Below are positions 1-33,546 of a stretch of DNA of 33,546 nucleotides, in pieces. The notes under the pieces were generated by a model. It had not been told where the DNA came from. It did no database searches and saw only the letters and a list, made by a program, of their open reading frames with translations. This DNA is from a virus: IMG/VR virus record IMGVR_UViG_3300049893_000788, positions 1-33,546 of that record. One strand, 5' to 3'. Position numbers and translations under genes: made by a program. How positions within the stretch are numbered: the first letter of the stretch is position 1; every line of letters begins with the position of its first letter.

Positions 1-1667
1 ACAGGTGGTATATCATCATAACCCTCCATAAAAATAGGATCATTTTGAACTACTTCTGTTTCTTCTTTAGGTAATAAATCTAATCCATCATATGCATTTT
101 CAGATATAATAGGATTTATGTTAATAGGAGGAGCAGGAGGTAATTTATTATCATAAACAGGTAAATGATTATTATCTTTATCTACATGATCAGGGTCTAT
201 ACCTATTGCATCAGGATATTTTTCTTTAAATTTTTTCCAGTATTCAGAATATACATCTTTTTCAGTCCAATATTTTTTTAAGTTTACTGGTTGTACTGGT
301 TTTTTATATTGTAAAATATCATACCCTATCCAAGAGGCTTGTCCAGGTTTTTCACTAAAATCTTTTATAGTTTTAGCAGCTTTTTCATACTCTGCTTCAT
401 TTTTATATTTACTTTCTTTTCTAGTAAAAGTTTCTGCCCGTATAGGTTGAATATTTTTATTCTTAATTATTGTAATATCAGGTAATCCTTTATTTGAAAT
501 TTTATTATATCCAAAATCTGGTGTAACTTGTTTATATTCAATAGGATTATTAGGATTAGTTATTTTATATTTTTCAGATTTTTTAACTAAAGCTGGAGGA
601 CTAATAACTGGCACAGGATAAAATTTACCACTACTTATTATACTATTTTTTAAATTATTATTTAAAGTATACAAATTCAAACTATCATTATAAGCTTTTA
701 ATCTTGGGTCATTAGGATCTGTAACATAGATAGGATTTACTCCTCCTCCACCTGTTGGACCTCCATCTGCATACATACGAGCTTTATCAGTACCCATCTG
801 ATAGTTAGTTAAAGTTCTATCTGCTCCTGCATCATAAAAAGAAGGAGTAGTAGGTGTAGGAATAGAACTATTTGTTACCCATGAACCATCATCATAAGCA
901 TCAATCCATCCACCATCTTTATGTTGTATATCTTTAAATCCATATCTACCCATTATAGGATTAGGATTAAAAGGTGCATACTTTTGATACATTTGAGCAT
1001 CTCCTTCTACAGTTCCAGGAATAGAATATTTTAAATCATCTGCTCCAGGAATAAATATTTTTTGTCCATTTCTTGTAGTTGTAATACCATTGTATAAAAT
1101 ATCTTGTGGTACAAACTGCATACTAGAACTTGCATTTGTAAGTACATTATCAGGTATATAGTTAGAATCTCTTTTTACCATATTAGCTAATGCAGCATTA
1201 CTTTCTAAAACAGGTCTATTGTAATAATCAGATATTAAAGGATTATTTTCATTAATAGGAGTTTGAGGTTTTCTTAAAGGACCTTCATAAAGTTCAGGTA
1301 TTTGAAAATCTCCAAACATATTTTGAGCCCAATGATAACCTTCATGTTTTAATATATTATCAGGAGAATTAGGGTCATCATTAATATTATAATAAATTGT
1401 ATTACCTACAGGGTCATAATAACTTCTATTAGTAGTTCTATAAATAGTAGGTTTATTTTTAGGATTATCTAATGGATTATTTTCTCCTACTATACTACCA
1501 TCTGCATGACTTCTAATCTTTCTTTCTTGTCTTAACATTTCAGCAGTAGGCTTACGTCCTGAACCACGATTAGCTCTTATATTATCCCATAGACCTCTAC
1601 GAGAATAAGAACCATCAGCTCTTTTAATTAAACTTCCTTCGCCATACATATCTAACCAATTTTCCAT
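1..1667 (-). CDS. Large virion protein with HExxH motif (C-terminus outside window)
   Basis: Open reading frame of at least 555 codons that starts at ATG 1667-1665, one base after the stop of the upstream 1937-residue tail gene, and runs off the left edge. Its position and tight coupling suggest a virion-associated protein, perhaps an internal cargo or ejected protein. Residues 23-47 carry an R/K-rich stretch (GLWDNIRANRGSGRKPT) of a kind I associate with large Bacteroidota-phage proteins. Residues 108-112 read HEGYH, preceded by NIL and followed by WAQN, which fits the HExxH helix of zinc metallopeptidases. The rest visible is Asn/Pro-rich and low in hydrophobic segments, without signal peptide or membrane helices. 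Metalloprotease activity is inference: the third zinc ligand cannot be assigned by eye. The existence of the gene is well supported; its function is not. Confidence 0.8.
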   Translation of the reverse strand, partial: MENWLDMYGEGSLIKRADGSYSRRGLWDNIRANRGSGRKPTAEMLRQERKIRSHADGSIVGENNPLDNPKNKPTIYRTTNRSYYDPVGNTIYYNINDDPNSPDNILKHEGYHWAQNMFGDFQIPELYEGPLRKPQTPINENNPLISDYYNRPVLESNAALANMVKRDSNYIPDNVLTNASSSMQFVPQDILYNGITTTRNGQKIFIPGADDLKYSIPGTVEGDAQMYQKYAPFNPNPIMGRYGFKDIQHKDGGWIDAYDDGSWVTNSSIPTPTTPSFYDAGADRTLTNYQMGTDKARMYADGGPTGGGGVNPIYVTDPNDPRLKAYNDSLNLYTLNNNLKNSIISSGKFYPVPVISPPALVKKSEKYKITNPNNPIEYKQVTPDFGYNKISNKGLPDITIIKNKNIQPIRAETFTRKESKYKNEAEYEKAAKTIKDFSEKPGQASWIGYDILQYKKPVQPVNLKKYWTEKDVYSEYWKKFKEKYPDAIGIDPDHVDKDNNHLPVYDNKLPPAPPININPIISENAYDGLDLLPKEETEVVQNDPIFMEGYDDIPP

Positions 1668-1668
1668 A

Positions 1669-4600
1669 TTATCTTGAATTTAAAGCGTAATTTGCTTTAG
1701 CAGAATGAACTACTAATTTATTATTTAAATTATTAGTGTATGTAGTATTATTATAACGCAATTCTATCATAAACCATTTATCTTTAAATCTTCGAGTCAT
1801 AGAAGGTTTAATTGTAGATATGTTAGCTGGGTCAAATATACTTGTGTTTGGAGTTATTACTTTATCAGAAGGTATTCTAGTATTCCAAATACTTTTATGT
1901 TTTCTTGCATAATTAGTTCTACCACTATAATCTAATGTATTAGGAATTAATGTGAACCAATCTGTATTTTGATAATTATCATATACACGCATATCATCAA
2001 AGAAATCATAAAAATCTATTTGAGCTACTGCATCATATTGTAAATCATATGTCCCTAATCTATTAGGTTTAAATGCTTCTACTACAAATTCTAAATTATT
2101 TAATACTTTTTCTATTGTAGGATTAGAATTTAGAATAAAACTTAAAGTAGAAAAATCAGGAGTTTGATCATAGAATGTAGCATAATTACCATAATTATGA
2201 ATATAAATTTCTTCATTATCTACTCCTAATACTACATTAGGATTAGGAGAGAAGATATTTAATTTATCATTAATATAAACTTTAGGGTAATGAGTGTATT
2301 CACCTACATAACCATCAAGTAAATCATTATAAACTAATGTAAGTTCTAAAGGAGTATCTTGACTAGCATCTAAGAAAGTCATATAAAATTCATTATGTCT
2401 AAAATCATATGTAGAATGTATACCTCTAAATCTATATGGATTATCATTAGTTTGAAGTACTCCATATAATCTACTATATAAGAAAGCATTTAATCCTTTT
2501 ATATCAGACACAGGTTCTAGTCCTGAAGGTTTGTATCTATACATTTTTCTAGCAAGAGCATCAAACCATATAATACTATAGTCAGACACAGACATACTAA
2601 ATTGATGTTTAGTTCCTGTCTTAGTAGAAATATAATCATACCTTTCTAAAATACCTGAACTACCTAATACTAAATCTGATGCAGTATTATCTCCACTTTG
2701 TACAACTTTTTGCTCATCAACTTGTGCTACTCCAAATCCTTTATCTTGAAAATAAAACATTTTATCTTGGAAGATAATAAGATTATTAATAGGACCATAA
2801 GCTGATTCTACATCTTTGTATAAATCTGGTTTATAAACACTCCATGATTCTACTTGCTCACCATCAGTCTTTTCTTGAGACCTCCATATTCTACAATCAT
2901 ATGTGTTAGGTATAATTGCATTAGGTGTTTTAGGAAAAAATCTATAAATACTTCTAGTATAATTATACAAGAATACAGAATCTATTCTAAAAGTTTCCCA
3001 TTCTTCTATACGATTAGCATTACCCCAATCAACTGAATTAGTTGAAATATCAGGATTTTTATTTTTAGTAAAACGACTAAATCTATTAGTAACCTCTCCT
3101 GCATTACCAGATTCTTGAATAGTATCATGATAATATGTATCTCTTACTCTTCTATAATTAATAGGTATACTTGTCTCAACAGGAAATATAGAAGCTAACC
3201 ATCTACTATAAACATTAGGACTTCTAAAATATATTGCTGGGAATACTCCAGAAGCCCAGTTTCCATTAGAAGGATTACATAATTCATGTCCTCCATATCC
3301 ATCAAAAAAATCTAAAGTATTATCAAATAAAGTAATTACAGTATCTCCACCATAAACTATTGTTGAAGTAGTTCCAGTAGGAGAAACTCTAAAGAAATTA
3401 TTACAAAAGATATATTCAGTATTAGCCCTAGAAAAATAAGAGTTACCACCATATACAGAATTATCTGGTATATTAGCTGTATAATTAGCTAGATAATTTC
3501 TCCATTTACTAGGATCACTAAAAAATTGATCTCTATTAAAAAAATTTCCTGATGCTGTACTCCAATCTAAATAAGATTGAGGACCATTTAATTCTACAAA
3601 TAAATTTTTACCTGTAAATCCTAACATTAAAGTATCTCCTGCAGTATAAGCTCCAGTAGCCCATTGGCCTGAATTAATTTGATAACCTCCTGATGCTAAA
3701 TGATAAGGTGCAGGATCTGATGGATTAGCATGATATACAATAGGTACAGACTGTACTATATTTATAGTATTTGTTGTATCTGTAACAGTAGTATTATATT
3801 TATTTTGATTAGTTGATGGGTTATTTAAAGATTGCGCTTTTACTACATCTATAATACCTACTCCTGTAGTATTTTTTATAGAATTAGGACTATCAATAGC
3901 TTCTATAAACTGATAGTTTTTTACAGCTTGAGCTAAATAGTAAAGATAACTTAAAGGACTTCCTCCACGATTATTTACTTCTGTTTTTATTCCACTACCA
4001 AGTCCATTAGTATTTTGTACACCTCCTTGTCCAGCAGCATTCCATTGAGGATACCCAGCATCTACTTCATCTAATAATCCTAAGAAATCTATTCTATGAG
4101 TATTATTCCATCCTGGAAATTTAGTAGATTCTATAATATTATTTGTAGGTTCATCTCCATCTATCCACTGCATAAATTCAGGACTGTGCATAGACCATAA
4201 ATTATGATAAGCATAATTTTGATTATTAGGTCCATTATCATTTCCAAATTTTCCTGGAGGGCTTAAATAAGCATGAGTACCACTTTTAGGACTATCATTA
4301 CAAAGTTTAAATGCAGGTCTTATTATACCTTGCCCTAAAATATGTTTATCTGAATCTGTTTTTTCAGCTCTAACTATTGAACCATGTGTAAAGACAGAAT
4401 CTGGAGGATTTAATATAGTAACTTTTAATGCTAAAGGTTTAGCATATAAATAATTATTAGTAGAATCAAAATAAGTAAGATCAGAACAAAAAGGTTTATT
4501 AAACCAATCTATACCTATTCTAGTTCTATTTCCACCACCTGCATATGCTGGATTAGCATCATATGTAGTATCAGGCATCCATATATGAGGCATTCTAATA

Positions 4601-7482
4601 TCTCCAATCCAATTTACATAAGTAGGATTATCTAGATTATCATAAAACACCATTCCAAATCTATACATCTCATCTCTTCTATATCCTACATATGTATCAT
4701 ATTTATAAGGAGAAGCATAATTTGTAAAAGAAGAACCTTGTGAATAATAAGGTGTAGTACCTAATGAATCAAATGTTACAAAGTCATTAGGAAAAGGTCT
4801 GGCAAAAGAAGAAGAAGTATTAGCATCATTTAATTTAACACTATCTAATACAAAAGAATCAGTATAAAACTCATATTCTAAATTAATACCTGAACCTCCT
4901 AATACATTTGAATTAACCTTATATAATAAATTTTTATCATCAGTTGGTGCTTGTTGACTATATGGTTGAATACAATCATGGTCTTTAGGTACAAGGTAAG
5001 GTGTAGGCATAGCTACTCCATTTACTGCAGTAATCATATAACCAAGGTCAGCATCTACAGTATATTCATTACCTTGACTATCATAAATAGAAGTTGTTTT
5101 TTCATTTATAGGAAATCTATAAACTCTAGTATCATATTCTACTTCTTGTCCTGTTACAGTAATATTACCTAAAAATAAAGTTTGTTTCTTAGCAGTTAAT
5201 GTTTTACATCTTCTAATAGCTGTAGTAAAAGCTGTACTTTCTTCTAAAGTTATATCTACTGCATCTTCATTTCCCCAAATATAAGTATCAATCTTACCAT
5301 CTGCAGGTATAGTTTCTTTTTTAACTATTTTTATTTCAGGTACATCATTATTACTTTTATAATAAATTGTAGCAAACTCTATTTCATTATAATTAGTATC
5401 TACATTATTTATGTTTATTCTTATACCTTTTCTAGAATTAATAGGAGTTCCTGTAGGAGGTGTACCATTAGTACTTGCAGTAACAGGATAATTTATAGTA
5501 GTTTTTATACCAGTAGTTCCTGGATAATACCCATCATAATCTGTACTTGTACCTGCTTCAAATAATGGAATGCTATTAGAAGGTCTACTAAATCTAGTTT
5601 CAGAATTATTTAAATTTTTTAATCTATAAATAACTTGATAAACTCCTGCATTTAAATCTCCTCCATCTACTATTTGAGTAATATAAGGTAATTCCATAGT
5701 AAGACTAGGAATTAAATTTAATTGGTCTATAGTTAAATTAGCAGTTACAGAAGCTTGAGAAGGAGCTACATTTATTTGTCTAGGTACATTATAATTATCT
5801 GTCCAATAAATTTTTTGAATATCTTTATTTTCATATCTAGCTTCTATCATACCTGGATTAGCAATAGGCCTCCATGTAGTAAAATCTAAAGCAGGATTAT
5901 TATAAACTAATTCTATATTATATGTAGAAGGATTACTATAATCTCCCGTTTTATCATAAGTAAATCTCCATATTTGACCATCTCCTATTATATAAGCAGG
6001 GTCTTCAGGATCTTGTTGATTCGATGTAGTGAATAAATAAATATCTTCTCGTAATGTAGTCCATCCTATAATAATAGGAGCATCTACTCCATAATAATCA
6101 TTTAATACTGTAGCTATAGTTAAATTTATAGGACGAGCAGTTACTTTAAAATAATCTAAGTAAAGTTCTAAAGAATAATTAGGATCAGTTGCTAAAGAAG
6201 TACGCTCTATAAAAATAATATAAACAGGTTTTTCTGTAGCTCCATTATTATAAGGAGTATCAGTAAAAGAAATAATACCTGTTACATTATTACTTGTAAT
6301 TTTTAAATTATCTTGTCCTGGATTTAAAATTTGAGTATAAACTAAACCACAAGGTCTAGTCCCATCTAAAAATCCTGAAATATTTGTATCTGGATATTCA
6401 TAAGTAAATGATGAATCAGACCATGAATCCCCCATGTATAAATAGACCTTTAAAGTCGTTACATAACTTCTAGTATCCATATTACCTATGGCATAACTAA
6501 AATCGTAATTCCAAGAATCTGCTGAATAATCTTCAATATTATACAAATTTTCTCCTATAACTGAATAAGAAATAATAGCAGTATTAGGCCTACTGTCAAA
6601 AACAGAATCTCTCCATAAATCATTATATAATAAAGTAGTAACTGCAGAAGTACCTGGAATTAAATTATAACTAGTATCATATACTCCAGTACCCATATTT
6701 ACATACATATAATAATCTGGATCTGGGAGAAGAAAAGCTGGACTAGAACTTGAAGATTGGCAATATTTATTTTCTATCTTCCATTGATTAATAGGATCTG
6801 TAGCTCCATTAGTAAAAGTAGGACTAATACTAACAGCAGGTGCTAAAGAAGGAAATGTTCCACTAAAAGTATAAGTATTACTAGCATTGTTAAATTGCTG
6901 ATATGATGGTGTATAAGGAACTATATTTTGAAACTCTTCATCAATAGGTGAAAAACCTAAAGAAGTAGTATCTACAGCACTTGTAGATGTAAGAGGTCCT
7001 ATTGCAATACTTCCACATCCAGCTTCACCTGCTAGTAAACTTATATTACCATATAAATGTCCATTATCATTTACTACACTATATGTATTACCTATAACTG
7101 TAATTCCTGCAGCTAAAAATGCTGCATCAGTTTGAATAAATGTTACAAAGTCTTGTAATAATTGTTGATATGTAGTATATGTAAAACTAAAAGTAGTATA
7201 TTCATCAACAATTTCTACATAAAATTGCATGCTATAGTCTTGTAATGTAAAAAGACCTTCTGTAATTTTAGTTATATCAAACTGTATAGTTTTTTTACAA
7301 GGTACATCAGGAACTTGTAAAGCAAATGTATTTCCTTTAATATTAGATCTAACAGCTAATGTAGCTCCATCATCTGTAGTTACTCTAAAATTTTTAGAAT
7401 CATATACAACATTTGGTTGTACTTTACTAAAGGCCATGTCTTTATTTACAAGACCACCTAAATCTTTGAGTTCTTCAGCCAT
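1669..7482 (-). CDS. Giant tail stabilisation / muzzle-type protein, 1937 aa
   Basis: Very long, Asn/Tyr/Thr-rich, beta-rich protein without membrane segments. The N-terminus (residues 9-50: GLVNKDMAFSKV, NFRVTTDDGATLAVRSNIKGN) has the layout I associate with the crAss-like tail 'stabilisation' protein, the distal tail component beyond the ring proteins. A central region (about 560-720) has the NVPRQINV and GVYQVIYRLKN style of that family. The stop is one base from the start of the next gene, and the start lies 10 bases after the stop of the neck/tail protein encoded upstream, so it is cotranscribed with the tail genes. Unbroken length argues against frameshift. It might also include host-recognition surface, but I see no clear lectin or enzyme motif. 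Structural role: fairly confident; exact position in the tail: inferred from family order. Confidence 0.75.
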   Translation of the reverse strand: MAEELKDLGGLVNKDMAFSKVQPNVVYDSKNFRVTTDDGATLAVRSNIKGNTFALQVPDVPCKKTIQFDITKITEGLFTLQDYSMQFYVEIVDEYTTFSFTYTTYQQLLQDFVTFIQTDAAFLAAGITVIGNTYSVVNDNGHLYGNISLLAGEAGCGSIAIGPLTSTSAVDTTSLGFSPIDEEFQNIVPYTPSYQQFNNASNTYTFSGTFPSLAPAVSISPTFTNGATDPINQWKIENKYCQSSSSSPAFLLPDPDYYMYVNMGTGVYDTSYNLIPGTSAVTTLLYNDLWRDSVFDSRPNTAIISYSVIGENLYNIEDYSADSWNYDFSYAIGNMDTRSYVTTLKVYLYMGDSWSDSSFTYEYPDTNISGFLDGTRPCGLVYTQILNPGQDNLKITSNNVTGIISFTDTPYNNGATEKPVYIIFIERTSLATDPNYSLELYLDYFKVTARPINLTIATVLNDYYGVDAPIIIGWTTLREDIYLFTTSNQQDPEDPAYIIGDGQIWRFTYDKTGDYSNPSTYNIELVYNNPALDFTTWRPIANPGMIEARYENKDIQKIYWTDNYNVPRQINVAPSQASVTANLTIDQLNLIPSLTMELPYITQIVDGGDLNAGVYQVIYRLKNLNNSETRFSRPSNSIPLFEAGTSTDYDGYYPGTTGIKTTINYPVTASTNGTPPTGTPINSRKGIRININNVDTNYNEIEFATIYYKSNNDVPEIKIVKKETIPADGKIDTYIWGNEDAVDITLEESTAFTTAIRRCKTLTAKKQTLFLGNITVTGQEVEYDTRVYRFPINEKTTSIYDSQGNEYTVDADLGYMITAVNGVAMPTPYLVPKDHDCIQPYSQQAPTDDKNLLYKVNSNVLGGSGINLEYEFYTDSFVLDSVKLNDANTSSSFARPFPNDFVTFDSLGTTPYYSQGSSFTNYASPYKYDTYVGYRRDEMYRFGMVFYDNLDNPTYVNWIGDIRMPHIWMPDTTYDANPAYAGGGNRTRIGIDWFNKPFCSDLTYFDSTNNYLYAKPLALKVTILNPPDSVFTHGSIVRAEKTDSDKHILGQGIIRPAFKLCNDSPKSGTHAYLSPPGKFGNDNGPNNQNYAYHNLWSMHSPEFMQWIDGDEPTNNIIESTKFPGWNNTHRIDFLGLLDEVDAGYPQWNAAGQGGVQNTNGLGSGIKTEVNNRGGSPLSYLYYLAQAVKNYQFIEAIDSPNSIKNTTGVGIIDVVKAQSLNNPSTNQNKYNTTVTDTTNTINIVQSVPIVYHANPSDPAPYHLASGGYQINSGQWATGAYTAGDTLMLGFTGKNLFVELNGPQSYLDWSTASGNFFNRDQFFSDPSKWRNYLANYTANIPDNSVYGGNSYFSRANTEYIFCNNFFRVSPTGTTSTIVYGGDTVITLFDNTLDFFDGYGGHELCNPSNGNWASGVFPAIYFRSPNVYSRWLASIFPVETSIPINYRRVRDTYYHDTIQESGNAGEVTNRFSRFTKNKNPDISTNSVDWGNANRIEEWETFRIDSVFLYNYTRSIYRFFPKTPNAIIPNTYDCRIWRSQEKTDGEQVESWSVYKPDLYKDVESAYGPINNLIIFQDKMFYFQDKGFGVAQVDEQKVVQSGDNTASDLVLGSSGILERYDYISTKTGTKHQFSMSVSDYSIIWFDALARKMYRYKPSGLEPVSDIKGLNAFLYSRLYGVLQTNDNPYRFRGIHSTYDFRHNEFYMTFLDASQDTPLELTLVYNDLLDGYVGEYTHYPKVYINDKLNIFSPNPNVVLGVDNEEIYIHNYGNYATFYDQTPDFSTLSFILNSNPTIEKVLNNLEFVVEAFKPNRLGTYDLQYDAVAQIDFYDFFDDMRVYDNYQNTDWFTLIPNTLDYSGRTNYARKHKSIWNTRIPSDKVITPNTSIFDPANISTIKPSMTRRFKDKWFMIELRYNNTTYTNNLNNKLVVHSAKANYALNSR

Positions 7483-7491
7483 AATTTTTTA

Positions 7492-8295
7492 TTAATATCT
7501 TCCTCTAAATCCTCTTGTATTTATTGTACTAAATGCAGTTCTAAAGTCTTCATTACGAACAACCATTTTAGTAAGTTGTCTACGTAGACTTTCTGCTTGA
7601 TTAACATCAGGCATTTTAATATGAGAACTTGCAGATGCAACATCCCATTTCCAATCTTCTTCTGACTTCATATAAACTTTATCAGATAACATACCTTGTC
7701 TCCAAAGAATATAATCCATCTTTAATTGAAGATAAGATGAACAAGCTCTTTTATATTTTACATCATCAGGCACTAATGGAAATCCTTCTGCGTCTAATGG
7801 GAAAGCATAATAAGCCATACATACTTTACCTTCTTTAATATCAAAAGTAAGGTAGTTATTATTAATAGTAAATGTAGGAGGATTAGCTACAATTCTAGTA
7901 TTTAATGGTAAAGCTTGTGGGGAAAAAATATTACCAAAGTTATCATAGAAATTATCCATTCTAGCACTTTGGTCTAAATTATAATCACAACATGAACCAT
8001 CTAACATATGATGAAACAAGTTCTGAGAAGGTACTGCTAATACACCATCTATTGCTACAGCAATTAGTTTATGAAAATCTTCAGGTAACTCAATTCTATA
8101 ATCTTGTAAATCATACGCAGGGTCACCATTAAGTCCTATAACTTTTGGTATGTATTGAAGTGGTGCTCCAATTAATTCCATACACTCATATATCCAATAA
8201 GCCCCATCACCTAAATTGAATAAATCATTGTATGCAGTATTTCTAAAAAAATTATTTATAATCTCTTTAGAAGATGTATAATTAGCTATTAACAT
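7492..8295 (-). CDS. Tail tubular / ring protein (P22 gp4-like family), 267 aa
   Basis: Neck/tail ring protein candidate. The N-terminal helical part (EIINNFFRNTAYNDLFNLGDGAYWIYECMELIG) followed by YRIELPEDFHKLIAV is the arrangement seen in crAss-like tail tubular (gp4-like) proteins: a helical bundle, then a strand with LPxDF. The C-terminal half (VKYKRACSSYLQLKMDYILWRQGMLSDKVY) is a second helical pair typical of head-tail adaptors. Its start ATG at 8295 shares its last base region with the stop of the upstream gene, and it is followed after 9 bases by the giant tail protein, consistent with coordinated tail assembly. No membrane segments or signal peptide. Assignment is by pattern and neighbours, so the exact ring number is unknown. 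Confidence 0.7.
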   Translation of the reverse strand: MLIANYTSSKEIINNFFRNTAYNDLFNLGDGAYWIYECMELIGAPLQYIPKVIGLNGDPAYDLQDYRIELPEDFHKLIAVAIDGVLAVPSQNLFHHMLDGSCCDYNLDQSARMDNFYDNFGNIFSPQALPLNTRIVANPPTFTINNNYLTFDIKEGKVCMAYYAFPLDAEGFPLVPDDVKYKRACSSYLQLKMDYILWRQGMLSDKVYMKSEEDWKWDVASASSHIKMPDVNQAESLRRQLTKMVVRNEDFRTAFSTINTRGFRGRY

Positions 8296-8804
8296 TATGC
8301 AAAGTAATCTATATTAGTTGTTTTAATGAGCTTAGCAAGCTCTCTTTTTCTTTCACGAAGAGGTTCAAACTTATAGAAAGATTTACCAGTTGGTCCTTTT
8401 TTGCATAACCAATAAAATCTGTATCTACAGTTATCTCTATCTTCATTAAGGTGCTTTATAATTTTACCTGTCTTTTGGAAATAACCCCAATCAGTTTTTA
8501 AGTTTTTACTTTCATGTAAAAGACCTATATTCATTTGCTTCTTTTGTATCCTTATTTCACCTAAGTTATAAGGAACTGAGAAGGTTTTAGATTCATGAAT
8601 AACTTGATGCATTATTTCTTCTAGACATTTAGTAGTAACTTTTTTATAGTCTTCCCAACTTAATGATAAGTCTTTAGGATTAGATGTACTAAACTTACTA
8701 CCATGTGATTCAAAGTCAAACTTTTTTAAATAAGAAGTGTAGGCTGATTTTAGATTCTTATCAACCTTATATTTACCTACACCTCTTTTTGAAAGTTTAC
8801 TCAT
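8295..8804 (-). CDS. Conserved neck/tail-module protein, 169 aa, unknown role
   Basis: Basic, helical protein between two ring-protein candidates, overlapping the upstream gene by one base (stop/start) and the downstream one likewise. Visible pieces: Lys-rich N-terminus; WEDYKKVTTKCLEEIMHQVI helix; a strand-like VPYNLGEIRIQKKQ; DWGYFQKTGKIIKHLNE; then YRFYWLCKK and FKFEPLRERKRELAKLIK-like basic end. The pattern 'LGxIxIxK ... HLN ... YRFxW ... PxRxxKRxLAxxIK' is one I recall from other Bacteroidota phage tail modules, but I cannot name a function. The basic charge would allow DNA contact in the neck or a scaffold-type role. No catalytic motif seen. Confidence 0.65.
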   Translation of the reverse strand: MSKLSKRGVGKYKVDKNLKSAYTSYLKKFDFESHGSKFSTSNPKDLSLSWEDYKKVTTKCLEEIMHQVIHESKTFSVPYNLGEIRIQKKQMNIGLLHESKNLKTDWGYFQKTGKIIKHLNEDRDNCRYRFYWLCKKGPTGKSFYKFEPLRERKRELAKLIKTTNIDYFA

Positions 8805-9505
8805 TATGTTTTTCCTCCTCCTTCTTCAGTTTTACTTTGTTCTTCTAAAGCTTGATTACCACTGTTAGTTCTATCTTGTGGAACTTTAATAGCTAAGCTT
8901 AATTCTTCTACTACCATTTTAATAGCAGGATCTATAAGATGTGAAGACATAGGATAAGTACTATCCCAATCAAAACATGCATTACCTGCACAATCATCAT
9001 AATTGATTATTTCATTTGGTTGTTCAAATATACCAGTTACTGAAATATTCTCAATATATGGAGCATCTATAACATAGATGTAGTTATTAAATAAAGTAGC
9101 AAATGGTCTTTTAAATCTAGTATATGTAGCATATGGTACTCTAGTATAAGGAATAAACTCATATGTAAACCCACCAAACTCTGAACTACCTATAGCTGTA
9201 ATTAAATCTTTGTTCTTACCTTCAATAGGTTTAGGAATTTGCTGAGTTGTTTTGTATACTTTACAATCTAAAGGAATACTACTATCAAAAGAAGTATCTG
9301 TAGAATTAACAGGTAAACACTTAATAGTTTGTACATTATTATCAGATAAAGACTGCCCTTTATTAATTTGTTGTCTTAATAATGTAGCACGAGCCGCATC
9401 AATAAGAAAGGCTACTTGTCTATCTGATATTTTATCATCATCAGTAATTAATCCTCCTCTTAGGATTGACTTCACTGTGTATATTAGTTCCCTTTGGGTT
9501 GCCAT
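8804..9505 (-). CDS. Neck/tail ring protein candidate, 233 aa
   Basis: Starts MATQRELIYTVKSILRGG and has a helix DRQVAFLIDAARATLLRQQINKG, a combination typical of head-tail connector/ring proteins in crAss-like phages, followed by a beta-rich middle (GFTYEFIPYTRVPYATYTRF, NNYIYVIDAPYIENISVTGIF) and a helical C-terminus (AIKMVVEELSLAIKVPQDRTNSGNQALEEQ). The gene abuts the 169-aa gene downstream (stop/start overlap) and its 5' end is overlapped by the C-terminal codons of a small 64-aa gene. Acid-plus-Gly tail (EEGGGKT). Function is inferred from position and fold pattern; no enzyme motif. Confidence 0.7.
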   Translation of the reverse strand: MATQRELIYTVKSILRGGLITDDDKISDRQVAFLIDAARATLLRQQINKGQSLSDNNVQTIKCLPVNSTDTSFDSSIPLDCKVYKTTQQIPKPIEGKNKDLITAIGSSEFGGFTYEFIPYTRVPYATYTRFKRPFATLFNNYIYVIDAPYIENISVTGIFEQPNEIINYDDCAGNACFDWDSTYPMSSHLIDPAIKMVVEELSLAIKVPQDRTNSGNQALEEQSKTEEGGGKT

Positions 9506-9635
9506 GATTTACTTTTTTATTGTTACTTTTTTTCTTTAGTTGAGGTAACTCAGGTAGAGTTTTTTCTATTTCTAAGTCATCTTCTTCTGGTATATCCTCA
9601 ACCCAATGTGCAGATTTAGGCTTTACCTTTTTCAT
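9441..9635 (-). CDS. Small charged protein, 64 aa, unknown
   Basis: Short open frame filling the gap between the phosphoesterase gene (ends 9637) and the 233-aa ring-protein gene, whose 5' end it overlaps by 65 bases in another frame. Starts ATG at 9635, one base after the upstream stop. N-terminal half is acidic (WVEDIPEEDDLEIEKTLPEL), C-terminal half basic and Asn-rich (KKKSNNKKVNHGNPKGTN), so probably disordered. No recognised family. Spacing and codon use like the neighbours support a real gene; the long overlap leaves doubt, because its C-terminal third could simply be readthrough of the neighbour in a shifted frame. Confidence 0.5.
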   Translation of the reverse strand: MKKVKPKSAHWVEDIPEEDDLEIEKTLPELPQLKKKSNNKKVNHGNPKGTNIHSEVNPKRRINY

Positions 9636-9636
9636 A

Positions 9637-10737
9637 TTAGTCGAATATATTAACTTGAAAATATCCTTCTAATCCTTTTTCTTTATTCCAAAGATATGCC
9701 TGAGCAGCTTTCATGTGGGAATAACCCATCATTTTATGCCAGTCATCAGTGATACAAATACTAGGAAGGAATCTAGTTTTTATACCACAAAACTCATTCA
9801 GCATTTCCTTATGAAAATGTCCTAAATGAGCTTCTCTGTATTTAGTACGAGCAAACATCTCTGGTTGTTCAGTAGCCATAATTAACGGAAGATTAGCAGT
9901 TTTCTCTTTATCTCCATGTGTAAACATAAGCATATTTACACCATATTCAAAATATTTTCTGTAATCACCTGAGTTATTTACAGAGACATTTTTATTGCCT
10001 TTGAAATATGCAGCTAATACTTCACCTGCATAAAACATTCTCTCCATATCATGGTTACCTGGAACCACAATAACATCTACTTTATAAGTTTTAGAAAGAA
10101 CTTGAATTAAGGCAGTCATTGTAGCCCAATAATGCCTAAATGAAGTTTGCCAATCTACAGAGTCTTCTTGAGGAGTACCACCTGTAGTAGTCTTTCTTTT
10201 TCCTTCAGAATTCATACCATCATTCCCAACAGGAAGTAGTATTCTTTCTACGCCAAATCTCTCAGCTTTTTCTAAGAGATTATATACACATTCTAAGAAC
10301 CTTGTTGAAAGTTCTTCTATATCACCTTTACCAAAATGCAAATCAGGTAAGCTTATTTCTAGACAAACATCACCTGACTCTATTACTTTGTTATTTATTG
10401 TTTGTAAACTTCCTAACAATGATAGTTCATCTAAAAATTTCTTTTTAAACTCTCCCCACTGTTCTTCAAAATTTACATCAAATTGCAATGATTCTCTCCA
10501 AGAACCATCATACACTTGCCACATTTTGCCCCTTACTAAACTACCTTTGTAGCCTTCAGGAGTATTTACTTCTTGTTGAGTTCTATACTCTTTTATTATT
10601 CGAGCTTTTACAAATCTTTGTCTTACTCCAGCTGCTACATTATAATTAACATTAAATGTATCTACTATATCTCGGATTGTACTTTCAGGATTCTTTTCTA
10701 AATAAGCTCTAATTTTACTATTTATGTCTTCAGACAT
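9637..10737 (-). CDS. HTH-metallophosphoesterase fusion, 366 aa
   Basis: Calcineurin-like metallophosphoesterase with an N-terminal DNA-binding-like domain. Residues 5-50 form a helix-turn-helix pattern (STIRDIVDTFNVNYNVAAGVRQRFVKARII). The catalytic domain shows the two-metal motifs in order: D132-x-H134 (PDLHFGKGD), GND 171-173, GNHD 227-230, THGD about 273-276, and GHFH 306-309. These resemble SbcD/Mre11-type nucleases and other DNA-acting phosphoesterases, so a role in DNA processing during packaging, recombination or host-DNA breakdown is plausible but not shown. The length is that of a compact phosphoesterase plus about 100 N-terminal residues. It lies 12 bases downstream of a membrane-protein gene in the lysis group, an unusual place for a nuclease. 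Phosphoesterase fold: high confidence; substrate unknown. Confidence 0.88.
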   Translation of the reverse strand: MSEDINSKIRAYLEKNPESTIRDIVDTFNVNYNVAAGVRQRFVKARIIKEYRTQQEVNTPEGYKGSLVRGKMWQVYDGSWRESLQFDVNFEEQWGEFKKKFLDELSLLGSLQTINNKVIESGDVCLEISLPDLHFGKGDIEELSTRFLECVYNLLEKAERFGVERILLPVGNDGMNSEGKRKTTTGGTPQEDSVDWQTSFRHYWATMTALIQVLSKTYKVDVIVVPGNHDMERMFYAGEVLAAYFKGNKNVSVNNSGDYRKYFEYGVNMLMFTHGDKEKTANLPLIMATEQPEMFARTKYREAHLGHFHKEMLNEFCGIKTRFLPSICITDDWHKMMGYSHMKAAQAYLWNKEKGLEGYFQVNIFD

Positions 10738-10748
10738 GTATTAAGGTT

Positions 10749-11066
10749 TTACATAACCTCTTCATCTGGATTATCTACTCTATTTACATCTGTATAAGTA
10801 GGATAATAACTATCAGTAAAGTCTCTCATTCCGAATCTACTTCTAAATAACTCTACTATGTTCTCTGCTGTTAAAAAACCTAAGCCTAAAAGTACGATTG
10901 TAGCATAGATAATAACATACTCTTTTTGTATAGACATTCCATTAATTAAATGTACAACAAATCCTATATTAAAAAGAACAAATGCTATGAACACAGTAAG
11001 CTTTCTTGCTGATACTTTTCCCTTTCTTTCAAAGGATTGTAGTAACCATACTAAGAAATTATTCAT
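10749..11066 (-). CDS. Small membrane protein, holin candidate, 105 aa
   Basis: Two predicted membrane segments (about residues 24-43, TVFIAFVLFNIGFVVHLING, and 51-68, YVIIYATIVLLGLGFLT), a basic N-terminus (SFERKGKVSARK) and a polar acidic C-terminus of about 35 residues. It overlaps the 3' end of the endolysin gene by 4 bases, so both are translated from one message. Small size, two membrane helices and linkage to a lysozyme suggest a holin or a spanin-like accessory. A second two-helix protein sits upstream of the lysozyme, so which one is the holin cannot be decided by sequence alone. Confidence 0.65.
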   Translation of the reverse strand: MNNFLVWLLQSFERKGKVSARKLTVFIAFVLFNIGFVVHLINGMSIQKEYVIIYATIVLLGLGFLTAENIVELFRSRFGMRDFTDSYYPTYTDVNRVDNPDEEVM

Positions 11067-11512
11067 GGTGTAAAATATAATTTTGATTCAATTTGTCGTC
11101 TTTTAATTAATCCATTAATAACTTTTCCTCCACCTCTAACCCACTTCATAAATTGATTAGCTATTTCAGGATTATCAGGATTTTTATTTATAAGACGTAG
11201 TAAAGTGGATTTTCTAAAGTTTGTTACTCCTACATTATAAGCAAAGCTTGTTAATGCATCAAATTGATTCTGAGATATATGTGGAATAACTAAACTTGTT
11301 ACAGCTTTTTCATAAGTATGAACCATGTTACTTAAAAGTTGCTCTGCCCATTCTTCTGAAATAGGCGCATCATTCATAGTAACCTTAGTACCATTTGTAT
11401 AATATGTAGCTCCATACCCAATAGTAGGAACTCCCGCAGGACAGAGGTAAGGTTTTGCAGAAAAACCTTCAAACTTTTTAATTAAGTCTAAACCTTTTTG
11501 ACTTATTTTCAT
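11063..11512 (-). CDS. Endolysin, GH24 lysozyme, 149 aa
   Basis: T4/P21-type phage lysozyme that cleaves the MurNAc-GlcNAc bond of peptidoglycan to release progeny. The N-terminal active-site block reads KKFEGFSAKPYLCPAGVPTIGYG with E15, C24 and T30 in the E-x8-(D/C)-x5-T triad; Cys in place of Asp is normal in a subset of the family. Conserved Q-F-D-A-L-x-S-F-A-Y-N-V-G follows at about 102-114 and a C-terminal RR-Q motif. Full family length. No signal peptide or SAR anchor, so it needs a holin to leave the cytoplasm, consistent with the flanking membrane proteins. Starts 2 bases after the stop of the upstream membrane-protein gene. Confidence 0.95.
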   Translation of the reverse strand: MKISQKGLDLIKKFEGFSAKPYLCPAGVPTIGYGATYYTNGTKVTMNDAPISEEWAEQLLSNMVHTYEKAVTSLVIPHISQNQFDALTSFAYNVGVTNFRKSTLLRLINKNPDNPEIANQFMKWVRGGGKVINGLIKRRQIESKLYFTP

Positions 11513-11514
11513 GA

Positions 11515-11751
11515 TTACTTATTTCCTTTTAAAAACTTCTTCTTATACCAAGCAGTCAATTTAGTTCTAAGAGGACTACCTATCATAGTATCTAATCCTA
11601 CAATAACTGCAAGTAAATAAGAAAGAGCTTGTAAGAATAATACTACATCACTCATTGCAGGTAAGAAACTTATAATCTTACCTAATATTACAAAACAAAT
11701 TGTTAAACTTGTTCCTTCTATACTGGTCATATCTAAATTTGGGGAATGCAT
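11515..11751 (-). CDS. Small membrane protein, holin candidate, 78 aa
   Basis: Two hydrophobic segments (about 16-31, LTICFVILGKIISFLP; and 37-57, VLFLQALSYLLAVIVGLDTMI) with a basic C-terminal tail (KLTAWYKKKFLKGNK), the charge layout of many class II holins. Located directly upstream of the GH24 endolysin, 2 bases apart. N-terminus (MHSPNLDMTSIEG) is polar; an internal Met at residue 8 is a possible second start, which could give a dual-start holin/antiholin pair, but this is speculation. Function inferred from size, topology and neighbours. Confidence 0.65.
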   Translation of the reverse strand: MHSPNLDMTSIEGTSLTICFVILGKIISFLPAMSDVVLFLQALSYLLAVIVGLDTMIGSPLRTKLTAWYKKKFLKGNK

Positions 11752-11760
11752 ATTTTTATT

Positions 11761-12420
11761 TTAAATGTCTTTTGTTATAATATCATATTTTGAATTACAA
11801 CCGCACTGATCACATAGTTCTAGAGTTTGCTGAATTATATCAGTCATTTCATCTTCTGTAAGACAAGTAGTAAAGTTATAAGGGGGATTAATAGTTCTTA
11901 CTGCTCTAGCTCTTCTACCAGCTCCTCCAGGAGTTTTGTTTAAATAAGTACTTAAACCTGTAAGCATATTAATCACATAAGCTTGGCTATTATTAAGTGG
12001 ATTAGAATCTAATCCATAATAATAGCTAGTAGGACTTGCTGAAAATCCACCTATTGTAGAATACATAGTTTGTATAACAACTAATTCTTCAGCAGTAGGC
12101 AATCTCCAACCATCTCCTATACTAAAAGCATCATTTGTATAATTAGTCCAAGAGTTATTTGTAACAGTCCCACTATCATAAAATAGATCTGTAGGATAAA
12201 CTTCAAATGTTACATTATATTGAGCAGGAATATCATAAACAGTATTATAATATTTCTTAAGAATATTTACTAATGCTAATATGTAACGTACATTTTTATA
12301 TGTAGTAAACCTATTAGGTTTAGTAAACATTTCTTCCTTTAGTCCTTTATAGGCTAAATCAGCTGCACAGCATTGTGCATTATTTATAATAGTTTCAAAC
12401 TCTGTTTTAACCCAAGCCAT
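11761..12420 (-). CDS. Virion-associated protein with Lcl/Fib_succ-like lectin domain, 219 aa
   Basis: Residues about 103-177 (DGWRLPTAEEL, then GGFSASPTSYYYGLD, NNSQAYVINM, and a closing RRARAVRT) match the pattern of the Lcl-C-terminal / DUF1566 / Fibrobacter-paralogous domain, a C-type-lectin-like fold common in surface adhesins of Bacteroidota. The N-terminal 60 residues are helical with a CC pair (AQCCAADLAYKGL) and the C-terminus carries LCDQCGCN. It is separated by 1 base from the neighbouring 217-aa Cys-rich gene, so the two probably act together, for example as a receptor-binding or virion-decoration pair. This fold is also used by diversity-generating retroelement targets, but no reverse transcriptase or template repeat is visible here. 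Domain call moderate; binding target unknown. Confidence 0.7.
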   Translation of the reverse strand: MAWVKTEFETIINNAQCCAADLAYKGLKEEMFTKPNRFTTYKNVRYILALVNILKKYYNTVYDIPAQYNVTFEVYPTDLFYDSGTVTNNSWTNYTNDAFSIGDGWRLPTAEELVVIQTMYSTIGGFSASPTSYYYGLDSNPLNNSQAYVINMLTGLSTYLNKTPGGAGRRARAVRTINPPYNFTTCLTEDEMTDIIQQTLELCDQCGCNSKYDIITKDI

Positions 12421-12421
12421 A

Positions 12422-13075
12422 TTAACAATTTAAACAATTTTGTTCACTACAAATCCATTGAGCTTTAGATAAATGCTTAGCAGCCATATTATTTTTACCA
12501 CAAGCATTTGCATACTCTGCAGCTTTTAAATAACTCTCAGCTTCTAAAGCTTTATTTAATTTTTCATTTTTACAATCTGTACAATCAGACTGAGAAGCTA
12601 AATGAAACAACTTATCTACACAACATGCTGTACTAGTAGTAACTAATAAATAATATTTAGCAGAATAAAGTGTAGTTACTTTAGTACTAGGATTTACATA
12701 ATTTATAGTATATGTAAATGTATATACTCCATCAGGCATATTTTCAGGAGTAGCAGTTGAACTATAAGTAGCTGTATACCCTGTACCTGAGTAATAATAT
12801 AAATAATCTTCTTGTAATCCTGATGTATCAGGAAATTGTGTGCCTCCTAAACTAGGATCATAACTAAAAAGAGTTATAGTAGTATCATCAGGAGTCAATA
12901 CAGTTAATAAAGCTCCTGGTGTAGGAGATACAGTTTGACAATCTGTTATAGCAGGATTAGGTGTTCCCCAACCTGTTACATTAAAACTAGCATTGTATGC
13001 TCCTGTAGTTTCTGTAAAGATTAACTTCTTAGCATCTGTTGATATTTTAGGAAGTATACTTAATTGAAGACCCAT
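12422..13075 (-). CDS. Virion-associated protein with Cys-rich helical tail, 217 aa
   Basis: The N-terminal two thirds are Thr/Ser/Tyr-rich and beta-like, with an Ig-like strand (DGVYTFTYTINY at about 114-125). The C-terminal 65 residues switch to a helical, cysteine-rich segment: ACCVDKL, CTDCKNEK, ANACGKNN, WICSEQNCLNC, giving nine cysteines in CC, CxxC and CxxxxC spacings. This layout suggests metal binding or a disulphide-stapled helical hairpin. It is the first gene after a strong terminator, with a promoter-like site inside that terminator, and sits 1 base before the lectin-like 219-aa gene, which also has Cys pairs. I recall this Cys-tail arrangement in other Bacteroidota phages but cannot name a function. 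Confidence 0.65.
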   Translation of the reverse strand: MGLQLSILPKISTDAKKLIFTETTGAYNASFNVTGWGTPNPAITDCQTVSPTPGALLTVLTPDDTTITLFSYDPSLGGTQFPDTSGLQEDYLYYYSGTGYTATYSSTATPENMPDGVYTFTYTINYVNPSTKVTTLYSAKYYLLVTTSTACCVDKLFHLASQSDCTDCKNEKLNKALEAESYLKAAEYANACGKNNMAAKHLSKAQWICSEQNCLNC

Positions 13076-13108
13076 TTTATTTTTATTTATTAATTTCTTA
13101 TATTTTAA

Positions 13109-13143
13109 AAAAGGGGTAGGCTAAATATAAACCTACCCCTTTT
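13109..13143 (-). terminator. Rho-independent terminator after 521-aa gene
   Basis: Perfect 12-bp inverted repeat AAAAGGGGTAGG / CCTACCCCTTTT around an 11-base loop, followed on the minus strand by a run of T (13107-13112 read as T). It lies 39 bases past the stop of the 521-aa gene. The symmetrical A/T flanks let it work in both directions. Confidence 0.85.
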
Positions 13144-13153
13144 AAACAAACAA
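13122..13153 (-). promoter_or_regulatory. Promoter-like site inside the terminator
   Basis: On the minus strand TTG (13153-13151) is followed after 21 bases by TATATTTA (13129-13122), close to the Bacteroidota -33/-7 consensus TTTG ... TAnnTTTG except for the last base. It would restart transcription for the 217/219-aa pair and the lysis and tail genes after the terminator hairpin it overlaps. Moderate support: the -7 box lies in the hairpin loop and ends in A, not G. Confidence 0.4.
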
Positions 13154-13181
13154 TAATCTAAAGTCAGTAATATATGTTAGA

Positions 13182-14747
13182 TTACATTACAGTTACAGTA
13201 GTTCCTGTCCAGTCATTTAATGCTGTTTGAACACCTGTATTAGTCGCAATTCCTTGATTTGCACCTGCAGGAATCATGATTTTTACAAGTTGAGGCATAG
13301 TAGAAACTGCAACTACAGTAGCTTGATCTTGAGAATAAAATTCAAGAGTTAATGTAGAATAATTTACTGCAGAAGTTGGGAAAATATCACCATTATTCTG
13401 AGTATATACAGGAGTAGCTGTACCAGCACCTACAGTTACACCAGATGCAGCTGCAACAGTACTAGCAATTGTGAAAGTAGTTGCAGAAGGAACTGCTACA
13501 ACTTGTGCAGTAACAGGGTTACCTACAGCAGGTGTAGTTACACCAGCAATAGTTACACTTTGTCCTACTACAAAGTTATGAGCTGCTGCAGTAGTAAATG
13601 TAGCAAATGCTCCAGTAGTTACATAAGCAGAACCTACGCTAATAGTAGCAGCTGCAGTTGCACCTACTGTATTACTAACTGAACCATCTGCAGTAAAAGT
13701 TTCATTAGCTAAAGGCAATGGAACAGTCATACGGTTTAATGCTCCTTCAAATCCTTTGCTAAATGATTCTTCTTCTAATACTAAACGACCATCACCATTT
13801 CCATAACCCATTTCTTGGCTCTTAGTAATAACAGTAGAACCAAATCCACTCATTTGAAGAGTAAATGAAGTACGCTTAAATTTAAAGAAGTCACGACGGA
13901 AAGGTAAAGCTTTACCTGTAAAACGAACTCCCCAAGATGCACCTGTAGTTACAAGACCATGGTCAGCATTAGGAAGAGTTGTATTACTAGGACCTGCATA
14001 AGGTTGATCTAAAATCCATGCAAAAGGAATAGTAGGGTGAGCTCCTTGTACAGTGTACACAGGAACTGTAGTACCAATTGCAGAACCTGTAGCTCCTAAA
14101 CGAACTACTGAACCTGCTGCAACACCTGTAGCAGTATTTGAGTAAACTACTACATTAGAACCATGTGTAACATTTGCAGTAATAGCTCCAATTGTAGCAG
14201 CTGTACCTGAGTTTAACATAGCAGCTGTAATAGAAATACCATCAATAGTATATTTCTTCATTACATTCTTAACAATAGCTTTTGCTAAGTCTTGCTGAGA
14301 AGTAACTAAGTTATTAGGAACTGAAGTTACATTCTTTTTCTTTTGTGTAGACCATACCATATCATCTTGGTTCTCAATTAAAGTTAATTGAAAGTCAAGA
14401 CCTGCAGTAATGTCTAATACATTAGAACCAGAACCAGTATAACCAATATGATAAATTTGCTCTTGACCAAAAGTAAATGCTTTACCACGGTAAGCTGTTA
14501 ATTTATTATAATTGATTTTTGAAGACCAAACTAAGTTGTCTCCATTACGTTGAACAACTTGAATAAAAGGTGAAGTGATGTTACTCATAGAAGAAGCATC
14601 ATATACTACACCTGCACTATTTACAACTACAACCTCCCCATCTGCAATATAACCAGATGCATTAGGATTTGTTACTTGCGTAGCTGCACGACTAATGTTT
14701 TTTCCAACAAAAGTCTCTTGGATATTTTGAACACTTAATACGCTCAT
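13182..14747 (-). CDS. Structural protein with inserted Ig-like repeat domain, 521 aa
   Basis: Ala/Thr/Val-rich beta protein, probably an abundant virion component. Residues 1-165 and 265-350 (SWGVRFTGKALPFRRDFFKFKRTSF, KGFEGALNRMTVPLPL) look like one core domain. Two low-complexity inserts interrupt it: about 180-262 (Thr/Ala/Val-rich) and about 363-450, whose motif NFVVGQSVTIAGVTTP ... SATTFTIAS is the common phage tail repeat 'F-x-V-G-x-x-V-x-I-x-G-V-T ... TF-x-I'. The same motif occurs in the 327-aa gene nearby. Codons in the inserts and core look alike. It is preceded by small-decoration gene products and followed by the strong terminator, so it ends a transcription unit; its place next to the capsid genes suggests a capsid or tail-shaft accessory. 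Exact role unknown. Confidence 0.7.
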   Translation of the reverse strand: MSVLSVQNIQETFVGKNISRAATQVTNPNASGYIADGEVVVVNSAGVVYDASSMSNITSPFIQVVQRNGDNLVWSSKINYNKLTAYRGKAFTFGQEQIYHIGYTGSGSNVLDITAGLDFQLTLIENQDDMVWSTQKKKNVTSVPNNLVTSQQDLAKAIVKNVMKKYTIDGISITAAMLNSGTAATIGAITANVTHGSNVVVYSNTATGVAAGSVVRLGATGSAIGTTVPVYTVQGAHPTIPFAWILDQPYAGPSNTTLPNADHGLVTTGASWGVRFTGKALPFRRDFFKFKRTSFTLQMSGFGSTVITKSQEMGYGNGDGRLVLEEESFSKGFEGALNRMTVPLPLANETFTADGSVSNTVGATAAATISVGSAYVTTGAFATFTTAAAHNFVVGQSVTIAGVTTPAVGNPVTAQVVAVPSATTFTIASTVAAASGVTVGAGTATPVYTQNNGDIFPTSAVNYSTLTLEFYSQDQATVVAVSTMPQLVKIMIPAGANQGIATNTGVQTALNDWTGTTVTVM

Positions 14748-14775
14748 TTTGATTTAAATTTTAAAGGTTAATAAA

Positions 14776-15216
14776 TTAAAGAATTATAAATTTGAAGATT
14801 AATGTCCCACTAAGAGCATTTGTACCATCAAAGTTTCTAAAGGTAATTACAAAACTACCATTACCAGGTACTACTCTTAAAATAAGAGGTAATCCTGCAG
14901 AATTAGTACCACCTGCAATATTAACTAATACTGTACTATTTGCAGTACAATAAGCATCTGTTACAGTATAAGTAACAGAAGTATTAGCAGCTGTGCTTAA
15001 ACTAGCTGTAGTAATAGTACCACTATAAGCATTTATAGTAGCAGCAGTTCCACTACCTGTAACTGCATTAGCTGCAGTAGTTACATCTGACCTATTGTTA
15101 ACCCAATCAATAATAGGATTAACATCAGATGCACGAGCTGGCTGATTATTGCCAGTACCACCTTCAAGCTGAACTAATCTTCTTGAGATGGTTTTTATTT
15201 TTTGAAGTAAAGCCAT
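14776..15216 (-). CDS. Small head-fibre/decoration-type protein, 146 aa
   Basis: Short helical N-terminus (LLQKIKTISRRLVQLEGG) followed by ARASDVNPIIDWVNN, a motif I associate with small virion proteins in which the helix forms a trimeric stem, then a Thr/Ala/Ser-rich beta domain ending GLPLILRVVPGNGSFVITFRNF and ALSGTLIFKFIIL. This is the layout of trimeric head-fibre or decoration proteins. It lies 29 bases upstream of the 521-aa gene, in one operon with the capsid genes. No enzyme motif. Function by pattern only. Confidence 0.65.
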   Translation of the reverse strand: MALLQKIKTISRRLVQLEGGTGNNQPARASDVNPIIDWVNNRSDVTTAANAVTGSGTAATINAYSGTITTASLSTAANTSVTYTVTDAYCTANSTVLVNIAGGTNSAGLPLILRVVPGNGSFVITFRNFDGTNALSGTLIFKFIIL

Positions 15217-15220
15217 TTTT

Positions 15221-16204
15221 TTAAATTTGTTTTACGAGTTTATCTAATTGTTCTAATTGTAATCTTGGGTCGCCAAGAGTCTTCATTGCTAATCCTACAG
15301 CCATTTCTACAATTTTAGTAGCAGCTTTAGAAAGTAACTCACAATTTTGGTTTATATTATATCCTAAACTAGTGCTAGAATATTTTGTACCATATTGAAT
15401 TTTAATAGGTTCTTTAATGCAATCTAAATAATAAGTATTTATTGTACATCCTGTATAACCAATTACTTCAAAATAATGAGTTGTTCTTGCAACAGTAGCT
15501 TGAGCATAAAGTGGTGGAATAGGTAATACTCCAGGAGTAGTTAAACCACTAGTAGTATAATAACTAAATCCTGATCCTGATGCTGTAGCTATTTGAAAAG
15601 TTCCATTATATCCTGGAGTTGTTACTCCTGAAATAGTTACTATTTCACCAGCTACAAAACTATTTACAGCAGTTACATTTACTATATTTCCTGCAGGTTG
15701 ACTAATTCCTGTAATATTTACAGCTACATTAGTAGTTGTATAGTCACTAGTAAGTCTAATAATCTCTTCTTTCCAAGGTTGCTTGAATGGATTATTTACG
15801 ACCTTATTATACTCATCTCTAGTCATAGGAATTACAGGAACTCTTTTAGTTACTGTATTACCACAATCTGTATAAGTAATACTAGCTTCTTCTAACAAAG
15901 CTAATCTATAGTCATACCCATTTGTAAAGAACGTAGGTAAAGGAACTCTTTGACCTGAAGGTTTATTACCCACTAGAAAAGATGGACTACTAACTGTATA
16001 AGATTTAGTTATATCTTTAGTAAAGTCCATCCAATCTTGGGATTTTTCTAAGCCATCTTCTGTTAAAGTTTTTAAGAATTGATAATAAGCATTGTTCAAA
16101 TATATGTCAATCTCTTCTGCAGTTAGCTCAGGAGCATAGTTATTACTCTGCTTGTCTAACCAGTGAAGAAACTGCTCATGCATTTGTTCAATAGTCATTA
16201 TCAT
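15221..16204 (-). CDS. Neck adaptor-type protein with inserted Ig-like domain, 327 aa
   Basis: The N-terminus (TIEQMHEQFLHWLDKQ ... LTAEEIDIYLNNAYYQFLK) and the C-terminus (CELLSKAATKIVEMAVGLAMKTLGD ... LEQLDKLVKQI) are helical pairs like those of head-completion/tail-adaptor proteins, with a middle beta part. Residues about 163-232 are a separable insert: VNSFVAGEIVTISGVTTPGYNGTFQI ... GSGFSYYTTSG, the same phage repeat type found in the 521-aa gene. Without the insert the protein would be about 255 residues, near the size of the other ring/adaptor proteins. It lies 2 bases after the 293-aa gene. Position between MCP and tail genes suits a connector role. Moderate confidence. Confidence 0.65.
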   Translation of the reverse strand: MIMTIEQMHEQFLHWLDKQSNNYAPELTAEEIDIYLNNAYYQFLKTLTEDGLEKSQDWMDFTKDITKSYTVSSPSFLVGNKPSGQRVPLPTFFTNGYDYRLALLEEASITYTDCGNTVTKRVPVIPMTRDEYNKVVNNPFKQPWKEEIIRLTSDYTTTNVAVNITGISQPAGNIVNVTAVNSFVAGEIVTISGVTTPGYNGTFQIATASGSGFSYYTTSGLTTPGVLPIPPLYAQATVARTTHYFEVIGYTGCTINTYYLDCIKEPIKIQYGTKYSSTSLGYNINQNCELLSKAATKIVEMAVGLAMKTLGDPRLQLEQLDKLVKQI

Positions 16205-16205
16205 C

Positions 16206-17087
16206 TTACTTAACAGCTTTTAATTTAGCAAGTAAACCAATCTTTGTATCTTGGAAGTCATCAGATCTTAGCTTGTTAATTACCTCTAATTTAGTAGTGC
16301 CTAGCTCTACTCCACCATTGATAAAAAACTTACCACCTTTTCTAACAACTATATTGTTACTAATGAAATCTTCTAGTAAGATAAAGTCCTTATAATAAGG
16401 ATTTTCAAATGTTTGAAGGAATTCTTCAGGACGTGCTTCAACAATATTTCCTAAAGTCTGGTCAATTAAATCAGGTTTAGTTGTACTATCTACTTTCATT
16501 GCACCTTCGTCAAATACCTTTAAGTAATTTGCTTTATCAGCTAGACTCATTCCACTAAATTTAACATAAGCTTTAGTTTTAAGATTAATCTTTTCAGTAT
16601 CATACTTAGCTTCTTGGTCTACTGAAGTAAGAAGTACATCAGCCATTGCATTAATAGCTAAATCTTCTTTTCCTTTAGCAACTCTATGAGAAGCACTAAG
16701 AATCTTAAACCAAAGTTTATGTTTAACATTATTATCACAATCAAGTGTTAAACCCTCTTTAGGTACTTTAATTGCATTTCTATGTTCAGCCCAAAACTTT
16801 TTATTATACGGTGATAATGAACCTGGTTGTACGAACATCTCTGCTTCAAATGCAATTCTTTCTTCCTCTGATAAACCTGTTATCACAATATCAGAATTAT
16901 CCCTAGCTCTAGCTGGTACTATCCAAATCTGAGAACCAGAGAAGATAGTATTACCATCATGGTTAGGGTTAATGGCGTGAAGCCAAGACTTTCTGCAAGG
17001 CTTCACTGACCATTTACCTGATATTTTAGAAAGAGGACTTTCCACTTTATTGTTTTTTATATTTTCAACTACACTTTTCTCCATCAC
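16206..17087 (-). CDS. Conserved capsid-associated protein, 293 aa
   Basis: Directly downstream of the major capsid gene (19-base gap), no membrane segments. Visible pieces: basic N-terminus (ISGKWSVKPCRKSWLHAINP), a middle with GLSEEERIAFEAEMF and FWAEHRNAIKVPKEGLTLDCDNN, and a helical C-terminal half (MSLADKANYLKVFDEGAMKV; ARPEEFLQTFENPYYKDFILLEDFI). The position and size match the auxiliary capsid protein reported in a related crAss-like virion structure, but I identify it by position only. Not an enzyme by any motif I can see. Confidence 0.55.
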   Translation of the reverse strand: MMEKSVVENIKNNKVESPLSKISGKWSVKPCRKSWLHAINPNHDGNTIFSGSQIWIVPARARDNSDIVITGLSEEERIAFEAEMFVQPGSLSPYNKKFWAEHRNAIKVPKEGLTLDCDNNVKHKLWFKILSASHRVAKGKEDLAINAMADVLLTSVDQEAKYDTEKINLKTKAYVKFSGMSLADKANYLKVFDEGAMKVDSTTKPDLIDQTLGNIVEARPEEFLQTFENPYYKDFILLEDFISNNIVVRKGGKFFINGGVELGTTKLEVINKLRSDDFQDTKIGLLAKLKAVK

Positions 17088-17105
17088 AATTAGAATTTAA
17101 AATTA

Positions 17106-18548
17106 TTAATAAGTAATATCTGGAATTAATTCACAAGCACTTAATGGGTTCTTCAACATAATACCTTGCGTAGCTTGGCAATACATTTCATATCCATCAA
17201 CAGGAGAAGCTCCCATACCACCATTTTGAGGACCAAAAGGTGTAGTTGAACCTGGAACATACCATTTAATTTCTGAACGTCCTTTAGGAGCTACTTTCTG
17301 AATGTTTGGCTCACCATTAGTTGTTCCAATATTGAAGATAGTCATACGATAGTTCTCAGTATAACCTCCATCAGGATGCTCCATACGGTGCAATACTGCA
17401 TCATCATACTGTGGCATATGAGCTACAGTAATCTTGATACCTTGAGGTCCTAAGAACTGCTTGTATTGGCCTCCTAATGTCTTGTTCTGACCTGCGCCTT
17501 TAATACGCTCAGTATCTCCAAGAGGAATTAATACTCCAATCTTATCTTCAATTAATTTGTGGAATTGAATCATACCACGCTCACCTGTTAGAATTAAGAA
17601 TTCACGCTCATCTTCAGGTAAAATGTTAATAGACAAGTTAGTCATAACTTCTAACAAATAATCTAATGTTAGAGTATTATAGTAAAACTTGTATGTCGGA
17701 GAGATTTGCTCACGTAAACCTGCACCTTGCTTAATAGGGAATCCATTAGGAGCTTTTTGAGTGAAAGTACCATCAGCATTGCTGTTTAATGTAGAGTACA
17801 TTAATTGGTTAGCTTTCTCCTTAGCCCATTGGAAGTTAAATTCCATCTCTTGCCATTTAGTCCAAACAGTTACAGATTTTCCTTCTGAACCTGTCATCTT
17901 AATTAACAAAGGACGGTCTTGCATATTTCCAGGTACTACATACTTCTTAGATAAAGTAGAGAACTGGTTACGCATTTCAAACATTGAGCTGAATTGAGTC
18001 TCACCATATTGGTCATTCAACGTGTTTGTAACTGAGTTATACAACTTAGCTACTTTACGTCCTGCACGAAGTAATTCAGTAGGAGTAAAATAAGTTGCAT
18101 CAGCACGCATGTGACGAACAGTATACACCCAATTTGTACCATCAGGGCGACCATCATCTTCAATACGTACTCCATGATCTACATCATCAAAAGATACATA
18201 GTCAGAAGCTACAAAGAACTTTTCAGCTAATGTAATTTCATAAGTAACTTTACCTAATCCAGGAGTTGGATTTGATGAAGGACCAGAAACAATAGTAATA
18301 GCACGACGGCTATCACCTTTTAACATCCACTTATATTCACCATCATGATCAAACAATTTAGTAGGGTATTTAGAAAGGAAAGAATCCAATCCAATATAAC
18401 CCATACGGTTGAATACTTCAGTTACAATATCTGAAGCTAATTGTACGTCATTTTGGTAAATAGCGTATAAGTGGTTTTCAGTAGTTAAGCCAGCCCAAGA
18501 CTTAGCATAACTAACCTGCAAGGAATTTAATTTTTGAGTTGCAGCCAT
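17106..18548 (-). CDS. Major capsid protein, 480 aa
   Basis: HK97-fold-type major capsid candidate. The N-terminus (SLQVSYAKSWAGLTTENHLYAI) resembles other crAss-like MCPs I know. The sequence is soluble and even in composition, with GLREQISPTYKFYYNTLTLDYLLEVM and LTGERGMIQFHKLIEDKIG segments of the kind found in the P-domain and A-domain. It follows an acidic, coiled-coil scaffold-like gene by 25 bases and precedes the capsid-associated 293-aa gene, which is the classical scaffold-MCP order. Codon use here is noticeably less AT-skewed at third positions (e.g. cac, cgt, ctc) than its neighbours, as expected for the most abundant virion protein. High confidence. Confidence 0.88.
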   Translation of the reverse strand: MAATQKLNSLQVSYAKSWAGLTTENHLYAIYQNDVQLASDIVTEVFNRMGYIGLDSFLSKYPTKLFDHDGEYKWMLKGDSRRAITIVSGPSSNPTPGLGKVTYEITLAEKFFVASDYVSFDDVDHGVRIEDDGRPDGTNWVYTVRHMRADATYFTPTELLRAGRKVAKLYNSVTNTLNDQYGETQFSSMFEMRNQFSTLSKKYVVPGNMQDRPLLIKMTGSEGKSVTVWTKWQEMEFNFQWAKEKANQLMYSTLNSNADGTFTQKAPNGFPIKQGAGLREQISPTYKFYYNTLTLDYLLEVMTNLSINILPEDEREFLILTGERGMIQFHKLIEDKIGVLIPLGDTERIKGAGQNKTLGGQYKQFLGPQGIKITVAHMPQYDDAVLHRMEHPDGGYTENYRMTIFNIGTTNGEPNIQKVAPKGRSEIKWYVPGSTTPFGPQNGGMGASPVDGYEMYCQATQGIMLKNPLSACELIPDITY

Positions 18549-18573
18549 TTAACAATTTAATTTAAGTTAGTAA

Positions 18574-19644
18574 TTAGAATTTATAAGATTTTTTAGACTG
18601 GTCAATTGCCTTTTTGATAACTGACATATCTATTTTATTATTTTTAGAACTAGTATTTTCAGTATTGATAATACTTTTAGTTTTTTGTGCGGCTTTAGTA
18701 TAAGCTTTTCTTTCTACTGCATCTAGTTTACCTTCTAGTTGCATTACAAATTGAGCTACTGCAAGCTGCATTTCTTTAGAAGACATTCTATTTTCAAGTT
18801 CTGTACGACCATTTCTATCTCTACGAGTAATAGCCATAAATAACTTTTCTTTATCCTGTCTTTGAAGAGGTACACCAGGGATAAATCCTTCTGCTGTATC
18901 TATATCTTTTTTAAGCTGATTAATTTGAGCATTGTATTGCTGTTGTGCAGCTAATTGTCTTTGCTCAGCTTCATAACCTAATTGTTGCTGATAAGAATAC
19001 TCATATTTCTTAAGTTTCTTAAGAGCTACTTTAGCTTCTTTCTCTAATAATAAACCATCTTTATAAGAATCAATCTTCTCTTTAATTTCTTCAGGGTCAT
19101 GGTCTTGTAAAGCAAGCCATTGTCCTACTAAATTTTCTTGAAGGCCTTCATCTTCTTTTAGTATTTCATCATTAATAGAAGCAAAAGATTCTTGACGAGC
19201 TTTAGAATTAAGTAAATCATTTAATGGAACACCTCTCATGTACCCATCTGCTAAATACTTAATCTCATCAGGCAAAGCATTAAATGCTTCAGCTTTTACT
19301 TTTTCAAAGAACTTATCTCTAAAGTAATCCTCAGAGGATTGAAAGTCTTTCTCATCATAATCAAAGATTCCTAATTCATGGGCCCATTTAGCAATTTCTC
19401 GCAATGAATCTCCATCTTCAGAACCTTCATTATTTTCAGAACTTTCAGAGCTTGGAGAATCCTCCATCTCTACTTCTTCATTAGGGTCAAAAGTATCAAT
19501 ACTTTCAACCTCTTGTAAGGCTGCTTCTTCAAGCTCATCCTTACTTTCTTTTTCTACCTTTTCCTCGAAGCTTTCAATACTTTCTACTTCAGGAATTGTA
19601 ATCTTGTCTAATACAGACAAATCTAATTTAGTCTCTTGATTCAT
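18574..19644 (-). CDS. Scaffold-like acidic coiled-coil protein, 356 aa
   Basis: The N-terminal 85 residues are extremely acidic with repeated VESIESFEE / VESIDTFDP phrases and a Glu/Ser run. The middle and C-terminal parts are helical and coiled-coil-like, with Lys/Glu/Gln (EAKVALKKLKKYEYSYQQQLGYEAEQRQLAAQQQ) and a basic end (KKAIDQSKKSYKF). This acidic-start, basic-end layout just upstream of the MCP gene is that of internal scaffolding proteins, which guide capsid assembly by binding MCP with the basic C-terminus. The start at 19644 follows a promoter-like site. No protease domain is visible, so scaffold removal would need another protein or exit without cleavage. Confidence 0.7.
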   Translation of the reverse strand: MNQETKLDLSVLDKITIPEVESIESFEEKVEKESKDELEEAALQEVESIDTFDPNEEVEMEDSPSSESSENNEGSEDGDSLREIAKWAHELGIFDYDEKDFQSSEDYFRDKFFEKVKAEAFNALPDEIKYLADGYMRGVPLNDLLNSKARQESFASINDEILKEDEGLQENLVGQWLALQDHDPEEIKEKIDSYKDGLLLEKEAKVALKKLKKYEYSYQQQLGYEAEQRQLAAQQQYNAQINQLKKDIDTAEGFIPGVPLQRQDKEKLFMAITRRDRNGRTELENRMSSKEMQLAVAQFVMQLEGKLDAVERKAYTKAAQKTKSIINTENTSSKNNKIDMSVIKKAIDQSKKSYKF

Positions 19645-19688
19645 ATTTATTTTTCTTTACAACTTACAACTTCACCTATGAAGACACA

Positions 19689-19720
19689 CAAAAATAATTT
19701 TACTATACATCTTTAAACAA
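19689..19720 (-). promoter_or_regulatory. Bacteroidota-type promoter for scaffold/MCP operon
   Basis: Minus strand: TTG (19720-19718) then 21 bases then TATTTTTG (19696-19689), fitting the -33/-7 pattern TTG/TAnnTTTG. The -33 context CTATTGTTTAA is also found before portal. The likely start is about 5-7 bases below 19689, giving a 5' leader of about 35-40 nt before the ATG at 19644. Confidence 0.65.
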
Positions 19721-19761
19721 TAGTTAGCTTAACTTTTTTATGAGTCTCTATAGCATTTTAT

Positions 19762-19914
19762 CTATTTACCTTGACCACGGTATGATTTTTTGTAATTTTT
19801 AGAAGCTTTTAAACCACTTGTATTCTTTTTACTATGGACTCCTGGTCTTCTTTTTTTAGCTTTCTTCTTATATGAAGAAATGTTAGTTTTACTACTTGTA
19901 GCTTTTTTTGCCAT
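19762..19914 (-). CDS. Small basic protein, 50 aa
   Basis: Open frame of 51 codons starting at ATG 19914-19912 and ending TAG 19764-19762. The ATG overlaps the TAA of the upstream 466-aa gene (TAATG), a translational coupling arrangement. The protein is very basic: Lys/Arg throughout, with RRPGVHSKK and KNYKKSYRGQG, a pattern I recall in small proteins of crAss-like capsid modules. No hydrophobic segments. A nucleic-acid-binding or capsid-interior role is plausible from charge, but unproven. Confidence 0.7.
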   Translation of the reverse strand: MAKKATSSKTNISSYKKKAKKRRPGVHSKKNTSGLKASKNYKKSYRGQGK

Positions 19915-21314
19915 TATCTTATTTCTCTAAATTTAATTGATGCGTAACATATTTGTGTACCACTTAATGAAGTAGCTTTTAAGGTTAATGTACCTAAAGA
20001 CCTAACAGCTCCTGCTTGATTTAATGTAATTGGATACCTAGACACAATAGCTGTATTAGTAACAGCTTTAGCACTTCCTGAAGATGCTATATAACCTCCA
20101 TCTATGATTATACTAGGACTACCACTTAATGTACCTGCTACATTATATTCAGAACTTGAATAAGTAGTATTAACATTATTATATGTAGTAGTTCCACTAA
20201 TAGCTTGCCCTAAACATAGTTGCCATTGTACAGGTTGATTACCTGCATTATAAACTTCTACATCTATATAAGCTACTCTTGTTCTATTAGGTTTTCCATT
20301 AAATGTAGTTTTAGGTCTAAGACTTAACATATGTGTACCACCTGTACCTACACTAACTGCGCCAGTATCTTGTTGAAATGTATAACCAAATACATTTATA
20401 TCTTCTGTACCTCCTTCTGATATTACAGCAGAACAAATAAAATTCATTGTAGTACTAACTGTATTAGTACAAGTCATTCCGCATCTTACAGGAAGATTAG
20501 CTGTTTGAATATATGGATAAGCAGAAAGATTTGCATGAAGAAACTCATGACAATAAACAATACTACCTCCTATATCAAATCCTACTCTAACTCTACCTGC
20601 ATATAATGCTTGTATATCTATAACAAGAATTTGTGTTCTAGCTATATCAAGAGTTACACCACTTAATCCTGTACCATCTAATGGATCTAAATTCCAATCT
20701 GCTTGAACAACTGTCTCATCTCCTAAAGTAGTATCAGAATAAAGAGTAAATTGATTTATACCTCCATTTACTTGAAATTCTATACCATTATTACCATCTG
20801 AATATCCTGCAAACTTTAATACATTAGTTACAGCTTCTATCATATTAAAAGTTACAAAGATTAATTGAGACCTACCTGGTTGATAAGGTAAGTACTCAAA
20901 ACTTTGCATATAAGCTTTTCCTCCTGTTGGAGTAGAACTAAAAGTCATTAAAGCACATCTATTAGTAGCATCATGTGTTATAGTAGCACCTAAACCACTT
21001 ACAAGTTGTTCTAATAAAATAGGAGCTAAGTCATAAGTAAGTTGAGAATTAAATAAAATTAAAGGGTTACTTACTCTTAATCTACTAAACGCATCTAAAT
21101 TTGCAGAGTCTGCTAAAATAACATCATTTGTAATTGTAGATGTAATATTAGTTGTAGTAGTATTATCTATTGTATTAGTAGTTGTAGTAGCATTTTGTAC
21201 TTTAGTTAACCTACCTTCTTTAGTGCCTACATATACTTCTCCATTAGTATCAACATATTTATAGTTGTACTTAGCTTGTTTATTAACATGTATATTAGAT
21301 AATACTGGACCCAT
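19914..21314 (-). CDS. Head-fibre/appendage protein with DAFSRLRVS domain, 466 aa
   Basis: After a linker of Thr/Asn repeats (41-65), residues 74-84 read DAFSRLRVSNP, followed by LILFNSQLTYD and, at about 130-145, YLPYQPGRSQLIFVTF. This combination marks a family of beta-sandwich virion appendage proteins in many phages. The rest is beta-rich, Gly/Thr-rich. Downstream it is coupled (TAATG) to the 50-aa basic gene; upstream lies the 287-aa beta protein, 9 bases away. Likely displayed on the capsid or collar and possibly a carbohydrate-binding element. Family level: good; partner unknown. Confidence 0.72.
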   Translation of the reverse strand: MGPVLSNIHVNKQAKYNYKYVDTNGEVYVGTKEGRLTKVQNATTTTNTIDNTTTTNITSTITNDVILADSANLDAFSRLRVSNPLILFNSQLTYDLAPILLEQLVSGLGATITHDATNRCALMTFSSTPTGGKAYMQSFEYLPYQPGRSQLIFVTFNMIEAVTNVLKFAGYSDGNNGIEFQVNGGINQFTLYSDTTLGDETVVQADWNLDPLDGTGLSGVTLDIARTQILVIDIQALYAGRVRVGFDIGGSIVYCHEFLHANLSAYPYIQTANLPVRCGMTCTNTVSTTMNFICSAVISEGGTEDINVFGYTFQQDTGAVSVGTGGTHMLSLRPKTTFNGKPNRTRVAYIDVEVYNAGNQPVQWQLCLGQAISGTTTYNNVNTTYSSSEYNVAGTLSGSPSIIIDGGYIASSGSAKAVTNTAIVSRYPITLNQAGAVRSLGTLTLKATSLSGTQICYASIKFREIR

Positions 21315-21323
21315 AATTATTCA

Positions 21324-22187
21324 TTATTGATCTACTACTTTTATAGTAGCAGATGCTATAAGTTGAGGACTTACATTATTATATATGTCTAAAGTTGCTG
21401 AATCAAAACTTCCATTAACATAAGGACTAGTTTTAAATACAGCAAAAGTAAGAAAATCTCCATTTGCTACACTAATAAGTGTACCACTACCTGGTGTAAC
21501 AATTTCAGTAAAAGCTGGAGTAAATGCATCAGGTGTAGTTGTTTGGCCACTTAAAATAGTAGAACCTGTTCCAGTAATACCAGAATAATTTTTAGCATAA
21601 AATACTCTAGGTAAACTTACACCAGAAGTTAAATACCAATTTAAATAAACATAAGCAGTAGGACTCGCAGGTAAATTACTTATTTGAACAGTTTGTAATG
21701 TATAATTATACACCCCTCCTGTTCTACTGCAACCAATTTGTCCGGAAAAGATTGGAGTTACAAAAGGTCCTGCTGTTATAGTAACTGTATCTAAAAGTGT
21801 ATCATTATTAGAAGCATTATAAACTGTAACATCTCTAGATACTTCTGCTGGTCCTAATCTAAACCACATATAAGTATTTTTATTTACAGTTATAGTAAAA
21901 TCTAAAGATGTATATGTAGTTATAGTAGCACCTCCTGCTAAACTAGGATCATTAATACTATTAGTAATAACTCGAAAAGTACCATTACCATTTGTAAGAA
22001 ATGGATTTTGTTGGATATTACTTGATACTATTCTTAAGTTTACAGTTGATTGAGTCTGTGCCCAAGTTATAAGACCTGAACTTGTAGTAGTAGTATTAAT
22101 TGCAGTAGCATTAGGCCAATTAACAGCACTTAATGAAATTGGAGTAACTGCTGCTCCATTAGGGTGCATAAATCCTATTTTAAACAT
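21324..22187 (-). CDS. Beta-rich head-appendage protein, 287 aa
   Basis: Thr/Asn/Ser-rich protein made almost entirely of beta-type stretches, with several Ig-like cores (TVNLRIVSSN; VNKNTYMWFRLGP; YNYTLQTVQISNL; AYVYLNWYLTSG; GDFLTFAVFKTSP). No membrane segment, signal peptide or catalytic motif. Placed between the 120-aa and 466-aa appendage genes in the block between portal and MCP, where crAss-like phages keep head-fibre genes. Probably a virion surface or fibre-stem protein; I do not recognise the family. Confidence 0.6.
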   Translation of the reverse strand: MFKIGFMHPNGAAVTPISLSAVNWPNATAINTTTTSSGLITWAQTQSTVNLRIVSSNIQQNPFLTNGNGTFRVITNSINDPSLAGGATITTYTSLDFTITVNKNTYMWFRLGPAEVSRDVTVYNASNNDTLLDTVTITAGPFVTPIFSGQIGCSRTGGVYNYTLQTVQISNLPASPTAYVYLNWYLTSGVSLPRVFYAKNYSGITGTGSTILSGQTTTPDAFTPAFTEIVTPGSGTLISVANGDFLTFAVFKTSPYVNGSFDSATLDIYNNVSPQLIASATIKVVDQ

Positions 22188-22193
22188 AGCTTA

Positions 22194-22556
22194 TTATGAT
22201 AAATCTCCTGTTAAAAACCACTCAGTATCTGATATTTTTATTATGGTAGCACCAGTATATTGGTTAGTTAAATTTAAAGTGCCTCCTTTACTACGAATAA
22301 AACTATTAGAACCTGCTGCAAAAGTTACAGTATTAGCACCTCCACTTAAACGTACAAAATCAATTTGTGAGCCAATAGGTATACTAAGAGCAGCTAAAGT
22401 AACAGTAATAGGTGCAGTTGGGTTTAATAAAAGTACAAAACCTTTATCTTCATTAGTTATAGTATAAGTAGTACTAGTTACAGTTTTTAAATAATTTACT
22501 CCACGTTTAGGATCTACTTTAGGATAATCACGTGTTTTGGTGGTAGATAAACTCAT
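22194..22556 (-). CDS. Small head-fibre / decoration protein, 120 aa
   Basis: Pattern of a trimeric beta-prism or decoration domain: TYTITNEDKGFVLLLNPTAP, ITVTLAALSIPIGSQIDFVRL, NTVTFAAGS, and closing GATIIKISDTEWFLTGDL. The phrase 'DkG ... ItvTLp ... Gs-x-I-x-F-x-R ... W-x-L-x-G-D-L' recurs in phage fibre-head proteins. Start overlaps the 3' end of the portal gene by 4 bases, so it is translated right after portal. It may cap or decorate the capsid. Confidence 0.68.
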   Translation of the reverse strand: MSLSTTKTRDYPKVDPKRGVNYLKTVTSTTYTITNEDKGFVLLLNPTAPITVTLAALSIPIGSQIDFVRLSGGANTVTFAAGSNSFIRSKGGTLNLTNQYTGATIIKISDTEWFLTGDLS

Positions 22557-25024
22557 TTCTTATCGTATTTATTTTTATTTGTTTTAGCAACTCTTAAAGC
22601 TGTCTCAGCTTTCATTTTTTCAACCCTTTCTCTAGATTGAATTTCTTTTTCTTTTATACTTAATTCTTGTTTAGCTAAAGTCTCTTCCTTAGCAATTTTC
22701 ATTCTTTCTGTCTCAAGCTTCATCTTTTCTGTAAAAGATTTAGACATTTCAGATTGTTGCTTAAGTGCATGATTAGCTATTTCCATAGGGTCAGGAATTT
22801 GATTCATGTTTAAATCTAATTCTTGTTGACGTGCATATACTCCTATTTCTGCAACTTGAATCTTAGTTTGATTATTTGTATCTGTAATATACTGTTGCAT
22901 TTGCATATCTTCTTGATGCATTTGTTGTTGTGCAGCAATTTGTTGCTGTTGCATCTGAGCTTGTTGCTCTTGTTGAGCTTGCTGCTGTTGCATCTTCTCA
23001 TCATAGTAAGCTTTAAGAGTAGCACGAATTTCAGATACAGATTCTGTAGTATAAATATCTGCAATTTGATGAAATGCCATTTGATCATTTTGAAGAGCAA
23101 ACTTCATATGTTCTTTCATAGCTTGGAACACTTCCATGTCCTTATTATCATCAGTTACAAACACTCCATAATCTGCATTATTAAATTCTTCTCCATCTAC
23201 CTGAAACATAACAGTCTGTAAATCATCTGTTACATATTGTAATGTTTTACTACCATCTTTATATACATCTTTAGCTACTTCAAGTAAAGCCTCACATACA
23301 TCCAACTTAGTTAAGTTGTGCATTCTAAATAAATCCTCAGTAACTAAAGAAGATTGAGTAATACTTCTTTCTACATTACCTACTAATTCTTGATTAGAAA
23401 TAGCACCTAGACGTTGTGGAGGAACACCTGCAGTATTTTGAATTTTTCTTTCAATTTCTTGAAGAAGATTAATATTAAATTGAATGTAACTACCCATTTC
23501 AAGATTTAACTCTTTATTCTGAGTAGACATGTTCTGATTAATACCCATACGCTTGTTACCCTCATTCATAGAGTTAACAAAACCTACACGCATTGCACGA
23601 GCATAGTACATCCACTTATCTATTTCCCAACCATCAGGTATCATAGATACATCTAACAAAGCAATTCTACCTATATTAGTAGCTAATGCTAATTCTGTAT
23701 CATACCAAATAATAAAGTATAAGTAAATCCAAGGAACTAAACGGTCCATAAGACTTGTACTTTGAGTATTTGTAGCAGAACACATTCTACCAAAATAACC
23801 AGACTTACATTTAGACATGTTATCCATAGATCTAAATTGTTGTGGTCTACGACGTATCATTGGTTCAATGTACATATCCATACCAATACGTACACCTTCC
23901 CAATATTCAGATACCCAATACCACTCAACTCTTTGCATAGGATCTTTTTTATCCCATTTAAAAGCCTCATCTACTGTAAAACTTTGCTCGTCTCCAGTTT
24001 GTGGGTCTATGTAATAAAAAGTACCTATTTTTCTAAATGACTTCCATCTAACTCTGTATACAGGAATTCTATCAATAAAACTCTCTTGATTTTGAAAGTG
24101 ATAGATTGTTTCTACCTCTTTAATAGTAAGAGGATTGATTACCTGGTTTCCAGGAATACCACTTGGGTAATAGTTCTCAAGCTCATCAATTTGTTCAGGA
24201 GTAAGTACCTCATAAAATTCATCAATGATTTGATTAACTGTTAGATAATTTTCTTCTAAGATTTGGTCACATTCTTCAATAGAATCATTATTCTCACCAA
24301 TCTTAAAAAATACTTGTAGAGGATTTACACGAATTACTTTAGCTTCTCCTGCTACTTCTTCTACTCTATAAAACTCTTCACCTGCAATTAACCAATCTTT
24401 CCAACCTGCAGCAAACTTATCTTTAAGTCTTTCATGCTTCTTATAATAAGTTAAAAACTTCTCAGCCGTAATTTCACGCATATCTTTAGCAGACATTTGT
24501 GCAGCTTTAATTACATCTTCAGGAGTAGGAATTTCTTGAGGCTCTTCACCTTTTTGCTTAGCTTCTTCAGCAGCAGCTTGAGCATCTTGAGTTAAATAAT
24601 CGTATAAATTTTGAACAATAATTTGTTTTAACTTATCTTCTTTTTCTGTAATTGCAGTATCATTAACTACTTTTACAATAGGGTTAAAAAACCTTTTATG
24701 TTCTTCTCCAAACAATACATTAAATATAGGAAATAGTACATCATATGGTTGTAAAGTAGCAGGTAACTGAAACTTATTAGGCTGATTTTTACCTAAATTA
24801 AAAGGATTAGTTACATGCTCAAAATGAGTAATATCTATCTTATTATTTAATAAGTCATAATTTCTTTTGCGCTCTGTTACAGAACGTCTTCTTTGTGAAT
24901 CTTTACCTTTAGTAGATGCAATAATTGCATCAACGCATTTGTGCTTCCATTCAAGAGTTTCCTTGACTTCACGAAGCACTTTTTGCCTTGGTAATATGAC
25001 CCTATCTTGATATACTACTTCCAT
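22553..25024 (-). CDS. Portal protein, 823 aa
   Basis: Large portal candidate: first gene after TerL in the packaging order, with its own promoter-like site. The N-terminal region is basic with a helical clip/wing-like part (EKDEKLKQIIVQNLYDYLTQDAQAAAEEAK), a core with beta stretches (VIRVNPLQVFFKIGENN; IYHFQNQESFIDRIPVYRVRW), and a long C-terminal Gln-rich coiled coil (about 695-823: EQQAQMQQQQIAAQQQ) ending in Lys-rich helices. Such Gln-rich barrels fit the extended internal barrel of P22-type portals. Twelve subunits would form the DNA gate between capsid and neck. No enzyme motif. Length is at the large end of portal proteins, as in crAss-like phages. Confidence 0.85.
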   Translation of the reverse strand: MEVVYQDRVILPRQKVLREVKETLEWKHKCVDAIIASTKGKDSQRRRSVTERKRNYDLLNNKIDITHFEHVTNPFNLGKNQPNKFQLPATLQPYDVLFPIFNVLFGEEHKRFFNPIVKVVNDTAITEKEDKLKQIIVQNLYDYLTQDAQAAAEEAKQKGEEPQEIPTPEDVIKAAQMSAKDMREITAEKFLTYYKKHERLKDKFAAGWKDWLIAGEEFYRVEEVAGEAKVIRVNPLQVFFKIGENNDSIEECDQILEENYLTVNQIIDEFYEVLTPEQIDELENYYPSGIPGNQVINPLTIKEVETIYHFQNQESFIDRIPVYRVRWKSFRKIGTFYYIDPQTGDEQSFTVDEAFKWDKKDPMQRVEWYWVSEYWEGVRIGMDMYIEPMIRRRPQQFRSMDNMSKCKSGYFGRMCSATNTQSTSLMDRLVPWIYLYFIIWYDTELALATNIGRIALLDVSMIPDGWEIDKWMYYARAMRVGFVNSMNEGNKRMGINQNMSTQNKELNLEMGSYIQFNINLLQEIERKIQNTAGVPPQRLGAISNQELVGNVERSITQSSLVTEDLFRMHNLTKLDVCEALLEVAKDVYKDGSKTLQYVTDDLQTVMFQVDGEEFNNADYGVFVTDDNKDMEVFQAMKEHMKFALQNDQMAFHQIADIYTTESVSEIRATLKAYYDEKMQQQQAQQEQQAQMQQQQIAAQQQMHQEDMQMQQYITDTNNQTKIQVAEIGVYARQQELDLNMNQIPDPMEIANHALKQQSEMSKSFTEKMKLETERMKIAKEETLAKQELSIKEKEIQSRERVEKMKAETALRVAKTNKNKYDKK

Positions 25025-25047
25025 TTGAATCTAATTAGCCTAAACTA

Positions 25048-25078
25048 CAAACTTATTTTTTTAAATTTCATTAAACAA
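25048..25078 (-). promoter_or_regulatory. Bacteroidota-type promoter upstream of portal
   Basis: Minus strand: TTG (25078-25076), 20 bases, TAAGTTTG (25055-25048), an exact TAnnTTTG. The -33 context is CTATTGTTTAA, shared with the scaffold/MCP promoter. The expected start about 5-7 bases downstream leaves a short leader before ATG 25024. Lies in the only gap between TerL and portal. Confidence 0.7.
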
Positions 25079-25082
25079 TAGA

Positions 25083-27158
25083 TTATTGATAATATCCTGT
25101 TCTTCCTATAGCAAATTTAGAACTTTTCTGAAAACCATTGTGAAAGAACTCTTGGTCTAAGAAAGACTTAGCTTGTTCTTCTACTTTAACTTCATACTTA
25201 CGCATCTCTTCTTTCTGATACAAAGCTACCATTAAAGCCATTACACGGTCAAAGTTACCATCAGGATTATAAAGAATAAGTTCTTTTAATAAAGGTTGGC
25301 ATCTAATCTTATGACAAACTTTAACATCACCTTCATAAGGTTTTCTAAGCCATGAATTAATTAATCCTTCTCCATACCTTTTAATCTCATTAGACATATG
25401 TATTCCATAACCTCTATCTACAGTAGAACCTTGGACTACATCTTTAATTAACTTAGGCTGCTTAGCAAGTAAATACAGTGCTCCACAAGATTCAAAGTAA
25501 GTGAACACACCTTTCTTTTCATTCTCATATAAAGCCATTGCATTATAGTATAATAAAAGTCGTCTACAGTTTTCATAAAAGTCATTAGCTGTCTCAGGTC
25601 TACCTGAATATTCAGCTACAATTCTATTAGTTAAGTTATCTAAGATAATAATAGAACCTAATGAACCAGACTGAGATTTGTCATGGTCATAAGGGTCAAT
25701 TCCTCCAATATATCTACCCCATGGAATAACTCCATTCTCATCTTTAATAGGATGTTCATAGAGTACCATAGAACCTTCTACATTAGCTTCAGCTCTAAGA
25801 GGAAAATCATAGATAGGTCTATTCTTAGGATTATTTCTCCATTCAGTTTCTCCTTCAGGACTTATAATTACATCTCCTATCCATTCAGCATCTGCTAATT
25901 TACTAGTCTCTATATTAGCAAGAGTATATTGTAAATCTTTAAGTGGGAAGATGTTATTTGTTTTAGATAGAAAAACTTCACTAGGTACAATAGGATTATA
26001 CACGACATACTCGTCATAAGCACTAGCATCTTTAGCAAGTTTCTTTTTCTCTCTTTGTTCTTCTTCACCCAGCCTAGCAAGATGGAGATTAGTATTACCA
26101 AACTCATCTTTGTAATTTATTTTAGTATATGTAGATGGAAAGAATAAAGCTATTTTTCCCCTGTTCTCATAAATATCATCAAACACCAAGCAGTCATACG
26201 CTTCAGGATCATAAAACATTTTTTGAGAAGCAAGAGTTCCACCACCCACCATATCCCCACCAGTACCAATGTAAAGAGTAGAGCCAAACTTATAATTATT
26301 AAGTCTTTGAGTATTTTCATCTGCAAAATGTGATTCAATAAGGTTTTCCCATACACCAATCTCCTCACCTATCTTTATAGTATTTCGACCCCCAACACCA
26401 GCTAATGGTTTATCTCGGTATACTCTAGGTTTAAAACAACTTCTAGTACCAACCATTTGCCACTTTCCACCAACTTTCTTTTTATAATAATTTTCTACTT
26501 TTTTACCTATGTTCCAAGTACCTACTAAAGTTTTAGCAAAAGGTGCAGGATAATAAATACCATTAACCTCCATACCTCCAGGATAATTATTCAATACATC
26601 CTGAATCTTAGTAATCAAGTCATTTACATACGGAGCATTATATGCACTAAGCATAATCTCTGCAGTTTCTTTAGGAATTTCTCCAGGAGTATATTCTTTC
26701 TGACCATCAGTTAAATACTCATGTGCAGCTATATTAGCTCCCCAATAAGATTTACCCCAACCACGTGGGCCCATAACAAGTAAGTTCTTAGCTTCTTTGT
26801 TATAAAGAGGTTTACCTAAATCTCCTGATTGTCTAGTCCTAAGAAAAGATCTTATGTCTTCTACATCTCCTACTTTTTCAAAGCCTGATAAACCACGAGC
26901 TTCAATCCAATAGTAAGCTAAATCCCATACATAGTCTAAATCCCAAGGTCTATCTTTTTTTCTTTTATTCTTATCACCTAAGATAATAGTAGCATAGTTT
27001 AAGTAATGATATAACTGTGGAGGACACCATATTCCATTTATCCACTGACCTTCAATTACCTTCTTTTTTTCTCCCCTCCAAAAGTCTAAGTACCCATTAC
27101 TCATTGGATGGAGTTTAGGTATTTCTTTTAAAGTGAAGTCTCTTCTATTATCCCACAT
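25083..27158 (-). CDS. terL: Terminase large subunit (TerL), 691 aa
   Basis: DNA-packaging motor ATPase-nuclease. Walker A is GPRGWGKS at residues 130-137. A Walker-B-like segment with the catalytic carboxylates lies at 261-266 (IKIGEE) before GVWENL. A C-terminal RNase-H-type nuclease is suggested by IGGIDPYDHD (D488), ALYENE (about 542-547) and FDRVMALMVAL (Asp about 655), the three acidic positions expected in TerL nucleases. Full length, no inserts. Its start lies at the stop of the 174-aa small-terminase candidate upstream, and portal follows 58 bases after. It acts at the portal vertex to cut and pump DNA. High confidence for the family. Confidence 0.93.
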   Translation of the reverse strand: MWDNRRDFTLKEIPKLHPMSNGYLDFWRGEKKKVIEGQWINGIWCPPQLYHYLNYATIILGDKNKRKKDRPWDLDYVWDLAYYWIEARGLSGFEKVGDVEDIRSFLRTRQSGDLGKPLYNKEAKNLLVMGPRGWGKSYWGANIAAHEYLTDGQKEYTPGEIPKETAEIMLSAYNAPYVNDLITKIQDVLNNYPGGMEVNGIYYPAPFAKTLVGTWNIGKKVENYYKKKVGGKWQMVGTRSCFKPRVYRDKPLAGVGGRNTIKIGEEIGVWENLIESHFADENTQRLNNYKFGSTLYIGTGGDMVGGGTLASQKMFYDPEAYDCLVFDDIYENRGKIALFFPSTYTKINYKDEFGNTNLHLARLGEEEQREKKKLAKDASAYDEYVVYNPIVPSEVFLSKTNNIFPLKDLQYTLANIETSKLADAEWIGDVIISPEGETEWRNNPKNRPIYDFPLRAEANVEGSMVLYEHPIKDENGVIPWGRYIGGIDPYDHDKSQSGSLGSIIILDNLTNRIVAEYSGRPETANDFYENCRRLLLYYNAMALYENEKKGVFTYFESCGALYLLAKQPKLIKDVVQGSTVDRGYGIHMSNEIKRYGEGLINSWLRKPYEGDVKVCHKIRCQPLLKELILYNPDGNFDRVMALMVALYQKEEMRKYEVKVEEQAKSFLDQEFFHNGFQKSSKFAIGRTGYYQ

Positions 27159-27682
27159 TATATTTCTCCTCGTTCTGTTAAACTTTCCATACCACCTCCA
27201 AGCATAGTACCACCTTCACCTTCTTGTACTAATCTAGACATGATATCTTCATACTCTGAATACAACTTAGTATTAGACAAAAGTCTTTTCTCAATCTCAT
27301 CGGCTGTCTCTGAGTTATATTTTAAAGTCTTCATATACTCAGTCTTTTCATTCATAAGTCTTTCCCACTCTATCATTTGCTTCATAGGTACAGACTTAAA
27401 CATATCCCAAGCTTTAATATACTCAGATAAACTAGACCAATCAAAGTCAGGCTGCTTTAGTATATCTTCAGATATAAGTTTCTGTCTTTCTGAATCAGAT
27501 AGAGCTCTATACTTAGAATCAAAGTCTACATAATAGGCAATAGCCCACATCAATCTACTTGACTGGGCTTTACCTTTAGACTTATCTTCTGAATATAACT
27601 TACTAAATGCACTAGGAGTTTTTAGTTGAGGATTAACTTCCCAGAAATTAGCAGTTGTATCCCACGAATCAATTACTTTCAT
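27158..27682 (-). CDS. Candidate small terminase subunit, 174 aa
   Basis: Helical, Lys/Glu-rich protein immediately upstream of TerL, sharing a one-base stop/start overlap (27158). Middle pieces (ALSDSERQKLISEDIL, FDWSSLSEYIKAWDMF, MKQMIEWERLMNEKTEYMKTLK) form helices with coiled-coil spacing, and a flexible Gly/Glu-rich C-terminus (EGEGGTMLGGGMESLTERGEI) could bind TerL. These are general small-terminase traits, but no clear DNA-binding HTH is visible, so the call rests mainly on position. Confidence 0.5.
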   Translation of the reverse strand: MKVIDSWDTTANFWEVNPQLKTPSAFSKLYSEDKSKGKAQSSRLMWAIAYYVDFDSKYRALSDSERQKLISEDILKQPDFDWSSLSEYIKAWDMFKSVPMKQMIEWERLMNEKTEYMKTLKYNSETADEIEKRLLSNTKLYSEYEDIMSRLVQEGEGGTMLGGGMESLTERGEI

Positions 27683-27881
27683 AATTTGGGTAAGGTACGT
27701 ATTCTCTTATAAGAATACTATTAAAATCTAAAAAACTATTTCTCTTAATGCTTCTTAACAAAGCATACTTATCTAAGAATCCTTCTACACATGTAGCTAA
27801 TTCTTTAGTACCTTTCTTCAAGGTCCAATACCATTTATTATCTATTGATGAACAATAGTACAATAAAGTATATTTCTTCAT
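27669..27881 (-). CDS. Small protein, 70 aa, unknown
   Basis: Overlaps the 5' end of the next gene by 14 bases and its ATG (27881) overlaps the stop of the Dps-like gene upstream. The sequence is Lys/Tyr-rich with a possible helical middle (CVEGFLDKYALLRSIKRNSFL) and ends in PYPNYESN. No membrane helix, no recognised motif. Coupled spacing on both sides supports it being expressed with the packaging genes. Confidence 0.55.
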   Translation of the reverse strand: MKKYTLLYYCSSIDNKWYWTLKKGTKELATCVEGFLDKYALLRSIKRNSFLDFNSILIREYVPYPNYESN

Positions 27882-28303
27882 TATTGTAAGTTTTCTAATT
27901 TATAAATAGTAGAGTAGAATAACTCTTCTATACCATCAATTTGGTTTTGTACATATGTATCTTGGCAAATAACTTTACGAGTTTCTTTAACATAATTTAG
28001 ACAACCTCTTACATAAGACAAAGGACTACCTGAATTATCAAAAGAAGCTTCATAAGTATAGTTTAATAAACCCATTTTACCTTGCATAGATTCAGCTAAG
28101 CTATCTACTAAATCAGGTAATCCATCATATAAACTACCTAAAGCCATATGTGCTGCATAAGCACCTGGACCTTTAGCTCTTAAATGATAAATATGTACCT
28201 GAACTGCAGCAGCCATAAGGTAAGCACAAAATTCACCTTCTGAAGATGAACTCATTCTACTAGACATGCTAGTAGATTTTTTAGGAGGAAGTGGAATAGC
28301 CAT
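27881..28303 (-). CDS. Ferritin/Dps-like protein, 140 aa
   Basis: Residues 37-78 match the Dps ferroxidase helix pair in both sequence and spacing: H40, then AAH with H52, then DSLAE with D67 and E71. The intervals (12, 15, 4) equal those of Dps iron sites (His, His, Asp, Glu). The surrounding VHIYHLRAKGPGAY and SLYDGLPDLVDSLAESMQGKMG fit Dps helices B and C. The short total length (140) and the Ser-rich, flexible N-terminus (SSRMSSSS) also resemble Dps; a phage family with this pattern is known to me as DUF5856-type. It lies between the 70-aa and GroES-like genes, with one-base junctions. Function is inferred: iron oxidation and/or DNA protection, perhaps during packaging. The crucial residues are present, so activity is plausible but untested. 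Confidence 0.72.
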   Translation of the reverse strand: MAIPLPPKKSTSMSSRMSSSSEGEFCAYLMAAAVQVHIYHLRAKGPGAYAAHMALGSLYDGLPDLVDSLAESMQGKMGLLNYTYEASFDNSGSPLSYVRGCLNYVKETRKVICQDTYVQNQIDGIEELFYSTIYKLENLQ

Positions 28304-28692
28304 TAATGTAAAAATTTAGGAGTGTTTAAGTTATTAGTTTCTTTATATTCTTTCTCATCCTTGATATAATTCATATCTACAATCATCATTATATCAAAGT
28401 CACGTATGATAGCCCATTCTTTATCATACATTTTAAAAACATCTATTTGTCTTCCTTGTAAAGCTACCCAATCACCTACTTTTAAATGTGCAATTGCATC
28501 ACTTAACTTAGGGGATAGAGCTACTACAGGATGAGCAATAGCTTTAGTTTCTTCAGAACCTGCTGGAAGGTATACTCCGCCTGAAGTTTTTAAATTACGA
28601 ACATATTCAATAAGAATAAATCCATTTAAAGGTGTAAAATGCTTACGCATTTTTTCGTGTAGAACGCTTTGTTCTTCTGGTTGATTTTCCAT
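28303..28692 (-). CDS. GroES-like co-chaperonin, 129 aa
   Basis: Residues about 20-107 fit the Cpn10 fold: PLNGFILIEYVRNLKTSGGVYLP (the TSGGVYLP part matches the GroES mobile-loop end SAGGIVL), a middle VVALSPKLSDA, then LKVGDWVALQGRQIDVFKM, EWAIIRDFDIMMIVD (classic Cpn10 closing strand DIMAIV). An extra N-terminal 18 residues and a 22-residue tail extend it past the usual 95-100. It is likely to partner host GroEL, as T4 gp31 does, to fold the MCP or other large virion proteins. Its 5' end overlaps the 3' end of the 123-aa gene by 50 bases. High confidence for the fold, moderate for the role. Confidence 0.8.
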   Translation of the reverse strand: MENQPEEQSVLHEKMRKHFTPLNGFILIEYVRNLKTSGGVYLPAGSEETKAIAHPVVALSPKLSDAIAHLKVGDWVALQGRQIDVFKMYDKEWAIIRDFDIMMIVDMNYIKDEKEYKETNNLNTPKFLH

Positions 28693-29014
28693 TTTTATTT
28701 TTAGTTATATTTTGTTTAAATCCTGTAATTTGTACTGTAGTTCCATCCATTTTATAGCTCCTTATTTCTTCATAAGATTCTTCTAACACTAACCATCCTA
28801 TATTTTCTACATAAATCCTACATCTATTCAACATAGGTTCTCCTTTATTATTAAAGAAGTAGTCTACAATTTTTAAATCATTTATATCTATAACACTCTT
28901 ACCTTTTGCATTTCTTTTTATTACTTTTTCTTTAGCATCAGTTAAGTTTGTTAGATATGATACTTCTATCGAAGATCCTCCTCTGTTAAGTCTGGCCATA
29001 AATCTTGGGGGCAT
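28643..29014 (-). CDS. Small basic protein, 123 aa, unknown
   Basis: Beta-leaning middle (SIEVSYLTNLTDAKEKVIKR; RCRIYVENIGWLVLEESYEEIRSYKMDGTTVQITGF) and a very basic C-terminus (RRTKRSTRKNA). The first Met may be residue 1 or the later MARLNRGG (residue 6, position 28999), since upstream bases have no ribosome-site signal to decide. Its ends overlap neighbours by about 50 bases on each side. A DNA- or RNA-binding tail is likely from charge; no family is recognised. Confidence 0.55.
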   Translation of the reverse strand: MPPRFMARLNRGGSSIEVSYLTNLTDAKEKVIKRNAKGKSVIDINDLKIVDYFFNNKGEPMLNRCRIYVENIGWLVLEESYEEIRSYKMDGTTVQITGFKQNITKNKNGKSTRRTKRSTRKNA

Positions 29015-29217
29015 TTACTTTTTAAACTTCTACTTTTAGCCTCTAATACACAGCCACATAATTTGCATCTTGATAACATACCTATTGCTGGAGTAGTACT
29101 ATTATGTTTACAAGAAATACATAAACCTAATCTTTCTTCAGCAATTTTTTCTACTTTAGGATTTAAGTCAACTAGATTTTTCCACCCCTCTGCTATTTCT
29201 GCTAATTTCTTTATCAT
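28966..29217 (-). CDS. Zinc-ribbon-like small protein, 83 aa
   Basis: Cys-rich centre: LGLCISCKHN (CxxC), SRCKLCGCVLEAKS (CxxCxC) and SKCPQDLW, about six Cys in two pairs plus singles, fitting a zinc ribbon. N-terminal half is helical (IAEGWKNLVDLNPKVEKIAEERLG). The gene overlaps the IHF-like gene upstream by 50 bases and the 123-aa gene downstream by 49. This Cys layout is common in small phage proteins of unknown role. Zinc binding likely; function unknown. Confidence 0.6.
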   Translation of the reverse strand: MIKKLAEIAEGWKNLVDLNPKVEKIAEERLGLCISCKHNSTTPAIGMLSRCKLCGCVLEAKSRSLKSKCPQDLWPDLTEEDLR

Positions 29218-29422
29218 GTTTTTCTACATTAATATACTTTAACTTAAACTTAGGCACAACAAACTTACCAAACTTTGGTAACAGAATATTATCTCCTTTT
29301 TCTTCCCTCATTGTGTTTGCTACATTCTCAAACATACTCTTAAAAGCCATTTCTATTTTGCTTTTAGGAATTCCTGTTTCATAAGAAACTTTTTTATAAA
29401 CTTCATCTAAGTCTATCTTCAT
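29168..29422 (-). CDS. HU/IHF-like DNA-binding protein, 84 aa
   Basis: Pattern of the bacterial histone-like family: an N-terminal helix pair (DLDEVYKKVSYETGIPKSKIEMAFKSMFENVANTM), then a strand and turn (GDNILLPKFGKFVVPKFKLK), matching HU 'LxxFGxF' in the beta arm base. The usual long DNA-clasp arm is shortened or atypical, and the C-terminus (SRNSRGVEKSS) is polar. crAss-like phages typically carry such IHF subunits before the terminase genes, as here. It would bend DNA during replication, packaging or control of the nearby promoters. Family call moderately firm. Confidence 0.7.
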   Translation of the reverse strand: MKIDLDEVYKKVSYETGIPKSKIEMAFKSMFENVANTMREEKGDNILLPKFGKFVVPKFKLKYINVEKHDKEISRNSRGVEKSS

Positions 29423-29769
29423 TTCTCTGGTTCAAATGCTACAAACAGTCTAAATTTATTATCTTTAGGATAATTAATTAGCTTAGGATTTATTTCATTC
29501 CCCTCTATCAATCCTCTATCTCTTAAAGATGCTAATAATTTATTAAACAACTTAGAATTAATCTTCATCTTTTTCCTTATAGCTTCATAAGTTTTTTCAT
29601 TAAAGATTAAATCATTTAAAACTTCAGGATCATAATGTCTATGAGCATAATGCAAAGTCATCAAAGATGAAAGTATATCTACTTCTCCTTTACTTAGGTG
29701 TAAAACTGGGTTTAACCAAGTAAGATATGTAGCAAAGAATCTATCTTTAGGTGTCTTAATGGTAATCAT
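29419..29769 (-). CDS. Winged-helix-like DNA-binding protein, 116 aa
   Basis: First gene of the leftward packaging operon. The middle (EVDILSSLMTLHYAHRHYDPEVLNDLIFNEKTYEAIRKKMKINSKLFNKLLASLRDRGLIEGNEI) reads as a winged helix-turn-helix: helix, turn, recognition helix KLFNKLLASLRDRG, then a beta wing (IEGNEINPKLINYPKDNKFRLFVAF). Such proteins often control phage late transcription. It overlaps the IHF-like gene by 4 bases and starts 5 bases below a good promoter -7 box, giving an almost leaderless message. Confidence 0.65.
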   Translation of the reverse strand: MITIKTPKDRFFATYLTWLNPVLHLSKGEVDILSSLMTLHYAHRHYDPEVLNDLIFNEKTYEAIRKKMKINSKLFNKLLASLRDRGLIEGNEINPKLINYPKDNKFRLFVAFEPEK

Positions 29770-29773
29770 ATTT

Positions 29774-29804
29774 CAAAGATAGTTGCAATTTATATTACTA
29801 GCAA
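29774..29804 (-). promoter_or_regulatory. Near-leaderless promoter of packaging operon
   Basis: Minus strand: TTG (29804-29802, part of TTTTTTTTG), 20 bases, then TATCTTTG (29781-29774), an exact TAnnTTTG. The ATG is at 29769, 5 bases downstream of the box, about where transcription should start, so the RNA likely begins at or within a few bases of the start codon. It overlaps the T-run of the upstream terminator. Confidence 0.65.
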
Positions 29805-29810
29805 AAAAAA

Positions 29811-29837
29811 TAGCCTAACTCATTGAGAATTAGGCTA
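29811..29837 (-). terminator. Terminator after the secreted-protein cassette
   Basis: Perfect 8-bp inverted repeat TAGCCTAA / TTAGGCTA with an 11-base loop. On the minus strand it is followed by eight T bases (29803-29810 as A on the plus strand). It closes the 31.8-29.9 kb transcription unit, 24 bases past the stop of the 403-aa gene. Works in both directions because of the 3' plus-strand T-rich flank. Confidence 0.85.
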
Positions 29838-29860
29838 ATTATTTTTTTAGAGGTAATTTT

Positions 29861-31072
29861 TTAGTTATTTGTAATGATTTTCTTCTCTGTTGAACCATCA
29901 TTATACCTGTAAATCAGCAATTTATTAGGTATTTCTGAACTAGGATTACCATAAATATCAGTAATACTTACAACTACTCTAGCTGTAGGTATAGGAGTAG
30001 TAAAAGCTCCTGTAATCCAAGCACTACCATAAGTACCTGTTGAATTACACTCCTTTCTAAACTGATACACATATGTAGTATTAGCTGCTAAAGGATTAAT
30101 AGTATATTGATTAACTGTATCCCCTACTATCTTAGTAGTCCAAGCTGCAGCAGTAGACTTTTTATACTGTATTTTATATCTAACTCCACAGCTATCATCT
30201 GACCAATTAAATCTATTAGAAGTAGCAGTTAAACTATCTAAAGAATAAGCAGGTTGAGTACACTCGCATAAAGTAGTAAAGTACTTTATTGTAGAGTAAG
30301 CAGATAATGTAGTGCCATTAATAGAAGCTATTGCATATTCATAGTTAGTTGAGTAAGTAAGTAAGTAAATAGCTTTAGTTGCTGTATCAGGAAGAGTAAT
30401 ATACTTCCATGTAGCAGCACCTACTGCTCTATACATAATCTTATATCCTGTAGCACATGTATTTTTAACCCAATTAATAGTAACAGAAGTACCTTTTGGT
30501 ACAGATACAATACTAGTAGGTGCTTTAAAACATTCATTAATAAGTATGCCTACTTTATAAACTGAATCTCCTGAAGTACCTCCATTATTATTCGCAGCCA
30601 TCAATGCTCCACTCATCTTTACTTGACCACTTCCTAATGCAGGTGCTACCCAATTCCATGACCATGATGAACTTGAGTTACCACTTGTAGTATGTGTAAT
30701 GTATTTAGTACCAGTAATTTTTGTTTTGGTTGAATTGGTAATAACCATTGTACCTTTATAATTCCCTACTGAATCTTGAGGACTAGCTTGAAAACCAAAT
30801 CTTACATAAGTAGGTTTATTTACTGTAGCTGTAAATGTGTAAGTTGTTCCTGGTACATATCCTGTTGATGGGATATTACTAGTAATTTTAGCAATACTAG
30901 TGTCTGCTATTACAGCAGTACCTGAGTGACATCCACTTGTAGCACAAGTTCTAAAGTTAGTAGCTTTATCATAAGCATATCCTGAAGGTGCTCCATCAGG
31001 AGAGCTAATGATACTGTGAGTTAATCCTAAAGTGAATAGGATGATTGCAATAAATGTAAGTGTGTGTTTCAT
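29861..31072 (-). CDS. Secreted Reeler/anchor-V-like protein with FnIII domains and T9SS-like tail, 403 aa
   Basis: Signal peptide at residues 1-23 (KHTLTFIAIILFTLGLTHS). Residues 28-50 (APSGYAYDKATNFRTCATSGCHSG) give C43-x4-C48-H49, a motif of the 'choice-of-anchor V' / Reeler-like domain seen in Bacteroidota secreted proteins, and also a CX4CH haem-c-like motif. Two FnIII-like domains follow (about 179-268 and 269-360), each with W and Y-x-I positions and Cys pairs. The C-terminus (VVVSITDIYGNPSSE, KLLIYRYNDGSTEKKI) fits a type-IX-secretion sorting end ('DxxGR ... IYxYxDGxxxKkI'). This is a host-type protein in a phage. It follows the CxxCH lipoprotein by 7 bases and precedes a terminator. 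Likely to be exported in infected cells. Confidence 0.75.
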   Translation of the reverse strand: MKHTLTFIAIILFTLGLTHSIISSPDGAPSGYAYDKATNFRTCATSGCHSGTAVIADTSIAKITSNIPSTGYVPGTTYTFTATVNKPTYVRFGFQASPQDSVGNYKGTMVITNSTKTKITGTKYITHTTSGNSSSSWSWNWVAPALGSGQVKMSGALMAANNNGGTSGDSVYKVGILINECFKAPTSIVSVPKGTSVTINWVKNTCATGYKIMYRAVGAATWKYITLPDTATKAIYLLTYSTNYEYAIASINGTTLSAYSTIKYFTTLCECTQPAYSLDSLTATSNRFNWSDDSCGVRYKIQYKKSTAAAWTTKIVGDTVNQYTINPLAANTTYVYQFRKECNSTGTYGSAWITGAFTTPIPTARVVVSITDIYGNPSSEIPNKLLIYRYNDGSTEKKIITNN

Positions 31073-31079
31073 AACTTAA

Positions 31080-31409
31080 TTAATAAGGAGTGTGTCCATT
31101 ATAATACCATCTTCTTAAAGTAATTAAATCACAAGTATCCATTCCACTTGGAGGCATATCATGTAAATAAATTACTCTTTTAAAAAAACTACCATCTTCA
31201 CAAGCTGCATTTAACTTATCATACACCAAATATTCTTGATGACAAGCTTTACAATTCTTAGAAATGATAGGTTTAATATCAGCTACATAGCTAATATTCT
31301 TTTTTCCACAAGGAGTAATTGCATCTTTCTCCTCTTCATGTTTACAACTTACTAAGAATAGACTTAGTAATAGTCCTAATAAAAATAATATACGTAATTT
31401 CATGGGCAT
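31080..31409 (-). CDS. Lipoprotein with haem-c CxxCH motif, 109 aa
   Basis: N-terminal lipobox LVSC (residues 19-22) after a hydrophobic signal (RILFLLGLLLSLFLVS), so a predicted outer- or inner-membrane lipoprotein. The mature part has C53-K-A-C56-H57, a c-type haem attachment motif, followed by a possible axial Met (M85 in DMPPSG), and a closing RRWYYNGHTP typical of the small cytochrome-c-like lipoproteins of Bacteroidota ('DIxPIxxxxCxxCH ... MPPxG ... W...G'). The start could also be Met3, which gives a cleaner signal. Linked by 7 bases to the T9SS-tail protein. If haem is attached by the host Ccm/Ccs system it would be a phage-encoded monohaem cytochrome; this is inference. Confidence 0.75.
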   Translation of the reverse strand: MPMKLRILFLLGLLLSLFLVSCKHEEEKDAITPCGKKNISYVADIKPIISKNCKACHQEYLVYDKLNAACEDGSFFKRVIYLHDMPPSGMDTCDLITLRRWYYNGHTPY

Positions 31410-31418
31410 AATTTTTAG

Positions 31419-31450
31419 CTAAAATAACTATTAGTCTCTAAAATACCAAA
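31419..31450 (-). promoter_or_regulatory. Possible second promoter for lipoprotein gene
   Basis: Minus strand: TTTG (31450-31447), 20 bases, TATTTTAG (31426-31419). The spacing is right but the -7 box ends TTAG, not TTTG. It would place a start site just above ATG 31409, letting the two genes be read without the long leader. Weak. Confidence 0.3.
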
Positions 31451-31814
31451 TAGTTATAATTGAACACACCTATAGCCCTGCGGAAATGGGATTTTTCCAG
31501 CCTGTCTTCATTCAACATACCTTGGTTTAGCTCGTCTGAGTAGAGTTATCTACTTTTACCTCCAGTATGGGCAATCACAATCTCCCCATAGCCTTTTAAA
31601 AAACATACTGTTTTCTAAACCTTGTGTATATCAGGGTACTTCACCTCTATTTGAGGGTTTATTGCCCCTAGGAGAGTCTAACCATACATGCTAGGTGGCA
31701 GCATTGACCATTAGACTAGTCCTATATTCTGCTTTAGAGAGAGGCCTTACGGGACCTCTTTAATTCAACTTTAGGAAATTGCAAAACTAACTAAGTATGA
31801 ACTCTAAAAAATCA
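31440..31814 (-). ncRNA. Structured leader/ncRNA candidate (no coding)
   Basis: No open frame of useful length in about 400 bases between a good promoter (31821-31850) and the lipoprotein gene. Several local helices are visible: TAGGA/TCCTA (31669-31673 with 31720-31724) continuing into AGTCTAA/TTAGACT (31675-31681 with 31711-31717) and ATGCT/AGCAT (31688-31692 with 31700-31704), a stacked three-part hairpin; TATGGG/CCCATA (31566-31571 with 31585-31590); AGTAGA/TCTACT (31539-31544 with 31549-31554); and AGAGG/CCTCT (31740-31744 with 31755-31759). This points to a folded 5' leader (riboswitch-like) or an independent RNA. I do not recognise a known class. Confidence 0.55.
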
Positions 31815-31820
31815 TCTTTA

Positions 31821-31850
31821 CAAATATAAACTAATATTTTTTAAAAACAA
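31821..31850 (-). promoter_or_regulatory. Promoter for leftward leader RNA and secreted cassette
   Basis: Minus strand: TTG (31850-31848), 19 bases, TATATTTG (31828-31821), an exact Bacteroidota TAnnTTTG with correct spacing. The expected start is at about 31814. It is the clearest promoter in the divergent gap and points to the structured leader. Confidence 0.72.
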
Positions 31851-31873
31851 GTAGGAAATGAAAAAAAATTTAC

Positions 31874-31881
31874 TATATTTG
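31874..31881 (+). promoter_or_regulatory. Rightward -7 box (TATATTTG)
   Basis: TATATTTG on the plus strand, without a good TTG at the expected -33. It precedes a short stretch that ends in a terminator hairpin at 31919-31947, so it would make an RNA of about 60 nt. Confidence 0.35.
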
Positions 31882-31887
31882 TCTTGT

Positions 31888-31947
31888 CTGTCATTTGTTT
31901 CCTTTCATGTTATAGCCTGTAGCCTATCCCCTACAGGCTACTTTTTT
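31888..31947 (+). ncRNA. Candidate short RNA ending in terminator
   Basis: From just past the -7 box to the T-run; C/T-rich 5' part, then the terminator hairpin. No open frame. A small RNA or an abortive leader; existence is inferred from the promoter-terminator pair. Confidence 0.3.
31919..31947 (+). terminator. Rho-independent terminator, plus strand
   Basis: GTAGCCT (31919-31925) / AGGCTAC (31935-31941), 9-base loop, then six T. No T-run on the other strand, so it acts rightward only. Confidence 0.75.
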
Positions 31948-31986
31948 CCTTTATTATCCCCACATTAGATAGTATCTATTGTCCTA

Positions 31987-32013
31987 CCCCTCTACTTGAG
32001 GGGTTTCTCTTTT
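31987..32013 (+). terminator. Second rightward terminator
   Basis: CCCCTC (31987-31992) / GAGGGG (31998-32003) with loop TACTT, followed by TTTCTCTTTT. Just before it is a palindrome TAGATAGTATCTA (31966-31978). Confidence 0.7.
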
Positions 32014-32030
32014 AAAATAAAAAAAAAAAT

Positions 32031-32061
32031 AAAAAACCCCTGCGGAAGACAGAGGTTTTTT
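32031..32061. terminator. Bidirectional terminator
   Basis: AAAAAACC (32031-32038) / GGTTTTTT (32054-32061), extended inward by one mismatch and two further pairs, with loop GCGGAAGAC. T-runs on both strands. It insulates the first rightward gene from the divergent region. The loop sequence GCGGAA is also found in the leader RNA region (31480-31485). Confidence 0.75.
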
Positions 32062-32113
32062 GGGCATGTGGTTTTCAGAATAAAGAACGCAGTACAAAAA
32101 TAGCAAAATTTGT

Positions 32114-32121
32114 TATATTTA
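32114..32121 (+). promoter_or_regulatory. Possible -7 box for the 71-aa gene
   Basis: TATATTTA, 14 bases before the ATG at 32136; no convincing -33. A start site here would give a leader of about 8 nt. Weak. Confidence 0.35.
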
Positions 32122-32135
32122 CAACTTTTGATAAT

Positions 32136-32351
32136 ATGATTTTACAACTAGACCCTATGATTCCCATATTTTCCATAGAACACAACATGGAAGGATATGC
32201 CTTTTTAGTCATAGACTATTCACAAGAGCATGACTTGCTTTATACTTGTGCCCTAGACAATGGTGAGATTTGGACCATTAATAACAAGGACCTAAGATTC
32301 TGCTATAACAGATCTTTAGATAGAAAAAAAGGTCCCCTTTCAGAGACCTAA
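32136..32351 (+). CDS. Small phage protein, 71 aa, rightward
   Basis: First gene of the rightward arm. The sequence (PMIPIFSIEHNMEGYAFLVIDYSQEHDLLYTCALDNGEIWTINNKDLRF) follows a pattern I recall in small Bacteroidota-phage proteins: a Pro/Ile start, an acidic beta middle ending D-N-G-E-x-W, then 'NxxLR' and a basic C-terminus. No enzyme motif or membrane segment. Function unknown; the early-arm position suggests a host-takeover or regulatory role. The last codons overlap a terminator hairpin. Confidence 0.65.
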   Translation: MILQLDPMIPIFSIEHNMEGYAFLVIDYSQEHDLLYTCALDNGEIWTINNKDLRFCYNRSLDRKKGPLSET

Positions 32352-32356
32352 TTTTT
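32330..32356. terminator. Terminator overlapping the end of the 71-aa gene
   Basis: AGGTC (32330-32334) / GACCT (32345-32349) with a 10-base loop, A-run before and T-run after, so it is bidirectional. The stop codon of the 71-aa gene (32349-32351) starts at its 3' arm. Confidence 0.6.
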
Positions 32357-32530
32357 CCACACCTTGAGAAGCCTTGGGCTATAAAGAACGAACTATAAAG
32401 ATAAAATTTTTTTTCTAAATTTTTTTTATTTGGATTTTTGTGAGGGGGAAAAAAATTCTTTAAATTTTTGAGAGGGTGATACACCTATTGAAAACCACCC
32501 CACCCTAATAATAAACCAAATATAACCCCT
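32357..32530 (+). other. AT-rich gap with two near-repeats, no gene
   Basis: Contains two similar stretches, TTTTTGTGAGGGGGAAAA (about 32436-32453) and TTTTTGAGAGGGTGA (about 32466-32480), in front of the 77-aa gene, plus AGGGTG/CACCCT arms that could pair across about 26 bases. Likely a 5' control region; I see no clear promoter. Confidence 0.35.
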
Positions 32531-32764
32531 ATGGCAAAGCTAATTAATCAAGGCAAAGGCTCTTCTGGATTAGGAATTAATTCACGAATCGTAGCAACAA
32601 TCTCTCATCCAACAATTAAAGGACTGTGCAAGACCTTCACGTTTTGGGCAGTTGCTGAATTTCAAGAAATTGAAGTGGATGATAAAGAGGTAACAGACAT
32701 TCTGAAAAACTTAGTCGAGAAGACTAATGAGAATGGCACGTTTTACGTGTGGAATGGTCAGTAA
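32531..32764 (+). CDS. Small protein, 77 aa, rightward, unknown
   Basis: Starts ATG at 32531, stop TAA ending 32764. The N-terminus is basic and Gly-rich (AKLINQGKGSSGLGINSRIVATISHPTIKGLCKTFTFW), the C-terminal half acidic with a helix (EVDDKEVTDILKNLVEKTNENG) and ends FYVWNGQ. No recognised family; the mixed beta/helix layout fits a small host-interaction protein. The stop codon lies in the loop of a hairpin followed by another hairpin, so transcription probably ends or is controlled here. Confidence 0.6.
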   Translation: MAKLINQGKGSSGLGINSRIVATISHPTIKGLCKTFTFWAVAEFQEIEVDDKEVTDILKNLVEKTNENGTFYVWNGQ

Positions 32765-32820
32765 TGACCATTTTTAAAGGTCATTGCAATACACAACACT
32801 GCAATGACCTTCCTTTCTTT
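32755..32820 (+). terminator. Alternating hairpins: tandem terminator / attenuator
   Basis: Four arms alternate: TGGTCA (32755-32760), TGACCA (32765-32770), GGTCATTGCA (32779-32788), TGCAATGACC (32800-32809). Arms 1+2 form a 6-bp GTAA-loop hairpin before TTTTT; arms 3+4 form a 10-bp stem before a T/C-rich run (TTCCTTTCTTTT). Arm 2 can also pair with arm 3 (AATGACC with GGTCATT), which would break both. This is the layout of an attenuator or back-up terminator pair. The first loop includes the stop codon of the 77-aa gene. Confidence 0.65.
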
Positions 32821-33240
32821 TATGTAATGCATTAAGACTCAGAGCTTTATGAGTAAAATATTAGTTGATGACAAAAGCTTAGTGAACCATCAACTCTTTT
32901 CCCACTTTTGAAACACACGATACGACAAGAGTATTGTTTATAGTATAGCATTAGTTACATTGTGACTATATGTTCGCTTCTCGTTTGGCAGAAGTCTAGA
33001 GTAATTAACTAGAGTTGTAAATGTCAGACTATCCAGTAACTTTCCTGGCGGTGGCTCACCATACTAGACAAGTGAGAATTAGCATTAGTTGTAATACCTG
33101 ACGAGGTAACAATTAAAATTAGAGTAGGCACATACAACTATTCACACAAACTAGATAATAGCGGTCCTATTAATCTATAAACCATTAGTTCTTGCAAGAA
33201 TTATATGGGTTGTTATGTGTGATAAAAATAGAAGTTGAAG
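32820..33240 (+). ncRNA. Large structured RNA candidate (no coding)
   Basis: No gene over about 480 bases between the terminator and the gene at 33302, but many nested helices: ACTCA/TGAGT (32837-32841, 32850-32854); AGTTGATG/CATCAACT (32863-32870, 32888-32895); TATAGT/ACTATA (32939-32944, 32965-32970); CTTCT/AGAAG (32977-32981, 32990-32994); long-range GTCTAG/CTAGAC (32994-32999, 33064-33069) around CCAG/CTGG and GGTG/CACC; TACCT/AGGTA (33095-33099, 33104-33108); CACATA-CAAC/GTTG-TATGTG (33129-33138, 33209-33219) around CCAT/ATGG and the palindrome TTCTTGCAAGAA (33189-33200). This looks like a multidomain RNA. Class unknown. Confidence 0.5.
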
Positions 33241-33274
33241 TATCTCTTTTATTACAACTATTGCTTTATTAGTT
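32860..33274 (+). repeat. Recurrent 7-mer ATTAGTT, five copies
   Basis: Copies at 32860, 32950, 33084, 33184 and 33268, two of them within TAGCATTAGTT. Far more than expected for a 7-mer in 415 bases of this composition. A protein-binding or base-pairing element is possible. Confidence 0.6.
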
Positions 33275-33301
33275 CACAGTTAAACACAATAATAAACAGC
33301 A

Positions 33302-33546
33302 ATGAAAAAATCAGAATTGTACGCTCGTTACTATCATTTCAACGAAGAAATCATAGAAGTAACACCCGAAGAGTTTTATGCTCATTTCATTCCTGAAAAC
33401 AAGGATAAAGTAAATCATTTTGAAGATGGTTCTACTAGCTGCTATACTATACGTCTAGATGGTGTAGACTATATGCAGTTCTCTTCTCATTGGAATGTTG
33501 GGTGGCAAGGAGATGTAGACTGTGATCAGTTCTTTTGTAAGAAAGA
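33302..33546 (+). CDS. Small protein, C-terminus beyond window
   Basis: Open frame from ATG 33302 to the right edge (81 codons plus two bases). Reads MKKSELYARYYHFNEEIIEV, then PEEFYAHFIPENKDKVNHF, DGSTSCYTIRLDGVDYMQFS, and WNVGWQGDVDCDQFFCKK, an acidic beta/helix mix with Cys. No recognised family. It follows the structured RNA region, so its expression may be tied to that RNA, for example as its downstream gene. Confidence 0.65.
   Translation, partial: MKKSELYARYYHFNEEIIEVTPEEFYAHFIPENKDKVNHFEDGSTSCYTIRLDGVDYMQFSSHWNVGWQGDVDCDQFFCKK

Follow-up and report, generated by a model that had tools for sequence, protein, structure and literature searches.

The stretch of DNA analysed here (33,546 nucleotides, hereafter the window) belongs to a crAss-like phage and carries a transcription unit in which two host-type genes, ORF1 and ORF2, now sit between a structured phage RNA and its terminator, the phage RNA unit having most likely come first. 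Both genes encode predicted exported proteins with haem-type motifs, and ORF2 has been exchanged between phages that are otherwise unrelated. Taken together, this suggests that the phage may remodel the surface or the redox state of the infected cell, as had been proposed in a first-pass annotation of the same DNA. In a PHROG search the terminase, portal and capsid proteins, all of the crAss type, match phrog_6681, phrog_6547 and phrog_11589, which places the window in the Crassvirales; its best named relative is Cellulophaga phage phi14:2, with a terminase identity of 34%. Elsewhere in the window (11761–12420), a protein with a stretch that by eye is lectin-type or DUF1566-like (DGWRLPTAEEL...) is a possible receptor-binding part.

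The elements of the cassette lie in one orientation on the minus strand in the order promoter, noncoding RNA, ORF1, ORF2 and terminator (Table 1), as first annotated, and the coordinates of the two genes, which are separated by 7 bases, were confirmed. A mismatch at the borders would have pointed to a chimeric assembly. This was rejected because gene order across both cassette borders is identical in the window and in L002, an independent contig; the left border is also kept in two further contigs (L006 and L009).

Table 1. Features of the RNA unit and its gene cargo, by position in the window
Feature	Position	Strand	Basis or remarks
Bacteroidota-type promoter, TTG-N19-TATATTTG	31821..31850	-	motif match and conservation before the RNA
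Structured RNA ('leader')	31445..31765	-	alignments A5 and A7, covariation; occurs without the genes in related phages
RNA 5' domain used for covariance model R1	31633..31762	-	34 pairs, 12 changed on both sides
ORF1 (109 aa), lipoprotein with LVSC lipobox (Cys22)	31080..31409	-	related to a Bacteroidota monohaem c-type cytochrome family
ORF1 haem motif, C53-K-A-C56-H57 (CKACH)	31239..31253	-	invariant Cys/Cys/His
ORF2 (403 aa), choice-of-anchor V protein with export signal and two FN3 domains	29861..31072	-	NF041895
Choice-of-anchor V (Reeler-like) domain, ORF2 residues 15-172	30557..31030	-	NF041895
ORF2 haem-type motif, C43-ATSG-C48-H49 (CX4CH; CATSGCH)	30926..30946	-	invariant Cys/Cys/His
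Two FN3 domains, ORF2 residues ~184-350	30023..30523	-	Pfam fn3, PDB FN3 matches, confident AlphaFold2 strands
Variable C-terminal tail of ORF2, ending ..YxYxDGSTxK	29864..29995	-	sorting-tail-like; no T9SS profile match
Intrinsic terminator	29811..29837	-	corresponds to the terminator that the RNA has in relatives
Promoter-like site, TTG-N20-TATCTTTG	29774..29804	-	after the cassette terminator, before the next operon

The promoter had been described as strong. It is present, and TATATTTG is kept at the equivalent place before the RNA in five relatives (L002, L012, L014, L016 and L048), but the count of the whole pattern in the window (three matches against 0.99 expected) is weak by itself. 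The terminator was confirmed: it is kept in L002 and L006 and, with slightly altered sequence, in L009, L012, L016 and L048. Downstream of it, a second promoter-like site, whose TATCTTTG is kept in L002, L006 and L009, is followed by the next phage operon.

The noncoding stretch before ORF1 had been annotated as a structured leader, and comparative analysis has upheld the structure. In an alignment of the 5' domain, 95.3% of the 34 pairs are kept and 12 show compensatory changes on both sides, the aligned copies amounting to only about three or four independent clades; in a control in which the partners were slid along the alignment, the number of both-side-changed pairs fell to 0–2. Covariance model R1 recovers all aligned copies at 134–151 bits, those used in building the model matching by construction. 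These comparative results supersede the single-sequence folding of the leader (z = -1.56). No Rfam family exceeded its gathering score for the RNA, permissive thresholds giving chance terminator-like matches only, and a search for the 5' domain found none in phi14:2 or in the L003, L004, L005, L007 and L009 records. L009 retains no more than a diverged 3' half (480–815; local score 62 against a shuffle maximum of 56); this precedes an ORF1 that is frameshifted, perhaps through sequencing errors, and ORF2 is lacking there.

What did not hold is the idea of a mere leader. In relatives that are further removed but have the same genes next to the site (L011–L016 and L048), the promoter, the RNA and a like terminator are present with neither ORF1 nor ORF2, and the RNA unit is therefore most likely older than its cargo. 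The same relatives tell against the RNA being a cis-acting, riboswitch-like leader that controls ORF1 and ORF2; it does lie upstream of the genes in one transcription unit in the window, in L002 and apparently in L009, but a unit that exists without these genes makes such control very improbable, and it was disfavoured. The RNA is instead a phage RNA of conserved structure that has a promoter and a terminator to itself and is matched to no known family. Two small genes were noted in its neighbourhood. A 71-aa gene beside the RNA (window 32136–32351) has the opposite orientation to the late genes in the window and L002 and lies on the late-gene strand in L012, L015, L016 and L048, which suggests a local inversion. 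Just past the RNA terminator in L016 (5478–5690), a 70-aa ORF with a membrane-span-like stretch is another cargo near the same spot.

Export signals had been assigned to both gene products, and both assignments were borne out. ORF1 combines its lipobox with a CXXCH motif and a plausible axial ligand, the sequence features of a c-type cytochrome; the Cys, Cys and His residues and an MPP at residues 85–87, likely to supply the axial Met, are invariant in the three phage copies (window, L002 and L006). None of the curated cytochrome c profiles, Pfam included, scored over its cut-off with ORF1 (PccH, E 0.14; cytochro_C551, E 0.001, below cut-off), and the protein is placed in a Bacteroidota lipoprotein family rather than in any named class of cytochromes. 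The lipobox Cys is followed by an acidic run (CKHEEEKD in the window, CKHKDEEE in L002), and outward exposure of ORF1 on the outer membrane is plausible because this run resembles a lipoprotein export signal of the Bacteroidota (PMC5080379). AlphaFold2 gave a usable model for neither ORF1 nor the haem domain of ORF2.

ORF2 matches the choice-of-anchor V profile NF041895 at E 3.4e-23 (82.3 bits against a curated cut-off of 42), as do the L003–L006 copies over the same cut-off, and a host homologue of its domain matches Pfam Reeler (PF02014). The haem-type motif, with Cys, Cys and His invariant in seven phage proteins, and the surrounding haem domain form the most conserved part of the protein. 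In host members CX2CH and CX4CH interchange, which is what haem c would predict. Over its N-terminal 180 aa, ORF2 shares up to 52% identity with host proteins, and its N-terminal hydrophobic signal corresponds to theirs. It thus resembles host choice-of-anchor V proteins in domain, haem-type motif and export signal; in most sampled host members, however, the C terminus is a T9SS or similar domain, whereas phage ORF2 has a pair of FN3 domains and a short tail of variable sequence. The tail had been annotated as a T9SS tail. The sorting profiles TIGR04183 and PF18962 match the tails of host homologues but not the ORF2 tails of the window or the other phages, and T9SS cargo by profile was rejected, the tail being kept as a lead only. 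A dN/dS of 0.09–0.28 indicates purifying selection for function in ORF2. A spanin pair was also rejected, ORF2 being no spanin and a lysozyme-like gene lying at 11063–11512.

The host-type character claimed for both products was strengthened by the bacterial genomes. In whole-genome searches started from a cytochrome-bearing relative, the ORF2 domain was found in 251 of 395 sampled Bacteroidia genomes (best identity 52%) and ORF1 relatives in 165 of the 395 (best identity 35–38%), those examined carrying CX2CH or CX4CH; a first scan of genome contigs with phage-specific ORF2 patterns had given no match. Comparison of match positions, confirmed by reading the ORFs, placed the two families next to each other in at least six Bacteroidota genomes (G043, G408, G458, G544, G607 and G715), so that the phage pair mirrors a host pair. 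Genes for YceI and/or a DUF5777 outer-membrane barrel lie beside the host pair in four loci, called by Pfam in L075, L081 and L083 and by resemblance in L077. In a second host arrangement (L078–L080, gene names from a Pfam scan of L078), a DUF5777/cytochrome cluster occurs with a ferredoxin-TPR protein and a cbb3-type cytochrome c; an anchor-V protein and a large protein with a probable sorting tail are also present there, with regulator-like and hemerythrin-like genes seen by eye nearby. Neither YceI nor DUF5777 was found in the phage records, which are fragments, and the DUF5777 search gave no signal in any control.

ORF2 is present on seven contigs including the window, and its distribution shows that it is not a cassette gene specific to crAss-like phages. 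In L003, L004, L005 and L007 it has 66–93% identity in phages unrelated to that of the window: L003 shares some crAss-like tail proteins, L004 and L007 have another terminase and a tape-measure-like gene, and L005 has replication genes, and apart from ORF2 the available stretches share little or nothing with the window. In these phages ORF2 has no cassette of its own and no ORF1 nearby, and it must therefore work alone or use the host's partner. A short basic protein (RPG.HSKK...SK.Y type) is encoded directly after ORF2 in L003, L004 and L007, phages of differing type. Among close relatives, dS between the window and L006 is 1.02 for ORF2 against 0.23–0.66 for seven neighbouring genes; the window ORF2 groups with L003 instead, and a tree uniting the ORF2 of window, L002 and L006, a group known beforehand from the backbone, was rejected (AU test, p 0.002). 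Judged from these sequence comparisons, an ORF2 allele is swapped between nearly identical phage backbones. A tblastn search of the INPHARED phages with the ORF1 and ORF2 proteins gave no match.

The function that we tentatively favour, to which we give somewhat less than an even chance, is a change that the two exported haem proteins bring about in a redox complex on the infected cell's surface. A phage unit comprising a host-type promoter, a structured RNA and a terminator would have taken up two host-type genes between RNA and terminator, and host RNA polymerase would read ORF1 and ORF2 from the promoter of the unit. Both products would be exported and then loaded with haem in the periplasm, giving two c-type haem proteins: ORF1, lipidated at Cys22, would be tethered to the outer membrane, probably on its outer face, and ORF2, with its Reeler-like haem domain and two FN3 domains, would also reach the outer membrane. 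There the phage copies may attach to the host pair of the surface redox complex, take its place or outcompete it, and the complex would be kept running or altered during infection, with a possible benefit.

The main competing explanation, given that ORF2 moves about as a gene for competition would, is superinfection exclusion or receptor masking. Here ORF2 (and ORF1) would cover the cell surface, or obstruct an outer-membrane barrel, and so keep other phages from adsorbing, with the haem domain retained chiefly for docking. That ORF2 passes between unrelated phages, whether or not ORF1 accompanies it, and is swapped on near-identical backbones is a pattern of competition, and the added FN3 domains and variable tail of ORF2 fit it as well; exclusion is also the role proposed for the T9SS cargo, likewise variable, that Cryophage carries (Bellas et al. 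2020, PMC7468147). We nevertheless consider it rather unlikely, as plain masking has no need of the haem motif and domain that are the best conserved part of ORF2, and host homologues lie among electron-transfer genes in some loci.

It is less likely still that ORF2 is a virion component, a tail or head decoration with FN3 domains. Its place among structural genes in L003, L004 and L007 and the match of its FN3 part to phrog_4971, a major tail protein, would suit such a role, to which are opposed an N-terminal signal common to exported host proteins, a haem-type motif loadable only in the periplasm, and the lack of ORF2 at the site in close relatives that share the virion type. The rarity of ORF2 is all that speaks for a chimeric assembly or passive gene debris, and with L002 bridging both borders and dN/dS well under 1 the chance of either is negligible, debris being rejected like the chimera. 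Returning to the surface redox complex, a broader version may be entertained but is unlikely. In it, the RNA unit of this crAss-like lineage would be a docking site for exchangeable cargo destined for export (the haem pair, just ORF1, or nothing), and several unrelated types of Bacteroidota phage would pass around a Reeler-like haem protein able to take over the DUF5777-linked surface redox complex of the infected cell.

Phage morons, known from lambdoid phages, have their own promoter and terminator and are missing in close relatives. The cassette was first described as a moron, and the likeness stands in so far as it is a separate transcription unit of host-type exported genes, with its own promoter (position kept in five relatives), its own terminator and a cargo missing in relatives with the same flanks; it differs in that promoter and terminator are those of a phage RNA which also occurs without the cargo and is most likely older than it, and in that ORF2 elsewhere sits in ordinary phage operons. 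Cryophage is likewise a Bacteroidetes phage whose exported proteins are of host type and differ from one near-identical genome to the next (Bellas et al. 2020, PMC7468147). There the cargo, with T9SS domains, comprises an endoglucanase, a glycoside hydrolase and a PA14 protein, whereas the cassette here encodes haem-type proteins without a T9SS profile match. Haem or electron-transfer genes are also carried by other phages, reads of cbb3 cytochrome c oxidase occurring in Indian Ocean viromes (PMC3474794); those are inner-membrane oxidase subunits, in contrast to ORF1 and ORF2, which are predicted outer-membrane or surface haem proteins of another family. Morons, phage-borne electron-transport genes and exported phage cargo are thus kinds already known. 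New, in the data searched, are the family, its host-operon pairing, the exchange across phages and an RNA unit that holds genes.

The RNA is a find separate from the gene cargo. Choice-of-anchor V proteins are common in Bacteroidia, yet no paper on them or on DUF5777 was found in the open-access literature, and their exchange between phages marks them as proteins worth study. If the favoured function is true, some phages would change the outer-surface redox chemistry or the coat of infected Bacteroidota by means of haem proteins like the host's own pair.

Follow-up and report, generated by a model that had tools for sequence, protein, structure and literature searches.

A phage lipoprotein related to Bacteroidota cytochromes c, with a possible role in host envelope electron transfer

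The locus studied here raises the question of why a phage would encode a small lipoprotein that bears a haem c attachment motif, and whether such a protein is a true cytochrome. The window, by which we mean the whole stretch of DNA that was analysed, is an IMG/VR virus record of 33.5 kb. The gene had been attributed to a phage in an initial annotation, and this setting is borne out by the record's origin, by matches to terminase, portal, major head protein and endolysin, and by the terminase itself, whose nearest relative belongs to Cellulophaga phage phi14:2 (Crassvirales; 34%), with crAss-like gut phages next.

The lipoprotein gene and its surroundings

The initial annotation had placed the lipoprotein at 31080-31409. 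The ORF there, of 109 aa, is real and lies on the minus strand, a point that had been left unstated; the plus strand of the same interval contains many stop codons. The full protein sequence is MPMKLRILFLLGLLLSLFLVSCKHEEEKDAITPCGKKNISYVADIKPIISKNCKACHQEYLVYDKLNAACEDGSFFKRVIYLHDMPPSGMDTCDLITLRRWYYNGHTPY. Each of the motifs that had been claimed for it is present, i.e., LVSC at residues 19-22, CKACH at 53-57, MPP at 85-87 and W101-YYN-G105. The coordinates of these and related features are listed in Table 1.

Table 1. Features of the lipoprotein gene and of the adjacent gene, in window coordinates
Feature	Position	Strand	Support
Cytochrome-c-like lipoprotein gene, 109 aa (stop codon 31080-31082)	31080..31409	-	ORF, conservation, profile-profile homology
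Predicted lipoprotein signal peptide, residues 1-21, MPMKLRILFLLGLLLSLFLVS	31347..31409	-	Sequence; AF2 helix 4-18
Lipobox C22 (LVSC), predicted lipid attachment; followed by KHEEEKD	31344..31346	-	Invariant in seven phage homologues
C34, which may form a disulfide with C93	31308..31310	-	Invariant in phage homologues
CKACH, residues 53-57, motif for attachment of haem c; includes the proximal His57	31239..31253	-	Invariant
MPP, residues 85-87, candidate distal ligand Met85	31149..31157	-	MP invariant in phage and bacterial homologues; aligns with MPP of 2d0s
C93, which may form a disulfide with C34	31131..31133	-	Invariant in phage homologues
WYYNG, residues 101-105, end of C-terminal helix	31095..31109	-	Conservation; AF2
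Exported choice-of-anchor V protein with fibronectin-III domains, 403 aa; 7 bases downstream	29861..31072	-	NF041895, E 3.4e-23, 82.3 bits against a cut-off of 42
CATSGCH (C-x4-CH), haem-like motif in the choice-of-anchor V domain	30926..30946	-	C43, C48 and H49 invariant in seven phage homologues

Among the 45 window ORFs that start with ATG and are at least 60 aa long, the lipoprotein is the only one with a CxxCH motif. Because CxxCH is produced in 1.0% of trials in which the residues of the lipoprotein are shuffled, the motif alone is weak evidence; it is the conservation of the motif, and not its presence, that argues strongly against a chance occurrence.

The export signal of surface-exposed Bacteroidetes lipoproteins is C-X-K-(D/E)2, or a polar residue with an acidic cluster at positions +2 to +6 (PMC5080379). 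From C22 onward the window protein reads C-K-H-E-E-E-K-D, and the acidic run in this segment resembles the export signal, although the Lys is one position early. The acidic signal is weaker in the other phage lineages than in the window. The protein may thus be displayed at the surface. We predict with considerable confidence that it is an envelope lipoprotein.

The gene stands at the start of the packaging gene block, a position that might suggest a part in lysis, e.g., as a spanin-like factor of the outer membrane, or a place in the virion. In lineage C (see below), the gene adjoins small predicted membrane proteins at L080, L081 and L083, behind head and tail genes, which would fit the same idea. 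However, these small neighbours match no family, the window's endolysin is 20 kb from the lipoprotein gene, and the homology is to cytochromes, while spanins have no conserved CxxCH...MP. We therefore consider a lysis or virion function very unlikely.

On the other side of the gene, positions 31410-32500 contain few good ORFs and separate the minus-strand late genes from plus-strand ORFs. No tRNA or Rfam match was found in this region, which probably holds promoters or an unknown RNA.

Relationship to Bacteroidota cytochrome-c lipoproteins

None of the curated Pfam or NCBIfam cytochrome models reaches its cut-off on the phage proteins: PF22297 (PccH) scores 12.7-18.1 bits against a cut-off of 24.4, NF045774 (cytochrome c551) scores 18.6-20.6 bits against 118, and PF07635 (PSCyt1) and PF13442 (Cytochrome_CBB3) give no row. 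Because these direct look-ups yielded nothing above cut-off, the identity of the protein was traced through its relatives. Two non-phage relatives, L011 and L012, pass the PSCyt1 cut-off. A protein encoded on a Hymenobacter plasmid matches the phage protein with a pairwise E of 5e-11, and the positions of CxxCH, MP, CD and W coincide. With a profile of four proteins, homologues (E <= 1e-3) were detected in 111 of 296 genomes that make up the phylum of a Saprospiraceae genome, i.e., Bacteroidota. CxxCH and MP are invariant in 24 aligned non-phage rows, and comparison of the phage and bacterial alignments using hhalign gives a probability of 99.7% (E 3.4e-25) over 97 columns, in which the CH and MPP columns are aligned with each other.

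Solved structures point in the same direction. The bacterial profile best matches the monohaem cytochrome PccH (4rlr; E 5e-7), followed by hydrazine synthase, FoxE and cytochromes c6, while a mixed profile of phage and bacterial sequences matches PccH (7.9e-5) and the cytochrome c 2d0s (6.9e-4), placing MPP on the MPP of 2d0s. PccH of Geobacter sulfurreducens shares with the phage protein a YxxDIKPIxxxxCxxCH start, but its chain is longer and its methionine region is unaligned in sequence, with no PccH methionine opposite the MPP column. We know of no tie between PccH and phages.

An AlphaFold2 (AF2) model of the lipoprotein was built from 11 sequences and without haem. Its pLDDT is 80 overall, 90-96 over residues 41-80 and 86-91 over residues 91-109. 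One helix (41-52) runs into CKACH and another (92-103) ends the chain. A Foldseek search of 350,542 PDB chains returned PccH as its sole match, with a poor E of 5.4, and a comparison with viral structures gave only noise. Aligned using VIA, the model and PccH give a Z of 7.1, which is under the tool's safe level, with an rmsd of 2.0 over 71 residues and 24% identity. Because of this poor E and this Z, the fold evidence is not decisive alone; it is consistent with a cytochrome c. With regard to the structure prediction that the initial annotation had suggested as a check, the model is confidently helical, it matches PccH and it gives no sign against a cytochrome-like pocket, but the match is weak and the model is haem-free.

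In a phylogenetic tree, the phage proteins form one clade (100/99), which is grouped with three Bacteroidota sequences (99/93). The exact sister of the phage clade is uncertain because only 92 columns were available and the bootstraps are unsettled. The phage proteins show homology over the full domain, the lipobox cysteine, CxxCH, MP and a C-terminal W. Based on these similarities, the phage protein is very probably a member of the cytochrome-c family, and its placement as a branch of the small cytochrome-c lipoproteins of Bacteroidota appears well supported. The layout of a small monohaem cytochrome-c lipoprotein of this phylum, to which the initial annotation had likened the protein, is thus supported by homology and uncontradicted by the AF2 model. 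It is also likely, judging from the retained motifs, that haem is bound in vivo.

Conservation in three phage lineages

Protein-query scans of 2.9 million viral contigs, together with a search of whole records, revealed relatives of the lipoprotein, for nine loci in three phage lineages. L002, L003 and L004 belong to the same crAss-like lineage as the window, while L079 to L083 are outside it. A copy in the 69.6-kb record G300, found by searching whole records, is the same copy as L079. A scan of the viral contigs with the mixed alignment gave no further viral loci, and tblastn searches of the phage record collection with the lipoprotein and choice-of-anchor V genes gave no match.

The haem c motif is present at all nine loci, and Met-Pro-Pro at all eight that are long enough to include it. 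The intact copies are 45-78% identical to the window protein, and in the seven intact phage homologues, i.e., down to 45% identity, C22, C34, C53, C56, H57, M85, P86, P87, C93, W101 and G105 are invariant. These seven copies form one clade. Of the remaining copies, L083 ends at a contig end and L004 is frameshifted; both keep the parts of the motifs that they cover. The frameshifts in L004, which affect other L004 genes as well, are probably read errors. In this record (IMGVR_UViG_3300045125_000097) many genes are split in this way, terminase and portal included, probably by read errors that were left uncorrected.

The phage gene is under purifying selection: dN/dS is 0.09-0.60 among the phage copies and below 1 in every computable pair. 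This observation is relevant to the possibility that the gene is a degenerate passenger without function. The gene is certainly rare, with nine loci in the 2.9 million contigs and the record search, and nothing in the phage record collection. However, the low dN/dS values, ligands that are invariant down to 45% identity and the presence of the gene in three lineages make a functionless passenger extremely improbable.

The position of the gene varies among lineages. It lies ahead of the packaging genes in the window, L002, L003 and L004, ahead of a distant terminase-like gene in G300, and behind a head and tail block with an unrelated portal in L080-L083. The stretches KRV, YDxLN and YNGH are invariant and specific to the phages, and these residues may reflect a changed partner.

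The bacterial context of the lipoprotein

Among 48 strong bacterial homologues with a single domain, 42 are encoded within 4 kb of a gene for a DUF5777 outer-membrane barrel, as against 2 of 12 hits that lie in longer frames. DUF5777 itself occurs in 115 of the 296 Bacteroidota genomes. The three nearest bacterial relatives have one arrangement in common: the lipoprotein, the DUF5777 barrel and a larger, CxxCH-bearing cytochrome. Such clusters are seen in Bacteroidota at L114, L115 and L116 (genomes G038, G046 and G065). A YceI gene is found near the Hymenobacter and Saprospiraceae copies. L010, on the Hymenobacter volaticus plasmid NZ_CP095066.1, shows that a bacterial homologue can be plasmid-borne; hemA, YceI and DUF5777 genes are nearby.

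The bacterial proteins encoded beside DUF5777 (that of the H. volaticus plasmid, WP_245127271.1, and the homologues in G038, G046 and G065) share with the phage proteins a lipobox, CxxCH or CxxxxCH, MP, a near-terminal W and the overall length. The phage proteins, at 103-109 aa, differ in that most of the loop after CxxCH is missing and in the phage-only stretches YDxLN, KRV and YNGH.

From this gene neighbourhood, we infer that the bacterial protein is a small haem carrier of a module made up of an outer-membrane barrel and cytochromes. In the eight phage records searched, which are fragments, no gene for DUF5777 turned up, and the control likewise gave no signal there. The phages would have taken the lipoprotein piece alone from the bacterial module. 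A monohaem lipoprotein beside a DUF5777 barrel, often with further cytochromes, represents a widespread and apparently little-studied bacterial module; we found no mention of DUF5777 in a literature search. The phage gene suggests that this module is worth controlling.

The neighbouring choice-of-anchor V gene

In the window, L002 and L003, the lipoprotein gene is adjacent to a choice-of-anchor V gene, at a distance of 7-16 bases. The encoded protein has a signal-like N-terminus and similarity to fibronectin-III domains, and its domain occurs in 88 of the 296 Bacteroidota genomes. Relatives were found at six other viral loci, with 68-93% identity and in several gene contexts. Between the window and L005-L008 (at 10001), this CxxxxCH gene is 69-83% identical while the surrounding genes are very unlike. 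Because such identity is found in phages with quite unlike surroundings, the gene is suggested to have been exchanged recently among phages of related hosts.

Other records carry one of the two genes, and G300 carries both. A strict co-occurrence was rejected, given that L004 has the lipoprotein only, L006-L008 have choice-of-anchor V only, and in G300 the two are about 23 kb apart. They are best regarded as independent pieces of cargo that are at times carried together.

A tail-protein reading of the choice-of-anchor V gene, based on a PHROG annotated as 'major tail protein' (residues 193-268), was also rejected, because this hit falls inside beta domains of the AF2 model, near the fibronectin-III matches. 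The model has a pLDDT below 50 over residues 12-72 and 86-175, and is poor for judging a haem pocket at CATSGCH. Models of type IX sorting domains gave no row in seven choice-of-anchor V homologues at E <= 1, while by eye only, the terminal YxDGxxKKV is similar to such a domain.

The haem-like motif of this neighbour, together with the conserved haem motif and lipid anchor of the lipoprotein, could be taken to mean that the lipoprotein serves in haem capture or redox protection, by retaining haem or by reacting with peroxide in the envelope, outside any electron-transfer chain. However, a haem bound covalently to CxxCH is non-exchangeable, iron with His and Met ligands would be closed to substrates, and the bacterial relatives are linked to genes for barrels and cytochromes. 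We consider such a role improbable.

Possible functions in the infected cell

Our preferred reading, to which we assign about an even chance, is that the gene encodes a host-derived, monohaem c-type outer-membrane lipoprotein that supplements or modifies electron transfer in the host envelope. Supplementation of host electron transfer is favoured because the haem ligands stay the same as the rest of the protein changes, and because genes for electron transport are known from other phages (PMC5082946, PMC8190135). The tree and the dN/dS values mark the gene as host-derived and kept under purifying selection, as an auxiliary metabolic gene for an electron carrier would be.

In mechanistic terms, the gene descends from those for the small cytochrome lipoproteins that occur next to the DUF5777 outer-membrane beta-barrel in Bacteroidota. 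The signal peptide would be cleaved ahead of C22, and C22 would be lipidated. Haem would be attached via C53 and C56, its iron held by H57 and probably by M85, as homology and invariance suggest. When made during infection, the lipoprotein would supplement or replace the host carrier at the barrel and cytochrome module, and the envelope electron flow of the dying cell would be altered as a result. Some of these phages would co-produce a secreted protein that has a haem-like motif as well. That the protein acts as an electron carrier at the host module specifically is a more tentative proposal, for which we would put the chances somewhat below even.

The main rival is that the protein functions in receptor masking or superinfection exclusion, where the cytochrome fold would be a lipid-anchored plug on a host barrel (DUF5777 or a TonB-dependent receptor), and haem may be kept for folding only. 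Phage lipoproteins of similar size with that role are known, i.e., T5 Llp, which binds FhuA (PMC9586334), and the Ltp family (PMC3952083). The link of the bacterial relatives with an outer-membrane barrel fits this role, the conserved phage-only stretches suggest a specific partner, and the choice-of-anchor V neighbour is likewise exported and recurs across different phages. However, we saw no likeness to known exclusion proteins in the sequence, PADLOC gave no relevant match, and the strict conservation of CxxCH and MP exceeds the needs of a scaffold. We regard exclusion as rather unlikely; it could hold together with the electron-transfer role.

A broader form of the preferred, electron-transfer reading is that the haem c lipoprotein and the secreted CxxxxCH protein make up a redox kit that is exchanged among several lineages of Bacteroidota phages. 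This kit would plug into the host's outer-membrane DUF5777 module for electron transfer and, in the infected cell, divert electrons across the envelope. This proposal is speculative, and we doubt that it is correct as a whole.

Comparison with known phage systems

The initial annotation had stated that an envelope electron carrier or haem-binding protein is rarely reported for phages. Cytochrome c domains in phages have in fact already been reported: phages of sulfur oxidisers encode SoxD, a c-type cytochrome subunit, so that a cytochrome c domain occurs as an auxiliary gene, and two of the reported phage SoxD copies lack cytochrome c motifs (PMC8190135). A limited literature search without subscription papers gave no earlier description of an envelope lipoprotein with haem c from phages of Bacteroidota. 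SoxD differs from the lipoprotein in that it belongs to a thiosulfate-oxidation enzyme and to phages of other hosts. Cyanophages carry host genes for photosynthetic electron transport (PMC5082946); the likeness is that host electron-transport proteins have been taken over, but those genes are photosynthetic, whereas the present gene comes from Bacteroidota phages and encodes a putative haem c lipoprotein of the envelope. Finally, the T5 Llp, Cor and Ltp proteins are, like the window protein, small phage-encoded lipoproteins of the host envelope (PMC9586334, PMC3952083), but no haem motif has been reported in them.

If haem is bound, Bacteroidota phages, crAss-like phages included, carry an envelope electron carrier under selection. 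Several unrelated Bacteroidota viruses may then tune the envelope redox chemistry of infected cells, and if this is true, the effect of infection on outer-membrane respiration becomes testable.

Additional observations

The adjacent gene with a second haem motif, the spread over three lineages and the DUF5777 link of the bacterial relatives are observations that go beyond the initial annotation. A further protein, metallo-phosphoesterase-like and called by eye in the window and by PHROGs elsewhere, occurs in all three lineages (window 9637-10737; L079 1826-3088; L080 9043-9966), and its gene lies near the lipoprotein gene in two of the three.
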